DNA of 64,000 nucleotides from Paludisphaera mucosa (GTDB taxonomy: Bacteria > Planctomycetota > Planctomycetia > Isosphaerales > Isosphaeraceae), in assembly GCF_029589435.1 (NCBI RefSeq), contig NZ_JARRAG010000002.1, positions 4,526,001-4,590,000 of the forward strand, in the 5' to 3' direction. Positions within the stretch are counted from its first letter, which is position 1, and each line of letters begins with the position of its first letter. The notes beneath the pieces are model-generated. The model was not told where the DNA came from and searched no databases. It was given only the letters and a program-made list of their open reading frames with translations. Made by a program: the position numbers and the translations under genes. This document shows positions 1 to 64,000 of the stretch, in pieces.

Positions 1-1
1 C

Positions 2-571
2 CGGGCCCGCGCCAAAACCAAGGAGGCCGCCCCCCGACGCGGCAACCGCCGCGGCCGCGGCCAAAACCGCCCCGGCAACCCGCCCGCCGCCCCCGCGCCC
101 GAGCACGCCGAGCACGGCCCGACCGCCCAGGCGCCCCCGGCGCCGGACGGCCAGCGACCCCAGCCCAACGCCGCGGCGGGCCGCCTCCGCGCCGCCCTGG
201 CCGAGCGCTGGCCCGAATTGACCGTGCCGCTCCACCCCGACGCCCCGCGGATCCTGGCCGAGGAACGCGACGAGATCCGCCGCTTCCTCGAAGCCCAGCC
301 CGACTACAAGGCGTTCGCCCAGCGCATCCCCCGCCGCGAACGGGCCCAGCTGACGACGCTGGACCCCGAACGCCAGGCCGTCAAGTACCAGCGCCTGCTG
401 GAACGGGCCGACAGCGTGATCCTGGCCGCGAACCTGCCGAGGATCGCCGACGCCGAGGCCCTGGGCGTCTACCGCCGCCTCCTCGATTTGGAGGGCCGCA
501 CCCTCGGCCCCGCCCGCGCCCCCGTCGCCGGCGGCCAGCCCGCCCCGGCCGCGTCGCCCACGGGGTCCTGA
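2..571 (+). CDS. hypothetical protein, C-terminal part (5' end outside window)
   Basis: The reading frame is open from the first bases of the window to the TGA at 569-571, so the start lies upstream. About the first 70 visible residues are low-complexity and disordered (Ala, Pro, Gly, Arg, with an Arg/Gly/Asn-rich stretch). The last ~110 residues are charged and probably helical, and end in another Ala/Pro-rich tail. The internal GTG near 218 is a possible but unconvincing start because the same codon bias continues upstream of it. I do not recognise the family. The basic RG-rich tract could suit a nucleic-acid-binding or scaffold protein, but that is a guess. Confidence 0.6.
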   Translation, partial: RARAKTKEAAPRRGNRRGRGQNRPGNPPAAPAPEHAEHGPTAQAPPAPDGQRPQPNAAAGRLRAALAERWPELTVPLHPDAPRILAEERDEIRRFLEAQPDYKAFAQRIPRRERAQLTTLDPERQAVKYQRLLERADSVILAANLPRIADAEALGVYRRLLDLEGRTLGPARAPVAGGQPAPAASPTGS

Positions 572-640
572 TCGAGCCGAGGTGGAGGTGGGCCGTCCCC
601 GAAGAGGGCGACGGCCCCGCGTCCGCGTGCGGCGTCGCGC

Positions 641-1654
641 TCAGAAGGAGTCGGAGGAGATCACCTCGCCGCCGGCCACGCTGCCCAGGGACCGCCAGGT
701 GTTGCCGTCGATGCTGCTCTTGATGAACCGGACGGAGCCGTCGCCGAACAGCGAGTTGACGCCGCCCGCGTGGTAGCTCCGCGACGTGATCGCCGCGTAG
801 GTCGGCCCGCCGGACTTCTCGCCCACGCCCACGATGTCGACGTCGACCATCGTCGGCCCGCCCAGGATCACCTTGTTGGGCGGCCAGGCCGTCGTGAACC
901 CCGTCTCCAGCGCCGCGCCGTCGACCCACTCGCCGTGGCCGTGGTCGTTGAGCGTGCACGCGCCCGACTTGTACTCGGGGACCGCCGAATAAGGATCCGC
1001 CACCGGCGACGGGATCGAGCCCGGCTCGAGCACCGTGGACAGGGTGCACTTCGTGAGCATGTTCTGGTACGTCTTGACCTCCGAGGTCCAGACCGTATTG
1101 CTCAGGCCGTCGGTGAACTCCGCGAACCGTCGACTCCGGTTCGCGCCGAACGCCCCCCGCCCCTGCGCCGAGGCCGACAGCCCGCCGAAGACGTACCAGT
1201 CGCCCACGTTCCAGTTGTAGCTGGCCACCCCGTACCGGCCGGTCGCCGTGGGCCTCGGCTCGGGCCGACGCTCGCTCGGGCAGATGTACCCGGCGATCAC
1301 CAGCTGCGAGACCGTCGCGTTGTCCGCCGCCGAATAGTTGAGCGTGAAGTTGACCGAGTTGAACGCCGCGTTCTGCTCCAGGTACGGCAGCAGGCGGCCG
1401 TTGATGCTCCAACCGTTCGACCAGAAGCCCGCGCCGTTCTTCGCCACCACCACCGACGGCGGCAGGACGCCCTGGCTCCCCTCGTAGTTCGCCACCGCCA
1501 GGCCGAGCTGCTTCAGGTTGTTGACGCATTGGATGCGTCGGGCCGCCTCCCGCGCCGACTGCACGGCCGGCAGGAGCAGGGCGATCAGGACGGCGATGAT
1601 CGCGATGACGACCAACAACTCGATCAGCGTGAAGCCGGCGCGGGGTCGACGCAT
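641..1654 (-). CDS. DUF1559 prepilin-like secreted protein
   Basis: A 337-residue planctomycete DUF1559 protein. The N-terminus is a type IV prepilin/pseudopilin signal: a short basic leader, Gly7 as the cleavage residue followed by FTLIE, and a hydrophobic helix to about residue 27. The C-terminus has the family signature H-X9-DG (His295, Asp305-Gly306). These proteins are abundant in planctomycetes; they are thought to be exported and assembled like pseudopilins, but individual roles are mostly unknown. It is transcribed divergently from the membrane-protein gene at 1929. A palindrome resembling a Fur box lies 64-82 bp upstream of its start. Family assignment is firm; function is not. Confidence 0.93.
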   Translation of the reverse strand: MRRPRAGFTLIELLVVIAIIAVLIALLLPAVQSAREAARRIQCVNNLKQLGLAVANYEGSQGVLPPSVVVAKNGAGFWSNGWSINGRLLPYLEQNAAFNSVNFTLNYSAADNATVSQLVIAGYICPSERRPEPRPTATGRYGVASYNWNVGDWYVFGGLSASAQGRGAFGANRSRRFAEFTDGLSNTVWTSEVKTYQNMLTKCTLSTVLEPGSIPSPVADPYSAVPEYKSGACTLNDHGHGEWVDGAALETGFTTAWPPNKVILGGPTMVDVDIVGVGEKSGGPTYAAITSRSYHAGGVNSLFGDGSVRFIKSSIDGNTWRSLGSVAGGEVISSDSF

Positions 1655-1717
1655 GGTGTGCTTGCTCTCGCATTCGAGGGAGGACGACGAGCTTCGCTCG
1701 CCAAGAATCGCTGCAGA

Positions 1718-1736
1718 TGAGACTGAATCTCAGTCT
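1718..1736. promoter_or_regulatory. Fur-box-like palindrome between divergent genes
   Basis: TGAGACTGAATCTCA at 1718-1732 is a 7-1-7 inverted repeat of the kind bound by Fur-family regulators (TGAnAAT-n-ATTnTCA). It overlaps a second hairpin-capable repeat, AGACTGA/TCAGTCT, with a 3-base centre at 1720-1736. It sits in the 274-bp divergent region between the DUF1559 gene and the SpoIIM-like gene, followed by the only A/T-rich stretch there. The palindrome is visible; assigning it to Fur is inference. Confidence 0.35.
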
Positions 1737-1928
1737 TAAAAGTTTTACAGGCTGCGAATGAATCCGTCAAGCAGTTGGATCTGAGCCATCGGGAGCCATC
1801 GATCCGGGACGGGCGGGCTCGCCGCGAACGGTCGCCGCGGCCGGGCCAGTCCCTTGCGACCGGCGCCCGGGACCGTGAGAATCCAGGATCGGATCGTTCC
1901 ATCCTCGTGGCGACGAAAGAGGGCTTCC

Positions 1929-3374
1929 ATGCGGGCCTGGACCTGGGCGATCGTCGCGGCGGCGGGGTTCGGGCTGATGGCGACGACGCATCAGCGGCGG
2001 ATGGCGACCGACCCGGCGGCTCCGTGGGCGGCCGCCCTGATGGTGATCGGCGAGGCGGAACCGCCCGACGCGCCTGAGGGCGTCTCGGCGCTGAAGGCGC
2101 GGGTCGTCCTGCTGCCGCTCGCCGAGCAGTCCGGGTCGCTCGTCAAGGCGATCGCCGGCGGCGACCCGAAGAACGCGTCGAGGCTGGCGACGGTCATCCG
2201 GCCCAAGCTGATCGAACTCCCGCCCGAGGAGGTCGCCGGCCTCGCCCCCTGGCTGCGCTCCGGCCGCACGCCCGAGCCGGGCGGCGACGAGGTCCTGGCC
2301 GGCGCGGGGGCCGAAGGGGCCGATCTCCACGTCGCCGGCCGGACGCTCAAGGTCGTCGGGTCGCTACGGCCCGACGTCGCCCTGTTCGCCGGGTCGTACC
2401 TGGTCCCGGCGAGCCCGAAGCTCGACGAGGTCTTCCAGGCCGGGGGGAAAGAGGTCGAGACGGCCGCCGCGGCCCTGATCCGGTTCGGCGACGGGCGGGC
2501 CGGCGCCTTGACGGTCGGCGAGCGGATCGCCGAGGTTTATCCGACCGACCGCTTCCAGCTCTTAACGCCGCGGATCCGCCCCGACGCCGACGCCTTCCAT
2601 CTCTACCTGGCGGGCCAGGCGCTCTTCCTGCTGGGGGGCTCGGGGCTGCTGATCGGCCTCTACCGCCGCCTGGCCGCGCGGGCGGCCCTGCCGATCCTGG
2701 CCGACCCCTTGCGGGAGATCGCCGGCCGTCCCGGGCTGATCTGGGGCGTGCACCTGGTCTACTTCGGCCTCTATGTCGCCGGGTCGCTGGCGGCCTACGC
2801 CGCGCCCGACCTCAACACGCTGCTGATGTCGAACGTCACCGCGGCGGTGGGCGGCGGGGGCCGGGGGCCGCTGGCGGCGGCGGGCCGGGCCTATCGCTCG
2901 GGGAACATCCCCTACGCGGCCCTCGTGACGTTCGCCGTGAACTTCCCGCTCGGCTCGCTGACGATGATCACCCTGCCGTCCCTGATCGTGCCGGGCTCCG
3001 GCGCCCTGCTGTCGATGTTCCGCGCGACGCTCTGGGGCCTGCTGCTGGGCCCGACCGAGGCGATCATGGCCGGGCGGATGATCCCGCACAGCGGGACGCT
3101 CCTGCTCGAAGGCGAGGGCTACATCCTGGCCACGTTCTTCGCCCTGCTCGTGCCCATCTACCTGTTCGGCCGGGGCCCGATCCGCGTCAAGCCGGCCGAC
3201 CCGGACGCCGAGACGCTCGCCGAGCCCGAGCCGCCGACCCCGCGCGAGGGCTTCGGCCGCCGGTTCGTCCGGGCCGTCGTGGTCAACTTTCAGGGGAACG
3301 TCCTGGTCGCGATCGTCCTGATCGTCGCCGCCTGCTACGAGGCCGCCGAGGTGATCCACCTGGCCGGGTTCTGA
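1929..3374 (+). CDS. SpoIIM-like polytopic membrane protein
   Basis: I start at ATG 1929, which opens directly into a signal-anchor helix; an in-frame start at 1854 would add 25 charged residues. The 481-residue product has an N-terminal hydrophobic segment, a soluble extracytoplasmic region of about 200 residues, then a cluster of about five membrane helices. The helix cluster (GLYVAGSLAAY, NFPLGSLTMITLPSLIVPGS, then a PHSGTLLLEGEGYILA segment) resembles the DUF95/SpoIIM permease-like family, in which a conserved His-Gly-x-x-Glu motif lies between helices. The role of that family outside sporulators is unclear. A TPR gene follows in the same direction about 100 bp downstream. The SpoIIM link is moderate confidence. 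Confidence 0.7.
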   Translation: MRAWTWAIVAAAGFGLMATTHQRRMATDPAAPWAAALMVIGEAEPPDAPEGVSALKARVVLLPLAEQSGSLVKAIAGGDPKNASRLATVIRPKLIELPPEEVAGLAPWLRSGRTPEPGGDEVLAGAGAEGADLHVAGRTLKVVGSLRPDVALFAGSYLVPASPKLDEVFQAGGKEVETAAAALIRFGDGRAGALTVGERIAEVYPTDRFQLLTPRIRPDADAFHLYLAGQALFLLGGSGLLIGLYRRLAARAALPILADPLREIAGRPGLIWGVHLVYFGLYVAGSLAAYAAPDLNTLLMSNVTAAVGGGGRGPLAAAGRAYRSGNIPYAALVTFAVNFPLGSLTMITLPSLIVPGSGALLSMFRATLWGLLLGPTEAIMAGRMIPHSGTLLLEGEGYILATFFALLVPIYLFGRGPIRVKPADPDAETLAEPEPPTPREGFGRRFVRAVVVNFQGNVLVAIVLIVAACYEAAEVIHLAGF

Positions 3375-3476
3375 CGGGCCGGCCGCGGCTCGCCCGCATC
3401 GGGGGATTTCCAAAGCCGGGCCGGTCGGGCAGGATGGAGTCGCCGTCGCCCCTCCAGGCCCAGGATCCCTCGTCGC

Positions 3477-4679
3477 ATGGCTCGTCGTCGTCCCGAACGC
3501 CGTCCGAATCGGCCGTCCCCGGCGGCTCGCGCGGGGGAGATCCCGAAGCCGGCCCCGGCGCGTCGGGTTCGATGGCTGATCGGGGCGGTCGGGGTCGCGG
3601 TCGCGGCCCTGGGCGTCGTCTTCATCGCGAGCCGCACGGACCTCGGCTGGCTCCGGCGGCGGGCCGAAGCGGCCTCGGCGAAGAAGGATTGGAACGGGGC
3701 GCTGGCGCTCTGGCGGGGGGTGAACGCCTCGCCGGCGGCGACGGCCGCGACGTGGCTGGAGGAGGGCCGGGCCTGCCTGGCCCTGGGACGGGCCGCGCAG
3801 GGCGAGGCGGCCCTGCGCAGGGCGACGGAGATCGACCCGGGAGCCGTCCGGGCGTGGGTCCTGCGGCTGGAGATCCTCCGCGTCGAGGACCGCTGGATCG
3901 ACGCCGCCGCGCTGGGCTGGCGGGCGTTCGAAGCGGTCGCGCCCGAGGACCGGGCGGCGGTGCTCCGCGAATTGACCCTGGCCGCGCTCGCCGACCTGCC
4001 CGACGACCTGGCGCGAGACACGCTCAAGAAGTGGATCGCCGCCGACCCGGACGACTTCGAGGCCGAGGCCGCCCTGCTGCGGCGGATCGGCTCCGACCCC
4101 AGGTCCGACGACCCCGACCAGCCGGCCCGCCAGGCGCGGCTGGAGGCGTTGACCGCGAAGCATCCCGACCGCCCCGGCCCGCGCGAGGCGCTGGCGACGC
4201 TGCTGGCCGACGGCGGCGACGTCGGCCGCGGCCGCGGGGTGCTCGACGCCTGGCCCCCGGCCGCCCGCGACGCCCGCTACGATCGGCTCCGCGGCCGCTG
4301 GGACCTGGAATACGAGGGCCGGCCCGAGGAGGCCGCCGCGGCCTTCCGGCGGGCGCTCGACGCGGCCCCCCACGACTGGCGGACGCATTACCGCCTGGCG
4401 CGGGCCCTGACGATCCTGGGCCGGCGCGACGAGGCGGCGGCGGCGGCGCGGGCGACGGCCCGGATCCGCGAGGCGCTCGACCCGATGACGCTCGGGCCGG
4501 CGCTCGAGGACGCGCTGGAGAAGGTCGAGCGGCCGTCGCCGCGGGCGACGATCGCCGAGGCCTGCGCCCGGGTCGGCCTGGAACGCCTGGCCCGGGCGTG
4601 GCGCGATCTGCCGGCGGCGGCCGCCCCGGGCCCGGCTCAGCCTGCGGCGGGCTGGGGGACGAGCCGGCCGACGCCGTGA
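3477..4679 (+). CDS. membrane-anchored TPR protein
   Basis: A 400-residue protein: a basic, Pro/Arg-rich N-terminus of about 30 residues, one membrane helix (about residues 33-52), then helical repeats with the TPR spacing of small and large residues, clearest near residues 60-130 and again around 270-330. It is probably anchored in the cytoplasmic membrane with the TPR domain outside, and would act as a protein-interaction scaffold. The partner is unknown. It follows the SpoIIM-like gene and may be co-transcribed with it. Its last 43 bp overlap the end of the convergent UDP-glucose dehydrogenase gene. Confidence 0.75.
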   Translation: MARRRPERRPNRPSPAARAGEIPKPAPARRVRWLIGAVGVAVAALGVVFIASRTDLGWLRRRAEAASAKKDWNGALALWRGVNASPAATAATWLEEGRACLALGRAAQGEAALRRATEIDPGAVRAWVLRLEILRVEDRWIDAAALGWRAFEAVAPEDRAAVLRELTLAALADLPDDLARDTLKKWIAADPDDFEAEAALLRRIGSDPRSDDPDQPARQARLEALTAKHPDRPGPREALATLLADGGDVGRGRGVLDAWPPAARDARYDRLRGRWDLEYEGRPEEAAAAFRRALDAAPHDWRTHYRLARALTILGRRDEAAAAARATARIREALDPMTLGPALEDALEKVERPSPRATIAEACARVGLERLARAWRDLPAAAAPGPAQPAAGWGTSRPTP

Positions 4680-5959
4680 TAGGTGAAGCCCAGCTCGACC
4701 ATGCGCTCGGGGTCGAAGACGTTGCGGCCGTCGAAGACCACCGGCTGATGCAGGAGCCGCTTGATGATCTCGAAGTCCGGGTTGCGGAACTCGTTCCACT
4801 CGGTGGCGATCACCAGGGCGTCGGCCCCCTCGACGGCGCCGTAGGGGCGGTCGCAGTAGACGATCTTGTCGCCGTAGATCGCCCGGACGTTGGGGATGGC
4901 CTCGGGATCGTGCACCCGCACCTGCGCCCCCTGGGCGAGCAGGGCGTCGATCAGGACGAGGGCGGGGGCCTCGCGGATGTCGTCGGTCCGGGGCTTGAAC
5001 GCCAGGCCCCAGACGCCGATCGTCTTGCCGGCCAGGTCGCCCTTGAAGTGCTCGGTCACCTTGCGGACGAGGACCTGCTTCTGGGCCTCGTTGACCTCGT
5101 CGACCGCGAGCATCATCCGCGACTCCAGGCCGCGGGTCTGGGCCATGTGGATGACCGCGCGGATGTCCTTGGGGAAGCAGCTGCCGCCGTAGCCGACGCC
5201 CGGGTGCAGGAAGTGGAACCCGATGCGCTGGTCGTGGCCGATCCCCCGGCGGACGTCGTTGACGTCGGCCTTGTAGGCCTCGCAGAGGTTGGCCATCTCG
5301 TTGATGAAGCTGATCTTGGTCGCCAGCAGGCAGTTGGCGACGTACTTGGTCATCTCGGCGCTCTCGGGCGACATGACCAGGAACGGCCGGTCGGTGCGGA
5401 GGAACGGGGCGTACAGCTCGTGCAGCGACTCGGCGACCTCGGGGCGGCGGACGCCGATGACGATGCGGTCGGGCTTGTTGAAGTCCTCGATCGCGGCGCC
5501 TTCCTTGAGGAACTCGGGGTTGTTGGCGACGTCGAAGGGGACCTTGGCGACCTCCTTCATGCGGCGGGTCAGCTCGGCGTTGGTGCCCACCGGGACCGTG
5601 CTCTTGATGACGATCACCTTGGGGCTCTGGAGCGCCTCGGCCACCTGGCGGCCCACGGCCCAGACCCCCGAGAGGTCCGCGCCGCCGTCGTCGCCCTGGG
5701 GGGTGCCGACCGCGATGAAGACGATCTCGGCGTCGGCGATGCCGGCGGCCAGCTCGGTGGTGAACTTGAGGCGGCCGTCGCGGTAATTGCGGTGCACCAG
5801 CTCGGCCAGGCCCGGCTCGTAGATCGGGATCTTGCCCTGCTTCAGCCCCTCGACCTTGTCCGCCAGCTTGTCGATGCAGACGACGTCGTTGCCGCTCTCG
5901 GCCAGGCAGGTCCCCTGGACCAATCCGACGTATCCCGTCCCGATCACTGCGATTTTCAA
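4637..5959 (-). CDS. ugd: UDP-glucose 6-dehydrogenase
   Basis: A 440-residue enzyme that oxidises UDP-glucose to UDP-glucuronate with two NAD+ in the cytoplasm, supplying precursors for exopolysaccharide and other surface glycans. The N-terminal Rossmann fold has GTGYVG at 7-12. The nucleophilic cysteine is Cys261 in GYGGSCFPKD, and the conserved NNPEFLKEG and GVWGLAFKPRTDDIRE motifs are present. Length matches bacterial Ugd. Two glycosyltransferase-like genes lie upstream on the same strand, 195 bp away, so the three probably serve surface polysaccharide synthesis. The last 43 bp overlap the convergent TPR gene. Confidence 0.96.
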   Translation of the reverse strand: MKIAVIGTGYVGLVQGTCLAESGNDVVCIDKLADKVEGLKQGKIPIYEPGLAELVHRNYRDGRLKFTTELAAGIADAEIVFIAVGTPQGDDGGADLSGVWAVGRQVAEALQSPKVIVIKSTVPVGTNAELTRRMKEVAKVPFDVANNPEFLKEGAAIEDFNKPDRIVIGVRRPEVAESLHELYAPFLRTDRPFLVMSPESAEMTKYVANCLLATKISFINEMANLCEAYKADVNDVRRGIGHDQRIGFHFLHPGVGYGGSCFPKDIRAVIHMAQTRGLESRMMLAVDEVNEAQKQVLVRKVTEHFKGDLAGKTIGVWGLAFKPRTDDIREAPALVLIDALLAQGAQVRVHDPEAIPNVRAIYGDKIVYCDRPYGAVEGADALVIATEWNEFRNPDFEIIKRLLHQPVVFDGRNVFDPERMVELGFTYHGVGRLVPQPAAG

Positions 5960-6154
5960 GATGAGGTCTCGTGTTCTACGGGGTGGACGCCGGGGCCGGT
6001 CCGCCGGCTTGGGGGCGGAGCGGCGGGGGGGGGAGCCTGCGCCCGACGCGGTCTTGTCACGAACCGCATTATGCTAAGGAATGCGCCCGCCGAGCAAGGT
6101 CAACGCCGCGCGCGACGGGGCCGCGTCGCGAAGCGGTGCGGATCCCTCGATCGA

Positions 6155-7204
6155 TCAGGACAGGTCGGCCCGGCCCGCCTTCCAGTCCGCGGTGGCGCGG
6201 CGGCACTGCTTGGCGTACACGTCGGTGTAGAGCCGGCGGTAGATCTTGCGGGCCAGGTGGACGGGGTCGCGGCCGCCCGACTCGGCCAGGAGCGGGCCCC
6301 GCTCGCGGAGCCAGTCGTAATGCTCGGGCCGCTCGCGACGGAACCGCTCCATGAACCGGGCCCAGTGGTCCGGGTTCCGGGATCGGCCGTAATGGACCAG
6401 CCGCGCGTCGGCGATCGACGGCGCGGCCTGGGGGCCCTCGATGTGGCAGTCGAACACCATGTGGTTCTCGGCCCGCGGCAGCTCGCGGCACTTCATCTTC
6501 CGGAGCAGCATCGCGAACGTGACGGACATCTGCTCGCTGTTCCAGAAGCTCCCGGAGTCGTCGGCGATGCGGCCCCTGAGCAGCCGCAGCGTGCAGTCGG
6601 CGTAGGTCTCCGCGAAGCCCAGCCCGCGGCGGAAGGCGTTGATGCCGGCGTTGAAGTACATCCGCTGGGGGGGGCTGGGGCCGTCGGCCGGGAGCCACGG
6701 CACCTCGTCCCAGTCCAGGCCGACGACCCGGCAGGCGCGGCGCCAGAACTCGACGGTCGGGCCGGAGTCGTCGCGGACGCACGGCGGCAGGGTCTCGCGG
6801 CGGGCGGCGAAGTCGTCGCCGTGGGGCAGGCCCAGCTCCACCAGCGGGCCGAAGATCAGGGCGTCGCTGTCCAGCCAGGTGACCACCGGCGTCGTCGCCT
6901 CGCGCTCGGCCAGCAGGGCGGCGGCCACCTTGCCGTACCAGTTGAACCAGCGCATCTTGTTGTACCGCGAGGCGTCGTGGACCTCGACCTCGAGCCCCTC
7001 CAGCGCCTTGAGGGTCTCGGGGCGCAGCCGCCGGTCCCGGCGCGGCATCACGGCCAGGACGCGCGAGCGGCCCAGCGGGCCGCCCCACTTCCGCAGCGTC
7101 TCCAGCATCAGGAGCGTCTCCGGCTCCAGACGCCCTCGCTCGATGCAGCAGACGATCGTCGTCTGCGCGCCGCCGTTCGCCACGTCCCCGTTCGACTCGG
7201 TCAT
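6155..7204 (-). CDS. glycosyltransferase-like protein, paralogue 1
   Basis: A 349-residue soluble protein closely related to the next gene. It opens with a beta-strand/loop (TIVCCIERGRLEPETLLMLE) and has a WLDSDALI segment near residue 112 that looks like the DxD nucleotide-sugar/metal site of GT-A glycosyltransferases. A FNAGINAFRR segment follows, like the acceptor-side FNAG motif of GT8-type enzymes, and later NHMVFDCHI. I read it as a glycosyltransferase of unknown donor and acceptor. No membrane helix or signal peptide is seen. It lies upstream of ugd on the same strand. Confidence 0.65.
   Translation of the reverse strand: MTESNGDVANGGAQTTIVCCIERGRLEPETLLMLETLRKWGGPLGRSRVLAVMPRRDRRLRPETLKALEGLEVEVHDASRYNKMRWFNWYGKVAAALLAEREATTPVVTWLDSDALIFGPLVELGLPHGDDFAARRETLPPCVRDDSGPTVEFWRRACRVVGLDWDEVPWLPADGPSPPQRMYFNAGINAFRRGLGFAETYADCTLRLLRGRIADDSGSFWNSEQMSVTFAMLLRKMKCRELPRAENHMVFDCHIEGPQAAPSIADARLVHYGRSRNPDHWARFMERFRRERPEHYDWLRERGPLLAESGGRDPVHLARKIYRRLYTDVYAKQCRRATADWKAGRADLS
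7038..7161. repeat. 124-bp identical tract shared by tandem paralogues
   Basis: Positions 7038-7161 are identical, base for base, to 8119-8242 (offset 1081). Both tracts cover the 5' coding part of the two glycosyltransferase-like genes. Identity drops sharply on both sides, including at synonymous positions, which suggests local gene conversion rather than uniform divergence. Confidence 0.85.
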
Positions 7205-7235
7205 GAAGCCGTCCTTTGAAGCCGCGCCGCCCCGA

Positions 7236-8279
7236 TCACCCCGCGCCGGCCGCGCGGGCGAGCCGGGCCGCCGACGCCTCGCGGCACTTCCGGGTGTGGG
7301 CCTTCGACTGCAGCTTGCGGTAGATCTTGCGGACCAAATAGATCGGATCCCTGGACGCGACGGGATTCGGGATCGGCCCCCGCCCGGCGATCCAGTCGTA
7401 CTGCTCCGGCTTCTCTCTCCTCATCCGCTCCAGGAAGCGGGGCCAGAACTCCGGGAGCATGGAGCCGCTGTAGTGGACGAGGCGGGCGTCGGGCGTGAAC
7501 GGGGCCGCGGTCGGGCCGTCGATATGGTCGCGGAAGACCATGTGGTTCTCCGACTGGGGCAGCTCCCGGAATTTCATCCCGAGCTTCAGCATGGCGAGCA
7601 TCACCGCGATCTGCTCGTTGAACCAGAAGTTGCCGCCGTGCGAGGCCACGTGCGCCGCCAGCAGCCGGTCGGTGAACTCGGTGTAGGCCTCCGAGAACCC
7701 GAGCCCGCGGCGGAACGCGTAGATCCCCGCGTTGAACGAGAGCCGCTGGGGCTCGTGGGGGCCCTCCGGCAGGTGCACCGGCAGCTCGTCCCACGACATG
7801 CCGAGGGTCTCGCAGGCGTACCGCACGCCGTCCACGAACGGGCCGGAGTCCTTCGGCTCCCACGAGGGCCGGAACTCCTGCCGGGCGGCGAAATCGTCGC
7901 CGTGGGGCAGGCCCAGCTCCACCAGCGGCGCGAGGATCAGGGCGTCGCTGTCCAGCCAGATGACGACCGGCGTCTTCGCCTCGCGCTCGGCCACGCGGGC
8001 GGCGACCACCTTGCCGTACCAGTTGAACCAGCGCGTCTTGTTGTACCGCGAGCCGTCGTGCAGCTCGGCGCCCAGCGCCTCCAGCCCCTTGACGGTCTCG
8101 GGGAGCAGCGGCAGGTCGCGGCGCGGCATCACGGCCAGGACGCGCGAGCGGCCCAGCGGGCCGCCCCACTTCCGCAGCGTCTCCAGCATCAGGAGCGTCT
8201 CCGGCTCCAGACGCCCTCGCTCGATGCAGCAGACGATCGTCGCCTGGTCGTCCTGCGATGATCCGGGATCGGTCGCCAT
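7236..8279 (-). CDS. glycosyltransferase-like protein, paralogue 2
   Basis: I use ATG 8279, which aligns with the start of the paralogue; an upstream in-frame start at 8420 adds unrelated basic residues. The 347-residue product shares the whole fold of the gene at 6155-7204, including WLDSDALI (DxD-like), FNAGIYAFRR and ENHMVF. The intergenic gap to the paralogue is only 31 bp, so the two form a tandem pair in one transcription unit. A 124-bp stretch is identical between the two genes (7038-7161 and 8119-8242), which points to recent duplication or gene conversion. Donor and acceptor are unknown. Confidence 0.65.
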   Translation of the reverse strand: MATDPGSSQDDQATIVCCIERGRLEPETLLMLETLRKWGGPLGRSRVLAVMPRRDLPLLPETVKGLEALGAELHDGSRYNKTRWFNWYGKVVAARVAEREAKTPVVIWLDSDALILAPLVELGLPHGDDFAARQEFRPSWEPKDSGPFVDGVRYACETLGMSWDELPVHLPEGPHEPQRLSFNAGIYAFRRGLGFSEAYTEFTDRLLAAHVASHGGNFWFNEQIAVMLAMLKLGMKFRELPQSENHMVFRDHIDGPTAAPFTPDARLVHYSGSMLPEFWPRFLERMRREKPEQYDWIAGRGPIPNPVASRDPIYLVRKIYRKLQSKAHTRKCREASAARLARAAGAG

Positions 8280-8610
8280 GAGGGGTCCCGCGCCTTGGTG
8301 TTGCGTCTCGCCAGCGTCCCGGCGACGGGCGATTTTACACTCCGGCCCCTCGCGGGGGCAATGTCCGCGCGGGCGCGGCGGCCGGCGTCGAGCGGGGAAC
8401 CGATCCGCCTTTTTAAGCACTGCGCGCTCTCCGACCTACGCCGCGCGGGCCGGCGGCGCCCCTCGCGGCCCGGCGCGCGGGTCGTTAGAATGGGCCGTTC
8501 CCCGCCGGGCCTGGGCGGGGGCGGAGATGCTTGCTTTCCGGAGGGGTGCGACGCGGGCCGGATCGAGTCGAAGGCCGGGGCGCCGGCCGAAGTGGGAACG
8601 GGAGCCGACA
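8280..8610. other. divergent intergenic region upstream of lysC
   Basis: This 331-bp gap separates the minus-strand glycosyltransferase pair from plus-strand lysC. It holds a small hairpin (GCCCC/GGGGC, 8345-8359), a short T-run near 8410 and a TAGAAT hexamer at about 8485 that could be a -10 element for lysC, with no convincing -35. I see no coding signal in it. Confidence 0.5.
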
Positions 8611-10401
8611 GTGTCATTGCTCGTGCAGAAGTTCGGCGGGACGAGCGTCGCCGATTCGGACAAGATCCTGGCCGCCGCGCGGCGGGCCATCCAGGCGCAT
8701 CAGCGGGGGGACCAGGTCCTGGTCGTCGTCTCGGCCCGCGGCCACACCACCGACGAGCTGGTCGCACTGGCCCGCGAGATCAACGACCGGCCCCCGGCGC
8801 GCGAGATGGACATGCTGCTCTCCACCGGCGAGCAGGTCAGCGTGGCGCTCATGGCCATGGCCGTCGAGGCCCTGGGCGTGCCGGCGATCAGCTTCACCGG
8901 CGCCCAGATCGGCCTCGTGACCGACAGCTTCCACACCAAGGCCCGGATCCGCAACATCTCCACCGAGCGGATGCAGGCGGCGCTCGACGCGGGCCGGATC
9001 GTCATCGTCGCCGGCTTCCAGGGGGTCGACGAGAACTACAACATCACGACCCTGGGCCGGGGCGGGTCCGACACCACGGCCGTCGCGCTGGCGGCCGTGC
9101 TCGGGGCCTCGGCCTGCGAGATCTACACCGACGTCGACGGCGTCTACACCACCGACCCCCGGATCGTCCCCGAGGCCCGCAAGATCGAGCGGATCAGCTA
9201 CGACGAGATGCTCGAGCTGGCCAGCCTGGGCGCCGGCGTGATGCACTCGCGGTCGATCGAGTTCGCCAAGAAGTACGGCGTGCCGATCCACGTCCGCAGC
9301 AGCTTCTCCGACGCCGCCGGCACCTGGATCGTCGCCGAGGCCGACGCCCGCCGCCTGGGCGTCCCCGTCACCGGCGCGGCCCTGGCGAAGGACGAGGCCC
9401 GGATCACGATCCAGGGGGTGCCCGACCGCCCCGGCGTCGTCCACCGGATCTTCCACACGATCTCCAAGGCCGCGATCGTCGTCGACATGATCGTCCAGAA
9501 CGTCGCCGTCGAGGGCCGCGCCGAGGTCAGCTTCACCGTCGCCAAGGGGGACCTCCCCGAGACCCTCTCGGCCGCCGAGGCCGCCGCCCACGCCGTGGGC
9601 GCGATCGGCGTGCAGCACGACGCCGAGGTCGCCAAGGTCTCGGTCGTCGGCCTGGGGATGCGGACCCACACCGGCGTCGCCACCACCATGTTCGAGGCGC
9701 TCGCGAAGGAGGGGATCAACATCCAGATGATCACCACCAGCGAGATCAAGATCAGCGTCCTGGTCGCCCGGCCCAAGGCCGCCGCCGCCCTCCGCGCCGT
9801 GCACAAGGCGTTCCTGCTGGAGATGGTCCACGCCGCGCCGCCGTCGCCGTTCGTCCCCGGCCCGTCGTCCAAGCGGGCGATGAAGCTCGTCCCCCTGGCC
9901 GACCCCGACGCCGACCCCGACCTGCCGCAGGGGATGGAAGACCTGGTGATCGCCGGCGTCGACCTCGACGAGACCCAGGCGAACGTCTCGCTGTTCGGCG
10001 TCCCCGACGAGCCCGGCTACGCCGCGCGGGTCTTCCGCGCCATCGGCGAGGCCGAGGTCTTCGTCGACATGATCGTCCAGAACGTGAGCCTGGAGGGGAT
10101 GACCGACCTGTCGTTCACCGTCCCCCGCGAGTCCGCCGACCGCGCCGCCGCGGCCGTCCGCCCGTTCGGCGGCGGCAAGGTGGCCGTCGAGCCCCACCTG
10201 GCCAAGCTCGCCGTCTCGGGCGTCGGCATGCGGACCCACACCGGCGTCGCCACCGCCATGTTCCGCGCCCTGGCCGACGCCTCCATCAACATCAAGCTCA
10301 TCAACACCAGCGAGGTCCGCATCAACGTCGGCGCCGACAGCGCCGGCGGCAAGCTCGCCCTGGAGAGCCTCCGCAAGGCGTTTGCGCTGGACGAACGGTG
10401 A
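8611..10401 (+). CDS. lysC: aspartate kinase with four ACT domains
   Basis: This enzyme phosphorylates L-aspartate, the first step to lysine, threonine, methionine and diaminopimelate. The start is GTG 8611, with GGGAG about 8 bp upstream and the product beginning at the invariant KFGGTSV motif (residues 7-13); longer in-frame starts upstream are not credible. Residues ~1-240 form the amino-acid kinase domain (GRGGSDTTAVALA, EIYTDVDGVYTTDP). Residues ~260-420 and ~450-596 are two successive ACT pairs, each containing DMIVQNV and a GVGMRTHTGVA-type loop. Most bacterial LysC proteins have one pair and ~400 residues. Cyanobacterial aspartate kinases are known with four ACT domains, so this is a recognised architecture. 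Allosteric control by lysine/threonine is likely. Confidence 0.95.
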   Translation: MSLLVQKFGGTSVADSDKILAAARRAIQAHQRGDQVLVVVSARGHTTDELVALAREINDRPPAREMDMLLSTGEQVSVALMAMAVEALGVPAISFTGAQIGLVTDSFHTKARIRNISTERMQAALDAGRIVIVAGFQGVDENYNITTLGRGGSDTTAVALAAVLGASACEIYTDVDGVYTTDPRIVPEARKIERISYDEMLELASLGAGVMHSRSIEFAKKYGVPIHVRSSFSDAAGTWIVAEADARRLGVPVTGAALAKDEARITIQGVPDRPGVVHRIFHTISKAAIVVDMIVQNVAVEGRAEVSFTVAKGDLPETLSAAEAAAHAVGAIGVQHDAEVAKVSVVGLGMRTHTGVATTMFEALAKEGINIQMITTSEIKISVLVARPKAAAALRAVHKAFLLEMVHAAPPSPFVPGPSSKRAMKLVPLADPDADPDLPQGMEDLVIAGVDLDETQANVSLFGVPDEPGYAARVFRAIGEAEVFVDMIVQNVSLEGMTDLSFTVPRESADRAAAAVRPFGGGKVAVEPHLAKLAVSGVGMRTHTGVATAMFRALADASINIKLINTSEVRINVGADSAGGKLALESLRKAFALDER

Positions 10402-10444
10402 GAGCGTCGGCTATCGCTCCTTTAGTGCCGGCACCGCGGAATGA

Positions 10445-10456
10445 GACTCTAGAGTC
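10445..10456. promoter_or_regulatory. perfect 12-bp palindrome upstream of the SUKH-like gene
   Basis: GACTCTAGAGTC at 10445-10456 is a perfect palindrome in the 130-bp gap after lysC, 75 bp before the SUKH-like start. It could be an operator or a chance site; no other support. Confidence 0.25.
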
Positions 10457-10531
10457 GCGCCGCCGCCATCCCGACGGTTCTCGCGCACGCGTCGCGGGAC
10501 CTCCGCAGTGAGGCTTTCGGGGGAGCGACGA

Positions 10532-11164
10532 ATGCTAGACATCGTGAGCCCGAACGATCGACGCCGGATCGAGGAATTCCTGCGGAGCTACGTCGATTCG
10601 CCTTTCGCCCTGAGAGCGGATGGCCGCAGGTGGGAACTTGCCGCCAGCCCGATAACCCCGGAAATGGTCTTGCTCCACGAAAGAGACCTGGGGGTCGTCC
10701 TCCCGCCGTTGTTCCGCGCCTACCTGACGTCCTCCTGCGTGCCCAGTGCCGACTTTAGGCTTGGACAGCTCCCGTCCATCACGTTGGAAAAGCCCATGGA
10801 ATGGGTCAAGCGGTGGTCCATCGAGAGGAAGCTGATGGACTTCTACCAAAAGAACATCCACTTGGTTCCCTTCACTCAGGGATCGGCCGACATCAGCGAC
10901 CTGTGCTTCGACGTATCGCGCCCCAGCAGATTGAACGATTATCCGATCGTTCAGATCCCTCACCAATTTTATGAGGATGATCCGGCCCTGCTCGATGAAT
11001 CGGACTACGCCAGACTCACGGCGTTTGGTTCGTTCTCGGACTACATGGAGTTTCTCAACGATTGGCTCGTCTACAAAACCCTCGGTGCCGAAGGCGATTT
11101 TTTCGATTGGCTACGACGGGCCCATAAAATCCTCCCTTGCCAGTACTATCTTGACTTCCTTTAG
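10532..11164 (+). CDS. SMI1/KNR4 (SUKH)-like protein, possible immunity protein
   Basis: I start at ATG 10532, which has GGGGGAG about 7 bp upstream; the in-frame GTG at 10508 has none. The 210-residue product has the SUKH pattern near residues 45-70 (ITPEMVLLHERDLGVVLPPL then FRAYLTSSC), that is, the E-x-x-L-G-x-x-LP-x-x-(Y/F)-x-x-Y core of SMI1/KNR4 proteins. Such proteins often neutralise toxins of polymorphic or contact-dependent systems. No toxin gene lies beside it. The coding sequence is visibly more A/T-rich than its neighbours, which suggests horizontal transfer. It sits with two other accessory genes between lysC and argG. Confidence 0.6.
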   Translation: MLDIVSPNDRRRIEEFLRSYVDSPFALRADGRRWELAASPITPEMVLLHERDLGVVLPPLFRAYLTSSCVPSADFRLGQLPSITLEKPMEWVKRWSIERKLMDFYQKNIHLVPFTQGSADISDLCFDVSRPSRLNDYPIVQIPHQFYEDDPALLDESDYARLTAFGSFSDYMEFLNDWLVYKTLGAEGDFFDWLRRAHKILPCQYYLDFL

Positions 11165-11200
11165 CGGCAGGGCGACGAGAGTCATCCCTGATGTTCGGCC

Positions 11201-11270
11201 CTCCATGATACCGCGAAGGGCTCCCATTCGCGTGACGACGAAAGAACGCCCGGGTGGGGAGGCCCCGCCC
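11201..11270 (+). repeat. imperfect direct repeat, copy A
   Basis: About 70 bp starting CTCCATGATACCGCGA and continuing through GTGACGACGAAAGAACGCCC. It recurs in the same orientation at 12405-12473 with scattered substitutions and short indels. The two copies bracket the GyrB-like gene exactly, one just past its 3' end and one just before its start. Confidence 0.8.
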
Positions 11271-11281
11271 CCGGGGCCGCC

Positions 11282-12376
11282 TCACCAGGACCAAATTTCG
11301 GGGAACGCGAACGTCCGGATCTTCGGCAACTGCTTCGCGACCTCGGGATGGTCTCGCTGCCATTCCAGGGCCCCCCGGATGAACAGGTCGCGGACCATCT
11401 CCCGAAGCTCCGGGTTCCCGATCCGGGCCTTGATGCAGCCTTCCCAGACCGCGCCGGGATACCGGATGGACACGACGCCGACGACGCCGTTTCGGTCGGC
11501 CTTCAAGGACTTCGGCAGCTTGAAGTCGCGGTAGATCCGGTGTAACGCGTCCTTCAGTCCTTGCTCGTGCGTGCCCCCCTCGACGGCCCGGCCGTTGTTG
11601 ATGAAGCAGCACACCGCGTCCCCCGTCCAACTCTGGTACGCGAAGGCCGCCTCCAGCCGGAGATCGCCCTCCTCGGCGACGAAGTGGATCGGCTCGTGCA
11701 GGAGCTGGTACGGGGCCGCTACCGAATCGAAGAGGTCGACGATCCCGCGCGGGGCGAAGTACTCCCGGACGTCCCCCCCGACGTTCAGGGAAAACCGTAC
11801 GCCGTGATGGAGGAAGCTGAGCCGGCGCAGGTAGCTCCGGAAGATTTCCGGGGAGAGGTCCGTGATGGTGAAGATCGAAGTATCGGGGACGAACCTCAGG
11901 GTGGTCCCCGGCTCCTCCGACCGGACTTCCATCTCGCGCCGGGATTCGAGAGCCCCGCGGCGGAAGGCCAGGGTCACCAGACGACGCCCCTCCCTGACCT
12001 CGACCGTCAGGCGCTCGGACAGGGCGTTCAGCACGGTCCCCTCGAAGTCGTGCCCCGGCCTCGAGACCGGGCACTCCTCGAACGGGACCAAACGGCCGCT
12101 CGTCGACTCCCCGATCGGGACGACGGCGTCGGATTCGACGACGAACCCGCCGGCTTCGACGGTCACGGCCACCCGCTTCGCCCCCCGCGACAGCGTCAAC
12201 ACGACGGGGCAGACGAGGTACTGGATGAACCCGAAGAACCCCCTGTCGCCGACGTACATGCCCGGGCGCTTCCGGACGGCCTCGACGTAGGATAGTTCCT
12301 CCATCCGCTTTTGCGTCGCATCGTCCAAGACGAACCCGGCCTGATGGCCGCCCCCCCGGTCATCTCGTCTCGTCAC
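11282..12376 (-). CDS. degenerate GyrB/ParE-like protein lacking TOPRIM
   Basis: The product resembles only the N-terminal ATPase and transducer part of type II topoisomerase B subunits. It has EAVRKRPGMYVGD near the start, a segment like the GyrB EGGTH loop (EGGTHEQGLKDALHR, with FINNGRAV before it), and a transducer-like stretch SIRYPGAVWEGCIKARIGN, in which the K of the usual QTK loop is kept. Two ATP-binding hallmarks are missing: the DNSIDE motif with its catalytic Glu, replaced by PVVLTLSRG, and the DNGRGIP motif. No TOPRIM or C-terminal domain follows. It is therefore unlikely to be an active gyrase. GTG 12376 is my best start (364 residues); ATG 12304 is possible but would trim conserved residues. 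It is flanked by direct repeats. Confidence 0.7.
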   Translation of the reverse strand: MTRRDDRGGGHQAGFVLDDATQKRMEELSYVEAVRKRPGMYVGDRGFFGFIQYLVCPVVLTLSRGAKRVAVTVEAGGFVVESDAVVPIGESTSGRLVPFEECPVSRPGHDFEGTVLNALSERLTVEVREGRRLVTLAFRRGALESRREMEVRSEEPGTTLRFVPDTSIFTITDLSPEIFRSYLRRLSFLHHGVRFSLNVGGDVREYFAPRGIVDLFDSVAAPYQLLHEPIHFVAEEGDLRLEAAFAYQSWTGDAVCCFINNGRAVEGGTHEQGLKDALHRIYRDFKLPKSLKADRNGVVGVVSIRYPGAVWEGCIKARIGNPELREMVRDLFIRGALEWQRDHPEVAKQLPKIRTFAFPEIWSW

Positions 12377-12404
12377 CGCCCCCGAGACCACCCCGCCTCC
12401 GGAC

Positions 12405-12473
12405 CTCCATGATACCGCGAGAAGGCTCCCAATTCGCATGACGACGCAGGACCGCCCGGCTGGGGACACCCCG
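12405..12473 (+). repeat. imperfect direct repeat, copy B
   Basis: Second copy of the repeat at 11201-11270, starting CTCCATGATACCGCGA. It lies directly upstream of the GyrB-like gene and about 100 bp before the antitoxin start, so it may contain promoter elements for either gene. Confidence 0.8.
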
Positions 12474-12575
12474 TCGTCGGGGACCGCTTGTCGAACCCCG
12501 ATCGTTCCCGAAATAATGGAGGCCGGTGCCGGCTTCATCCCTACGGCCCCGGGTCCCCTCGCGAAGGAAGTCGCC

Positions 12576-12818
12576 GTGAGCACCATCACGATCCAGGAAG
12601 CCCAGGCCCGCCTGTCGGAGGTGATCCATCGGCTCGCGCCCGGCGAGGAGATCGTCATCACCGAGGACGACCGTCCCGTGGCCCGCCTGACCCTGACCGC
12701 CACTCCCCAGCAAAGGCCCCGCCGGCTGGGGACGATGAGGGGGACCATCCTTCACATGGCCCCGGACTTCGACGAACCGCTCGACGACTTTCGGGAGTAC
12801 GTCGCCAGAATCTGGTGA
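12576..12818 (+). CDS. Phd/YefM-type antitoxin, no toxin partner
   Basis: An 80-residue protein starting at GTG 12576, with GGAAG about 8 bp upstream. The first 40 residues match Phd/YefM antitoxins: STITIQEAQARLSEVIHRL, then EEIVITEDDRPVARL. Such proteins form a dimeric DNA-binding N-terminus and use a flexible C-terminus (here TMRGTILHMAPDFDEPLDD) to block a toxin such as Doc, YoeB or VapC. The next gene is argG, 48 bp away, and no toxin-sized frame lies on either side, so it is an orphan here. It would normally repress its own promoter. Confidence 0.85.
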   Translation: MSTITIQEAQARLSEVIHRLAPGEEIVITEDDRPVARLTLTATPQQRPRRLGTMRGTILHMAPDFDEPLDDFREYVARIW

Positions 12819-12866
12819 CGCCGCGAATTTTCAGCCCTCGCAACCCCAGAGAAAGCACCTACAGCC

Positions 12867-14129
12867 GTGGCGCGTGAGAAGATCGTCCTCGCCTACAGCG
12901 GCGGCCTCGATACGTCGGTGGCCGTCAAGTGGATCAACGAAACGTACGACATGGACGTCATCGCCTACACCTGCGACCTCGGGCAGGGGCAGGACATCCA
13001 CGCGATCCGCGACAAGGCGCTGCGGACCGGCGCGGTCGACGCGATCGCCGAGGACGCCCGCAACCTCTTCATCGACTACTTCGTCTGGCCGTCGCTGATG
13101 GCCGGCGCGCTCTATGAGGGGAAGTACCCGCTCGCCACGGCGCTGGGGCGGCCGCTGATCGCGCAGTTGATGGTCCGCGTCGCCCGCGAGCACGGCGCGA
13201 CGGCCGTGGCTCACGGCTGCACCGGCAAGGGGAACGACCAGGTCCGGTTCGACGTCACGTTCCAGACGCTCGCCCCGGACCTCAAGATCGTCGCCCCGGT
13301 CCGCGAGTGGAAGTGGACCCGGACGCAGGAGCTGGAGTACGCCGCCAAGCACGGCATCGAGGTCGAGGCGACCAAGAAGTCGATCTTCAGCACCGACCAG
13401 AACATCTGGGGCCGCTCGATCGAGGCCGGGATTTTGGAAGACCCCTGGGTCGCACCCCCGGCCGAGACCTTCCAGTGGACCGTCGACCCCAAGGACGCCC
13501 CCGACGAGCCCGAGGAGGTCGAGATCACCTTCGAGCAGGGCCGCCCGACCGCCTGGAACGGCGTCGAGATGGACGGCATCGAGCTGATCGAGGCCGCCAA
13601 CAAGACGGCCGGCAAGCACGGCGTCGGCCGGATCGACCACATCGAGAACCGCCTCGTCGGCATCAAGTCGCGCGAGATCTACGAGGCCCCCGGCGCGGTC
13701 CTGCTCAACGAGGCCCACAAGGAGCTGGAGTTCCTCACGCTCTCGAAGGAATCGCAGCGGTTCAAGACGCACGTCAGCCAGACGTACGCCGACCTGATCT
13801 ACAACGGCCTCTGGTTCAGCCAGCTCCACCAGGACCTGATGGCGTTCACGGTCTCGAACCAGCAGTACGTCTCGGGCGTGGTCCGGATGAAGCTGTACAA
13901 GGGGGGCCTGATCGTCGTCGGCCGCAAGAGCCCGCACAGCCTCTACCGCCACGAGCTGGCGACCTACGAGGAAGGCGACCAGTACGACGCCACCGCCGCC
14001 ATGGGCTTCATCAAGATCCACGGCCTCGGCCAGACCACCCAGGCCAAGCACCAGCTCCTCAACACCAAGGGCGGCGGCCGCCCCCGCCTCGAACTCCCCA
14101 GCATCATCCCGCCCGACACGGCGCGGTGA
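12867..14129 (+). CDS. argG: argininosuccinate synthase
   Basis: A 420-residue enzyme that condenses citrulline and aspartate with ATP to argininosuccinate, the penultimate step of arginine synthesis, in the cytoplasm. The P-loop-like SGGLDTS motif is at residues 11-17, followed by AHGCTGKGNDQVRF and the conserved SIFSTDQNIWGRS segment. The start is GTG 12867; the usual N-terminus (EKIVLAYSGGLDTS) follows at once. Length is normal. A strong hairpin lies 16 bp past the stop. Confidence 0.97.
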   Translation: MAREKIVLAYSGGLDTSVAVKWINETYDMDVIAYTCDLGQGQDIHAIRDKALRTGAVDAIAEDARNLFIDYFVWPSLMAGALYEGKYPLATALGRPLIAQLMVRVAREHGATAVAHGCTGKGNDQVRFDVTFQTLAPDLKIVAPVREWKWTRTQELEYAAKHGIEVEATKKSIFSTDQNIWGRSIEAGILEDPWVAPPAETFQWTVDPKDAPDEPEEVEITFEQGRPTAWNGVEMDGIELIEAANKTAGKHGVGRIDHIENRLVGIKSREIYEAPGAVLLNEAHKELEFLTLSKESQRFKTHVSQTYADLIYNGLWFSQLHQDLMAFTVSNQQYVSGVVRMKLYKGGLIVVGRKSPHSLYRHELATYEEGDQYDATAAMGFIKIHGLGQTTQAKHQLLNTKGGGRPRLELPSIIPPDTAR

Positions 14130-14144
14130 CGACCCGGTCCGCCG

Positions 14145-14174
14145 CCCCCGCCCGCAGGCTCATCCGGGCGGGGG
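14145..14174 (+). terminator. hairpin after argG
   Basis: CCCCCGCCCG (14145-14154) and CGGGCGGGGG (14165-14174) form a perfect 10-bp stem with a 10-base loop, 16 bp after the argG stop. No T-tract follows, so it may be a processing or pausing hairpin rather than a textbook intrinsic terminator. Confidence 0.5.
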
Positions 14175-14368
14175 AGCCGGCCCCACGTCTCCAGGACCGG
14201 GGACCGCGATCCGACCCCAGGTCGATCCCCCTTTTCCTCGAGAACATGATCAACGCTACGATCTGGAACGGCCTCGACTCGATCCAGGCCGGCGAGGTCC
14301 TCCAGCGCCGACTCGTATTGATCCGAGCTGGACGGCCTCGGACCCCGCGGAATCGGAGGGATCAGGCG

Positions 14369-15730
14369 ATGCACGCGACGAAGCGTCTCTACTGGATCGC
14401 GATCGCGATCGCGACGGTCGTCGGCGGGGCCGCCCCGCCGGGCCTGAAACGCTCGCCGGTCGAGCGGATGGCGACCGAACGACTCAAGGCCACCCACGAC
14501 GACGTCCGGGCCATCCGGGCGTCGAGGAAGCCGGTCGAGCCGTCGCCCGGCCTGATCGACCACCGGGCGATCTTCCACGCCCACGCCGAGGACTCGGCGC
14601 ACACCGGGGGGACCCGCCCCGAGATGCTCGCCGAGGCGAAGCTCGCGGGGGTCGCCGCGATCTTCCTGAGCGACCATCACCGGCCGCCCCGCGACTTCTT
14701 CCTCGACAGTTGGCGAGGGCCTCGCGACGGGGTCCTCTTCGTGCCGGGCTCCGAGGCCCGGGGGTTCCTCCTCTGCCCGACGAAATCGGTCCTCGACAAG
14801 ATGGAAGGACCCCCTTCCGCCCTCCTGGAGGCCGTGCGGCTCGACGGCGGGCTCGCCTTCCTCTCGCACGTCGAGGAGCGGCCCGACCACGACATGGCGA
14901 ATCTCGACGGGATGGAGATCTACAACCGCCACGCCGACGCCAAGAAGGACCTCGCCGGCGTGGCGTCGCTGGTCCTCCGGCTCACCGACCCCGCCGCGCT
15001 CCGGGTCCTCGAGGACGACCTCCGGCGGTATCCCGACGAACTCTTCGGCGCCCAGCTCACCTATCCCGACGACTACCTGGCCAAGTGGGACCGCGAGACC
15101 CGTGCGAAGCGGCTCACCGGCGTCGCGGCGAACGACTGCCATCACAACCAGATTTTGATCGTGAAGATGGTCGACCCCGAGACCGTCCTGGTCGGCACCA
15201 ACGTGGACCGCGACGACCAGATGCGTCGGGTCTCGGCCAAGCTCCGCCCCGGGCTCCGCGAGATGACCCGGGGGCGCGCGGCGGGGGACGTCCTGGCCCG
15301 GGTGGACCTCGACCCCTACCACCGATCGTTTGCGAACGTCAGCACCCACCTCCTCGCCCCCGAGGCGACCGAATCGGCCCTCCGAGAAGCGCTCCGCCGG
15401 GGGCGCGCCTACGTCTCCCACGACTGGATGTGCGACCCGACCGGCTTCCGATTCGACCTGATCGCCGAGGGAAAACCGGTCGCCTCGATGGGCGACGAGA
15501 TCCCCTACAAGCCCGCAGGCCGCATCGAGGCCCGGTCGCCCGTCCCCTGCAAGCTCCGCCTCGTGGAAGGCGGCCGGATCGTCGCCGAGGCGACCGGCGA
15601 TCGGCTGGAAGTCGGGATCGAGGCCCCCGGGGCTTATCGGGTCGAAGGCTGTCTCACCCTCGACGGCGAGGACCGGGGCTGGGTCTACACCAACCCGATC
15701 TACGTCCGGGCCGCCCCCGCACAGCCTTGA
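14369..15730 (+). CDS. exported PHP-domain (putative metal-dependent phosphoesterase) protein
   Basis: A 453-residue protein starting at ATG 14369 with GGAGGG about 9 bp upstream. An N-terminal hydrophobic segment (residues 8-22) looks like a signal peptide or anchor. The body has PHP-type metal-binding motifs: IFHAHAEDSAHTGG near residues 70-83, FLSDHH near 103, and downstream E, H and D-x-H positions (LSHVEER, ANDCHHNQ). PHP domains hydrolyse phosphoesters using two or three metal ions. The last ~80 residues form a beta-rich domain typical of planctomycete PHP proteins. Substrate unknown. The 239 bp after argG hold only the hairpin noted. Confidence 0.8.
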   Translation: MHATKRLYWIAIAIATVVGGAAPPGLKRSPVERMATERLKATHDDVRAIRASRKPVEPSPGLIDHRAIFHAHAEDSAHTGGTRPEMLAEAKLAGVAAIFLSDHHRPPRDFFLDSWRGPRDGVLFVPGSEARGFLLCPTKSVLDKMEGPPSALLEAVRLDGGLAFLSHVEERPDHDMANLDGMEIYNRHADAKKDLAGVASLVLRLTDPAALRVLEDDLRRYPDELFGAQLTYPDDYLAKWDRETRAKRLTGVAANDCHHNQILIVKMVDPETVLVGTNVDRDDQMRRVSAKLRPGLREMTRGRAAGDVLARVDLDPYHRSFANVSTHLLAPEATESALREALRRGRAYVSHDWMCDPTGFRFDLIAEGKPVASMGDEIPYKPAGRIEARSPVPCKLRLVEGGRIVAEATGDRLEVGIEAPGAYRVEGCLTLDGEDRGWVYTNPIYVRAAPAQP

Positions 15731-15797
15731 GAAGCGAGTCGGCGGGGAACCGTCGCTCGCCTACCGCTTGAGGGGGGGTTGGACTTCCCAAATAACT

Positions 15798-16214
15798 TCA
15801 GGAAATGCCCCCAGATTTCATCGAGTCAGACTCGCTGCTGTTCGTCGTCGAAACAAGCCCGCGCCGCAGCTTGGGCTTCTTGAAATTCCCCGCCAGCACT
15901 TCCCCCGTTACTCTCCGAGTCGCCTCTAGCTTCTTGATCGACGGATTCGTCACGCCCGTTTTCCAGTTGTGGACGGTGCGGGTCGTGACCTTGACCTCTC
16001 CTCGCGCACCTGTTCGGCGACCGCCAGGAGGCTCGCCCGCCTTTCTCGGGCGGGCTTCGCCGCCTTCGCGACGGCCGACTTGCTGCGCCTGGAGTCCCGA
16101 CGGCGCACTTCCAAGGGGGAGACCGCCCCGACGTCGGCCTGGCTTAGCTTTTGCGTGTTCTGGCCGTCCGTTCGGGATCGCCGATCCCTTCGGAAACATC
16201 ACCGACCCATTCAT
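15798..16214 (-). pseudogene. small HTH protein, probably frameshifted
   Basis: The 3' part on this strand reads TTRTVHNWKTGVTNPSIKKL then EATRRVTGEVLAG, a plausible helix-turn-helix of a phage-repressor or Xre-like protein. Upstream the continuation is found only in another frame (SLLAVAEQVREE joining VKVTTRTVHNW), so one base appears gained or lost near 15991-16005. A 7-bp inverted repeat, GCCCGCC/GGCGGGC, lies at 16035-16055 inside the gene. It is divergent from the DUF6321 gene at 16236. Either a decayed regulator or a sequencing indel; the exact N-terminus is unresolved. Confidence 0.4.
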
Positions 16215-16235
16215 CGGTCCCCTTGGAGTCTCTCC

Positions 16236-16628
16236 ATGGCCGCCAGCACCCGCTCGTCATCCTCCGCCAAGGCTCGCAAGGACCCCGAGGGGGGCCTGAC
16301 CGCGGCCGGGCGGGCGTATTTCCAGAAGACCGAGGGTGCGAACCTCAAGCCGGGCGTGAAGAAGCCGCTCAGCGCGATGACGCCCGAAGAGATGAAACGC
16401 AAGGGCTCGTTCCTGCGACGGCATTACGCGACCCTGCGCGGGCCGCTACGCGACGAGGACGGCAAGCCCACGCGGCTGGCCCTGCAAGCCCACGCCTGGG
16501 GCGAGCCCGTCCCCAAGACGGCCGAGGCCGCACAGAAGCTCGCCGAGAAGGGGACCCGGCTGCTCGAACGCTATCGCAGGTCCAAGGCGAAGGCCGGCGG
16601 CGCGTCCCGGAAGAAGGCGGAGGCCTGA
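16236..16628 (+). CDS. DUF6321-type small basic protein
   Basis: A 130-residue Lys/Arg-rich protein starting at ATG 16236 with GGAG upstream. The segment KDPEGGLTAAGRAYF then KTEGANLKPGVK, followed by KRKGSFLRRHY and LALQAHAWGEPVPK, matches what I recall of the DUF6321 family. Its role is unknown; high basic content and cytoplasmic location fit nucleic-acid or chromatin association, but this is not established. The next gene starts 5 bp after its stop, so the two are co-translated. Confidence 0.75.
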   Translation: MAASTRSSSSAKARKDPEGGLTAAGRAYFQKTEGANLKPGVKKPLSAMTPEEMKRKGSFLRRHYATLRGPLRDEDGKPTRLALQAHAWGEPVPKTAEAAQKLAEKGTRLLERYRRSKAKAGGASRKKAEA

Positions 16629-16633
16629 CCGCC

Positions 16634-17089
16634 GTGGCCACGGCGAAGAAGGCGGCGGCCTCGAAGACGGCCCGCAAGTCGTCCCCCGCGACCTACACGG
16701 ACCCCGACCTGCGCGACCGGCTGAAGGCCGAGATCCAGGCCGGCGAAAAGGGGGGCAAATCGGGCCAATGGAGCGCCCGCAAGTCGCAACTCCTGGCGAC
16801 CGAGTACAAGAAGGCCGGCGGCGGCTACAAGAAGCCGCGCGGCAAAAAGACCGAGGCCCAGCAAAACCTCGACGCGTGGACAGACCAGGAGTGGACCACC
16901 GAGGACGGCAAGCCCGCCGTCCGCGAAGGCGAAACCGCGCGTTACCTGCCGAAGGAAGCTTGGGAGAAGCTCTCGCCCGCCGAGCGGAAGGCGACTGAGG
17001 CGAAGAAGAAGGCGGGCTCGCGCAAGGGGAAGCAGGTCGTCACCAACACCGCGGCGGCCCGGCGCGCACGCAAGAAGACGTCTACCTGA
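16634..17089 (+). CDS. DUF5872-type basic protein
   Basis: A 151-residue protein from GTG 16634, 5 bp after the DUF6321 stop. It has a Lys/Ala-rich N-terminal tail of about 20 residues, a core reading TDPDLRDRLKAEIQAGEKGG, QWSARKSQLLATEYKKAGGG and LDAWTDQEWTTEDGKPAVR, and a Lys/Arg-rich C-terminus. This matches my recollection of the DUF5872 family. The function is unknown; the pair probably works together, and both tails look DNA- or RNA-binding. The gene ends 22 bp before the convergent beta-helix gene. Confidence 0.75.
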   Translation: MATAKKAAASKTARKSSPATYTDPDLRDRLKAEIQAGEKGGKSGQWSARKSQLLATEYKKAGGGYKKPRGKKTEAQQNLDAWTDQEWTTEDGKPAVREGETARYLPKEAWEKLSPAERKATEAKKKAGSRKGKQVVTNTAAARRARKKTST

Positions 17090-17111
17090 CGATCGCGATG
17101 AAGCCGCGGCC

Positions 17112-18509
17112 TCAGGGCTTCAGCTCGACGTTGGAGATCCCCCGGACGCCGGGGTGGAAGACGTTGTTCGCGAAGTGCAGCCCGACGGGCGCGGTCGGAC
17201 CGCCCTCGACTCGGACGGCGTACTGGTATCGGGGCGGGACGACCTCGGGCTTGCCGTCCCGGATCAGCGTGTCGCGGCCAGTGTCGTACACCAGGTTGCC
17301 CTGGATGATCACGTCGGTCAGCGGAGGGTTCTCGGGGACCTGGCCGTGGTCGAAGCGGAAGGGGCAGCCGCCGCTCTCGTCGCCCCAGATCCATCGGGTC
17401 TGGCCGAGCCCGAAGTCGGTGATGATGTTGTTGGCGATGATCGAGCCGCCGTCGACGTTCGCCGCGCGGGCTGGCCGGTCGCCCTCGGCGGCCCGGGACG
17501 GCAGCGAGGCGGCGCCGGGCATCATGCCGATGCTCCAGAGCGAGTTCTTGATGAACTGGTTGCCCGTCACGATCACGTGCTTCGAGCCGTGCATCGCCTT
17601 CATGCCGATGAGCGCGTCGTTGACGATGTTCTGCGACAGGATGACGTGGTCGGCGTGGATGTCGAAGCCCTGGCCCGCGCGCTCGACGTAGTTGCCGATC
17701 ACCCGCGTGCAATCGGTCGTCTCGGGCGAGGCGACGTGGATGGCCGTCCCCTGCATCCAGTTGTCGGTCTCGCCCCGCTCCCAGTCGCGGGCGCTGGCGA
17801 TCCGGCCCCGGACGGCGTTCTTCTTGATGATGCGGCCGAGTTCGAACTGGCGCTTGACCTCGGGCGTGGCGACGAGCCGATCCTCGCGGACCCGGTTGCC
17901 CTGGATCAGGGTCCCCTGGCATTCCCGAATCATGACGCCCGTGCCGATGATGCAGCGGAAGGCGAACCCCTGATCGGGGGTGCCCGTCCGGTCGTCGATC
18001 CCCACGCGCTGGTAGTTCTGGACCAGGCAGTCGCGGACCTGTGAATCGACGCAGTTCAAGAGTTCGACGGCCCCGGCCCGGGTCTGGTTGTCGACGACCT
18101 TCAAGTCCACGAGGGCCACGTCGCGCGAGTCGGTGGCCAGCACGGCCTCGAACTCGGTCTCCCGACGGCCCTCGGGACGGGTCAGAGTGAGGCCGCGGAG
18201 GCTGGCACCGTCGGCGTGGTCGATGCGGACGACGGCCTTTGTGGGGTCGGCCTGGATGATCCGCCCCGAGCCGCTCAGCCCGCCGCCCGCGGTCGCGATC
18301 CGGATCGTCTCATGGATCTCATGGTCGCCCGGGGGGACCTCGACGACCTTGCCGGGGTTGGCGTCGAGCGCGGCCTGGATCGACGGGTAGCGGCCCGAAG
18401 AGACGTCGGAGTCGCCCCGGGCCCATGACGCGGCCGGCCCCGCGGCCAGGAACAGCAGGGACGTGGCGCCGACGGCGCGGAGAAGACCGATCATCGTATT
18501 CCTCGTCAT
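17112..18509 (-). CDS. secreted right-handed beta-helix protein
   Basis: A 465-residue protein starting at ATG 18509. A signal peptide spans residues ~1-30 (hydrophobic run then AASWARG). The body is rich in short beta-strand repeats with buried Asn/Val/Ile ladders (TRVIGNYVERAG, HVILSQNIVNDAL, HVIVTGNQFIKNS, IIANNIITDFG, VIIQGNLVYDTG), the hallmark of pectate-lyase-like parallel beta-helices. The opening YPSIQAALDANPGKVVEVPP is typical of carbohydrate-active or surface beta-helix proteins. No catalytic triad is obvious. Its ATG overlaps the vsr TGA as ATGA, so translation is coupled to a DNA repair gene, an unexpected partner. Confidence 0.82.
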   Translation of the reverse strand: MTRNTMIGLLRAVGATSLLFLAAGPAASWARGDSDVSSGRYPSIQAALDANPGKVVEVPPGDHEIHETIRIATAGGGLSGSGRIIQADPTKAVVRIDHADGASLRGLTLTRPEGRRETEFEAVLATDSRDVALVDLKVVDNQTRAGAVELLNCVDSQVRDCLVQNYQRVGIDDRTGTPDQGFAFRCIIGTGVMIRECQGTLIQGNRVREDRLVATPEVKRQFELGRIIKKNAVRGRIASARDWERGETDNWMQGTAIHVASPETTDCTRVIGNYVERAGQGFDIHADHVILSQNIVNDALIGMKAMHGSKHVIVTGNQFIKNSLWSIGMMPGAASLPSRAAEGDRPARAANVDGGSIIANNIITDFGLGQTRWIWGDESGGCPFRFDHGQVPENPPLTDVIIQGNLVYDTGRDTLIRDGKPEVVPPRYQYAVRVEGGPTAPVGLHFANNVFHPGVRGISNVELKP

Positions 18510-18934
18510 GATTGTTCCTCGGCCGCGCGAGCCCGTTCCAGGAGGACCCGCACGCGTTCGATCGAGGCGTCGAGGTTCTTCTCGACGTCGTGGCCCCAGA
18601 GGCGGAGGACGGCCCAGCCGCGGCGGCGGAGCAGGGCGAAGTTGCGGCGGTCGCGGGCGCGGTTGCGCTCGATCTTGGCGCGCCAGAAGTCCGACAGCTT
18701 GTGCTTCCACTGCGGGTAGCGCCAGCCGTGCCAGAAGTCGCCGTCGACGAACACGACGACGCGGGCCTTCGTGAACACGAAGTCGGACTTGCCGGGCAAA
18801 AGCTTGTAGTTGCGTCGATACCGCCAGCCCAGGCGGTGGAAGGCCGACGAGACCTTGCGCTCAAGCGACGTGTTCTTCCCTTGCACCGCCTGCATCGTCC
18901 GCCGGCGCTGGTCGGGCGTCAGGTTGTCGACCAC
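18506..18934 (-). CDS. vsr: very short patch repair endonuclease
   Basis: A 142-residue Vsr-type endonuclease that nicks 5' of the mispaired T in T:G mismatches left by deamination of 5-methylcytosine. The N-terminus (MVDNLTPDQRRRTMQAVQGK) is the usual Vsr opening. Asp51 in LPGKSDFVF and Trp68-His69 in VDGDFWHGW fall at the positions of the E. coli active-site residues, but position 64 is Asp rather than His. Positions 66, 71 and 73, which I recall as zinc ligands in E. coli Vsr, are Asp, Trp and Tyr, so the structural zinc is probably absent. Its first 74 bp overlap the end of the methyltransferase gene in another frame. Confidence 0.93.
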   Translation of the reverse strand: MVDNLTPDQRRRTMQAVQGKNTSLERKVSSAFHRLGWRYRRNYKLLPGKSDFVFTKARVVVFVDGDFWHGWRYPQWKHKLSDFWRAKIERNRARDRRNFALLRRRGWAVLRLWGHDVEKNLDASIERVRVLLERARAAEEQS

Positions 18935-20117
18935 GAGGCGTCCTCCGGGCCTCCGGGATCCCCGTCGCGAAAGCCGGCGACAGGACGTGCCGATCGATCC
19001 ATTGTACGGCCGGCACGCAGACCGCGTCGCCGAATCCGAACAGGTTCTGGATCGTGTTGGAGACCAGCGGGAACTCGGGCGCGCCCTGCAGCCGGGCGTA
19101 CTCCCGGGGCGACATCCAGCGCATCCGGATCCGGCCCGCCTCGACCACGATCACGATCTGCTTGGCGCTCCCGCCGCGGGGCGTGCGCAGGCAGCCGGCG
19201 ACGCCGTCGAAGCGGACCTCGGCGCGGGTGCGGCCGTCGCGCTTGCGGCGGTAGATCGTGCCGACGAACGACCCGCCCGAGGCCGCCGTCGCGTCGATCC
19301 GCTCGCGGTGGCGGTCGTGCATCATGTCGCGGTGCCTGGAGACCGCCGCGGCGTCCCACCAGTCCTGGCCGTCGTCGCGGTCGATCAGGGTCGCGACGTG
19401 CGGCGGCGCCCCCCGGGGCGCGGGGACGTCGAACGCGATCCAGCCCGTCGGCAGGTCGATCGACCGCATCAGGTCGACGAGCCGCGCCGGCCGGATGCGG
19501 CGGTCGGCCGACTCGACGCGCTCGGACCAGGCGTCGGCCAGCCAGCCCGAGGGCGGCTTGAGCACGGTCCCGGGCGGGCTGAGCCCCTCGGCCGCGCCCA
19601 CGACGAACACGCGGGGCCGGCTCTGGGGGAGGAACATGGCGGCGTCGAGGGTGAAGGCGTCGAGGCGGTAACCCAGCGCCGCGAGCGCCATCGCGGCGGC
19701 TTCGAAATCCTTGCCGCCGGCCGAGGTGAGGAAGCCCGTGACGTTCTCCAGCAGGACCAGGGGCGGTCGACGCTCGCCGAGCTGTTCCATCGCGCGGATG
19801 AAGCCGAAGAAGGTCGACGAGTGCCGCCCCTCGAACCCCCGGCCGTGGCCGGCCAGCGAGAGGTCGACGCAGGGGAACGAGGCCGTCGCCAGCCGGGGCC
19901 GGCCCTCGATCCGCGCCACGACCTCGGCGGTCTCCCAGACGTCGCCCAGGTGGAAATGGCCCTCGTCGCCGAACCGGCTCTCGTAGAGCGCCCGTTTCTT
20001 GGGGTCGACGTCGTTGGCGTAGATGCACGACCACCCCGACGCCCCGAGCGCCTCGCGCACCAGGCCGATCCCGGCGAAGAACTCGCAGAACGTCTTGTCA
20101 CCCGCCGCGCCGCTCAT
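18861..20117 (-). CDS. dcm: DNA (cytosine-5-)-methyltransferase
   Basis: A 418-residue C5-cytosine methyltransferase starting at ATG 20117. Motif I is EFFAGIGLVREAL (residues ~12-24), the catalytic Pro-Cys is FPC with Cys83 followed by the S-x-A-G-x-x-x-G loop, and motif VI is ENV at 127-129. Motif VIII-like (GTIYRRKRDGRTR) and the C-terminal motifs IX-X (REYARLQGAPE, LFGFGDAV) are present. Recognition sequence cannot be read from the protein. The vsr gene overlaps its 3' end by 74 bp, as in other dcm-vsr pairs, which fits an inner-cytosine target prone to T:G mismatches. No cognate restriction enzyme is adjacent. Confidence 0.95.
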   Translation of the reverse strand: MSGAAGDKTFCEFFAGIGLVREALGASGWSCIYANDVDPKKRALYESRFGDEGHFHLGDVWETAEVVARIEGRPRLATASFPCVDLSLAGHGRGFEGRHSSTFFGFIRAMEQLGERRPPLVLLENVTGFLTSAGGKDFEAAAMALAALGYRLDAFTLDAAMFLPQSRPRVFVVGAAEGLSPPGTVLKPPSGWLADAWSERVESADRRIRPARLVDLMRSIDLPTGWIAFDVPAPRGAPPHVATLIDRDDGQDWWDAAAVSRHRDMMHDRHRERIDATAASGGSFVGTIYRRKRDGRTRAEVRFDGVAGCLRTPRGGSAKQIVIVVEAGRIRMRWMSPREYARLQGAPEFPLVSNTIQNLFGFGDAVCVPAVQWIDRHVLSPAFATGIPEARRTPRGRQPDARPAPADDAGGAREEHVA

Positions 20118-20190
20118 GTCGGGCCCGCCTTCGCCGCCGCGCCGGTCTCGGAACGTCGCCCGCGCCGGGGGAAGCCTATCACACGATGCG

Positions 20191-20466
20191 TCAGCGGCCC
20201 TTCGCGGCCGGATCGTCGAACGACCAGCGGGCCTCGATCGGCGCGTCAAGGTCGTCGACCCAGACCTTCACCGGGGGCGAGGTCCGGCCGCGCTGCTTGT
20301 GCACCAGGTAGGCTATCAGGCGGCGGTCCCAGCCCAGCTTGTGGAGGACGAACGCGACGAGCAGCGCGGTCGCGGCGAAGATCGCCAGGACGACCGCCAG
20401 GAACGCGGCGAGCAGCATCGCGGCGAGCAGCACGAGCAGGTGGAGGAACAGGATGAGCGGCGGCAT
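20191..20466 (-). CDS. small two-helix membrane protein
   Basis: A 91-residue hypothetical protein from ATG 20466. Residues ~3-40 are almost entirely hydrophobic (LILFLHLLVLLAAMLLAAFL and onward), enough for two short helices or one long hairpin. A cytoplasmic tail of about 45 residues follows (HKLGWDRRLIAYLVHKQRG). It precedes dcm on the same strand by 74 bp. I do not recognise the family. Confidence 0.55.
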   Translation of the reverse strand: MPPLILFLHLLVLLAAMLLAAFLAVVLAIFAATALLVAFVLHKLGWDRRLIAYLVHKQRGRTSPPVKVWVDDLDAPIEARWSFDDPAAKGR

Positions 20467-21012
20467 CGGTTCGCCCCGAGAGGGGATGGTTCGTCGTCCG
20501 TCCCCGTTCATCCTATCCGCCGGCCGGCGCGGCGGCCATGGCGGGCTCCGGGGGGCCGTCGCGGGGGTTGTTTCGGGGTTGACCGGCCCGGGGGATCGCA
20601 GCAGAATGCGGCCCTCAGGTTTCTGGAGGCTGGCGCATCGATGGTTGTACGTCTTGGAATCAGGCTCTGTGTGATTTGAGGCCGGCTCGCCATCGGAGGC
20701 GGGCGGCCGCGTCGCCGCGACGAGTCCCGGGCGGGGATCGAAAGGTCCGCGCGAGGGCGGCGGTGGGGCGGTCGTCTCGACGACCCGGATCGGGTGGGGG
20801 AGCAGTCCGGAGGATTGCCCCCGCCATTCGGACGGGTCGGGGAAAGCGGGCGAGGTGGAATCTCACGCTTCATGGAGAGGATCGGATCTCGGCCCGCGAA
20901 AACTTGCCGAATTCTCCGGAAAACGGGGCGGCGGGGCTCGCGGCGAGGACGAGGAGATCGGTCCGACCCGGTCATCGCCGACAACGTCCAGCTATCAAGG
21001 AGGATACGCGCC
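20467..21012. other. 546-bp intergenic region before a PEP-CTERM gene
   Basis: Divergent region between the small membrane protein and the PEP-CTERM gene. Codon bias does not support a gene on either strand. It ends in a strong ribosome binding site, AAGGAGGAT at 20997-21005. No clear promoter or repeat was found otherwise. Confidence 0.5.
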
Positions 21013-21681
21013 GTGACGCGTCCTGGATTCACCCCCACGGCAGTTCTAGCGGCTTCCACCCTGCTCGCGCTCGGGGCCTGGGCCCCCCGCGCCTCGGCCG
21101 CCGCGATCAACCCCAACGCCGCGACGGCGACCGCGTACTATCGACTGACGGCCGACTCGCCCCTGCCGGCCCCCGCCGCCAACATCGACGGCCCCCAAGT
21201 CGTGGCGCTGGTCACGCCCGCCGGCGGCGTCGTCCCGCCCACCAAGGCCGACGGCACCCAGGGGAGCCCGCTGACCATCCTGGGCGACTCCCACGGCTTC
21301 GACGCCGACCAGCTCGTCGTCGCCCTCAAGGACTCGGCGACCGACTCGGGCACGCCCGAACAGCTCCTGGGCCTGGTCTTCTTCGGCCAGGGCCTGCAAG
21401 CCGGCGGCGAGCTGCACTTCGCGCTCAGCATCGACGGAGCCCTGGCCGGCGACCCGCCCAAGCTGGTCTCGTCGACCCCCGGCGTCACCATCACCGCGAT
21501 CCCGCAGACGAGCACCGACCCCGGCTCGGGGGGCGGGACCGACAACGGCGGCTCGACGCCGAACGTGCCCGAGCCCGTCGGCTTCGTGCTCTGGTCGGCC
21601 GCCGCCGGCGCCATCGCGCTTCGCGCCCGGGCCCGCTTCCGCGCCCGGGCCCTGACGTCCCACGGGACGGCTGCCGCCTGA
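21013..21681 (+). CDS. PEP-CTERM sorted secreted protein
   Basis: A 222-residue protein whose start is set by AAGGAGG 8 bp before GTG 21013. Residues 1-~30 are a signal peptide ending in ASAA. The C-terminus is a PEP-CTERM signal: NVPEP, then a hydrophobic helix (VGFVLWSAAAGAIAL), then Arg-rich residues. Exosortase systems cut such tails and move the protein to the surface or matrix. The middle is Ala/Gly/Asp-rich with no known catalytic motif. A hairpin terminator follows 8 bp after the stop. Confidence 0.88.
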   Translation: MTRPGFTPTAVLAASTLLALGAWAPRASAAAINPNAATATAYYRLTADSPLPAPAANIDGPQVVALVTPAGGVVPPTKADGTQGSPLTILGDSHGFDADQLVVALKDSATDSGTPEQLLGLVFFGQGLQAGGELHFALSIDGALAGDPPKLVSSTPGVTITAIPQTSTDPGSGGGTDNGGSTPNVPEPVGFVLWSAAAGAIALRARARFRARALTSHGTAAA

Positions 21682-21688
21682 GCCGATT

Positions 21689-21714
21689 CGGCGATGCGAC
21701 CTCTCGCGTCGCCG
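21689..21714 (+). terminator. hairpin after the PEP-CTERM gene
   Basis: CGGCGATGCGA (21689-21699) pairs with TCGCGTCGCCG (21704-21714) with one G-T wobble and a 4-base loop. A T-rich stretch (CGTTTCTTT) lies about 20 bp further on. A second, bulged hairpin (CCCCTGGG ... CCCGGGG) spans about 21783-21815. Probably the 3' end of the PEP-CTERM transcript. Confidence 0.45.
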
Positions 21715-21944
21715 GTCGAAACCGTCAGGCTTCGTTTCTTTGGCATATTCCGCCCTCCGGACGTTGATTTTTCGCACCAACGCCCCTGGGCCTCACCGTT
21801 TCGAGGTGCCCGGGGGACGGCGATGCGCAAAATTGTTCTTGGTTGTATCGACGTGAATCACCCATAATGACTTCTCCTCGCGATTGCTTCCGGGCTCTCG
21901 GGCTTGCATGACGGCTTGCTCAACACCAGGGATCGATCCTAGCC

Positions 21945-22613
21945 ATGAGCGAACCTTCCGCAGACATCCTGGTCGTCTGTCCCCACTGCTCGACGCGCCT
22001 GCGCGTGAGCGGCGGGTACGAGGGGGGGTCGGTGACCTGCCCGCGATGCGAGCGGTCGATCGCCCCGGCACCGTTGATCGCCTCGGGCTCCAGCTCGGGG
22101 GAATACGCGACGAGCACGCTGCTGGACCTCGAAGGGGCGGAGTACGTCGCGGTCGCCTGCCCCGAGTGCGCCACGGGCCTCCGCGTGCGCGCGAAGTACG
22201 TGGGAAGGCACGTCCGCTGCGGGAACTGCCGCGCCAAATTCCTGGTCGATCCCCCCGGGCCGTCGGTCCTCGACGCCCCGACGACGGCCCCCTACGCCCG
22301 GGGCGGGGAGCTTCGCCCCGACCAGGCAGCCCCCACGCCCGACCCCGACGACCCCTGGCAGGGCCGCGCCGAGGTCATGAAGCTGCTCGACGAGCTGGCC
22401 GCCCTCCAGGGCCGCAACGCTCGGCTCCAGGCCGAAGTCGAGCACCTCGAACGCGAACGCGACGTCGCCCTACGCGAAGTCGCCCGGCTCCGATCCCAGC
22501 CCGTCCGGACGGGGTCGCCGGCCGCGAGACGTTTCGCCCCCGCGTTCGACGACGGCGAGCCGACCGTCCCCTTCACCTTCCTCGACGAGACCGCGCGGAC
22601 CTCCGCCCGCTGA
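21945..22613 (+). CDS. double zinc-ribbon protein with coiled coil
   Basis: A 222-residue protein. Two zinc-ribbon units of the MJ0042/FmdB-like kind are visible: VVCPHCSTRLRVSGGY with TCPRCER (residues ~10-38), and ACPECATGLRVRAKYVG with RCGNCRAKF (residues ~68-98). A linker rich in Pro/Ala follows, then a coiled coil near residues 140-185 (ELAALQGRNARLQAEVEHLE). The family is common in planctomycetes; ribbons of this type bind nucleic acid or mediate protein contacts. No enzymatic domain is seen and the role is unknown. Confidence 0.75.
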   Translation: MSEPSADILVVCPHCSTRLRVSGGYEGGSVTCPRCERSIAPAPLIASGSSSGEYATSTLLDLEGAEYVAVACPECATGLRVRAKYVGRHVRCGNCRAKFLVDPPGPSVLDAPTTAPYARGGELRPDQAAPTPDPDDPWQGRAEVMKLLDELAALQGRNARLQAEVEHLERERDVALREVARLRSQPVRTGSPAARRFAPAFDDGEPTVPFTFLDETARTSAR

Positions 22614-22649
22614 CGCCGGATCGCCCGTCCTCGCGGCTTCGACCGTCGA

Positions 22650-22997
22650 TTAAGGGCTGCTGGGCAGCCAGGGCTTGATCATGGGATAGGTCCGGCCCGT
22701 GCCAAACTCCCGATTGGCCGGACCGATGGGCGTCCCGCGGGGGGGACGAATGGGCGCGCGGCGGGCGAACGGCGAGGCGACCCGGACGCCCGGGTTCGCG
22801 TAATAGACGGGGGGCGGTTGGGGCTGATACCGGTAGATCGTCCCGGCCGTCGCCGGGACGGGAGCGGGCTGGACGACGTACCACCCGGCGGGCGCCCCGG
22901 CCGCCTGCGCCTTCGCCTCGGAGCCGACGAGCCCATGGCCGACGACCGCACACGTCACGGCCAAACTCAACCCGGAGATCCGGCGCACGACCTTCAT
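22650..22997 (-). CDS. small secreted Pro/Tyr-rich protein
   Basis: A 115-residue hypothetical protein from ATG 22997 with a signal peptide (MKVVRRISGLSLAVTC, cleavage near SEAKAQA). The mature part is rich in Pro, Tyr and Arg (IYRYQPQPPPVYYANPG) and lacks recognisable domains. It is probably a cell-envelope structural component. A promoter candidate lies about 180 bp upstream. Confidence 0.55.
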   Translation of the reverse strand: MKVVRRISGLSLAVTCAVVGHGLVGSEAKAQAAGAPAGWYVVQPAPVPATAGTIYRYQPQPPPVYYANPGVRVASPFARRAPIRPPRGTPIGPANREFGTGRTYPMIKPWLPSSP

Positions 22998-23177
22998 CGC
23001 AACCGCTCGCTTTCCTCGTGAGGGCGGAGCGGTCGGCGAGGCGGGTTCCCCCGCAGCCCGTGGCCGCTCGGTCTGCATGCCGCGTTTTCTCGGTCGGCAC
23101 CGACGTCGCGATGCGTCGAGATCCGGAGCCGAAGGCCCGCACCCGGCCTCGAATCCCTTCGATCCCCAGACACGAGA

Positions 23178-23205
23178 ATCTTATTGCGCACTGATCGAAG
23201 GTCAA
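23178..23205 (-). promoter_or_regulatory. sigma70-like promoter candidate
   Basis: On the minus strand TTGACC (23200-23205) and TAAGAT (23178-23183) are separated by 16 bp, close to the sigma70 consensus and standing out in a GC-rich context. It would drive the small secreted-protein gene at 22997, leaving a leader of about 170 bases. Confidence 0.4.
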
Positions 23206-23239
23206 ACGCGCGGAATATTTAAGCACTCATCCGGGGCGA

Positions 23240-24028
23240 TCAGGGGTCGCGGAGGATGCGGCCGGCGAAGAGGCGGTGGACCTCGCGGCCGTCGTCGAGC
23301 AGGAGCGCGCCCTGGGGGTCGATCCCCCGGCCGACGCCGGCGAGGTTGCGGGGGCCGACGGCCGCGCGTAGGGGACGGCCCCGGAGCAGGTCGAGGCGGG
23401 CCCAGGTCGCGGCGAGCTCGGGGTCGTCGGCGGCCAGCCGGCGGAGGGCCGTCGGCAAGCGGTCCAGGGCCGCGGCCAGGAACCTCGGCAGGACGTCGAG
23501 GGTCAGGGGCTCCGGCTGGAGCGCGCCCAGGGACGTCGCCATCGCGGCGACCTCGGGGGGCGCCAGGTCGAGGCGGGTCGCCACGTTCACGCCCACCCCG
23601 ATGAGGATCCGGTCGCCGGCCGGGGTATCGACCCGCTCGGGGAGGATCCCGGCGACCTTCCGGCCGCCGACCTCGACGTCGTTGGGCCAGCGCACGCCCA
23701 GGCCGGGGTCGCGCCAGCCCAGGGCGGCGACGGCCTCGATCAGGGCGACGGCCGTCACGAGGGCGATCCGGGGCTCCTGGTCGAGGCGGACGCCGTGCTC
23801 GGCCGGGTCGAGGACGACGGTGAACGTCAGCGAGCCCGCGTCGGACCACCAGGCGTTGGCCCGCTGGCCCCGTCCCCGGGTCTGCCGCCGCGCCCAGACG
23901 GCGAACGGCGGGGCCCGGCCGGGGTCGACCGACATCGCCCGGGCGGCGGTGCTGGTCGACTCCAGCTCGTCGAAGATCAGGACCTCGCGGACGAAGGGCC
24001 AGGGGGGCGGTGGCGGAGGCGGGGGCAT
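23240..24028 (-). CDS. birA: biotin--[acetyl-CoA-carboxylase] ligase
   Basis: A 262-residue cytoplasmic enzyme that activates biotin with ATP and attaches it to the target lysine of biotin-dependent carboxylases. It has the biotinoyl-AMP loop GRGQRANAW (residues 52-60), WPNDV (114-118) and the catalytic Lys124 in GGRKVAGIL. It lacks the N-terminal winged-helix of E. coli BirA, so it should not act as a repressor. It lies 16 bp downstream of pyruvate carboxylase on the same strand, placing a likely substrate and its biotinylating enzyme in one operon. The N-terminus carries an unusual run of prolines. Confidence 0.95.
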   Translation of the reverse strand: MPPPPPPPPWPFVREVLIFDELESTSTAARAMSVDPGRAPPFAVWARRQTRGRGQRANAWWSDAGSLTFTVVLDPAEHGVRLDQEPRIALVTAVALIEAVAALGWRDPGLGVRWPNDVEVGGRKVAGILPERVDTPAGDRILIGVGVNVATRLDLAPPEVAAMATSLGALQPEPLTLDVLPRFLAAALDRLPTALRRLAADDPELAATWARLDLLRGRPLRAAVGPRNLAGVGRGIDPQGALLLDDGREVHRLFAGRILRDP

Positions 24029-24044
24029 GAGGGCCTCGCTCGCG

Positions 24045-27000
24045 TCAGGCGTCGACCAGCTTGAGCAGCAGGTCGCCGGCCTTGACCTGCAGCCCCACCC
24101 GCGCGGGCAGCTCGGCGACGCGGCCGGGGCGTTCGGCGGTGATGGTCGTCTCCATCTTCATGGCCTCGATGGAGAACAGCTTCTGGCCCTTGCGGACGGG
24201 GTCGCCCACGGCCACCGCCACGCCGACGATCAGGCCCGGCAGGGGCGAGCCGATCTGCATGGGGTCGGCCGGGTCGGCCTTGGGGGTCTCGACCACCGAC
24301 GACGCGAGCGAGCGGTCCGGCACCTCGACCTCGCGGGGCTGGCCGTTCAGCTCGAAGAAGACCGTGCGCTTGCCGTCGGAGTGGGGCTCGCCCACCGCCA
24401 GCAGCTTGATGATCAGGGTCTTGCCCGGCTCGATCTCGAAGACGTTCTCCTCGCCCGGCTCGGCCCCGTAGAAGAAGACCGGCGTGGGGAGGACCGAGGT
24501 GTCGGAGAAGGCCTTCTCGTGGGCGACGAGGTCGGGGAAGACCCGGGGATACATCAGGTAGCTGAGGACGTCGAAGTCCGAGACCTCGGCCGGCTCGTCG
24601 TCGCCGCGGATCTCGGCCACCTTCTTGCGGATCGCGTCGAAGTCGGCCGGCGGCAGGTTGGCGGCGGCGCGGTCGGTCAGGGGCTTGCGGTCCCGGAGGA
24701 TCCGCTTCTGCAAGGCCGGCGGGAAGCCGCCCGGGGGCTGGCCCAGGCGGCCTTCCATGAACTCGACCACGCTGTCCGGGAAGGCCAGCTCGCGGTCGGG
24801 GTCCATCACGTCGTCCGGGGTCAGGTTGTTGGCGACGAGGAACAGCGCCATGTCGCCGACGACCTTCGACGACGGCGTCACCTTGACGATGTCGCCGAAC
24901 ATCGCGTTCACCTCGCTGTACGACCGGCAGACCTCCAGCCAGCGCGGCGAGAGCCCCAGGGCGTCGGCCTGCTGGTACAGGTTCGTGTACTGGCCGCCGG
25001 GCATCTCCAGGTCGTACAGGTCCGAGGCCGGCGACCGCGGGCCGGACTCGAACGGCTTGTAGAGGTCGCGGACCTCGTCCCAGTAGCGGCTGACGTCGAT
25101 CAGGGTCTGGTGGTCGACCCCGGTGTCGCGGCCGGTGAACCGGAGCGACTCGACGACGGCGTTGAGGCTGGGCTGAGAGGTCAGCCCGGACATCGAAGCC
25201 ACGGCCCCGTCGGCGACGTCGAGCCCGGCCTCGGCGCCCATCAGGACGCTGGCCGCCTGGGCCCCGCCGATGTCGTGGGTGTGGAAGTGGATCGGCACGC
25301 CGACCTCGTCGCGCAGGGTCTTGATCAGCTTGACGGCGGCGAACGGCTTGCAGAGGCCGGCCATGTCCTTGATCGCGATCAGGTTGGTCCCGCGCTTCTC
25401 CAGGTCCTTGGCCATGGCCACGTAGTACTTCAGGTCGTACTTGGTCTTGCCGGGGTCGAGGACGTCGCCGGTGTAGCAGATGGCGGCCTCGCAGATCGCG
25501 CCGGCGTTGCGGATGGCCTCGATGGTCGCCCCCATGTTGGGGACCCAGTTCAGCGAGTCGAAGACGCGGAAGACGTCGATGCCGGCCCCGGTCGCGGCGT
25601 TCACGAAGGCCGCGACGACGTCGTCCGGGTAGCTCGTGTAGCCGACGGCGTTCGAGCCCCGGATGAGCATCTGGAAGAGGATGTTGGGGATCCGCTCGCG
25701 GAGCGCGGTCAGGCGCTCCCAGGGGTCTTCCTTGAGGAACCGCATGGCGGTGTCGAACGTGGCGCCGCCCCACATCTCCAGCGAGAAGAGCTGGGGCAGG
25801 CGGTGGGCGTACGCGTCGGCGACGCGGAGCATGTCGCGGGTGCGCAGGCGGGTGGCCAGCAGGCTCTGGTGGGCGTCGCGGAAGGTGGTGTCGGTCACGA
25901 GCAGCGGCTTCTGCTCGCGGACCCACTTCGCGAACCCCTCGGGCCCGAGCCGCTTCAGCCGCTGGCGGGTTCCGTCGGGGGGGGATTCCAGGTGCTTGTA
26001 GGCGGGCGGGGCCGGCTCCGACGGCACGTTCCGGCCGGGGTCGCGCTTGACGCCCGGGAAGCCGTTGACGGTGACGTCGCCGATGTACGCCAGGAGCTTC
26101 GTCGCCCGGTCGCGGCGCTCGGCGAACTCGAAGAGCCCGGGGGTCTGGTCGATGAACCGGGTGGTGCAGCGGCCTTCCAGGAAGGTCTCGTTCGTGACGA
26201 CGTTGATCAGGAAAGGGATGTTCGTCTTCACGCCCCGGATGCGGTATTCCTGCAGCGCGCGCTCCATGCGCGAGGCGGCGTCGACGAACCGGCGGCCGTA
26301 GCACGAGACCTTGACCAGCAGCGAGTCGTAGAACGGCGTGACGATCGCGCCGGTGGTGGTGGAGCCGCCGTCGAGCCGGATGCCGGGGCCGCCGGACGAG
26401 CGGTAGTGGGTGATCCGGCCGTAGTCGGGGGTGAAGTTGTTGGCCGGGTCCTCGGTGGTGATCCGGCACTGGATCGCGAAGCCCTCGGTGTGGACCGAGT
26501 CCTGGCCGTCGATGCCGATGGCGGGATTCGACAGCGGCTCGCCCTGGGTGATCAGGATCTGGCTCTTGACCAGGTCGACCCCGGTGACGATCTCGGTGAC
26601 GGTGTGCTCGACCTGGAGCCGGGGGTTGACCTCGATGAACGAGAAGGTCTCGGCCTCGTCGTCGACCAGGAACTCGACGGTGCCGGCGTTCTCGTAGCCG
26701 ACGGCCCCGCCGATCTTCAGGGCGGCCTCGCAGATGGCGTGGCGGAGGTCCTCGTCGAGGTTGTAGGCGGGGGCGATCTCGATGACCTTCTGGTGCCGGC
26801 GCTGGATCGAGCAGTCGCGCTCGTAGAGGTGGACGAGGCGGCCGTGCTTGTCGCCGAGGAGCTGGACCTCGATGTGCTTGGCCTTGCGGATGAACTTCTC
26901 GATGAAGGCGTCGGGGCAGCCGAAGGCGGCCTGGGCCTCGCTGCGGGCCTGTTCGAGGGCCCCGTCGAAGTCCTCGGCCTTCTCGACGACCCGCATCCCG

Positions 27001-27503
27001 CGGCCGCCGCCGCCCATCGACGCCTTGATGATGACGGGGAAGCCCATGGCCTCGGCGACCTTGCGGGCCTCCGGGCCCGGGAGGACCGGCGGGCTCCCCT
27101 TCAACACGGGCACGCCGGCCTGCTCGGCCAGGGTCCGCGCGGCGACCTTGTCGCCGAGCTTGTCGAGGATCTCGGGCGTCGGGCCGACGAAGACGATGCC
27201 GGCCGCGGCGCAGGCGCGGGCGAAGCCGGCGTTCTCGGACAGGAACCCGTAGCCGGGGTGGATCGCGTCGACCCCCTTCTCGACGGCCAGATCGACGATC
27301 GCCTGGATGTTCAGGTAGCTCCGGATGGGCTCGCCGGCCTGGCCGATCTGGTACGCCTCGTCGGCCTTGAGCCGGTGCAGGGCGAATCGGTCCTCGTGCG
27401 AGTAGAGGGCGACCGTGCGGATGCCCAGCTCATGCGCCGAGCGGAAGATGCGGATGGCGATCTCGCCCCGGTTGGCCACCATCAATTTGCGGAACGACGT
27501 CAT
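24045..27503 (-). CDS. pyc: pyruvate carboxylase
   Basis: An 1152-residue single-chain enzyme that makes oxaloacetate from pyruvate, bicarbonate and ATP. Domains in order: biotin carboxylase (residues ~1-450, with the glycine-rich loop GGGGRGMRVV and EVNPRLQVEHTVTE), carboxyltransferase (~540-810, with TFRDAHQSLLATR and the metal-site HTHDIGG), the PYC/OADA domain (~830-1030) and the biotinyl carrier domain at the C-terminus with AMKM, Lys1116 being the biotinylated residue. Length matches the long Pyc form. It precedes birA by 16 bp. It replenishes the TCA cycle and supports gluconeogenesis. Confidence 0.97.
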   Translation of the reverse strand: MTSFRKLMVANRGEIAIRIFRSAHELGIRTVALYSHEDRFALHRLKADEAYQIGQAGEPIRSYLNIQAIVDLAVEKGVDAIHPGYGFLSENAGFARACAAAGIVFVGPTPEILDKLGDKVAARTLAEQAGVPVLKGSPPVLPGPEARKVAEAMGFPVIIKASMGGGGRGMRVVEKAEDFDGALEQARSEAQAAFGCPDAFIEKFIRKAKHIEVQLLGDKHGRLVHLYERDCSIQRRHQKVIEIAPAYNLDEDLRHAICEAALKIGGAVGYENAGTVEFLVDDEAETFSFIEVNPRLQVEHTVTEIVTGVDLVKSQILITQGEPLSNPAIGIDGQDSVHTEGFAIQCRITTEDPANNFTPDYGRITHYRSSGGPGIRLDGGSTTTGAIVTPFYDSLLVKVSCYGRRFVDAASRMERALQEYRIRGVKTNIPFLINVVTNETFLEGRCTTRFIDQTPGLFEFAERRDRATKLLAYIGDVTVNGFPGVKRDPGRNVPSEPAPPAYKHLESPPDGTRQRLKRLGPEGFAKWVREQKPLLVTDTTFRDAHQSLLATRLRTRDMLRVADAYAHRLPQLFSLEMWGGATFDTAMRFLKEDPWERLTALRERIPNILFQMLIRGSNAVGYTSYPDDVVAAFVNAATGAGIDVFRVFDSLNWVPNMGATIEAIRNAGAICEAAICYTGDVLDPGKTKYDLKYYVAMAKDLEKRGTNLIAIKDMAGLCKPFAAVKLIKTLRDEVGVPIHFHTHDIGGAQAASVLMGAEAGLDVADGAVASMSGLTSQPSLNAVVESLRFTGRDTGVDHQTLIDVSRYWDEVRDLYKPFESGPRSPASDLYDLEMPGGQYTNLYQQADALGLSPRWLEVCRSYSEVNAMFGDIVKVTPSSKVVGDMALFLVANNLTPDDVMDPDRELAFPDSVVEFMEGRLGQPPGGFPPALQKRILRDRKPLTDRAAANLPPADFDAIRKKVAEIRGDDEPAEVSDFDVLSYLMYPRVFPDLVAHEKAFSDTSVLPTPVFFYGAEPGEENVFEIEPGKTLIIKLLAVGEPHSDGKRTVFFELNGQPREVEVPDRSLASSVVETPKADPADPMQIGSPLPGLIVGVAVAVGDPVRKGQKLFSIEAMKMETTITAERPGRVAELPARVGLQVKAGDLLLKLVDA

Positions 27504-27575
27504 TCGGATCTTCCCGGCGGGCTGGGGGATGAGCGGCTCGACTCGATCGGGCCGCGATTATCCCAGAACCTCCGG

Positions 27576-28550
27576 TCAGAATTCATCCTCATTTTCCGCC
27601 TGGACCGGATTCTCCAGCGTCCCGATCGTCGCGATCGTCGCCCGCACGCGGTCGCCCGGCTTGAGGAACGTCCCGGTCGACGAGCCCACGCCCGACGGCG
27701 TGCCGGTGGCGATCACGTCGCCCGGCTCCAGGGTGACGAACCGCGAGACGAACGACACCACGGCCGCCACGGGGAAGACCATCTCGGCGGTCGACGCGTC
27801 CTGCTTGACCTGGCCGTTGACCGTCAGCTTGATCGCCAGCGCCTGGGGGTCGGCCACGGCGTCGGCCGAGAGGATGCACGGGCCCATCGGGCAGAACGTG
27901 TCGTGCCACTTGCCGTGGAGCCAGTCGAAGAACTTGTCGCGCTCGCGGGGCTTCCGCCCGGGGTTGGGCCGGAACGACCGGTCGCTGACGTCGTTGACCA
28001 CCGTGTAGCCGGCCACGTAGTCCAGGGCGTCGGCCTCCGCCACGTCGCGGCACCGCTTGCCGACGACGACCCCCAGCTCGCACTCCCAGTCGATCTGGTC
28101 GGGCGAGATCCGGGGGATGACGATCGGGTCGCCGGGGTGGGTGAGCGTCGTGCTCGGCGGCTTCATGAAGACGTAGGGGAACGTCTCGTCGCGCTCGGTC
28201 GACGTGTAGCCGCGCTCGACGAGGTGCTTCGAATAGTTCCCGGCCAGGAAGAGCAGCTTGCCGGGGCTGGGGAGCGGCACCAGGAGCTGCACCTCCTCGC
28301 GCGGGATGGTCAGCTCGTTGAGCGAGATGACGTCCAGCTCCTCGATCCAGTCGTGCAGCCGCCTCGCCTGCTCGTACGACTCGCCGCCCGGGGGCAGGAG
28401 GTCGAGCAGGTCCTCGGTGGCGGCCAGCAGCATCTCGTTGTCGGTCTCGCGGCTGTACATGTCGGCCGCCTGGTCGAGCGGGATCACCACGTTGTCGCCG
28501 TAGAAGCCCGTGAGGATCAGGTCGTCGCAGCGGAATCGACAGACGCGCAT
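27576..28550 (-). CDS. fumarylacetoacetate hydrolase family protein
   Basis: A 324-residue FAH-superfamily enzyme. The N-terminal ~90 residues are variable; residues ~95-320 form the catalytic fold, with FLAGNYSKH, the metal-site region IDWECELGVVVGK, YTVVNDVSDRS and GDVIATGTPSGVG. The family hydrolyses or decarboxylates acyl-pyruvate-type compounds in aromatic or sugar-acid catabolism; examples include acylpyruvases and 2-keto-3-deoxy-L-fuconate enzymes. The substrate cannot be told from sequence. It lies 72 bp upstream of pyc on the same strand. The 238-bp gap on its 5' side holds no gene. Confidence 0.88.
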   Translation of the reverse strand: MRVCRFRCDDLILTGFYGDNVVIPLDQAADMYSRETDNEMLLAATEDLLDLLPPGGESYEQARRLHDWIEELDVISLNELTIPREEVQLLVPLPSPGKLLFLAGNYSKHLVERGYTSTERDETFPYVFMKPPSTTLTHPGDPIVIPRISPDQIDWECELGVVVGKRCRDVAEADALDYVAGYTVVNDVSDRSFRPNPGRKPRERDKFFDWLHGKWHDTFCPMGPCILSADAVADPQALAIKLTVNGQVKQDASTAEMVFPVAAVVSFVSRFVTLEPGDVIATGTPSGVGSSTGTFLKPGDRVRATIATIGTLENPVQAENEDEF

Positions 28551-28788
28551 GATCGTGGCCCCCGACGCCCAGATCGAACCGAGATGTCCCGACGCACGAC
28601 CTCAAGATGAGAGGATGATGGCCTCCAGTGTATCTCGGCCCGACCGCGAGTCCAGAAGCGTCCGATCGCCCCGAGCCTTCCACCGGACGCGAGAACCGCC
28701 CCCCCATCGGCGACGCGATCGGCCTGGGTCGTCCCTTTCGAATCGCCCCGGGGTCGGGGACTCGCCGCACTTCGGAGCCGCGGGGGAT

Positions 28789-29562
28789 TCACGATCTCGG
28801 GTCCTCGGCCGGATCGGGCTCGGGAGGATGGCCGCTCTCGGGCAGGTACTCGCCCAGCAGCTTCCATTCCATGCCGTTCCCCCATCCGGCGCCATGATCG
28901 CTGACGATCCGCCTGCGCGAATCTTCGCCGATCCGATGGCGGCCGAAGGTCAGGAGGGCCAGGATCGATCCCGGCCGCAGGTGTTCGCTGGCCCAGGAGA
29001 GGGGCGAATCGCCGTGGCAGTCCCGGGCCTCGCGATCTGCGCCGTGCTCCAGGAGGAACGAGACGACGGCCTCGTCTCCGTAGGCCGCGGCGCGGTGCAG
29101 GGGCGTCTCGCCCTTCGTGCGGACGTCGCGCATGAACGCGCCGGTCTCTCGATCGGGGATCGTCCGGGCGTTCACGTCGGCACCGTGTTCGACGAGGAGT
29201 CGGACGACGTAGAGGTAGTACGGTCGGCCCGACTTGGCGAGCGCGCCATGGAGGGGGGTCTCGCCGGTGTCGGGCAGGGCGGCGTTCACGTCGGCGCCGT
29301 GCCGAATCAGGAAATCGCAGACTTTCCAGTGCCCGAAGAAGGCGGCGTGGCCGAGTTCCGCGTCGAGCGAAAGGCTGCCGAGGTCGCCGCCCGCCTCCAG
29401 CACCGCCTTCAGCGCCGTCACGTCGTTGTAATAGACGAACCATTGCAACGCCCGGACCGGCCCCTCCTCCAGGACCTCCCGCCAGTCGGGGAGGCACAGG
29501 AGTTCGAAGACGAGGTCGGTGCGGCCGTCGCCGATACGTTCGAGGATTTCTTTCTTGTTCAT
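28789..29562 (-). CDS. ankyrin-repeat protein
   Basis: A 257-residue cytoplasmic protein with four or five ankyrin repeats. The clearest are GHAAFFGHWKVCDFLIRHGA, TPLHGALAKSGRPYYLYVVR, TPLHRAAAYGDEAVVSFLLE and a final SPLSWASEHL, each followed by the expected GADVNA-type loop. Such repeats bind other proteins and often appear in immunity or regulatory roles. No enzymatic domain is present. The neighbour at 29676 is barstar-like, so both could belong to a toxin-immunity remnant, but no toxin is adjacent. Confidence 0.88.
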   Translation of the reverse strand: MNKKEILERIGDGRTDLVFELLCLPDWREVLEEGPVRALQWFVYYNDVTALKAVLEAGGDLGSLSLDAELGHAAFFGHWKVCDFLIRHGADVNAALPDTGETPLHGALAKSGRPYYLYVVRLLVEHGADVNARTIPDRETGAFMRDVRTKGETPLHRAAAYGDEAVVSFLLEHGADREARDCHGDSPLSWASEHLRPGSILALLTFGRHRIGEDSRRRIVSDHGAGWGNGMEWKLLGEYLPESGHPPEPDPAEDPRS

Positions 29563-29675
29563 TCGCCGTCACCTCGTCTCGAACGCGCCGCCAGGGCCGG
29601 GCTCGAAGCCTCATCGGCAGGATAACCCGGGGGGCGCCGGCCGGCAACGCGTCGAGTCGGGACTTCCGCGGGGAT

Positions 29676-30014
29676 TCAGGGATCCTTGAAGTAGGCCAGG
29701 GCCAGGACGGACGCGTCGCCCGCGTCGATCCGCCGCTTGTTCACGAACGCCGCGCAATCGACGATCGCGGCGTACAAGTCGGAACGGCGGCGGTACAGGT
29801 CGGTCGCGTCGCCGAGGTCCAGCACGACGACCTCCCCCGGGGCGACGTGCCACGCGGTCATCTCGGCCGACGGATCGTCGAGATACGACATGCAGTCGAT
29901 CCACGCGTTCATGTTTCGGCCGTAGAAGGGCGGGAAGCCGAACGCCTCGGCGAACGCGTCGTGCAGCGCGTCCTCGTCGGTGATTCGACGGGCGTCGATC
30001 GAGACGAGCCGCAT
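29676..30014 (-). CDS. barstar-family protein
   Basis: A 112-residue protein from ATG 30014. The pattern FAEAFGFPPFYGRNMNAWID then CMSYLDD is the barstar core (a helix, FP-x-FYG-x-N-x-x-A, D). Barstar proteins inhibit barnase-type RNases, and homologues serve as immunity proteins in polymorphic toxin systems. No barnase-like toxin is seen next to it. It lies 38 bp downstream of the sugar-kinase gene on the same strand, possibly by readthrough. Confidence 0.8.
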   Translation of the reverse strand: MRLVSIDARRITDEDALHDAFAEAFGFPPFYGRNMNAWIDCMSYLDDPSAEMTAWHVAPGEVVVLDLGDATDLYRRRSDLYAAIVDCAAFVNKRRIDAGDASVLALAYFKDP

Positions 30015-30052
30015 ACCGCATCCCTCCCCGCCGGGATTCCGCCTGGTTCGAT

Positions 30053-31024
30053 TCAGGCGATCGCCTCGCCGTGGAAGGCGCGGCGGGCGAGGTTGAGGCC
30101 GCCCTGGGCGGGTTCGGCGACGAGGGTGGGGATGGGTTCGTAGCCGCGGCCGCGGAGGTCTTCGAGCAGGGCCTCGGCGAGCAGGGGGGTGGAGACGAGG
30201 AAGCCGCCCGAGAGGCCCAGGGGGAGGGGGCCGGAGATCCAGCCCAGAGATCGTGCGGCGGCGGCGGCGGTCTCGGCGAGGTCGCGGGCGGCGGGGCGGA
30301 TGAGCAGGTCGACGAGCGACGGGTCCTTCGCGGCGGCCGCGATCACGGCCGGGGTCAGGGCGGCGATCCGGGTCCGGTCCATCCCGGGCGCGTAGACGGC
30401 CGAGACGATCTTGCCCGGGCCATCGATCCTGAGGGCCTTGCAGATCGCCTCGGTGAGCGGGTCCAACTCGGGCGGGCGAGGGTCGCGGCCGTCGAGGCGG
30501 CGGGCGACCAGGCGGAGCGCGGCGACGGCCACGGCGAAGGCGCTCCCCTCGTCGCCGAAGGTCGCGCCCCAGCCGCCGGCGCGGGCCTTGCGGCCGTCGG
30601 CGGCGCGGGCGACGGCGATCGAGCCGGTGCCGGCGATCACGCCCACGCCCCAGGCCTCGGGCGTGCCGGCCGCGACCACCAGGTCGCCGTCGTTGACCAG
30701 GACCAGGCGGTCGGCCCAGTTGCCGGCCACCGACCACTCGCCCAGCAGGGCCTTGTCCTCGGGGCGGTCGAACCCGGCCACGCCCAGGCAGGCGACGGCC
30801 ACCGCGCGCGGCCAGAGGCCGGCCGCGGCGAACGCCCCGGCGATCGCCTCCTCCAGGGCCGTGCGGGCCGCGGCCGTGCCGACGGCCTTGGCGTTCGACG
30901 GCCCCGCCTCGCCCCGGCCCACGACCCGGCCGTCGTCCAGGCCGATCAGGGCGACCGTCGAGGTGCCGCCGCCGTCGACGCCCAGGAACAGCACCTCGGC
31001 GGACTCCGATGCGCCTTCGCTCAT
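30053..31024 (-). CDS. BadF/BadG-type N-acetyl-sugar kinase
   Basis: A 323-residue ASKHA-fold kinase from ATG 31024. The phosphate-1 motif DGGGTST is at residues 17-23; GIIAGTGSIAVAR-type (VGVIAGTGSIA) and GWGATFGDEGSAF motifs follow. The family includes GlcNAc kinase and the MurNAc/GlcNAc kinase MurK. Its start overlaps the murQ stop as ATGA, so translation is coupled. A role in phosphorylating GlcNAc and/or MurNAc released from the wall is therefore the best inference; it would make the 6-phosphate that MurQ cleaves if the substrate is MurNAc. Confidence 0.88.
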   Translation of the reverse strand: MSEGASESAEVLFLGVDGGGTSTVALIGLDDGRVVGRGEAGPSNAKAVGTAAARTALEEAIAGAFAAAGLWPRAVAVACLGVAGFDRPEDKALLGEWSVAGNWADRLVLVNDGDLVVAAGTPEAWGVGVIAGTGSIAVARAADGRKARAGGWGATFGDEGSAFAVAVAALRLVARRLDGRDPRPPELDPLTEAICKALRIDGPGKIVSAVYAPGMDRTRIAALTPAVIAAAAKDPSLVDLLIRPAARDLAETAAAAARSLGWISGPLPLGLSGGFLVSTPLLAEALLEDLRGRGYEPIPTLVAEPAQGGLNLARRAFHGEAIA

Positions 31025-31938
31025 AATCGGCTCGCCCCCGTCTTCGCCTCGACGGCCCGCCGCACCTGGCCGCCGTGGGACTCCAGCAACGCCTCGGCCT
31101 CCTCGGGATCCACGCCGGCGAGGTGCGCCGTCAGCGCCACTTTGAGCCGGCCGCCGCTGGCGGCCAGCAGCTCGCCCGCTCGGGCGTCGTCGACCTCGGC
31201 GAGTTCGCGGAGCATCCGGCGGGCCCGGATCCGCAGCTTCTCGTTGACCGGCGTGAAGTCGATCATCCGGTCGCCGAGCGTCTTGCCGATCAGGATCATG
31301 GCCCCGGTGGTGATCATATTCAAGGCCATCTTCGTGGCCGTCCCCGACTTCAGCCGCGTCGAGCCCGCGATCACCTCGGGGCCGACGAGCAGGGCGACGT
31401 CCAGGTCGACCTCGGCGCCGAGCAGGCTGGGTCGGTTGCAGGCGATGCCGACCGTCGCCGCCCCGCGCCGCTTCGCCTCGCGCACGGCCCCCAGGACGTA
31501 GGGGGTCCGGCCCGACGAGGCGATTCCGACCACGACGTCTCGGTCGTCCACGTTCATGGCCGCGATCTCGGCCGCGCCGACGTCGGCGCGGTCCTCGGCC
31601 CCCTCGATCGAGCGGGTCAGGGCGGGGGGGCCGCCGGCGATCAGGCCGACGACCATCTCGGGCGGCGTGCTGAACGTCGGCGGGCATTCGGAGGCGTCGA
31701 GCACGCCCAGGCGGCCCGACGTCCCGGCGCCGACGTAGATCAGCCGGCCGCCGCGGCGGAACCGCTCGGCCGTCCACTCGACGGCCTGGGCGATGTTCGC
31801 GGCCTCGGCCCGCACGGCCGCGACGACCTTGAGGTCCTCGTCGTTCATCAGCTCCACGATCCCCAGCGCCCCGACGGCGTCGATGGCCGTCGAGCGGGGG
31901 TTGCGGGCCTCGGTCAGCAGGTGGTCTTCCAGCGCCAT
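31021..31938 (-). CDS. murQ: N-acetylmuramic acid 6-phosphate etherase
   Basis: A 305-residue cytoplasmic SIS-domain enzyme that removes the D-lactyl ether from MurNAc-6-phosphate to give GlcNAc-6-phosphate. Visible motifs: TEARNPRSTAIDA at the N-terminus, YVGAGTSGRLGVLDASECPP (the signature), EGAEDRADVGAAE and AGSTRLKSGTATK. The C-terminal UBA-like region (VDPEEAEALLESHGGQVR) is typical. The gene sits between a sodium:solute symporter (8 bp upstream) and a sugar kinase (overlapping), a peptidoglycan-recycling operon. Confidence 0.96.
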   Translation of the reverse strand: MALEDHLLTEARNPRSTAIDAVGALGIVELMNDEDLKVVAAVRAEAANIAQAVEWTAERFRRGGRLIYVGAGTSGRLGVLDASECPPTFSTPPEMVVGLIAGGPPALTRSIEGAEDRADVGAAEIAAMNVDDRDVVVGIASSGRTPYVLGAVREAKRRGAATVGIACNRPSLLGAEVDLDVALLVGPEVIAGSTRLKSGTATKMALNMITTGAMILIGKTLGDRMIDFTPVNEKLRIRARRMLRELAEVDDARAGELLAASGGRLKVALTAHLAGVDPEEAEALLESHGGQVRRAVEAKTGASRL

Positions 31939-31946
31939 GATTCGGG

Positions 31947-33416
31947 TCAGCTCGTCGGTTGGAGGGATTCGGAGGCCGGGACGGCCCGGGCGGCGGGGAA
32001 GATCCGGCCGGCGGCCAGGCCGACCAGGAACGTCGTCGTCGAGCCCACCAGCGCGAACCAGGGCCAGGCCAGCGTGGTGCCGAACTTGGCGTACGAGACC
32101 GCCGCGACCCCCGCCGCCATCCCCGTCAGCGCCGCGCCCTGGCCCACGGTTCGGGTCAGGTTGCCGAGCACGAACAGGCCCAACAAAATGCCCGTCGTGA
32201 ACCCGGCGATCGTCAGCGCGTTGGTCACGACGCTCGACTCCAGGCCCGTCGCCCACCAGGCGACCGAGGCCTGCACCGCGCCGAAGGCGACCGTCGCCAG
32301 CCGCGACAGCCGCATCAGCCGGCGCTCGTCGACGTCGCCCGAGATCGGCCGGTACAGGTCGTTGATCAGGGTCGACGCCGAGGCGTTCAACGACCCCGAC
32401 AGCACCCCCATCGCCGACGCGAAGATGGCCGCCACGACCATCCCCTTGATGCCCGTCGGCAGGTATTCCACGATGAACAGCGAGAACGCCTGGTCCGACT
32501 TCGTCAGCGGCGAGGCCGGCGGGAACTGGCCGAAGAACACGTAGAGCGACACGCCGATGAACAGGAAGAGGCCGAACTGGGCCAGCACCACGAACCCGCT
32601 GGCCACCAGCGCCCCGGCCGCCTGCTTCTGCGACCGCGCCGCCAGGTAGCGCTGGACCATCATCTGGTCGGCCCCGTGCGTCGCCGTGTTCAGCACCATG
32701 CCGCCGATCAGGCCGGCCCAGAAGGTGTACGGCTTGGTCAGGTCGAACCGGAAGTCGAACGTCCGGAACTTGCCGGCGGCCGACGCGGTGTCGACGAGCT
32801 GGTTCCAGCCGCCGGGGAGCTTGCCGACCAGGACGTAGAGGGCGATCAGCGCGCCCACGATGTAGACGGTGAACTGGAGCACGTCGGCCCAGATGACGGC
32901 CTTCACGCCGCCGAGGTACGTATACACGATCGTGGCGGTCTCGACGGCGATGATGGCGTACACGATCGGCCAGCCGGTGACGAACGCGAGGACCGTCGCC
33001 GCCAGGAACAGTCGCAGTCCGTCGGCGAGCGTGCGGGTGACCAGGAAGAGGATCGACGCCGTGCGCCGCGTCGCCTGGCCGAAGCGGTTGCCCAGCACCT
33101 GGTACGCGGTCTCGATCTGCCCCCGGAAGTACGACGGCAGCAGGAAGGCCGCGATGATCATCCGGCCCGCGATGTAGCCCATCGGCAGCTGGAGGAACTC
33201 GAAGTCCCCCTTGTACGCCTCGCCCGGGACGCTCAGGAAGGTCACGGTGCTGGTCTCGGTCGCCACGATCGAGATCATCACCGCCCAGGCCGGCATGTTC
33301 CGCTCGCCCAGGAAGTACCCCTTGAGCCCCTGGTCCCCCCGGCCCCCGATCCACCCCCCGAGCGCCGTACACCCCAGGATGTAGACCACGATCACCGCGA
33401 CGTCGATCGGACTCAT
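31947..33416 (-). CDS. sodium:solute symporter (SSS family)
   Basis: A 489-residue membrane transporter from ATG 33416, preferred over the in-frame GTG at 33425 because GAGG lies just upstream of the ATG. About 13 membrane helices are visible. Family features include the MISIVATETSTVTFLSVPG sodium-site helix and SAMGVLSGSLNASAST. Members take up sugars, sialic acid, amino acids or vitamins with Na+. Because it heads an operon with murQ and an amino-sugar kinase, uptake of MurNAc, anhydro-MurNAc or GlcNAc is the likely task; this is inference from context. Confidence 0.9.
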   Translation of the reverse strand: MSPIDVAVIVVYILGCTALGGWIGGRGDQGLKGYFLGERNMPAWAVMISIVATETSTVTFLSVPGEAYKGDFEFLQLPMGYIAGRMIIAAFLLPSYFRGQIETAYQVLGNRFGQATRRTASILFLVTRTLADGLRLFLAATVLAFVTGWPIVYAIIAVETATIVYTYLGGVKAVIWADVLQFTVYIVGALIALYVLVGKLPGGWNQLVDTASAAGKFRTFDFRFDLTKPYTFWAGLIGGMVLNTATHGADQMMVQRYLAARSQKQAAGALVASGFVVLAQFGLFLFIGVSLYVFFGQFPPASPLTKSDQAFSLFIVEYLPTGIKGMVVAAIFASAMGVLSGSLNASASTLINDLYRPISGDVDERRLMRLSRLATVAFGAVQASVAWWATGLESSVVTNALTIAGFTTGILLGLFVLGNLTRTVGQGAALTGMAAGVAAVSYAKFGTTLAWPWFALVGSTTTFLVGLAAGRIFPAARAVPASESLQPTS

Positions 33417-33955
33417 CTGCCTCACCGTTGCTGAATCGATCCGGGATGCCTATCAAGGTCTGTGCGACGCCTTGCGGTCGGGAGAGAGAGGAAGATCTTA
33501 GCACAAGCCCCGCGCGCGTTGCAGCCTCATCGATCACGGCCCCGTCGGCCGCCCCTTCGATGATCGCCATGACTGACGTATCAATGCATCGATAAGTTTC
33601 GAGGAAGCGCCGACCGGGGGGTGGGCCGGCTGCACTCTCTTGCTGGGGAGTCGCTCCGGCCGGCGGCCCCCTGCGCGTGGGACGGGGCCGGTCGCTCGCG
33701 TCCGACGACGCCCACCTCACGGGAGTGCATCTCCGCCTGACCCGGACGGGTCGGCGCGGATCCACCCATGCGCATCATTCGGAAAGTCGCCGTGGAACCC
33801 GCTCTCATCCCGGCGCATTCGCAGGACTTTTCGTGCAGTTCCTGTACTTCGAACCCATCTACCCTCATCTTCTCCTGATTCATGATCCATATCCATTACA
33901 ATACATCTGGCTTATACGCAACGGAATGGGCCCACCAAGTCGGGAGAAGACCGGC
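33417..33955. other. 539-bp divergent intergenic region
   Basis: Separates the symporter operon from the PEP-CTERM gene. The segment 33870-33920 is unusually A/T-rich for this window and likely contains promoter elements for the plus-strand gene, but I cannot point to a clear -35/-10 pair. No coding signal is visible. Confidence 0.45.
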
Positions 33956-34623
33956 ATGGCCATGGTGAACTTTCGTCGCATCGTCCTCGCCTCGCTCGCC
34001 GTCTCCGGCCTCGCCCTGGGGGGCGGGCGTGCCGACGCCGCCTTCCTCAACGGCGTGATCAGCCTCTCGGGCGAGGCCTCGGCCAACGGCCCCATCGTCT
34101 CGATCAACGGTCCCGTCCCCGCGGCCGACCCGTTCGGCCTCGGGCCGATCCTCAGCGTGGGCGCGGGGACCGGCGACTTCCTGGGGACGATCGACCGCGT
34201 CAGCCACGTCGAACCCATGAACACGAACCAGCTTCCCAGCGACGGCGGCCCGAACTTCCTGATCGAATTCGCCCTGGGCGTCGGCATCGAGCCCATCGGC
34301 ACCTTCCGAACCTCGGGGAAGCCCGCCGTCGACCAGCAGAATGAGGGCGCGGGGGGGCTCGCCGACAGCCGGTTGCTGATTTACGACGGCTTCTTCACCC
34401 CGGAGCCCGCCGGCGACCTGGGCGACTTCCAGCGGACCCGATGATCCTGGAGATCCGGTTCACCCAGGTCAGCCCCTTGACTATGATCAATTTCACGGCC
34501 ACGTTCTCCAGCCGCGGGGCGAACGTCCCCGAGCCCATCAGCCTCGTCCTGGCCGGCGTCGGGTTCGTCGGCCTGCTCGGCTTCGCCGTAGCCCGACGCG
34601 GGCTGGGCCGGGTCGTCGGCTGA
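33956..34623 (+). pseudogene. PEP-CTERM protein split by a frameshift
   Basis: The first part (ATG 33956, with GGGAG upstream) has a signal peptide ending near GGRADAAF and runs to a TGA at 34442-34444. The second part, in the next frame from 34441, carries the missing C-terminus: MILEIRFTQVSPLTMINF and then the PEP-CTERM tail NVPEP, a hydrophobic helix and Arg residues. Restoring one C near 34429 joins the frames as GDFPADPMILEIRF. I read this as one gene broken by a 1-bp deletion, real or a sequencing error. As it stands the exported product would lack its sorting tail. Confidence 0.75.
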
Positions 34624-34711
34624 TCGGCCCCCCTCGCGACGGGAGCGGCTTTCCACGCCGGGAACCGCCGAGCGACGGTCCGTCGTCGCGCGGCGATCGG
34701 CGTCGCGAGCG

Positions 34712-37192
34712 TCATTCGACGGTTCGCGACGCCTTGTCGGCCAGGTCCTTGAGCGGCTTCTCGTCGCGGGCCGCGACGCTGCTCTTGCCGAGGCCGACGA
34801 CGACTTTCTTGAGAATGCCGGTGAACTTGAACGGCATCCTGTCGACGTAGTCCTCGACGACGGGGGTGCCCGTGTCCATGCCGACGTCGAACGTCTCGTC
34901 GAGCGAGAAGCGGGTGGGGACGGTGCGCTCGATCTTGCCCTGCGCGACCTCCTTGCCGTCCACGGAGAGCGTGCCGGAGCCGCTCTTGCCGTAGCCGGGT
35001 CCGTCGTAGTGGAAGGCGAACTTGACGGTGTGGGCGCCGGGGGCGAGCTTCTCCGTCGAGGCGACGCGGTACTTGTGCTGGGGCTGGTTGGAGAACGCGT
35101 AGGCGAACTCCGGCCTGCCGTCCCTGACGAGCAGCCCCCAGCCGCCGAAGCGGCCGCCCTGGGTGGCGAGCACGCCGTCGGCGCCCCCGTCCGGGACCTG
35201 GACTTCCGCGGTGACGGCGAAGTCCTTGTTCCTCACGTTCGGGGCGGCGCCTTCGGGCACGCGGATCGTCCCGGGATAGTACGTGAACGTGTCGCGTCCC
35301 CGCGTGAGGCTGGGACGGATCGAAGGATCGAGGCGTTCGGCCGCGCGGGTGTCCAGCGGGTAGACGTTGTATTTCTTCGCCTCGCGATCGAAGACCGCCC
35401 GCAGCTCCTTGAGCTTCTCGGGGTTCCTGGCCGCGAGGTCGTCCGCCTGCGAAAAATCCTCCGCGACGTGATAGAGCTCCCACTGGAAGTCGTCCGGTTT
35501 GTAGTCGCCGCCGAGGTTGATCCAGGGGACGCGAAGGGGCGTGGTGTTGGCCATCCATCCTTCGTGATAGACGGCGCGGTTGCCGATCATCTCGAAGTAC
35601 TGCGTCGGACGCCTCGTGGGCGCCTTGGCGTCGTCGAAGGTGTACACGAGGCTGACGCCCTCGATGGGGACCTGCTTCACGCCGTTGAGCATCGTGGGCT
35701 GAGCGACCCCGGCGGCTTCGAGGATCGTCGGCGCGACGTCGATGATGTGGCTGAACTGCTGGCGGAGCCCGCCCTGGTCCTTGATGCGCCTGGGCCAGGA
35801 GATCACGAGGTTGTTGGCCGTGCCGCCGAGGTGCGAGGCGACCTGCTTGGTCCACTGGAAGGGCGAGCACATCGCGTGCGCCCATCCCACCGGGTAGTGG
35901 TTGTAAGCCAGCGGGCCGCCGAGGTCGTCCATGATCGAGAGGAGATACGGGACCGTCTCCTGGACGCCGTTGGCGGCGACGCCGATCTCGTTCGACAGGC
36001 CCTGCAACGTCCCCTCGCCGCTCGCGCCGTTGTCGCCCATCTGGTAGATGATGACCGTGTTGTCCATCTCGCCCGTGTCCTCGACCGCCTGGATCACGCG
36101 GCCGATGTTATGGTCGGCGTAGGCGAGGCACGCGGCGTACACTTCCATCATCCGCGCGTAGACCTTCTTCTCGTCGCCGCTGCGCGATTCCCACGAGGGG
36201 ATCTCGGCGGGCCGGGGCGTGAGCCTGGTGCCGGCGGGTACGACTCCCAGGGCGATCTGGCGGGCGAGGGTCTCCTCGCGCAGCTTGTCCCAACCCTGAT
36301 CGAACTTGCCCTTGAACTTCGCGATCCATTCCTCGGGCGCGTGGTGCGGGGCGTGGCAGAGGCCCGGCGAGTAGTAGGCGAAGAACGGCTTGTCCGGCGC
36401 GAGCGAGTTCTGCTGGCCGATCCAGGCGACGGCGTGGTCGGCCAGGTCGGCGTCGAGGTGGTACTTCGGGTCGTTGGGCGCCTCGATCGGCTTGGTGCCG
36501 TCGAACAGCGCGGGATGCCACTGGTCGGTGTCGCCGCCGATGAAGCCGTAGAAGTACTCGAAGCCCAGCCCGGTGGGCCAGAGGTCGAACGGCCCCGCCT
36601 GGCTCGACTGCCAGTCGGGCACGTTGTGGTTCTTGCCGAACCAGGACGTGTTGTAGCCGTTCTGCTTGAGCGTCTCCGCGACCGTGCCGCACGACTTGGG
36701 CATCAGCGTGTTGTAGCCGGGGAAGCCCGTGCCCATCTCGGTGATGACGCCCGAGGCGCAGGTGTGGTGGTTGCGGCCGGTGATGAGCGCCGCCCGCGAC
36801 GGCGAGCAGAGGGCCGTGGTGTGGAAGTTGTTGAACCGCAGGCCGGCCTTCGCCAGCTTGTCGAACGTCGGCGTGGGGATCGGCCCGCCGAACGTGGACG
36901 CCGCGCCGAAGCCCACGTCGTCGGTCATGATGAGCAGGACGTTCGGGGACCCCTTGGGGGCGGCGACGGCCCTGGGGAAGTCCGGCGTCGAGTCCGCTGC
37001 GGTCCGGCCGACCTTGCCCCGGAAGGGCGGCGGCGGGATCGGCAGGACGTCGCGGGCCGGGTCGGCCGCCGGCGGCGCGGGTTTGGTCTCCTGGGCGGTT
37101 ACGCCGGCCAGGTCGGCGCCGGCCGTCAGCCAGCCGAGCAGGAGACCGCAGGTCGCCGACGCCGGCGTCGGCGAGAATCGTCTTCGACTCAC
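34712..37192 (-). CDS. secreted arylsulfatase
   Basis: An 826-residue sulfatase. A signal peptide spans residues ~1-33. The catalytic core starts at about residue 83 (NVLLIMTDDVGFG with metal-binding Asp91-Asp92). Cys129 in CSPSRAALITG is the residue converted to formylglycine, so a formylglycine-generating enzyme is needed elsewhere. Other motifs: GKNHN, CHAPHHAPEEW and MGDNGASGEG. The C-terminal ~200 residues form a beta-sandwich-like extension (TFTYYPGTIRVPEG onward), as in the large arylsulfatases of the same type. It removes sulfate esters from a polysaccharide or aryl substrate. Planctomycetes carry many such enzymes. Confidence 0.95.
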   Translation of the reverse strand: MSRRRFSPTPASATCGLLLGWLTAGADLAGVTAQETKPAPPAADPARDVLPIPPPPFRGKVGRTAADSTPDFPRAVAAPKGSPNVLLIMTDDVGFGAASTFGGPIPTPTFDKLAKAGLRFNNFHTTALCSPSRAALITGRNHHTCASGVITEMGTGFPGYNTLMPKSCGTVAETLKQNGYNTSWFGKNHNVPDWQSSQAGPFDLWPTGLGFEYFYGFIGGDTDQWHPALFDGTKPIEAPNDPKYHLDADLADHAVAWIGQQNSLAPDKPFFAYYSPGLCHAPHHAPEEWIAKFKGKFDQGWDKLREETLARQIALGVVPAGTRLTPRPAEIPSWESRSGDEKKVYARMMEVYAACLAYADHNIGRVIQAVEDTGEMDNTVIIYQMGDNGASGEGTLQGLSNEIGVAANGVQETVPYLLSIMDDLGGPLAYNHYPVGWAHAMCSPFQWTKQVASHLGGTANNLVISWPRRIKDQGGLRQQFSHIIDVAPTILEAAGVAQPTMLNGVKQVPIEGVSLVYTFDDAKAPTRRPTQYFEMIGNRAVYHEGWMANTTPLRVPWINLGGDYKPDDFQWELYHVAEDFSQADDLAARNPEKLKELRAVFDREAKKYNVYPLDTRAAERLDPSIRPSLTRGRDTFTYYPGTIRVPEGAAPNVRNKDFAVTAEVQVPDGGADGVLATQGGRFGGWGLLVRDGRPEFAYAFSNQPQHKYRVASTEKLAPGAHTVKFAFHYDGPGYGKSGSGTLSVDGKEVAQGKIERTVPTRFSLDETFDVGMDTGTPVVEDYVDRMPFKFTGILKKVVVGLGKSSVAARDEKPLKDLADKASRTVE

Positions 37193-37441
37193 GATGCGAC
37201 CTCTTCGAAGTTCTTGGACGTACGCATCATCGGAAGCCTCGCCGACCGAATGATCGGCGTTGATGCGATGGGCGGCCCCAGCGTATCTCCCGGATCGCGG
37301 CGCGAATACGGGCCAGGCCGGAAATCGTCCTCATTCCGGGGGAGTGTGAGCCCCCCGGCCACGAGGCCCGGAGTTCAGGATCACGGGCGACGAGGGACGC
37401 GCCTCGACCGGATTCGCACCCGCGTCGCTCCGCGGGGCCGA

Positions 37442-37990
37442 TCAGCCCGCCTCGATCGCGACCCGAGGGGCCTCCTCGGCCGCTCGCCGCACCACCCAGG
37501 CCCTGGCCGCGGTGCCAGCCGCGAAGAGGACGATCATCCCGGCCGGGCCGACCAAACCGGTGGGGAAGCCGGTGGTCCGGATCGCCCACATGAAGCCGAG
37601 CCAGGGGAGGACGAACAGCAGCCCCGCGGCGAGCCCCCGCGCGAAGGCCGCCCAGTAGCCCGGGCTCCGCATCCGGCCCCGCATCGCGGGATTCGAGACC
37701 GAGGCGGCGTCGACCCCGAGCAGGTCCGGCAGCCGCCTGGCGCGGATGAAGGCGGGCCAACACTCCATGGGTCGGGCCAGCGTGTAGGCGAGCCCGGCGA
37801 AGAGGGCCATGGGGACGCTGAGGGCCCCCAGGAGGCGCATCCCGACACTCAACGCCTGCTCCCGGCTCGGGGCGCCGACCGCGACGATCATCAGGGCGAC
37901 GAAGAGGAGGACGCCGCCCGCGATCATCGAGCCTGCGAAGAGTAGGTTCCGCCTGACCTCGGCGTCGATCTCGGGGGTCCGGGTGAGCAT
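37442..37990 (-). CDS. four-helix membrane protein, unknown
   Basis: A 182-residue hypothetical protein with four membrane helices (about residues 18-38, 50-70, 113-133 and 143-163) and short polar loops. The central loop ARRLPDLLGVDAASVSNPAM is probably cytoplasmic. No recognised family. It lies alone between the sulfatase and the ADP-ribosylglycohydrolase gene, all on the same strand, with gaps of 249 and 176 bp. Confidence 0.55.
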   Translation of the reverse strand: MLTRTPEIDAEVRRNLLFAGSMIAGGVLLFVALMIVAVGAPSREQALSVGMRLLGALSVPMALFAGLAYTLARPMECWPAFIRARRLPDLLGVDAASVSNPAMRGRMRSPGYWAAFARGLAAGLLFVLPWLGFMWAIRTTGFPTGLVGPAGMIVLFAAGTAARAWVVRRAAEEAPRVAIEAG

Positions 37991-38166
37991 GTCGTCGCTC
38001 GCGTGAGGAGTGGGTGGGTCGCTCAGGGACGACGCCGGCCCGGAGGACAGCGATTATGGGTCGGTCGCCGACGCGACGCCATGAGTCGCACCCGGAATCC
38101 TCGGATACTTTTGAAACATTCTCGCCCTCCGTCACGCTTCCCGCGTCGGCGAACCGGCTGCAACAT

Positions 38167-39132
38167 TCAAGATGCGTGGGGCGGCGCGAGCAGCCCGTCG
38201 AGGGCCGCCTCGATCATGTCGAGGCGGGCCAGGCCCTGGCGGAGGGGCGGGGGGATCTGAGACTCTCCCCAGTAGGCCCCGGCAAGCTGACCGCAGACGG
38301 CGCCGATGGTGTCGGCGTCCTCGCCCAGATTCACGGCGCGGAGGACCGCCTCCTCGAAGGTCGGTGCGTCGTGGAACGCCCAGAGGGCGGCTTCCAGGCT
38401 CTCGACCACCCAGCCCGAGCCCCGGATCGCCGGGGGGGCCTTGCGTCGGTAGCTCCCCGAGGCGACGTCCCAGATCAACGGGTGGAACGGCTCGACCTCG
38501 TCGATCCGGCGGAGCGGCTCCCAGTCGCGCGCGAGGACCTCGGCCCGATCCCCGCCCCTCATCAGGGCCGCGAGCACGATCGTCAGGTATCGGCAGGCCG
38601 AGAGGCAGTGCGGGCTGGCGTGGGTCACGAGGCTCGATTCGGCCCCCAGCCGCGCCAGCTCCTCGACGCGGTCCGGGAACAGGCCGACGTGGCGGATCGC
38701 CACCGGCGCGAGCCGCATGATCGAGCCGTTGCCGCTGGCCGACTCCGACGGGTCGCCCGAGGCCCGCGCGTCGCGGCCCACCTCGAACCGCCCCAGCGCG
38801 TCGTTCGTCGCGACCCCGACGTCGAAGCAGCGGCCGTTGACCGAGTACGCGCCCGTCCGCAGCCATTTCAGGTAGCGGTCGGCCTGGTCGTCCAGGTTCC
38901 AGCCGGCCCTCGCGAGGCTGTCGGCCAGGGCCAGGGCCATGCTCGTGTCGTCGGTCCACTCGCCCGCGTTCAGGTCGTGTAGCCCGCCGTCGCGATAGCC
39001 GACGACCGGCGGGAACGTGCCCGGCCGGCGGAACTCCACCGCCGCCCCCAGCGCGTCGCCCACCGCCAGCCCCACCAGGGCCCCCCGACGACGGTCCGTC
39101 AGGCGGCCCCCACCGGCATTGGTGTCGCTCAT
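38167..39132 (-). CDS. ADP-ribosylglycohydrolase family protein
   Basis: A 321-residue protein from ATG 39132, with GAGGAG 7 bp upstream; a longer in-frame start at 39273 is not supported. It has the DraG/ARH pattern: GLAVGDALGAAVEF near the start, the metal-binding WTDDTSMALAL (residues ~51-61), GNGSIMRLAPVA, and near the C-terminus NLGEDADTIGAVCGQLAGAY. These enzymes remove ADP-ribose from proteins or small molecules using two Mg ions. The substrate is unknown; no ADP-ribosyltransferase is adjacent. Confidence 0.93.
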   Translation of the reverse strand: MSDTNAGGGRLTDRRRGALVGLAVGDALGAAVEFRRPGTFPPVVGYRDGGLHDLNAGEWTDDTSMALALADSLARAGWNLDDQADRYLKWLRTGAYSVNGRCFDVGVATNDALGRFEVGRDARASGDPSESASGNGSIMRLAPVAIRHVGLFPDRVEELARLGAESSLVTHASPHCLSACRYLTIVLAALMRGGDRAEVLARDWEPLRRIDEVEPFHPLIWDVASGSYRRKAPPAIRGSGWVVESLEAALWAFHDAPTFEEAVLRAVNLGEDADTIGAVCGQLAGAYWGESQIPPPLRQGLARLDMIEAALDGLLAPPHAS

Positions 39133-39294
39133 GATCGACTCCTCGTCGAGCCTCCGTCGAGCCGAACGACCTTGCAGCCCCCACCATGATGGTTCCGCCC
39201 TTGCGTCGCTGCAAGCGCCGCGGCCGGGACGTCGCGAAATGTCGACGTCGCCGCTGAGAGGATGCGTCGGCATGGGCTGGGGACGGCCGGTGGG

Positions 39295-40497
39295 TCAGAC
39301 CCGCGGCAGGCAGAACTTCCCCAGCACGGCCGGGCGGCGGGCGCCGGTGACGGCGGGGAGGGAGGTCGGAAAGCCGAAGAGGGCCTCGTGGGCCAGGACG
39401 GCGAAGGCCATGGCCTCGCGGGCGTCGCCGGGGACGCCGCGGGCGTCGCCCAGGAGCAGCCGCGCGGGGGCGAGCAGCTCCGCGAGGCGGCCGAACAGCG
39501 CCGGGTTCTTCACGCCGCCCCCCGCGCCGATCACCTCGACGACGGGCGGGACGAAGCGGGCGAAAGCGTCGGCGACGGTCCGCGCGGTGTACTCGGTCAG
39601 GGTCGCCATCAGGTCGGCGTCGAACCGGCCCAGCAGCGTCCCGGCCCGTTCGACGAACGCGTCGCCGTACATCTCGAAGCCGGTCGATTTGGGCGGGCGG
39701 CGAGCGAGGTAGGCGTCCTCCGCGAGCAGGCGCTCGACCAGACCCGGATCGACCCGGCCCGAGCGCGCCAGGGCGCCGTCGCGGTCGCAGGCGAGCGTCC
39801 CCCCGGAGATCCGCCGGGCGAGGCGGTCGAGCAGGGTGTTGGCCGGGCCGGTGTCGAAGCCGAAGACTCGCGACGGGTCGGGGTCGAGCACCGTTACGTT
39901 GGCGATGCCCCCCAGGTTCAGGACGGCCCGCCGCTGGAGGGCGGCCTCCGGGTCGCGGGGGGCGTAGAGGATGACGTCGGCGAACGGCGATATCGGCGCC
40001 CCCTCGCCGCCCGCGGCGACGTCGCGGGCGCGGAAGTCGGCGATCACCAGCGCGCCGGTGCGCTCGGCGATCACGTCGCCGTCGCCGACCTGGAGCGTCG
40101 CGCCGATCGCCCCGGGGACCGAGCTGTGGTGATAGACCGTCTGCCCGTGCGACCCGATCAGGTCGACGTCCCCCGGCGCCAGGCCGGCCTCGGCGAGCGT
40201 CTGCAGGCAGGCGTCGGCGAACGCCTCGGCCACCAGCACGTTCAGCTCGGCGACGTCGCGGACGCCCCAGCCCGCCAGGCCCAGGATGCGAGCCTTGACC
40301 TCGGCGGGGTAGGGGGTCTCGGCGTAGTGGATCAGCTCGACGCGCGCCCCGGCACGGCCGGCCGCCGGCGTGCCACTCCCCCCGATCCGGCAGACGGCCG
40401 CGTCGATCGAGTCGGCGCTCGTGCCCGAGATCATCCCCACCACGATCCGCGACGGCTTGCCCGTCCGGGCTCCCAGCAACTCGGCCACCACGCTCAT
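39295..40497 (-). CDS. anmK: anhydro-N-acetylmuramic acid kinase
   Basis: A 400-residue enzyme from ATG 40497 that opens and phosphorylates 1,6-anhydro-MurNAc to MurNAc-6-phosphate. Motifs: GMISGTSADSIDAAVCRI (the GTSxDxxD signature), GSHGQTVYHH, NLGGIANVT, FDTGPAN and VIGAGGGVKNPALF. It provides the substrate of MurQ, whose gene lies 7.4 kb away on the same strand in the symporter operon, so the window holds most of a recycling route. It is probably transcribed alone or with the YrhB-like gene 43 bp upstream. Confidence 0.95.
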   Translation of the reverse strand: MSVVAELLGARTGKPSRIVVGMISGTSADSIDAAVCRIGGSGTPAAGRAGARVELIHYAETPYPAEVKARILGLAGWGVRDVAELNVLVAEAFADACLQTLAEAGLAPGDVDLIGSHGQTVYHHSSVPGAIGATLQVGDGDVIAERTGALVIADFRARDVAAGGEGAPISPFADVILYAPRDPEAALQRRAVLNLGGIANVTVLDPDPSRVFGFDTGPANTLLDRLARRISGGTLACDRDGALARSGRVDPGLVERLLAEDAYLARRPPKSTGFEMYGDAFVERAGTLLGRFDADLMATLTEYTARTVADAFARFVPPVVEVIGAGGGVKNPALFGRLAELLAPARLLLGDARGVPGDAREAMAFAVLAHEALFGFPTSLPAVTGARRPAVLGKFCLPRV

Positions 40498-40540
40498 GAA
40501 GACGTCCCCGAATATCCCATGACCGGCCCAGGGGACCATC

Positions 40541-41092
40541 CTAAAGCAGTTCCCACCCCGTCGAGAAGGGATGCTGCGGTCGGGCCGCCTGTCGGATCTC
40601 CGCCGCGACGCCGGCGGCGAGCAGCCGGGCCAGGTCGGGTTCGAGATCCCGTCGGGCCCCGGTCCGACAGACTCCGGGAAGCCGCTTCCGCAGAGCGATC
40701 GCCTCGGCCGGCGTCAGGCCGAGGCCCCTGCGAAGCCGGCTGACCATCTCCAGAGGTGCGTCCGCCGGCTCCCGGATGACCAGCTCCCAGGCCTCTCGTC
40801 GACGCTCCAGCTCGGCCTCGTAGTCGGCGACGGCGTCTTCCGTCGCGCCGGAGGTCCCGGTGGAGCGGATGCTGCCGTCGTGCCGATCGATGAGGAGGGG
40901 CCCGTTACCGCCGACTGCGTATCGCAGGTCGCCGTCGCGCCATCCGCGGGTGGTGTAGAAAAAGACCCAGCCCCACTCCCGCTCGATGGTGAGGTCGTCG
41001 AGGATGACGAGTTCCCACGGCCCCGACCGCAGCCCGTGCCGGCGACGGAGTTCGAGGAAGACCTGCAATCGGGCCCCGTCCCGCGACAGCAT
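40541..41092 (-). CDS. YrhB/Imm35-like protein with L7/L12-like C-terminus
   Basis: A 183-residue protein. Residues ~30-90 match the YrhB/Imm35 pattern (EREWGWVFFYTTR, LRYAVGGNGPLLIDRHDGSI, then GTSG). Residues ~110-175 (EMVSRLRRGLGLTPAEAIAL then RKRLPG, and ARLLAAGVAAEIR) resemble the C-terminal fold of ribosomal protein L7/L12, a domain that also appears fused to other modules. YrhB-type domains are found among immunity proteins of polymorphic toxins. No toxin lies nearby. It is upstream of anmK on the same strand. Confidence 0.6.
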   Translation of the reverse strand: MLSRDGARLQVFLELRRRHGLRSGPWELVILDDLTIEREWGWVFFYTTRGWRDGDLRYAVGGNGPLLIDRHDGSIRSTGTSGATEDAVADYEAELERRREAWELVIREPADAPLEMVSRLRRGLGLTPAEAIALRKRLPGVCRTGARRDLEPDLARLLAAGVAAEIRQAARPQHPFSTGWELL

Positions 41093-41285
41093 CGAAGCCC
41101 CCTCGCGCCGGCCCCCGCGCCACGCCGGCCGGCCCGCGTCATACTACCTCGTGCGGCGGCGCGCCCGCTAGGACCTCCGAGAGGAACGACGGCCCCCGGG
41201 ACGATGGTTGCGGAATCGGCGTCGATTCGTTAGGATCGCCGGCCGACGGACTCATGGATTCGACCTCATGGATGGGACTCAGATC

Positions 41286-42833
41286 ATGCAAGCGAGTCGA
41301 CGTCGTCCTGCGCGATGGGCCCTCGCGGCGATCCTCCTCCTGCCGGCCGCGGCCTCACTCTGCGTTTTGGGCGTCCGGATCGCGACGGTCGCCGGCCCCG
41401 CGGGCCCGCTGAGCACGACGACGAGCGGCGAGTCGGTCCAGCTGCTCAACATGCTGAAGGTCCAGCGCGGGCTGCCGCTGTACGATCGGCCGACCGAGCC
41501 GCCGTTCTATCCGGTGGCGCTCTACAACGCCGGCTTTTACGCGGCGTACGCCTGGGCGACGGCCTGGCTCGCGCCGGCGATCGTCGACCTGACGCGCGGC
41601 GCCCGGCTCTTCTCGCTCGCGCTGGCGTGCCTCGGCCTGGGTGCGACGCTCGCCTACGGGCTGGTCGACCTGCGGCGCCGCGGGCCGGGGGAGGCCTCGC
41701 CGATGCTGGCGCCGGCGATGGTCTTGGCGGCCCTGGCGACCGCGTTCGGCGGGCTGCCCGGCTGGTGGGTCCTCTCGATCCGCCCCGACATCGGGGCCGC
41801 AGCCCTCGGCGCGGTCGGGCTGGCCCTGGCCTTCACCATCGGCCCCCGCCGCGAGCTGACCGCCGGCCTGGCGGCGGGTGCGGCGATGGCGGTCGCCTGG
41901 TCGTTCAAACAGTCGTGCGTCCTCGTCTTCGGCGGCCTGCTCCTGGCCGCGATGTACCAGCGGCGGTGGCGGTTCCTCGCCGGGCTCGTCCCCCCCGTGG
42001 TCGCGACGATCGCCGGCCTGCACCTGCTGCTCGGGCCCGAGTACCGCTACAACACGGTCTTCGCGACCTCGCTGGCCGGGTTCGACGTCCAGAACGTGAC
42101 GACCCTCTCGGCCCACCTGGCGATCAAGGGGATCCTGCCGCTGGCCGTCTCGATCCTGGCCCTGGCGACGATGCGAGGCGCGGCCTGGCTGCGGCCCGAC
42201 GAGCGGATCGCCCTGGCCGCCTGCGCCGCGACGACGCTCTTCGGCGGGCTCGCCGCCTGCCTGCGCAACGGCTCGGCGATGAACTACTTCTTCGAGTTCA
42301 ACGCCGTCGCCGGGTTCCTCGCGGTGATCCTGGCGAGGCGGCTCGTCGAGGCCGTCGCGACGTCCGAACGGTCGGCCCGGCCGGCCCTCGCGGCGCTGGC
42401 CGTCGCGGTCGCGTGCGCATCGGCGCAGGACGTCCTCAGGCTGGCCGCGCCGGCGCGGTTCGACCTCGTCCAGGCCCGCTTCGACGTCGACCGCAAGGCC
42501 GAGTTGGACCGCGTCCGAACGATGCTGCGCGAGGCCGACGGCCCGGTCTACTGCCAGCCGGCGCTCTCCGGCCTGAGCCTCGACCTGCCGTTCCCGGTCT
42601 ACACCTTCGACGACGAGCCGTTCTTCCACCGCCCGGCCGCGCTCCGGGGACTGTTGAAGGGCCCCGGAGTCCAGGGCCAGATGGCGGCGCACCACTTCCG
42701 GATGATGGTCGTCGAGGCCGAGAGCGACGGCCTCGCCGGGATCGTCCGCGACGCCGGCTACGTCGAACAACCGGGATGGACGCACCTGCGCGTCTTCACC
42801 CTCCCGCCGCCGCCGATGACGGCCAGGCGCTGA
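41286..42833 (+). CDS. polytopic glycosyltransferase-like membrane protein 1
   Basis: About 515 residues with roughly 10-12 membrane helices and a C-terminal soluble region of ~120 residues. ATG 41286 leads straight into the first helix; ATG 41268 is also possible. The organisation (first luminal loop with LPLYDRPTEPPFYPVALYNA, many helices, soluble tail) fits GT-C or mannosyltransferase-like proteins using lipid-linked sugars. The second gene downstream has the same general design, 59 bp away, so the pair likely acts in the same envelope glycan step. The specific reaction is unknown. Confidence 0.6.
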   Translation: MQASRRRPARWALAAILLLPAAASLCVLGVRIATVAGPAGPLSTTTSGESVQLLNMLKVQRGLPLYDRPTEPPFYPVALYNAGFYAAYAWATAWLAPAIVDLTRGARLFSLALACLGLGATLAYGLVDLRRRGPGEASPMLAPAMVLAALATAFGGLPGWWVLSIRPDIGAAALGAVGLALAFTIGPRRELTAGLAAGAAMAVAWSFKQSCVLVFGGLLLAAMYQRRWRFLAGLVPPVVATIAGLHLLLGPEYRYNTVFATSLAGFDVQNVTTLSAHLAIKGILPLAVSILALATMRGAAWLRPDERIALAACAATTLFGGLAACLRNGSAMNYFFEFNAVAGFLAVILARRLVEAVATSERSARPALAALAVAVACASAQDVLRLAAPARFDLVQARFDVDRKAELDRVRTMLREADGPVYCQPALSGLSLDLPFPVYTFDDEPFFHRPAALRGLLKGPGVQGQMAAHHFRMMVVEAESDGLAGIVRDAGYVEQPGWTHLRVFTLPPPPMTARR

Positions 42834-42892
42834 GTCGAGCCGACCGAATCGTCATGGACCGCGACGAGCGAACACCCGGAAGGAGCCACGGC

Positions 42893-44254
42893 ATGCGTTC
42901 GACGACCTCGGCCGACATGGACGGACATGCCTCCCGCATGGCGGCCGGCGGTCGACCGGACGCGGTCGCGGCGGTCGATTCCCCGGCGGAATCCCACCGG
43001 CGGTTCGATGTGATCGCCGTCCTCTGCCTGGCGATCTGGGTGGTCGCCAGCCGGGCCCCGTACCTCGACACGTTCGACTTCATGGGCAAGGACGGCCCGC
43101 TCTACGTCAACGCCCTGAAGCTCGACGCGACCTACGACGTGCCGATGCCGGGGAACCTCGGCTACGTCCTGCTGGGCAAGCTTGCGAACGTCTTCTGGGC
43201 CGAGCCGGTGACGGCGTTCCTGGCCGTGAACGTCGGCCTGACGATCGTCGGCGCGGCGTTCGCCTACCTGTTCGGCACGCTGGTGGTCTCGCGGCCGATG
43301 GCGGCGGCGGCGGCCCTGGCGATGACCAGCAACCCGATGGTCTGGTGGCACGGCGGCGCGATCGCCAGCTACCCCGTCTGGCTGGCCGTCCTGCCGGCCA
43401 TCGGCTTCTTCGGCATGCGCTACCGGCGCGAGAGCCGGTTCGGCGACCTGATCGGCGCGAGCGCGGCGCTCGGGCTGGGGATGATCCTCCGCCCGGACCT
43501 GCTCTTCTTCGGGACGCCGCTGTGGGCCGGCTCGCTGCTGCTCGGCCGGGCCTCGTGGAAACACTGGCTGATCGGCGCGGCGATCCTGGCGGCGGCCTGC
43601 TTCGCCTGGTTCTTCGGCACGGCCTGGGTGCTGGGGGGCGTCGACGTCTACCTGGGTCGCGTCCGGGCCAAGCACGAGGGCGACAAGGCCGGCTTCTCGC
43701 TCATGGGCCGGGGCCTGTTCGAGGGCCTCGTGCGGAACGTCGTGAAGTACGGCCTGTTCCTGGCCTGGGGGTCGTGGCTCGTCGTACCGCCGTTCCTGAT
43801 CGGCCTGGCGAGATCGCTCCGGCTTGAGAACTGGCGGGGGCTGGTTCTGGCGACCCTCTGGGTCGCGCCCTCGTGGGCCTTCTCGTTCCTGATATTCGCC
43901 GGCAATGCGGGCCTCATCTTCCCGTTCCTGCCGCTGCTCTATCTGGGCGCGGTGATCGGCCTGCGGACGCTCGCCGGCGAGCGGCGGGCGGTCCTGGCGA
44001 TGGGCGGGCTGGCATTGCTGAGCGCCCTGCAATTCACCCAGACTCGGCTCCTGCCGCAGCACGACCAGCGCGATGTGATCCTGAACGTCACCTTCCTGCG
44101 CTACAGCGGCGCGGGCCTCACGCAGCGCTACAACTTCAACCTCGACGACTTCGACGTCTCGCCCGCCCTGGCCGACGTACGCCGACAGATGAAGAATCCC
44201 GAGCCGATCCCCGGCCAGCCCGTGCTGCTCCCGGGCCAGTTGCTGCCGCGCTGA
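42893..44254 (+). CDS. polytopic glycosyltransferase-like membrane protein 2
   Basis: A 453-residue membrane protein; ATG 42893 is chosen because AAGGAG lies 8 bp upstream. After ~35 soluble residues come about 10 helices. The first extracytoplasmic loop (SRAPYLDTFDFMGKDGPLYV) carries acidic residues at the place where GT-C enzymes have their catalytic Asp. Loop and helix layout resemble the DUF2029/ArnT-like group. It follows the related gene at 41286 by 59 bp on the same strand. Donor and acceptor are unknown. Confidence 0.6.
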   Translation: MRSTTSADMDGHASRMAAGGRPDAVAAVDSPAESHRRFDVIAVLCLAIWVVASRAPYLDTFDFMGKDGPLYVNALKLDATYDVPMPGNLGYVLLGKLANVFWAEPVTAFLAVNVGLTIVGAAFAYLFGTLVVSRPMAAAAALAMTSNPMVWWHGGAIASYPVWLAVLPAIGFFGMRYRRESRFGDLIGASAALGLGMILRPDLLFFGTPLWAGSLLLGRASWKHWLIGAAILAAACFAWFFGTAWVLGGVDVYLGRVRAKHEGDKAGFSLMGRGLFEGLVRNVVKYGLFLAWGSWLVVPPFLIGLARSLRLENWRGLVLATLWVAPSWAFSFLIFAGNAGLIFPFLPLLYLGAVIGLRTLAGERRAVLAMGGLALLSALQFTQTRLLPQHDQRDVILNVTFLRYSGAGLTQRYNFNLDDFDVSPALADVRRQMKNPEPIPGQPVLLPGQLLPR

Positions 44255-44277
44255 GGGACGGGGACCGTCCCGCCGGC

Positions 44278-44708
44278 TCAGTAGCCCACGACCTTGATGA
44301 CGCCGGCGGACTTGGCGTCTTCAGGATCCTGGAAGACGACGTCGGCGGGGTCGCGGCGCGGGGTGTCGATCGCCAGGAAGACGATCGGCTGCTCGATCAG
44401 ATCGGGCAGGGCGTGGACGGTCCCGCGCGGGAAGATGATGAGCTGGCCGGGGCGGAATTCGGCCTTCGTCGCCGGATCGCCCATCCAGAACGCGCCGCGG
44501 CCCGAGAAGACGTAGAGGCATTCATCGCATTGCGTGTGATGGTGCGGCGGGACCGGGCGATACACGGGCGGAAGAACCGCACGCTGGCCTCGGGTCGATC
44601 GCGGATGTACTGGTCCAGCAGCATCGTGTCGGCCGAATCGGGGAACCCCGCGGCGACCTCGGCGAGGTCGAATCGGCCGGCGTCGGATCCCCCGCAATGC
44701 TCGCTCAT
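44278..44708 (-). pseudogene. cupin-domain protein with 1-bp frameshift
   Basis: From ATG 44708 the frame reads MSEHCGGSDAGRFDLAEVAA to VRFFRP (48 residues) and then loses sense. The next frame, joining at base 44565, continues VYRPVPPHHHTQCDECLYVF, then GRGAFWMGD, FRPGQLIIFPRGTVHAL and ends at 44278. Adding back one G makes a continuous ~143-residue cupin. The metal-binding pattern (HHHTQCDE, later H in TVHAL) is intact. It is the last gene of the GntR-PRISE-AKR operon. Either a recent mutation or a sequencing error. Confidence 0.75.
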
Positions 44709-44787
44709 CGAGCCGTCCTCCTGGGGTGGGCCCGTCGCGCGGCCCCTCGCGTCGAGGCCGCGCGACGGTCGGATTCCGACCGGGTCG

Positions 44788-45828
<1,041 letters not shown>

Positions 45829-45896
45829 GATGAGATCATCCTCCCCGTTGGAACAAATGTGGAATCGAACGTCCGTCAATCCGACCGACCCGCTCC

Positions 45897-46964
45897 TCAG
45901 GCCCTCGCCGCCCGGGGCGGTATCACGCGGGCCTCGCGGAGCTGGTCGAAGAACTCCAGGAACATCTCCTCCGTGTCGATGCAGTCGTGGAACCCGTGGC
46001 GGCGGGCCTTGATCGTGCTGGTGATGTTGTCGAACTCGCTGTGGAAGATGAAGTCGCCGAAGCCCCAGGCCGCGGCCTGCTCGTAAGGGATCGAAGCGAG
46101 GCCGTACCGGGCCCCGATCGCGTCCCAGAGCGGGCCCTTGTCGGCCATGTACTCGGCGAGCTTTAAGGGGACGGGCGGGGCCGTCTCCATGTCGAACATG
46201 CGGGCGATCCGCGGCCAGAGGTGCTCCCAGCGGAAGGAGTCGCCGTTGGTGATGTTGTAGACCTCCTCTCGCGCGGCCGGGGTCGTCCCGGCCCAGTCGG
46301 TCGCCCTCGCCAGGACGTCGGCCGAGGTCACCTGGTAGAGCGCACGGTACGCGCCCAGGGGCCCCGGGAAGCGCAGGGGCAGGCCCAGCTCCTTCGAGAG
46401 CGTGGCGTAGACGGCGATGACCATGGCCAGGTTCATCGGGTTGCCCAGCGCGAACCCGCAGACGGCCTCGGGGCGGAGGACCGTGTAATGCCAGGCCTCG
46501 CGTCGACGCTTCAAAATATCTTCCTGGTCGTAGTAGAAATTGGGCGGCATGAGTCGCGGGTCGTCCTCGCGCGCCGGAGTCTTGAACGGACCCAGGTCGG
46601 CTCCGTAGGCCTTGCCCCCCTGGTAGAGCGTGACGTGCCGGAGCCCCGGCGCGGCCGCTTCCAGGCCGTCGAGCGTGTTCTCCAGGAGGGCCGAATTGAC
46701 GGCGCTCTTCTCGGCCGCGGTGGCCTTCTCGACGTAGGCGGCGAAGACGAGATGGGTCGCGTCGGAGAGCCCTCCGAGCTTGGCGCGGGCGTCGGCCGGG
46801 TCGAGGAGGTCGACCGCGACGCCCCGCACGCCGGGCAGGTCGACCGGCCGACGCGAGAGGCCGTAGACGGTCGTCCCGGCCTGCTTCGAGAAGTGCACCG
46901 CGGCGTTGCGGCCGATGACGCCCTGCGCCCCGGCCACCACGACGACCCGCTCCGCTTCGGACAT
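45897..46964 (-). CDS. PRISE-type NAD(P)-dependent reductase (atypical SDR)
   Basis: A 355-residue protein from ATG 46964, with GAGGAG upstream. The Rossmann motif is VVAGAQGVIG (residues ~9-18). Downstream motifs fit the progesterone 5-beta-reductase/iridoid-synthase-like (PRISE) group: VTLYQGGKAYG, NFYYDQEDIL with the conserved Tyr, and VLRPEAVCGFALGNPMN. Members reduce activated C=C bonds in enones. Natural bacterial substrates are mostly unknown. It sits between the GntR regulator (20 bp) and the AKR in one operon. Confidence 0.85.
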   Translation of the reverse strand: MSEAERVVVVAGAQGVIGRNAAVHFSKQAGTTVYGLSRRPVDLPGVRGVAVDLLDPADARAKLGGLSDATHLVFAAYVEKATAAEKSAVNSALLENTLDGLEAAAPGLRHVTLYQGGKAYGADLGPFKTPAREDDPRLMPPNFYYDQEDILKRRREAWHYTVLRPEAVCGFALGNPMNLAMVIAVYATLSKELGLPLRFPGPLGAYRALYQVTSADVLARATDWAGTTPAAREEVYNITNGDSFRWEHLWPRIARMFDMETAPPVPLKLAEYMADKGPLWDAIGARYGLASIPYEQAAAWGFGDFIFHSEFDNITSTIKARRHGFHDCIDTEEMFLEFFDQLREARVIPPRAARA

Positions 46965-46984
46965 CCCTTCACTCCTCTTGATGA

Positions 46985-47668
46985 TCAAGACTTGTTCGGC
47001 GACGGCGACTTCGGCTTCCTCGCGACCTTGGCCGGGGCCGGTGCGGGCGGAGGACTCATGAACGACCGGGCGTGGGCTTCGAGCAGCCGGCCGGCGGTCG
47101 CGCCGTCGCCGGCCTCGAGCGCGTCGACGACGAGCGAATGCCACCGGGCGATCGACGGCCAGTCGAGGTCGCGGCGGGCGAGGGTGATCCTCGTGCGGGT
47201 CTCGAACGCGAGCGACTCCCAGATCTGCAGCAGGGTGCCGTTGCCCGCGGCCCGGACGATCGCCCGGTGGAAGTCGAGGTCGTGGCGGGCGTAGCCCTCG
47301 CGGTCGCCCCGGGCGGCCTCGGCGATCAGGGCGTCGACGGTCGCCCGCAGGGCCTTCGCGTCGCCCTTGAAGCCCGCCGCGGCCGTCTCCGCGGCCAGCC
47401 GCTCCAGCGACCCCTTCACGGCGTAGGCCTCGGCCGTCTCGTGGTCGCCGACCTCCCGGACCCGCGTCCCCTTGTACGGCGAAGACTCCACCAGCCGCAG
47501 CGACTCCAACTCCCGCAAGGCCTCGCGGACCGGCGTCTGGCTCGACTCGAACTCGGCCGCGATCTTCAACTCCAGCAGCCGCTCCCCCGGCTTCAGCGTC
47601 CCGTCCAAAATCCGCCGCGCCAGCTCGCGTCGGATGTGATCGCTCAGGCAGCTTCGCTCGAAGCCCAT
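46985..47668 (-). CDS. GntR-family (FCD) transcriptional regulator
   Basis: A 227-residue regulator. Residues ~8-72 form the GntR winged helix (IRRELARRILDGTLKPGERL, EFESSQTPVREALRELES, LRLVESSPYKGTRV); residues ~80-210 are the FCD ligand-binding helical domain with conserved D-x-x-FH (DLDFHRAIVRAAGN). FCD ligands are usually carboxylated sugars or organic acids, with metal-dependent binding. It heads the operon with the PRISE reductase, AKR and cupin genes. A perfect palindrome overlaps its own promoter, pointing to autoregulation. Confidence 0.94.
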   Translation of the reverse strand: MGFERSCLSDHIRRELARRILDGTLKPGERLLELKIAAEFESSQTPVREALRELESLRLVESSPYKGTRVREVGDHETAEAYAVKGSLERLAAETAAAGFKGDAKALRATVDALIAEAARGDREGYARHDLDFHRAIVRAAGNGTLLQIWESLAFETRTRITLARRDLDWPSIARWHSLVVDALEAGDGATAGRLLEAHARSFMSPPPAPAPAKVARKPKSPSPNKS

Positions 47669-47690
47669 GGCCGTCTTCCTCCCCGGGCGA

Positions 47691-47718
47691 ATCGTATATT
47701 ATCGATAATCGAAGTCAA
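47691..47718 (-). promoter_or_regulatory. promoter with embedded GntR operator
   Basis: On the minus strand TTGACT (47713-47718) and TACGAT (47691-47696) are 16 bp apart. The spacer contains the perfect palindrome ATTATCGATAAT (47698-47709), 29 bp upstream of the regulator's start codon. A palindrome filling the -35/-10 spacer is the expected layout for repression by the encoded GntR protein. Confidence 0.6.
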
Positions 47719-47750
47719 GGGGCTGGGCCTCGACGGCGACCGACGAGATC

Positions 47751-48245
47751 TCAGGCGGAGGCTTCGGGGATCAGGTAGCCCAGGTGGTGGGCGCAATGGA
47801 TGAGCTGGACGCGCATCCATTCGTCGCGGTTCAGGGGGCCGAACAGGTGCGACGGCTGCAGGGGGCCGGCGTACGATTCGAACCGGTCGACGGCCCTTCG
47901 CAGGCGTTCGACGGCCGCGGACTCGTCGCCGTTGGGGGGCGGGACGGTCTCCTTCATCGTCGGGGCCCCAGCGGGCATCTCGCCCCGGGCGATCACTCGA
48001 CGGGCCGCCATCGGGCCGATGGTGTTACGCACCACGAAGCAGAGTGGCCGCATGACGGCCGGCGGCGTCGGGAATCCGTCCATGGGGAACGTGATCCAGT
48101 CGGCCAGGTGGCCGCACGCCTGCGCCAGGTCCCACTTCCCCGCCCGCCGATAGCCGCCCGCCCGCAGCGCCTCGGCCTCGCGGACGGCGTCTTCCAGGGT
48201 CGAGAACTTCAGCTCGCGGCGCTTCAGAGCGGTCGACACGGCCAT
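47751..48245 (-). CDS. DUF1569/DinB-like protein
   Basis: A 164-residue protein from ATG 48245. Helical segments with KWDLAQACGHLADWITFPMD near residue 40 and LIHCAHHLGYLIPE at the C-terminus fit the DUF1569 branch of the DinB/YfiT four-helix fold, in which three histidines bind a metal (His in GHL and in HCAHH). Enzymatic role is unknown; related folds act as metal-dependent thiol transferases. It is upstream of the GntR gene on the same strand but separated from it by the promoter region. Confidence 0.8.
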   Translation of the reverse strand: MAVSTALKRRELKFSTLEDAVREAEALRAGGYRRAGKWDLAQACGHLADWITFPMDGFPTPPAVMRPLCFVVRNTIGPMAARRVIARGEMPAGAPTMKETVPPPNGDESAAVERLRRAVDRFESYAGPLQPSHLFGPLNRDEWMRVQLIHCAHHLGYLIPEASA

Positions 48246-48441
48246 CCTCCGTCGGCTGTCGTGGCAGATCCGTAAATTACAGGCGGAACGCCGCGAAAAG
48301 TCCAGGCGTCGGCCGCTCCGAGATCGCGCCGGCGGATCGCCCGGAAGGACGGCCGAGGACGCCCCCGGGCTCCCCCCGGGAAGCGCCGCGTCGCGGACGG
48401 GAGATCCCGAAAGGCCCTTCCCCCCCATACGCGAGGCGGGT

Positions 48442-48940
48442 ATGAACGTTCGGGAGGAAACCATGCCCGAAGTCACGACCGCCGCCCCCATCCCCGCCGA
48501 TGCGCCCGCCTGGGCCGCGGTTCTGCGCCGCGCCACCGATTACCTGGTCTGCGACTTCGGCGGCGGGCCGCGGCCGTGGAAATTCGCCTGGGTGATCGAC
48601 TTCCAAAAGGCGGGGACCTTCCCGTTCCTCGGGCTCCTGATCGCCTGGCATCACAACACGAGCGCAGCGGCCTGGATCTACCTCGCCATGCACGGCGGCT
48701 ACGGCCTGGTCTGGCTCATCAAGGACCTGGCGTTCCCCGACGCCGCGTGGCAGCGGCGCATCACCATCGGCGGCGGCGTCAACGCCTTCCTGGGCGTACT
48801 GGGCTGGTACTGGGCGTTCGGCTGGTTGCTGATCTCGGGCACCTCGCGGCCGACGTACCCGTTGCCGGACCACGCCTGGTTTTGTCTCTGCATCAGCCTT
48901 TGCCTCGTCGGCAGTGCGATCATGGTCGCGGCGGACGCGC
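48442..48940 (+). pseudogene. steroid 5-alpha-reductase/DUF1295-like gene truncated by an integrated element
   Basis: The frame starts near 48442 (a second start, ATG 48463, follows) and encodes about five membrane helices: AGTFPFLGLLIAWH, YLAMHGGYGLVWLIKDLAFP, GGGVNAFLGVLGWYWAFGWL, and CLCISLCLVGSAIMVAADA. In related proteins the last helix is followed by a conserved catalytic region beginning roughly QKYFTL. Here the sequence changes abruptly after VAADA into unrelated residues up to a stop at 49020. The change coincides with the 3' end of the serine recombinase gene. I take the host gene to be cut at about 48940 by integration. Confidence 0.7.
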
Positions 48941-51007
48941 CATTAGAGGACTGTTCACTCCGTCGGCAGCCACGGGAAGCTGAGGGCCTGCCGTCTTGTC
49001 GACGAGGACGGTGGCGCTGACGCCCCCGGTCGGCACGAACTCGATGGCGTGGACCCGGTGCTGGACCTGCGGGCCGTGCTGATACGGCTTCGTGTGCAGG
49101 ACGATCCGATCGAAGACCTCCCGAAGGGCCAGGGACCGCCGGGACTCCTCCGAGGTCGCGATCTCCTTCCGGACCCGGTAGAGCCTGATCAGGTGCTTGG
49201 ACAGCCAGGCGGTCGCACCCTTGACCTCCGCAGCCAGGTCGACGCTCGTGGCCTTCAGCCGCTCCATCTCGGCCTCCATCGCCTTCATCTTGGAGTGGAC
49301 CTTGGCGCGGGCCGTAGGAAGGTCCTTGAAGCCGATCCACTGCTCGGCGAGGGCGTCGTATTTAGCCTCCAGGGCCGCGAGCGCCTCGCGGTTCTTGTGC
49401 CGCTCGCTGGCCGACGCCCAGGAGTAGACGCACTCCATGAGCCCCCGGTCGATCTTCGCGCCGTTGCTGGGCAGGACGAGGTCTACCATGCCGGCGTCCT
49501 GGTTCGGGACGTGGAACCGCCAGCGGCCGTCGGCGGTGCGCTCGGGGACGTGGACCTGCTGGAGGGCGTTCACCAGGTACTGCTCCATCCGGACGCGGAC
49601 GTCCTCCAGGCCGGACCGGTCCCGGGCGGCCTGCCGGTAGATCTCGGCGATGAACGCGGCCTCCCCGGCGTCGAGCACGGCCTTCAGGTTGGTGCTGGTG
49701 ATGCGGAGATACTCGTCCACGGCCTCCAGGATGCGGGACTGGGGGAACCGCATCGGGGTGCAGCCGGTGTCGCCGCCGCCATAAGTCGTGTAAGTCGGGC
49801 AGGAGTAGCAGGGGAGGGACTTGTGGGCCCCGCGGTAGGAGAGGCAGCCGAAAAGCTTCTTGCCGCACTTCCCGCAATAAACGAGGCCGCTGAGCCAGTA
49901 TTTCTCGGAGCGAGGCCCTCGGGACTTCTTGTTGAGGGTGAGGATGTCGTAGACCCGCCGCCAGGTCTCCTCGGGGACGATGGGCTCGAAAAGGATGGAC
50001 GAGTTGATCCACTCGTCGGGCTTGCGGACGCGGTGGAGGGCGGCGTCGGCCCCCATCTTGAACTCGTCCGGGATGTTCATGTTAATCTCGCCGTCCTTAA
50101 GCTCCACGTACCTGGCGCGGCTGGTCCGGTTGAACGAGAGGACGCCCCTATAGATCGGGTTGGTCAGCAGCTTGTAGACGCCGGCCCCGGTCCACATGCC
50201 CTCGTTGTGGTGGACGGCGGCATCCCTCTTATCGTTAAAGTGCCTCGCAATCATGTAGGTGGGGAGGCCCGTCAGGGCCATCCGGTACATCTCCTTGACG
50301 ACCTCGATGCGGCGGGCGAGGCGAGTGGGCCTGACGGTGAGGCGGTCGCCCTGGAGCCGGTCGCGGGGGAAGTTGCAGGGGCCGTCCCACCGCTCGCGGT
50401 CGTCGGGGCGTCCGGGCCAGACCCGGTAGCGCCGGCACTTCGTCTCGTAGACGACGCGCCAGCGCTCGTCGCCGTCCTCGTCGACGAGCACCGAGTCGAG
50501 GCCGAAGGGGGGCGGGCCCCCAAGCAAGACGCTTTCTTTGGCGAAATCGCGCATCGCCTCGAGCGAGCGGTAGGACTTCTTGGTCAGCTCGGCCATCGAG
50601 TGGTAGGCCCCGATGGTGCTGGTCACCAGGGTGGGCAGATCGACGTCGGTGAGGACGGCGCCGTCGCTGACCTGGACGAGCTTGCAGCCGTTGGTCCTCA
50701 TGGTGTGGACGTAGGAGCCGAACTCCCAGGGATCGCGGAAGCCTAGGCGTTCCTGGTCGTCGATGAGGACGAGGCCGACCTCGCCCTTGGCGACGCGACG
50801 CATGAGTTCCTTGAAACGGGCGCGCTTCTTGGTGCGGGCTTGGTGGCGGGCGCCGCCGATGTCAACGAGGTATTCGTCGACGAGGATGCCGTTCTTGGCG
50901 GCGTACTGGGCGATGTCCTCGAGCTGGAGCTCGACGCTCTTGCCGTCCTGGGTGCCGTCCTTCTTGTTGTCCTTGGACACCCGGCAGTAGCCCAAGTTCT
51001 GTTTCAC
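48920..51007 (-). CDS. large serine recombinase (integrase)
   Basis: A 695-residue serine integrase from GTG 51007, with GGGAGGA about 7 bp upstream. The resolvase domain spans ~1-150 with the nucleophile Ser11 in YCRVSKD. The recombinase domain covers ~230-350 (GVYKLLTNPIYRGVLSFNR). A zinc ribbon follows with Cys378, Cys381, Cys400 and Cys403 (YCGKCGKKLFGC and later CYSCP), then a coiled coil at ~540-620, the part that controls integration versus excision. The last six or so codons and the stop read into host DNA across the attachment junction, so the C-terminus in the circular form should differ. Confidence 0.93.
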   Translation of the reverse strand: MKQNLGYCRVSKDNKKDGTQDGKSVELQLEDIAQYAAKNGILVDEYLVDIGGARHQARTKKRARFKELMRRVAKGEVGLVLIDDQERLGFRDPWEFGSYVHTMRTNGCKLVQVSDGAVLTDVDLPTLVTSTIGAYHSMAELTKKSYRSLEAMRDFAKESVLLGGPPPFGLDSVLVDEDGDERWRVVYETKCRRYRVWPGRPDDRERWDGPCNFPRDRLQGDRLTVRPTRLARRIEVVKEMYRMALTGLPTYMIARHFNDKRDAAVHHNEGMWTGAGVYKLLTNPIYRGVLSFNRTSRARYVELKDGEINMNIPDEFKMGADAALHRVRKPDEWINSSILFEPIVPEETWRRVYDILTLNKKSRGPRSEKYWLSGLVYCGKCGKKLFGCLSYRGAHKSLPCYSCPTYTTYGGGDTGCTPMRFPQSRILEAVDEYLRITSTNLKAVLDAGEAAFIAEIYRQAARDRSGLEDVRVRMEQYLVNALQQVHVPERTADGRWRFHVPNQDAGMVDLVLPSNGAKIDRGLMECVYSWASASERHKNREALAALEAKYDALAEQWIGFKDLPTARAKVHSKMKAMEAEMERLKATSVDLAAEVKGATAWLSKHLIRLYRVRKEIATSEESRRSLALREVFDRIVLHTKPYQHGPQVQHRVHAIEFVPTGGVSATVLVDKTAGPQLPVAADGVNSPLMARPPRP

Positions 51008-51058
51008 GACTCGTCCTCCCCCAAGATGATCCTGCCCAAATTAAACGATAGGCCGCGA

Positions 51059-51253
51059 TCACTTGCGGCGTTTCGCGGGAGTTTGAGCAGGCTTGCTGCC
51101 GGGAGCGGGCGGGGCTCCCCCAATTCGCTCGTAGTGCTCGCGGATGATCTTGTTGATGAGGTAGGCGCGAGAGCGTTCGAGTGCGGCGGCATCGCTGTCC
51201 AGCCTTTCCAGGATGTCGGAATCGACTCGAATGTTAGTGTGGTGCTTCTTCAC
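51059..51253 (-). CDS. ribbon-helix-helix protein
   Basis: A 64-residue protein from GTG 51253, with GGGGGA 8 bp upstream. HTNIRVDSDILERLDSDAAA followed by ERSRAYLINKIIREHYERIG is the Arc/CopG ribbon-helix-helix pattern; a basic Pro/Lys tail ends the protein. It probably regulates element genes such as the integrase, whose start lies 51 bp downstream on the same strand. Antitoxin function is possible but no toxin is adjacent. Confidence 0.75.
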   Translation of the reverse strand: MKKHHTNIRVDSDILERLDSDAAALERSRAYLINKIIREHYERIGGAPPAPGSKPAQTPAKRRK

Positions 51254-51309
51254 GACATCGGTCCCCCGGGTTGATGGCGGCCTGTCCTTAGACCCTGGGC
51301 GTCTCTGGA

Positions 51310-51705
51310 TCATTTGGCCTTGGTCTTCCTGGCACGCCGGGGCGCGGGGTTGGCGTGCTCGGGTTGCGGCGCCGGGACCTTCTCGTCGGGCACGACCTTG
51401 GCGGCCTTCGGTTTGGCCTGCTTGGCGGCCTCCTGCTTCAACTGCTCGGCGGCTTTGGCGATCAGGGAGAGGACCGTCTCGTGGAGGACGACGGTCGACA
51501 GCTCGCGATCCATCGCCGTGTTCACCACCTCGCACCAGTAGTCGACGCCCTGGTTCTGGAGTTGGTTCTGGCTGGCACCGCTGCGCTCGGCGGTCTCGTG
51601 CATCAGCAGGCGGGTCTCGATTTTTCGATAGGTCACGAGAAGCCGGCTGTGGCCGAGGTGGTTGCGCGACACGTGGGCGATCTTGTTGAGGCGGCTGTCT
51701 TCCAT
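51310..51705 (-). CDS. hypothetical element protein
   Basis: A 131-residue protein from ATG 51705. The first ~95 residues are helical (MEDSRLNKIAHVSRNHLG, ETRLLMHETAERSG, NQGVDYWCEVVNTAMDREL), and the C-terminal ~40 are Lys/Ala/Pro-rich and likely disordered. I do not recognise the family. It lies 56 bp upstream of the RHH gene and behind a plausible promoter, so it probably heads a small operon ending with the integrase. Confidence 0.5.
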   Translation of the reverse strand: MEDSRLNKIAHVSRNHLGHSRLLVTYRKIETRLLMHETAERSGASQNQLQNQGVDYWCEVVNTAMDRELSTVVLHETVLSLIAKAAEQLKQEAAKQAKPKAAKVVPDEKVPAPQPEHANPAPRRARKTKAK

Positions 51706-51776
51706 CGTCGTGGGCTCCGCGTCTTGACGTCCTCGATCCGGACTCTCGCCGGCGGCCATTCATCGCCATCGAATCC

Positions 51777-51806
51777 ATTATCCCACATACGAATTTATCG
51801 TTGTAA
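51777..51806 (-). promoter_or_regulatory. promoter candidate in an A/T-rich patch
   Basis: On the minus strand TTACAA (51801-51806) and GATAAT (51777-51782) are 18 bp apart in the most A/T-rich patch of the element. It would transcribe the hypothetical protein, the RHH protein and possibly the integrase. Confidence 0.4.
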
Positions 51807-51816
51807 GTACATTTTT

Positions 51817-52260
51817 TTATGCGTAGCCAACCGACCACGAGGCGATGCACAAAGACACCGGTCGCTTCCCTTTGGCGGGCGTGGGCCTCGTTCCATCGGT
51901 CGCCCACTGGCCCAGGTACCAGGCGAGGTAGACGCCGGGGCTGGTGGCGATCAGGGCGAGGAGGACGCCGCCCACGATTCAGACGACCTTGTCGCGGTGA
52001 TCCATGCGGGAGGTGACGGAATTGGTGTCATTACCCTCGAAAACGCGGTCGTTGAGCTTGTCGATGACCACCTTCATGCGCGTGATTTTGGTACCCTACT
52101 TGGCAAGGTCGGCGCCCTGCTTGGCGAGGTTCGCGCCAAGGGCGTCGATCTTCGCGATGATCTCTCCCCGGAATCGGATGCCGGCCTCGCGGTCCGTCCT
52201 TACCCGCGCATCGCCTCCGTGGATTCACGGATGAGGGTCAGCTCCTCGGGGGCGGGTGGG
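51817..52260 (-). pseudogene. decayed small coiled-coil/membrane protein gene
   Basis: One minus-strand frame reads REAGIRFRGEIIAKIDALGA, NLAKQGADLAK, stop, GTKITRMKVVIDKLNDRVFE, HRDKVV, stop, IVGGVLLALIATSPGVYLAW and on to a stop at 51817. Both internal stops are one change from Gln (TAG) and Trp (TGA). The 5' end (PPAPEELTLIRESTEAM) is in another frame, so a frameshift near 52205 is also present. The intact protein would have a coiled coil and one C-terminal membrane helix, like many phage-type small proteins. It is now clearly a relic. Confidence 0.6.
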
Positions 52261-52455
52261 GGGCATCGCGGGGCTACGTCGGCAAAGCGTGCATGTGGTA
52301 CTTCAATCTTGCCACTCGGGGCCGGCGCTCGCCTGTGTCGCCTCACATAAGTCCACCGCGATCTGTAAGGACGAGGCCCAGGCGAACGCCCCGACCGCTC
52401 CGCGGCGAAGTCAAAGCCGGAGTCGAGGCCGAGGCGTAGGGCGGGCTGAGGACGT

Positions 52456-53175
52456 TTAAACGGCCGTGGCGGCCGTCGCGGCGATCGGAATGGCCTTGAG
52501 CCCGTCTCGGCGTGCCCTGGCGGCTTCCACGTGAGCGAGGTTGAGATCGCACCCGACGAAGTTGCGACCGAGGTCATGGCACGCGAAGCCGACGTTGAAA
52601 CTGCCGGCGAAGGGATCGAGGACCCAGCCGTCGGGCGGGCTCGTCAACCCGATCAGCTGCTTGAGTAGTTCGACCGGCTTCTCGTTCTCGTGATGTCGTC
52701 GACTTGGCGCCACGCGAGGATGCCTGAGCACGCTGGGGACGTCGTTGCTGTGGAATTCGGGGCTCGACAGAACGAAGTGGACGATGAATTCGTGCTGGAG
52801 TCGAAAGCTTGTTCCGGTGCCCATCGACCCCTTGTCCCACACCGCAATGGTCCGGTTGCGGAAGCCCGTGGACTCGATGGGGCCGCGCAGGACGTCGAGC
52901 AGGTCCTTGTCGGCGAACATCAGGAGCGAACCGGTCGGCCTGAGCAGTCGCGCGGCCAATCGCCCAAACCACCTCGCCGTGTAGTCCAGGCCGCGTTCGC
53001 TCATGGCCGCGTTGCCGACCTTGAGTTCGTGCTTGCGGGTCCCCTTCGTGGCGCGGCTGGCCCTGGCGTTCGGGAACGGCGGATCGGTGAGGATGGCGTC
53101 GAAACGCACTCGCCCCGTGGCGAGCTTGCTCATGAAATCCAAGGCGTCGGACTCGTCGATGACAAACGTGTGCAT
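52456..53175 (-). CDS. beta-class DNA methyltransferase
   Basis: A 239-residue methyltransferase; I start at ATG 53175, although an in-frame GTG at 53220 exists. Motif IV (DPPF, residues 31-34) precedes the SAM-binding motif I (VLDPFAGSFNVGFACHDLG), which is the beta-class order. DPPF can belong to N6-adenine or N4-cytosine enzymes; the target sequence cannot be read. No restriction endonuclease is adjacent. On an integrated element it probably protects against host restriction or marks the element for its own replication control. Gene order is codirectional with the polymerase, 67 bp downstream of it. Confidence 0.88.
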   Translation of the reverse strand: MHTFVIDESDALDFMSKLATGRVRFDAILTDPPFPNARASRATKGTRKHELKVGNAAMSERGLDYTARWFGRLAARLLRPTGSLLMFADKDLLDVLRGPIESTGFRNRTIAVWDKGSMGTGTSFRLQHEFIVHFVLSSPEFHSNDVPSVLRHPRVAPSRRHHENEKPVELLKQLIGLTSPPDGWVLDPFAGSFNVGFACHDLGRNFVGCDLNLAHVEAARARRDGLKAIPIAATAATAV

Positions 53176-53242
53176 TTGATGCTTTCTAGTTGGATGGGGT
53201 AGTATAAAATGCGCGCCCACGCGCGTTCGCGCGTGGACCGCA

Positions 53243-55366
53243 TCAAGCCGCCGCCAGGCGGCGATTTCTCAGAAATCCGACAGCGACCCGCTCGCCCCAC
53301 TTCGGCTCCAGGACCAGCGGGACCGAGAACCCCGGGACGACCGACAGGTCCGCGACCGCCTCGTCCTTGAACGCCGCGACCGACCCGTCCGGGACTTCGA
53401 ACACCAGCTCGTCGTGAATCTGGAGCAGCAGCCGGGCCCCGTACTTACCCAGGATCGGCTGAACTCGGATCATCTGCCACTTCACGATGTCGGCCGTCCT
53501 GCCCTGGCAGATCGCGTTGAACAGGCCCCGGCAGACCTTGTCCAGGCCCATGTAATCGACCTGCTCCGTCGCCGTTCGCACAGCCCGGATCGACCGCCAC
53601 GAGACGTTCCGGTACGGCAGGTAGTACTCGAGGTTCGGCTTGCAGAGGAGCCCGCACGACCTCCGCACACGGTTCTCCCTCGCCGTGTAGATGGTCTCCC
53701 CCTTCGAGCCGTCGCGACGGCACTCCCAGACCTCGTGGAGGTGGAAGGTCAAGACGTGGCGCCGCGGATCGACCGGCGCGGCCAGGATCCAGTACCACGC
53801 CCCGCCGGTCTGGACCTTGGCCTCGACCAGCTTCTCGTTCACGAGCCAGTGGTGCGCCGAATCCGTCCGCTCGCGACCCATGAACGTCGACGTCCGGCCG
53901 GTGACCGCGATGGAGTGCTCGATGAGCCGACGGAACGCGATCTCGTTCGGGTAGGTCGACTCGAAGCGCTCCGGGCAGGTCTTGGCGACGTCCGTGGTCA
54001 CGCCGAGCTTCTTGCCGAGGCTGGTCGCTCCCATGAGGTTGACGACCGACAGGACGGCCTCCTTGCAGCGGTTCCGCTCGGTCGGATTGGTCCGCTTGTC
54101 GATCCGCTTGCCGAGCATCTTCGTCGCGGCGACCGAGTAGAAATCGCTCGTCGTCGTCTTGAAGTCCCGGGCGAGATCCGAGCCGAGGCTTGGGTCGAAA
54201 TCCATCCGCTTCGGGCCTCGGGGCCGCTTCGGCTCCCAGTAAGGGTTGCGCTTGTCGAGCCTGCCCTCGTAGATGCGATCGAAGGTCGGGTCGCCATGGC
54301 CGAGCCTGACGGCCCGGCCTCGCCGCAGGCCCCTGGTGTGCCGCAGTCGGTCCAGCTTGCAGGTGTCGACCTCGTGGGCGAGGACGCGGACGTCGGCCTG
54401 CGCCAAGTCCATCGTCACCAACTTAAACCCCGGCGAGGCGACCAGCACATCCCGAGAACGGAACGTCAACTCCTCGTGCGACAGCCTCGGGACCTCCAGG
54501 AACCGGGCCTTCGCCTCGTCGTCCCAACCGATCGTCACCGGCTTCGCCATCGCCTGGAGGTTCGGGCGTTGCGCGACGATCCTCCCGGTCGCGAGCCGGT
54601 CGACCATGTCCGATCGGACCCGGCCGTCGGGGTCGATGTGCTTCCCGAACGGCCTGATCCGCGTCAGGAGGGCCTCGGCCTGCCGCATCTCCCCGATGAT
54701 CGTCAACGATCGGAGGACGTCGGGGCGGCCCTCGTAGGCGGTCTTGAGCAGCTTGAAGTGCTCGACGTCCAGCGACGGCTTGCCGTCCGACTTCCGACGC
54801 CGCTTGGCTTCCAGCTTCAGTTCGCCCCAGAGCCAACCGGCGGCCTGTATGTTCGACCGGACCCGGCGGCCGAAGTCGCTCTCGTGCATGGCGTCCAGCC
54901 GCTGGAGGACGCCCTCCAGCCGCGCGACCTGCCGATCGATCTCCCCGGCGTCGACGGCGACTCCGGTCATTCTCATCTCGACCAGGACGGGCGTGATCGG
55001 GGCGCAGACAGCCCGATGATATCCGCGGAGCCGGACCCGCCGCCAACCCGCCAGGCGGCCCATCAGATGGTCGTAAAGCTCCGCGTCACCGACCAGGTCC
55101 GACTTGAGATACCTCCGATGCCGGCCGTAGGACTCCTGGTCGATCAGCCCTTCGAAATGGATTAACACTATCCCGGTCAGCCGAGGGACCACGTCCTTGA
55201 GCTTGTAGTTCGCGTAAGTCTCCAGGCCCTCCACGAACTTGTGGTAGAACCGCTTGACGTGGACCGAGCCACCGTCCCGGGACCGATCCTGATCCAGCAG
55301 CCGCAACGCCTGCATCGTGCAGTGAACCGCCGAAACGGAGGCCGATCTTCCGCAGGTAGAACGTAT
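53243..55366 (-). pseudogene. family A DNA polymerase, polymerase part (split by IS)
   Basis: Encodes the end of a 3'-5' exonuclease domain and a complete polymerase domain. Motif A is MDLAQADVRVLAHEV, motif B RNRCKEAVLSVVNLMGATSLG and motif C LLLQIHDELVFEV, all with their key Asp, Arg/Lys and His-Asp-Glu. The gene is cut at 55363-55366 by an IS701-like insertion; reading across the removed IS gives ATFDTFYLRKIGLRFGGSLH. About 15 codons further a 2-base loss near 55317 (GSLHDA versus MQALRLLDQ) breaks the frame again. The polymerase was likely the element's own replicative enzyme, phage/plasmid style. It cannot now be made in full. Confidence 0.8.
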
Positions 55367-55447
55367 TTCTACTGTAACCGTTCTTCCGGGCTTTCCACCT
55401 GGGCACCAGGTGATCGCTACGGCGACCGGCCCTCCTGTCATCCGATC

Positions 55448-55738
55448 TCAGGCGGGATCGTTGTACCAAGGGCCTTGCCGCCACAATGCGTCAAATTCCT
55501 CGGCGGATAGCGCCGCATCGGCCGAGTGGTCCATCTCGGATTCGTGCCCGTAACTGAGGCCGCCGAATCGGTCCTCATGATGCTCGGAGCTATAGCGGAG
55601 GCGTACCCCGCCGTCGTACTCCTCGACTTGGCGGGAGGGAAACCCGTCGTCGCCGATCTCGAAATACCACCAAGAGCCACCCCAGCCGGCGTATTCGTCG
55701 CCTCGATCATCGTCCCAGCGATATTTGAGGTGGTGCAT
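55448..55738 (-). CDS. IS passenger: small acidic protein of DUF6881-like type
   Basis: A 96-residue Trp/Tyr- and Asp/Glu-rich protein. The pattern WWYFEIGDDGFPSRQVEEYD, then GVRLRYSSEHHEDRFGGLSY and EEFDALWRQG resembles small hypothetical proteins of DUF6881 type that sit near toxin/immunity loci; the family match is from memory and uncertain. It lies inside the IS, starting 12 bp after the point where a frame-corrected transposase would stop (55751), so it is co-transcribed with transposase. Passenger genes in a simple IS of this kind are unusual. Confidence 0.6.
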   Translation of the reverse strand: MHHLKYRWDDDRGDEYAGWGGSWWYFEIGDDGFPSRQVEEYDGGVRLRYSSEHHEDRFGGLSYGHESEMDHSADAALSAEEFDALWRQGPWYNDPA

Positions 55739-55829
55739 GCGCGGCGCCGCCTAACTCGTGTTCGGCCTCGGCCGCCGCGGCGGGAATCCCCCGGCGGCCT
55801 TGTGCCAGTGGTAGATCCTCGACTCCTCG

Positions 55830-57155
55830 TTACGCCGCAGCACGCGGCTGACGACCGCCGCGATCTCCTCCGGGCTCGGTAGCCGATCGCGGAGCAGCCG
55901 GGCCAGCATGTGCCGCGTCTGAGGCACCGTGATCGCCGGGGTTTCCCCCCCCGACTCGCCGCCGCTCCAGCCACAGGAACCACAACGCCACCAGGCAGAG
56001 CGTCATGTGGTGGTGCCAGCCCACCCAACTCCGGACCTCGTAATGATCCAGCCCGACCTCGCCCTTGCCGGCGCCGAACACCTCCTCGATCCGGTGCCGT
56101 AGCCGCTGGGCTCGCACCACCTCGGCCAAGGGGGTCTCGGGGCCGGCGTTGCACAGGGCGTAGTCGATCCGCGACTCACCGACCGGGCGGATCACCAACA
56201 ACCTCTCCTCCGGCCCGAGATGCCTGTCCTGCTTGGCCCGGACACGCACGCTCAACGCATCGACTTCAAGCGGCCCCTTCTCGCCGTCGCGGACCGTGAT
56301 CCGCTCCCAGCGCGACTCCGGCTGGCTCGCCGCCCAGGCGTCGGCCCTCACGAACGGCACCTCGCGTCGGCGGCCGACGCCGGCCCTCTTGCGGGGCGGG
56401 CGACGCCGCTCCAGGTCGCGCACCGTGGTGTTGCAGGGCAGGTCCAGGACATACCGCTCGGCGCGTCGACGCAGCGCGGCGCGGAACTCGGAGGCCCGGC
56501 CCAATTCGTCGTCGCCGACGATCCAGCCGTGGGGCAGGCCGGGCAGGCTCCGGTCGAGCAGGTCCAACGCAATCCGCCAGGTCTCCTGGAACTCGACCTC
56601 CCCGGGGACGTGGCGCTTCTCGCGTCGGGCCTCGTCATCGGCCCACCCCCGGGGCAGGTAGAGCCGGCGGTCCAGCGGGACGTAGCCGGCCTCGGCGGCG
56701 TAGGCCAGGAAGACGCCGATCTGGCAATTCTCGACCTTGCCCAGCCGACCGCACCACTGGCGATCGACGCCGCAGGACTCGGCCCCCTTCTTGGGGAAGC
56801 CGCTGGGATCGACGATCACGACGCCGTCGGGTGCGGCCAATTCCTCGCGGATGTGCTGCCGCAGCTCGCCCATCACGGCCTCGTCGTCCCACTTGCCGGC
56901 GCCGACGAAGAACTGGATCGGCTTGCGGGGCAGGCCGGCCTCGATGGCGATCGGCTCGGAAGTCTTGCGTTCCAGGCCGCCGAGCCGGCCGCGGATGACT
57001 AGGGCGGCGGTGGCTCGCTGCTCGGTGCGATAGAAACGGGGCAGATAGCGTTGGAGGAAGGCCGTCAGGCGTTCGAGCCGACCCCGGACGGTATCGGGCG
57101 TGATCACGGCATCGGCCAGCAGGGCCTGCGCCTCGGGATGATCCAGCAGTGACAT
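55830..57155 (-). CDS. IS701-like DDE transposase, C-terminus frameshifted
   Basis: A 441-residue frame with DDE features: Asp116 in GVVIVDPSGFPKKGAES, Asp215 in GWIVGDDELGRA, and Glu in HRIEEVFGAGKGEVGLDHYE. The last ~45 residues are out of frame: after LERRRVGGG at a run of eight G (near 55945-55952) the sensible continuation TPAITVPQTRHMLARLLRDR, ending IYHWHKAAGG at 55751, is in another frame. Seven G would restore VGGETPAITV. This is either inactivation, a homopolymer sequencing error, or slippage-based expression. Catalytic residues are upstream of the shift. Confidence 0.85.
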   Translation of the reverse strand: MSLLDHPEAQALLADAVITPDTVRGRLERLTAFLQRYLPRFYRTEQRATAALVIRGRLGGLERKTSEPIAIEAGLPRKPIQFFVGAGKWDDEAVMGELRQHIREELAAPDGVVIVDPSGFPKKGAESCGVDRQWCGRLGKVENCQIGVFLAYAAEAGYVPLDRRLYLPRGWADDEARREKRHVPGEVEFQETWRIALDLLDRSLPGLPHGWIVGDDELGRASEFRAALRRRAERYVLDLPCNTTVRDLERRRPPRKRAGVGRRREVPFVRADAWAASQPESRWERITVRDGEKGPLEVDALSVRVRAKQDRHLGPEERLLVIRPVGESRIDYALCNAGPETPLAEVVRAQRLRHRIEEVFGAGKGEVGLDHYEVRSWVGWHHHMTLCLVALWFLWLERRRVGGGNPGDHGASDAAHAGPAAPRSATEPGGDRGGRQPRAAA

Positions 57156-57247
57156 CGGAAGACCTCCGGGCGTGCTGCACGTCCGCCATGAAGGTCGATC
57201 GTAGAAGGGGTGCGTCCAGAAGTCACGAGGAATCGGTTACAGTAGAA

Positions 57248-57541
57248 GTATCGAACGTCGCGCTGTGCATCACGACCGGCGGGCAATCCGGTCGATCGAG
57301 CGGCTCCAAAGCCCAGACGAGCTTGGGGGACGCCGCCGGGCAGGTTCTTGATCGAGACGTGATTCGCGCCGACGAAGAGGATGTGGACCGCACGGTCGAT
57401 GAACAGGCCGACGCTGACGATCTGGTTGTGCCGCTTGACGCCCGTCGTCTCGATGTCGATGACGATCGGCTCCCTGGTCTTCGCCAGGGCGTCGCGGGTG
57501 ATGATGGGGCAATGGATATAGCCGGGCTTGACGGGAATCAT
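57248..57541 (-). pseudogene. family A DNA polymerase, N-terminal exonuclease part
   Basis: Starts at ATG 57541, with AGGAGG 6 bp upstream. REPIVIDIETTGVKRHNQIV is motif Exo I of a DnaQ-like 3'-5' exonuclease (Asp and Glu in DIETTG). After VSIKNLP the frame shifts by an extra G near 57336; the next frame continues AASPKLVWALEPLDRPDCPP then VVMHSATFDT up to the IS at 57247. Together with 53243-55366 it forms one interrupted gene. It follows the ParB-like gene by 82 bp on the same strand. Confidence 0.75.
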
Positions 57542-57623
57542 GGGAGCCTCCTGCGCGTGGATATGAAACGGCCCCGGCGTCGTATGCCGGGGCCGCCATG
57601 CCGGTGGGGTTTGCTAGGCGGGA

Positions 57624-58937
57624 TCAGGCGTCGTAGGCGGGCTGCTCGGCGTCCTCGGACTCTTCGACGAGAGATTTGTCGAGCGGCCGGGCGTCGGCCT
57701 GAAGGGCGACGGGGTCGCTGCTCTCGGGGTGGCGCTCTTCGACGCCGACGCGGGCATGGGCTTGGTCGAGGTTCTCGGGCTTGGCCGGAGCCGGGGCGGG
57801 ATCGGCCGGGGAGGGATCGGCCGGTTTGGCGATCTTGACGTGCTTGAAGGCGTCGGCCCCGATGTTGAATGCCTTGCTCAGCGCGTCTCGGGCGTTGGAC
57901 TTCTGCACTTCGACGCCGAGCATTTTCGCACGGCCGGCCGCGAGTGCCGTGAACATCGGGCCGACTTCCGTGAGCGCTGCGCACAGAGCTTCGAGGACGG
58001 TGGCGAGCTTGTCGTACTCGGGCTCGGCGATGGTCACCGAGATGCCGGGGATGACGAGCTTGGCGACGTTCGTCTTCGGGTCGCGTTCGACGCACGCCCC
58101 GTGCTTGTAGTCGGCCTCGGCCGGGAGGGGCTTGCCCCGCCGAGCCGATTCGACCCAGGCCTCGCCGAGATGCTTGGCGACGCGATTCTTCGGCAGGGAG
58201 AGGCTGTCGGGCAACTTCTTGCCGACCGATACAGCCTTGTCGGCCTTCAGGAAGATCTGGGCCTTGATGGCCATGATGCGGTGCGTCAGGTTCGTTTCGA
58301 GCAGCTTGACGCCGCCCGCGATCCCGCCCTCTGCCGCCTCAAGCATCCGGTTCATGAGGGTGAAGCCGACGGAGCCGTCGTTGACGAAGTCCAGAGCGAA
58401 CTTGTTGCGGTAGACCCTGCGATGATTCTGGAAGGTCGTCTCGGGGGTGCCGCAACTCTTCTTGACCCACTGCGGGTCGGCACCCTCGTCGAAGAGCCTG
58501 CAGACCGCTCGGAAGATGTGGTGCTCGTCGAGGCCGGACCGAGCGAGGTTGTCCTGGAGGGCGTCGACCAGGAGATCGAGTTTGCTGCCCTGGACGACGA
58601 TCACGGGGACGAGCATGTCCGCCGTGAACTTTGGGCAGTCGGCGAGTTCGGCGAGGTGCTTGAGGACGGTCCATCGGGACCGGCCGCCGACGACCACGTA
58701 AGTGTCGCCGTCCTTGATGACGCGGAGGAGGTTGGAGATGTTCTTGACGGTCCCGATGGAGTCCTTGAGGGAGACCATGCGGGGGCAGTCGACGTCGTAA
58801 TCTTTCTTGTCGCGGTTGGCGTAGTCTTCGCTGCCCACGACGATCTTGCTCAGCGGGACGCTGATCGAGGCGACGGCCTGGAGGGTTGAATACGGGACGA
58901 TCTTCTCGGCGGGCTCGGTCTCTTCGGCCTTGGCCAT
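57624..58937 (-). CDS. ParB/Srx-like nuclease-fold protein
   Basis: A 437-residue protein from ATG 58937. Residues ~20-130 (SISVPLSKIVVGSEDYANRD, VSLKDSIGTVKNISNLLRVI, DTYVVVGGRSRWTVLKHLAE) match the ParB N-terminal fold, where the GGRSR stretch takes the place of the usual GE-R-R/GGHRR nucleotide-binding loop. A helical region follows and the C-terminal ~80 residues are Pro/Ala/Glu-rich. On mobile elements such proteins act in partition, regulation or nicking; no ParA is visible in the window. It precedes the polymerase on the same strand. Confidence 0.75.
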   Translation of the reverse strand: MAKAEETEPAEKIVPYSTLQAVASISVPLSKIVVGSEDYANRDKKDYDVDCPRMVSLKDSIGTVKNISNLLRVIKDGDTYVVVGGRSRWTVLKHLAELADCPKFTADMLVPVIVVQGSKLDLLVDALQDNLARSGLDEHHIFRAVCRLFDEGADPQWVKKSCGTPETTFQNHRRVYRNKFALDFVNDGSVGFTLMNRMLEAAEGGIAGGVKLLETNLTHRIMAIKAQIFLKADKAVSVGKKLPDSLSLPKNRVAKHLGEAWVESARRGKPLPAEADYKHGACVERDPKTNVAKLVIPGISVTIAEPEYDKLATVLEALCAALTEVGPMFTALAAGRAKMLGVEVQKSNARDALSKAFNIGADAFKHVKIAKPADPSPADPAPAPAKPENLDQAHARVGVEERHPESSDPVALQADARPLDKSLVEESEDAEQPAYDA

Positions 58938-59190
58938 GGAGGCAAATCCTTGCCTGGCGAAATGGGCAAAATAGGTTGAGTCCCCGCGCGGTGAACTACC
59001 GCGTCGATCGCTCAACCACAGCCCGGCCCGATCGTTCACGACGAGGATCGGATCGCCGGGGCGTTCAACCCGTCGGCCAGACGGTGGATATTACGCAAAG
59101 ATTGATGATTCAAGACTTTGCATACAACTGGAGTGCGTTCGCGAGGCCGAAATCCCCATGTGTATACGTCCCGAGGAATCCTTGACTTTT

Positions 59191-59622
59191 CTAGATCAGG
59201 TCGTACGGGACGTCCCGCTCGACGAAGCCGAGCATGGCGCATCGTTCGGGATCGGTGGATATCGGCTTCAGGAGGCCATCGCCGTACCGGCGGTAGTAGA
59301 TGCGCCAACGCCTGGCGACGCCGATGAGGACCTTGTTGCCCCTGAAGACGTTGTCGAACGTCGCATTGTGCTTGTCCTCGTCCAGGAAGTGGACGGTGCC
59401 AAAGCCGGGCAGTGGGTTGGGGAAGACGATCGTCGCGATAAGGTGGGCGATCCCCACCTGCCGCTTGACCTTGCCGCCAGGTCGATAGGGCTGGAAGTGC
59501 GGCGCGTCGCGGGATTCGGGGGTCGAGACCGCCAGCCAGTCGCGACACCGGTCCGACCAGATCTTCCCGTCGAGCGTGATCCAGTAACCGGGCCAACCCT
59601 GATCCGCAAGCTCCCGCATCAT
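59191..59622 (-). CDS. HNH/NUMOD-like protein, probably degenerate
   Basis: A 143-residue protein starting at ATG 59622 or 59619 behind GGAGGG. It begins with a NUMOD4-like opening (GYWITLDGKIWSDRCRDWL) and has an HNH-endonuclease-like core, VGIAHLIATIVFPNPLPGFG then TVHFLDEDKHNATFDNVFRG. The first His of the usual V-H-H-I-D is replaced (VHFLD), but the N-x-x-x-x-N part is kept. It may be an HNH homing-type nuclease or a relic of one. It is divergent from the initiator-like gene across a 276-bp control region. Confidence 0.6.
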   Translation of the reverse strand: MMRELADQGWPGYWITLDGKIWSDRCRDWLAVSTPESRDAPHFQPYRPGGKVKRQVGIAHLIATIVFPNPLPGFGTVHFLDEDKHNATFDNVFRGNKVLIGVARRWRIYYRRYGDGLLKPISTDPERCAMLGFVERDVPYDLI

Positions 59623-59738
59623 GATCCTGCCCTCCTCAAAGAAGTCTAGATCACGCGAGCCCGCAGGACAGGGATTACTTGCAGGTCGCGTCAACGTATT
59701 GGCATAAATAATAGGTGCAAATATCACGTGTGAGTGGG

Positions 59739-59833
59739 CAGGTGTGAAGAGCCGCCCCGTTCACGACGACTCGACGCCGAAAGACTGTGCGGCACCGTCG
59801 CCGCTGATGACTTCGCAAGCAGCTTCACACCTG
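59739..59833. promoter_or_regulatory. inverted repeat in the divergent control region (possible origin/operator)
   Basis: CAGGTGTGAAG (59739-59749) and its exact complement CTTCACACCTG (59823-59833) are 73 bp apart between the divergent HNH-like and initiator-like genes. The same core, AGGTGTGAA, recurs at about 61908 just before the DUF6573-type gene. An A/T-rich segment lies beside it at 59695-59725. Repeated sites next to a replication-initiator-like gene fit binding sites for that protein, but this is inference. Confidence 0.4.
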
Positions 59834-59898
59834 GCGCCCGCCAACCCTTTCCCAATCTTTCGGGGGTGGCGGGCGGTGGTGTGCATAGGCACGCACCG

Positions 59899-61851
59899 AT
59901 GAGCAAACTGGAATTCACCCTGCTCGACAAGGCCCTGATCAAGTCCCGCGGCCTGAACCACGTCCGCAAGCTCGGCGTCCTCGCCGCCTACCAGGGCGGG
60001 ACCAACCGCGTCGTCTTCGACAACCGGCTGTGGGAGGAACTCGCCCCCGCCTGGGGCGTCACCAGGCCGCAGTACGTCGCGGCCGTCGGCCGACTCCAGA
60101 ACTGGCCAACCGTCGGCTGGCTCACGCGGGTGGAGAACTCGCGGTACGACCTCGGCCCCGCCCCCGGGCCCGGCGACTTCATCAAGGTGCCCAACCTCCT
60201 CTTCGAGTCCGGCCTGGCCCCGTGGGCCATCCTCGGCGTCGTCGGCGTCCTGTCCCACCCGGCCGGGAGCAGGGGCAACGACGTCTTCGCACTTTACAAG
60301 GTGAGCAAGCTGAAGGAGCGCTACCCGACCATCGCCCACTCGATGCCGCAGGAGCGGACGGCCGCCAGCGGCAAGCGGGGCGGGTGGAGCGGCCAGTGCG
60401 AGAAGGCCAAACGGTTCGCCGACGCCCTGGAGACCGCCGGGGTGGTCGAGATCGTCAGCGCCCGCCGGCCCAGGACCGCGGCCAAGGTCAAAGTGCACAT
60501 CACGGAGGCGACGATCGCCGCCCTGAAAGCCCTCGCTCCCTGGACCGTCGCAATTTCCAAGAACGAGTCCAGAGGTAGCGACGATGGCACCGTCGCCGCG
60601 ACAGCCCCCACCTCTGGGCGCTCCAAGGGCCGGGCGAAGGCGGCGACCGTCGCTAACCTTGGACAGGTCGCCGAAGCCACTGTCGCCACCCTTGAAATAC
60701 CACCGTCGCCACCCGTAAAAAACGAGAGACCGCGAGAGACCCAGGTTAGGTTGAAAGACCCAGAAAGTCTAAAAAAGGGACGTGAACGGGAAACCGGAAG
60801 CCGACAGGCGGATCTGTTCGCCGCTGACGCGGCGAACGCAGACGAGCTTTCAGCTCGCGGCCGGCGGGGAGTGGCGACCGAGTCCGTGCATCGGGACGAC
60901 CCTGGATCCTCCGTACCGGCCTACTCCTGGAACTTCCAGGTTCCGCCGGACCTGGATCCCGAAGACAAGGTTTCGGTAAGCATGGATCCCGCAGTCATAA
61001 TCGACAACTCCTGGAAGCCCTTCGTTCTGTCCAAGCCCGGGATCCTGCTGGCCGCGGAACACGCTCAGGCTTCGGGCTCGGAGTTCCTGGTTCCCGCGTT
61101 CTTCGCCGGCGACCTGGATCCCGACTTCGTCTACTCGTTGGGCCGCCCTGCGGCTTCACTGGCCATCGGTCGCACCGCCGACGCTGCGGGCGGCCACGGA
61201 CGGGCCCCGCGCTCCAAGCCTCAGGAAGGGCAAGAGAAGGCCCTCCCGGGGAAGGAGTCTCTGAAAGCCAAGGAGCGGGCGAAAGTGGCGGCCGGCAACG
61301 GTGCCTCGGACTCCAGCGGCGACGAGGGCTACCGCGCGTTCGTCAGGCTCTACAACTCGGTGGTCCACGGCGCCCACGTCGAGTACATCAATCTGGGCCA
61401 CGCGCCGCCGAAGTCGCACTACGTGAGTCCCTCGATCGAGCCGAAGGTGCGGAAGGCCTGGACCATGCGGCGCGACCACTTCCAGGAGACGATGGTCGAG
61501 TGCCTCGAAGCTCCATCTCGGTCCCGCTTCCTGCTCGACCTGTCGAAGGGGGTGCCCGGCAAGGATGGTTCCGGGACGGTCCCCTGGGAGTTAAACCCGC
61601 TCCACCTGCTTCGGAGGTGGGACGACGTCCTGGCCGGAAGGTACGAGGGGTTGTTCGGCGAGAAGGTTCGGCCGATCGCGGAGCGTCTGCAAGACCCGAC
61701 CTGCCAGTTGTGGGCCGAGTGCCGCAGGCTCGGCGCTGATCCGAAGACCGTGCTCTCGAAAGTGTCCTGCGGATTCGCCCCGTACGAGATCCAGTTCGCG
61801 CTGCACCACGTCCGTCGACTCAAGCTGGCGGAGAAGCATCTCGCCGCATGA
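59899..61851 (+). CDS. replication-initiator-like protein
   Basis: A 650-residue protein from ATG 59899. The N-terminal ~190 residues look like winged-helix DNA-binding repeats (LDKALIKSRGLNHVRKLGVL, VTRPQYVAAVGRLQNWPTVG, KVSKLKERYPTIAHSMPQER). A long low-complexity middle follows. The C-terminal ~150 residues (HFQETMVECLEAPSRSRFLL, WELNPLHLLRRWDDVLAGRY) resemble the C-terminal region of phage and plasmid replication proteins, where an F-L-x-G / W ... NPxHLLxxxDxxLxGxY pattern is common. I therefore call it initiator-like, not proven. It is the first gene of the plus-strand arm of the element. Confidence 0.55.
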   Translation: MSKLEFTLLDKALIKSRGLNHVRKLGVLAAYQGGTNRVVFDNRLWEELAPAWGVTRPQYVAAVGRLQNWPTVGWLTRVENSRYDLGPAPGPGDFIKVPNLLFESGLAPWAILGVVGVLSHPAGSRGNDVFALYKVSKLKERYPTIAHSMPQERTAASGKRGGWSGQCEKAKRFADALETAGVVEIVSARRPRTAAKVKVHITEATIAALKALAPWTVAISKNESRGSDDGTVAATAPTSGRSKGRAKAATVANLGQVAEATVATLEIPPSPPVKNERPRETQVRLKDPESLKKGRERETGSRQADLFAADAANADELSARGRRGVATESVHRDDPGSSVPAYSWNFQVPPDLDPEDKVSVSMDPAVIIDNSWKPFVLSKPGILLAAEHAQASGSEFLVPAFFAGDLDPDFVYSLGRPAASLAIGRTADAAGGHGRAPRSKPQEGQEKALPGKESLKAKERAKVAAGNGASDSSGDEGYRAFVRLYNSVVHGAHVEYINLGHAPPKSHYVSPSIEPKVRKAWTMRRDHFQETMVECLEAPSRSRFLLDLSKGVPGKDGSGTVPWELNPLHLLRRWDDVLAGRYEGLFGEKVRPIAERLQDPTCQLWAECRRLGADPKTVLSKVSCGFAPYEIQFALHHVRRLKLAEKHLAA

Positions 61852-61943
61852 CGTCGTCGAGACGCATCAAAGCATTCTCTATAGACCCGATCGCCTGCTC
61901 CCCTGGGAGGTGTGAACACTCTCACCACCCCGGAGGCTCGGTG

Positions 61944-62516
61944 ATGGACCGATGCTTGAAGCGTTGGGGGGCCGGCGACGACCCCATGATGAGCGGCTTG
62001 ATCCTCGGCGGCCACGAGGTCAGCTACTCGGAGCTGGCCGAGTGGCCTACGGACAGGCTGCGAGCCGTCGAGGTCGGCGTACCGCCCGACCTCGTCGCCG
62101 AGTACGAGGCGGGCGGCGGCGGTTTCGAGCCCGGGGGCGTGCTTTCCTGGCTCCTGGCGCGGGCCGAGCCCGTCGACCGCGGTTGGACGACCATCAGCGT
62201 CTACAGCCGCTCGGACGCCTTGAGGGACGGCGTCCTCTGCGACGTCTCGGGGTTGGCTCGCGAGGCGAAGTTCAAGGTCCCCGTCGCGGTCACCGCCGCC
62301 GTCCGGGCCCGCTGCATCCTCATCCCGCCGGGCGTCGAAGCTCAGGACGAGGCGGGCCGGACCTGGGATCTCGTCTGGATGCTCATGGTCGCCGTCGGTC
62401 GGGATGGGCTCGACCGAGACGCGATCAGCTATCAAGTGTTGGTGAGGAACGACGACGGGAGCCCGAAGCCCGTCCGGTTGAAGGCGATTTGCGCGCCTGG
62501 CGACGAGGGCGCCCCG
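61944..62516 (+). pseudogene. DUF6573-type gene, interrupted by ISAs1 element
   Basis: Start ATG 61944 with GGAGG about 8 bp upstream. The conserved part is TTISVYSRSDALRDGVLCDV, SGLAREAKFKVPVAVTAAV, DEAGRTWDLVWMLMVAVG and LKAICAPGDEGAP, which fits the DUF6573 family found on plasmids and mobile elements; its function is unknown. The frame stops making sense at 62516, where an ISAs1 element begins. The last codons, CITIMLPDED and a TAA, are found at 63826-63858 on the other side, so the intact protein would have ~201 residues. Confidence 0.8.
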
Positions 62517-63815
62517 CAGGGCCAGCGCTCACTAACATGTCGATCCTCTAACGACTTCCATCAAGTAGTCGTCGCTCCATCCGCATCCGCGTCGCTTCAT
62601 GGCGACGCTGTCCCGCCCGGGGTGCCGCTTGAGCAGGGACAGGCAGAAGCGATTCAGCCAGGCCATGTTCTGGCGCAGGTGCTCCTCTCGGATTCGCGAC
62701 TCGTCCTCGCGGAAGGTCACGTCGAGGGTCCAGTGGCAGCCGTTCTCGATCCCCCAGCGCGAGCGGACCGCGTGGGCGAACGCCTTAGCGTCGGGCTCGA
62801 CCGGCAGGCTGCTGATGTAGTAGCGGACGTCCTCCGCCGTCTTTCCCTCGCGGACGACCTCGGAGATCGCCACGCCGATCGACCTCAGCCCCCGCCACGC
62901 CTCGAAGCCGGGGAGGTCCTTCGGGGCCTCGAGCTGGATGTACGTCCGCGACTCGCGACGGCCGTGGGCCGCCTCATCGACCTGGAGGCGGCCGACCGGC
63001 TCCCCCGCGAACCCTTCGTCCCAACGCCCCAGGACGTGGGCGACGGCCGCCCGATGCAGCGTCCCCTGGTTCCCCTTCAGCGCCAGCACGTAGTCGCCGC
63101 CGGCGGCGACGACCGCCCCGGCGACCTCCCTCTGGCAGCCCATCGCGTCGATCGTCACGACGCCGCCGGAGACGTCGATCAGCTTCAGCAACTCGGGGAT
63201 CGCAGCGATCTCGTTCGACTTCTCATCGCAAGCGACCTGGCCCAGCGACAGGCCGTACTCGCTCGCCCAGGCGGTCACCGAGTGCAACGCCCCCAGGCCG
63301 TTCTTGCGGTCGTGGCTGCGACGCAGGGTCTTGCCGTCGATCGCCAGCGTGGGCCGCTCGACGCCCGTCTCGGCCGCGGCCTCGTCGCGCAGCGACCGCA
63401 GCCAGGCGGCGAAGCACGGCTGGAACGCCTCGGGCCGCAGGGCCATCAACACGCGCCGGAAGACGTCCTTGCACGGCACCCCGTTCGGCAGCGGCAGGAT
63501 CGACTCGAGCAGACCCCGCTTGAACGCCGCCCACCGCGCGATCGCCGTCGGCCCGGAGGCCCCCGCCAGGACCGCGACCAGGGCGATCACCACCACCGAG
63601 GCCAGCGGATGCTTGCGATTGATCTCCGACCGCGGGTCATCCAGGTCCTGGAAGAACGCCGCCACCTCGTCCATACCGAACCGGCTCGCATCCGCCATCG
63701 ACCGACCCCCGTCCCCCGCGCCGTGACGCCGCCTGGAGATGGTCTAACCGATGACTCGATCCGGCGCAAGCCGCCAGACTCCGCCGAATCTACCTATAAG
63801 TGCGCGCTGGCCCTG
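62517..63815 (-). mobile_element. ISAs1-family insertion sequence, 1,299 bp
   Basis: Ends are near-perfect inverted repeats: CAGGGCCAGCGCTCAC at 62517 and, read inward from 63815, CAGGGCCAGCGCGCAC (15 of 16). The 10 bp GGGCGCCCCG is duplicated at 62507-62516 and 63816-63825. Deleting the IS and one copy rejoins the DUF6573-type gene in frame. Size, CAGGGC ends and 8-10 bp duplications are all typical of ISAs1. It carries one transposase gene and no passenger. Confidence 0.93.
62532..63698 (-). CDS. ISAs1-family transposase
   Basis: A 388-residue DDE transposase, full length for the family. Asp121 in LAIDGKTLRRS, Asp184 in VTIDAMGCQREVA and Glu318 in RWGIENGCHWTLDV form the catalytic triad. 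The gene ends 15 bp inside the left inverted repeat and begins 117 bp from the right one, as in other family members. The frame is intact, so the element could still be active. Confidence 0.95.
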   Translation of the reverse strand: MADASRFGMDEVAAFFQDLDDPRSEINRKHPLASVVVIALVAVLAGASGPTAIARWAAFKRGLLESILPLPNGVPCKDVFRRVLMALRPEAFQPCFAAWLRSLRDEAAAETGVERPTLAIDGKTLRRSHDRKNGLGALHSVTAWASEYGLSLGQVACDEKSNEIAAIPELLKLIDVSGGVVTIDAMGCQREVAGAVVAAGGDYVLALKGNQGTLHRAAVAHVLGRWDEGFAGEPVGRLQVDEAAHGRRESRTYIQLEAPKDLPGFEAWRGLRSIGVAISEVVREGKTAEDVRYYISSLPVEPDAKAFAHAVRSRWGIENGCHWTLDVTFREDESRIREEHLRQNMAWLNRFCLSLLKRHPGRDSVAMKRRGCGWSDDYLMEVVRGSTC

Positions 63816-63858
63816 GGGCGCCCCGTGCATCACGATCATGCTGCCCGATGAGGATTAA

Positions 63859-64000
63859 ATACAAAGGCTGTGGTCGACGATCAGTTGTCGTCGGGCCCTG
63901 CACGAGCGGCCGGTTGGTCAAATCCTAGCCGACCGCTCGCGCTCCGCGACGCTGAGGAAAATCGATCGGCACGGCGTTCTTCCCGGGGGGACGCCTGCCC
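63859..64000. other. window end, no feature recognised
   Basis: The 142 bp after the DUF6573-type remnant show no gene, repeat end or attachment sequence that I can support. The right boundary of the mobile element must lie further on. Confidence 0.4.

Follow-up and report, generated by a model that had tools for sequence, protein, structure and literature searches.

A large serine integrase beside a split membrane-enzyme gene in Paludisphaera mucosa: a probable remnant of a decayed mobile element

A membrane-enzyme gene split at position 48940

We analysed a stretch of 64,000 nucleotides, called the window here, from the genome of Paludisphaera mucosa (G000:C2:4526001-4590000; 8.2 Mb in nine contigs). 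Its positions are counted from the first letter of the stretch, and positions further right are given on locus L007. The left side of the locus carries these features:

47751-48242, minus strand: 163-aa protein, chromosomal neighbour left of the junction; 73% identical to a neighbour in G001, which holds the same position beside the reductase there
48442-48940, plus strand: truncated membrane protein gene (5' part only), DUF1295/ICMT/PEMT/steroid-reductase superfamily; orthologues in G001, G003, G004, G005 and G014; about 90 codons missing at the 3' end
48939-48941, no strand: junction and putative attL crossover region; in an alignment with three intact orthologues, 48940 is the last base with host homology

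A search with the frame at 48442-48940 found orthologues in four genomes of the same genus (G001, G003, G004 and G005) and in one of the same family (G014). In a five-sequence alignment, orthologues show 65-71% overall identity and the homology extends up to the residues VAADA. At the DNA level, comparison with three intact orthologues showed that identity runs through GGCGGACGCGC, which ends at 48940, and is lost at 48941. An earlier note on this DNA had claimed that the frame loses sense after VAADA at about 48940 and that the protein should run about 80 residues further. The first claim was borne out and the second was close, as the four same-genus orthologues, read at full length, continue for about 90 residues with the pattern Q-K-[YF]-F-x-L-R...RRxWWLLPP. 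The split of the membrane-enzyme gene at the junction is thereby confirmed. The missing C-terminal part matches the Pfam families DUF1295, PEMT, ICMT and Steroid_dh, and on these matches the name 'membrane reductase-like' is fair for the superfamily, a methyltransferase being equally possible.

The note had proposed a search for the 3' half of the gene to the right of 64000. A 93-aa query made from this half gave no match there or anywhere else in the whole G000 genome at E<=1, whereas the same query matched five of six relatives (G001, G003, G004, G005 and G014). The truncated enzyme gene is probably just a casualty. To our knowledge, a DUF1295/ICMT-superfamily gene has not been reported as an integration target. 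We also considered integration targeted to a tRNA gene, and this was rejected when ARAGORN detected no tRNA in the window or in the next 76 kb.

The integrase and a related prophage boundary

The DNA to the right of the junction opens with a gene that reads toward it:

48920-51007, minus strand: large serine recombinase (integrase) of 695 aa; Pfam Resolvase, Recombinase and Zn_ribbon_recom; PHROG 95 integrase, E 4e-52

The claim that a serine integrase of this length ends at the junction was thus correct. Its domains are complete (PF00239, PF07508 and PF13408, each above its cut-off) and lie in one long protein, and the N-terminal catalytic-serine region is conserved, with GYCRVSKD in register with AYVRVSTD of an integrase from G002. 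That genome, from the same genus, was the only one among 45 of the family to have a relative at E<=1e-20, at 35% identity over 671 aligned positions. Wider searches returned only partial matches of 24-37% identity in genome contigs, a single partial match of 23% in viral contigs and one distant match (G432) in 392 genomes of the phylum. Close relatives were not found in phage and plasmid records, the plasmid records giving weak partial recombinase matches and short polymerase matches with 7-11% coverage. The integrase clade in this bacterial group is, by these comparisons, apparently divergent and small.

The conserved part of the integrase spans about 49001-51007, and the alignment to the G002 relative stops at residue 669 of 695. 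The last 26 residues (670-695) are without counterpart in that relative and run toward the junction. Over 48920-49000 the integrase frame was seen to cross the junction into host DNA, and the final seven codons are DNA of the host gene. Since the frame enters host DNA, its last residues would differ between the integrated and the circular form.

The G002 integrase lies at the edge of a prophage of about 38 kb (C1, about 6558037-6596275; loci L029, L030 and L042). This insert splits comM, a gene of the ComM/ChlI family, whose 3' part now lies at 6557815-6558036 and whose 5' part lies at 6596288-6596455, and alignment of both ends with an intact copy revealed a clean split with no evident sequence loss. 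Its interior contains terminase, portal, HK97-type capsid, connector and tail genes, and it is an ordinary, apparently complete, tailed-phage prophage. Two further genes inside it, one with GmrSD_N and Schlafen/AlbA domains and one with a SLOG domain, could be defence cargo. In G002 we counted 65 bp from the conserved end of the integrase to the crossover region; in the window, the same point lies about 48 bp from the junction. The best evidence on the origin of the junction is this match in spacing and layout with the G002 prophage boundary, because of which 48939-48941 is likely an attL made by the integrase at 48920-51007. We do not claim a core dinucleotide 'GC' shared by both elements; it fits, but 'CC' fits G002 too.

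Replication-type genes, IS elements and the return of the chromosome

Beyond the integrase, the window carries the following features:

51059-51253, minus strand: small ribbon-helix-helix (CopG-type) protein; RHH_1, E 1.1e-7
51310-51759, minus strand: 149-aa ORF; no significant match in Pfam, PHROGs or NCBIfam
52456-53220, minus strand: DNA N4/N6 methyltransferase; Pfam N6_N4_Mtase, E 9e-25; PHROG 67, E 6e-39
53243-55363, minus strand: 3' main part of an IS-interrupted family A DNA polymerase gene; Pfam DNA_pol_A, E 2.7e-37; PHROG 17, E 1e-28
55364-57250, no strand: IS inside the polymerase gene, with a DDE_5 transposase (55830-57155) and 17-bp terminal inverted repeats (55364-55380 and 57234-57250)
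57251-57541, minus strand: IS-severed fragment, probably the start of the polymerase gene; exonuclease-like motif IVIDIETTG by eye; exoribonuclease Pfam match at E 0.25, not significant
57624-58937, minus strand: 437-aa protein, judged ParB/Srx-like by eye from the motif VVVGGRSRW; no family match; the listed ORF reaches 59039
59191-59727, minus strand: HNH-endonuclease-like protein (weak); PHROG 959 (phrog_959), E 1e-4
59890-61851, plus strand: 653-aa orphan protein, called 'initiator-like' in the earlier note; no family match
62508-63824, no strand: IS with imperfect inverted repeats, carrying a DDE_Tnp_1 transposase (62532-63698)

The claim of a replication-type gene set held for the family A polymerase and the DNA methyltransferase, while neither the 'ParB-like' nor the 'initiator-like' protein has a family match and the HNH match is weak. 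No relative of the ParB-like protein was found in the other 44 family genomes, in phage records or in viral contigs. Searches of 294 genomes from the phylum, of viral contigs and of phage records gave no relative of the 653-aa protein, and viral contigs gave none of the polymerase. Comparison of the G002 prophage ORFs with the ParB-like and 653-aa proteins (two protein pairs) revealed no similarity, and single-sequence structure models of the two were of unusable quality (mean pLDDT 36 and 35). The replication module therefore appears to have few or no close relatives in the databases searched.

What kind of element this module came from can be read in two ways. The polymerase, methyltransferase and HNH proteins match phage families (PHROGs) and the nearest relative of the integrase is a prophage integrase, so that the parent element was likely a phage. 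A plasmid, or a plasmid-like integrative element, is a possible but doubtful parent, a question of parent type and not of integration. An element with its own polymerase and with partition-like and putative initiator proteins would suit such an origin, as would the lack of phage relatives of the latter two proteins and of any terminase, portal, capsid or tail gene among the main ORFs searched in the 26 kb, whose right side has undergone deletion or replacement. However, the phage-side matches speak against it, the main ORFs scanned gave no hit to relaxases, mating-pair genes or plasmid replication families, and the matches to plasmid records are short or weak. A phage parent thus remains the preferred reading.

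To the right of the window, the insert continues with the following:

L007:158-820: small serine resolvase, a frameshifted pseudogene as read from the sequence
L007:870-6718: 1554-aa hybrid histidine kinase with PAS, HisKA, Hpt and two receiver domains, and SpoIIE-type response regulator
L007:8910-10324: second DDE_5 IS
L007:10560-11011: degenerate ORF resembling a membrane protein, lying after the last IS and before the chromosome resumes; its 3' part has no match in Pfam

An IstB fragment and an IS5-family transposase also lie here, and the right-hand 12 kb or so of the insert consists of the two-component gene pair, IS copies and pseudogenes. The best match of the response regulator is a paralogue in G000 at 36% identity (35% elsewhere). 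Because the regulator lacks a close counterpart in the genus, the pair may be either cargo or a separate arrival.

In both G003 and G001 the reductase is directly followed by an ORF of about 55 residues and then by a WecA-like glycosyltransferase, and in G003 an exopolysaccharide-type cluster comes after these genes. In G000 the post-reductase genes reappear from L007:11036 (window-equivalent about 75,036), with identities to G003 of 69% for the small ORF, 89% for the WecA-like transferase and 82% for a Wzy-like protein; the order in G001 agrees at the small ORF and the transferase. The insert is thus bracketed by synteny upstream and downstream. By lengths read off the loci, about 26.1 kb (48941 to about 75,035) stands in place of about 360 bp of ancestral chromosome, of which about 265 bp was reductase coding sequence. 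In G005 (locus L012), we observed an intact reductase followed by entirely different genes. As the post-reductase genes differ there, the chromosome to the right of the reductase varies within the genus.

The bracketing bears on whether the assembly could have joined two unrelated stretches at 48940. Nothing directly supports such a chimera, which we regard as highly improbable, since the gene order of the relatives is taken up again beyond the insert, an outcome that a chimera would not produce, and the junction lies in a contig of 5.27 Mb in a nine-contig genome rated 100% complete.

Origin of the insert and comparison with known systems

A rearrangement or IS-mediated breakpoint could also have produced the junction, with the integrase beside it by chance. 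In favour of this, the region is IS-rich, no attR carrying the rest of the target gene is present, the 3' half of the target being nowhere in the genome, and a loss of about 360 bp of chromosome is unexpected from pure integration. Against it, no IS end was recognised at the left junction, host coding DNA passes straight into the integrase tail, and the integrase end abuts the junction at nearly the spacing of the clean attL in G002. We therefore consider a chance breakpoint unlikely.

We favour, with good though not full confidence, the reading that the locus is the decayed remnant of an integrase-inserted mobile element, most likely a temperate phage, which kept its attL and lost its right end together with the 3' half of the host gene. 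An element with a large serine recombinase would have integrated site-specifically in the 3' third of the DUF1295/ICMT-superfamily gene, leaving an attL at 48939-48941, just beyond the integrase 3' end; the integrase at 48920-51007 probably made this junction. In the decay that followed, an IS would have broken the polymerase gene and further IS elements and foreign genes would have piled up. A deletion at the right end would have taken attR, the last 265 bp or so of the host gene and a short intergenic stretch. This loss probably came later, and the IS copies at that end suggest that it was IS-mediated. As attR and the host 3' part are lost, excision and repair of the host gene would no longer be possible.

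Several observations count against this explanation. The crossover is unproved because no attR or attP survives, the relative of the integrase is just 35% identical and sits in a different target gene, and the scanned ORFs hold no phage structural gene, with the ParB-like and 653-aa proteins lacking phage relatives. The earlier note had proposed a new integrative element using the host gene as its attachment site. The serine-integrase insertion and the junction near 48940 are supported, but an intact new element is not, given the absent 3' half and attR, the IS-broken polymerase gene and a nearest demonstrable integrase relative in a tailed-phage prophage. Overall, the element represents no new type; it is a relic of a fairly ordinary sort. 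It is conceivable, and we put it forward tentatively, that an undescribed Planctomycetota lineage of temperate phages or phage-plasmids is represented here by its replication half, made up of the integrase, the RHH protein, the methyltransferase, the exonuclease-polymerase, the ParB-like protein and the 653-aa protein, with this as the sole copy found.

Large serine recombinases are in use as DNA-integration tools. Their mechanism is well described: attP recombines with attB, and the resulting attL and attR flank the inserted element (PMC10083194). The element resembles such elements generally (PMC10083194) in the domain order of its integrase, the boundary position of the gene and the use of a host gene as target, and differs from them in retaining a single boundary, with attR and the other part of the gene gone. 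The recombinase XisF of the fdxN element and the integrases of PHROG 95 belong to the same recombinase superfamily. However, the integrase scores far under the curated cut-off of the NCBIfam XisF model (67.8 bits against 375; E 9e-19), and no programmed excision can restore a gene whose other half is missing, for which reason a programmed excisable element of the fdxN or sigK-skin type was rejected. With the G002 prophage it shares a homologous integrase whose 3' end lies beside the boundary and an insertion within a protein-coding gene, whereas that prophage keeps both host-gene parts, has tailed-phage structural genes and occupies another target gene. Between them, the two loci inform on a small, divergent clade of large serine recombinases, the decayed one with a candidate attL and the apparently complete one in G002 with both attL and attR, and what is specific to the present locus is this divergent integrase clade, its target gene and a replication module apparently without close relatives.
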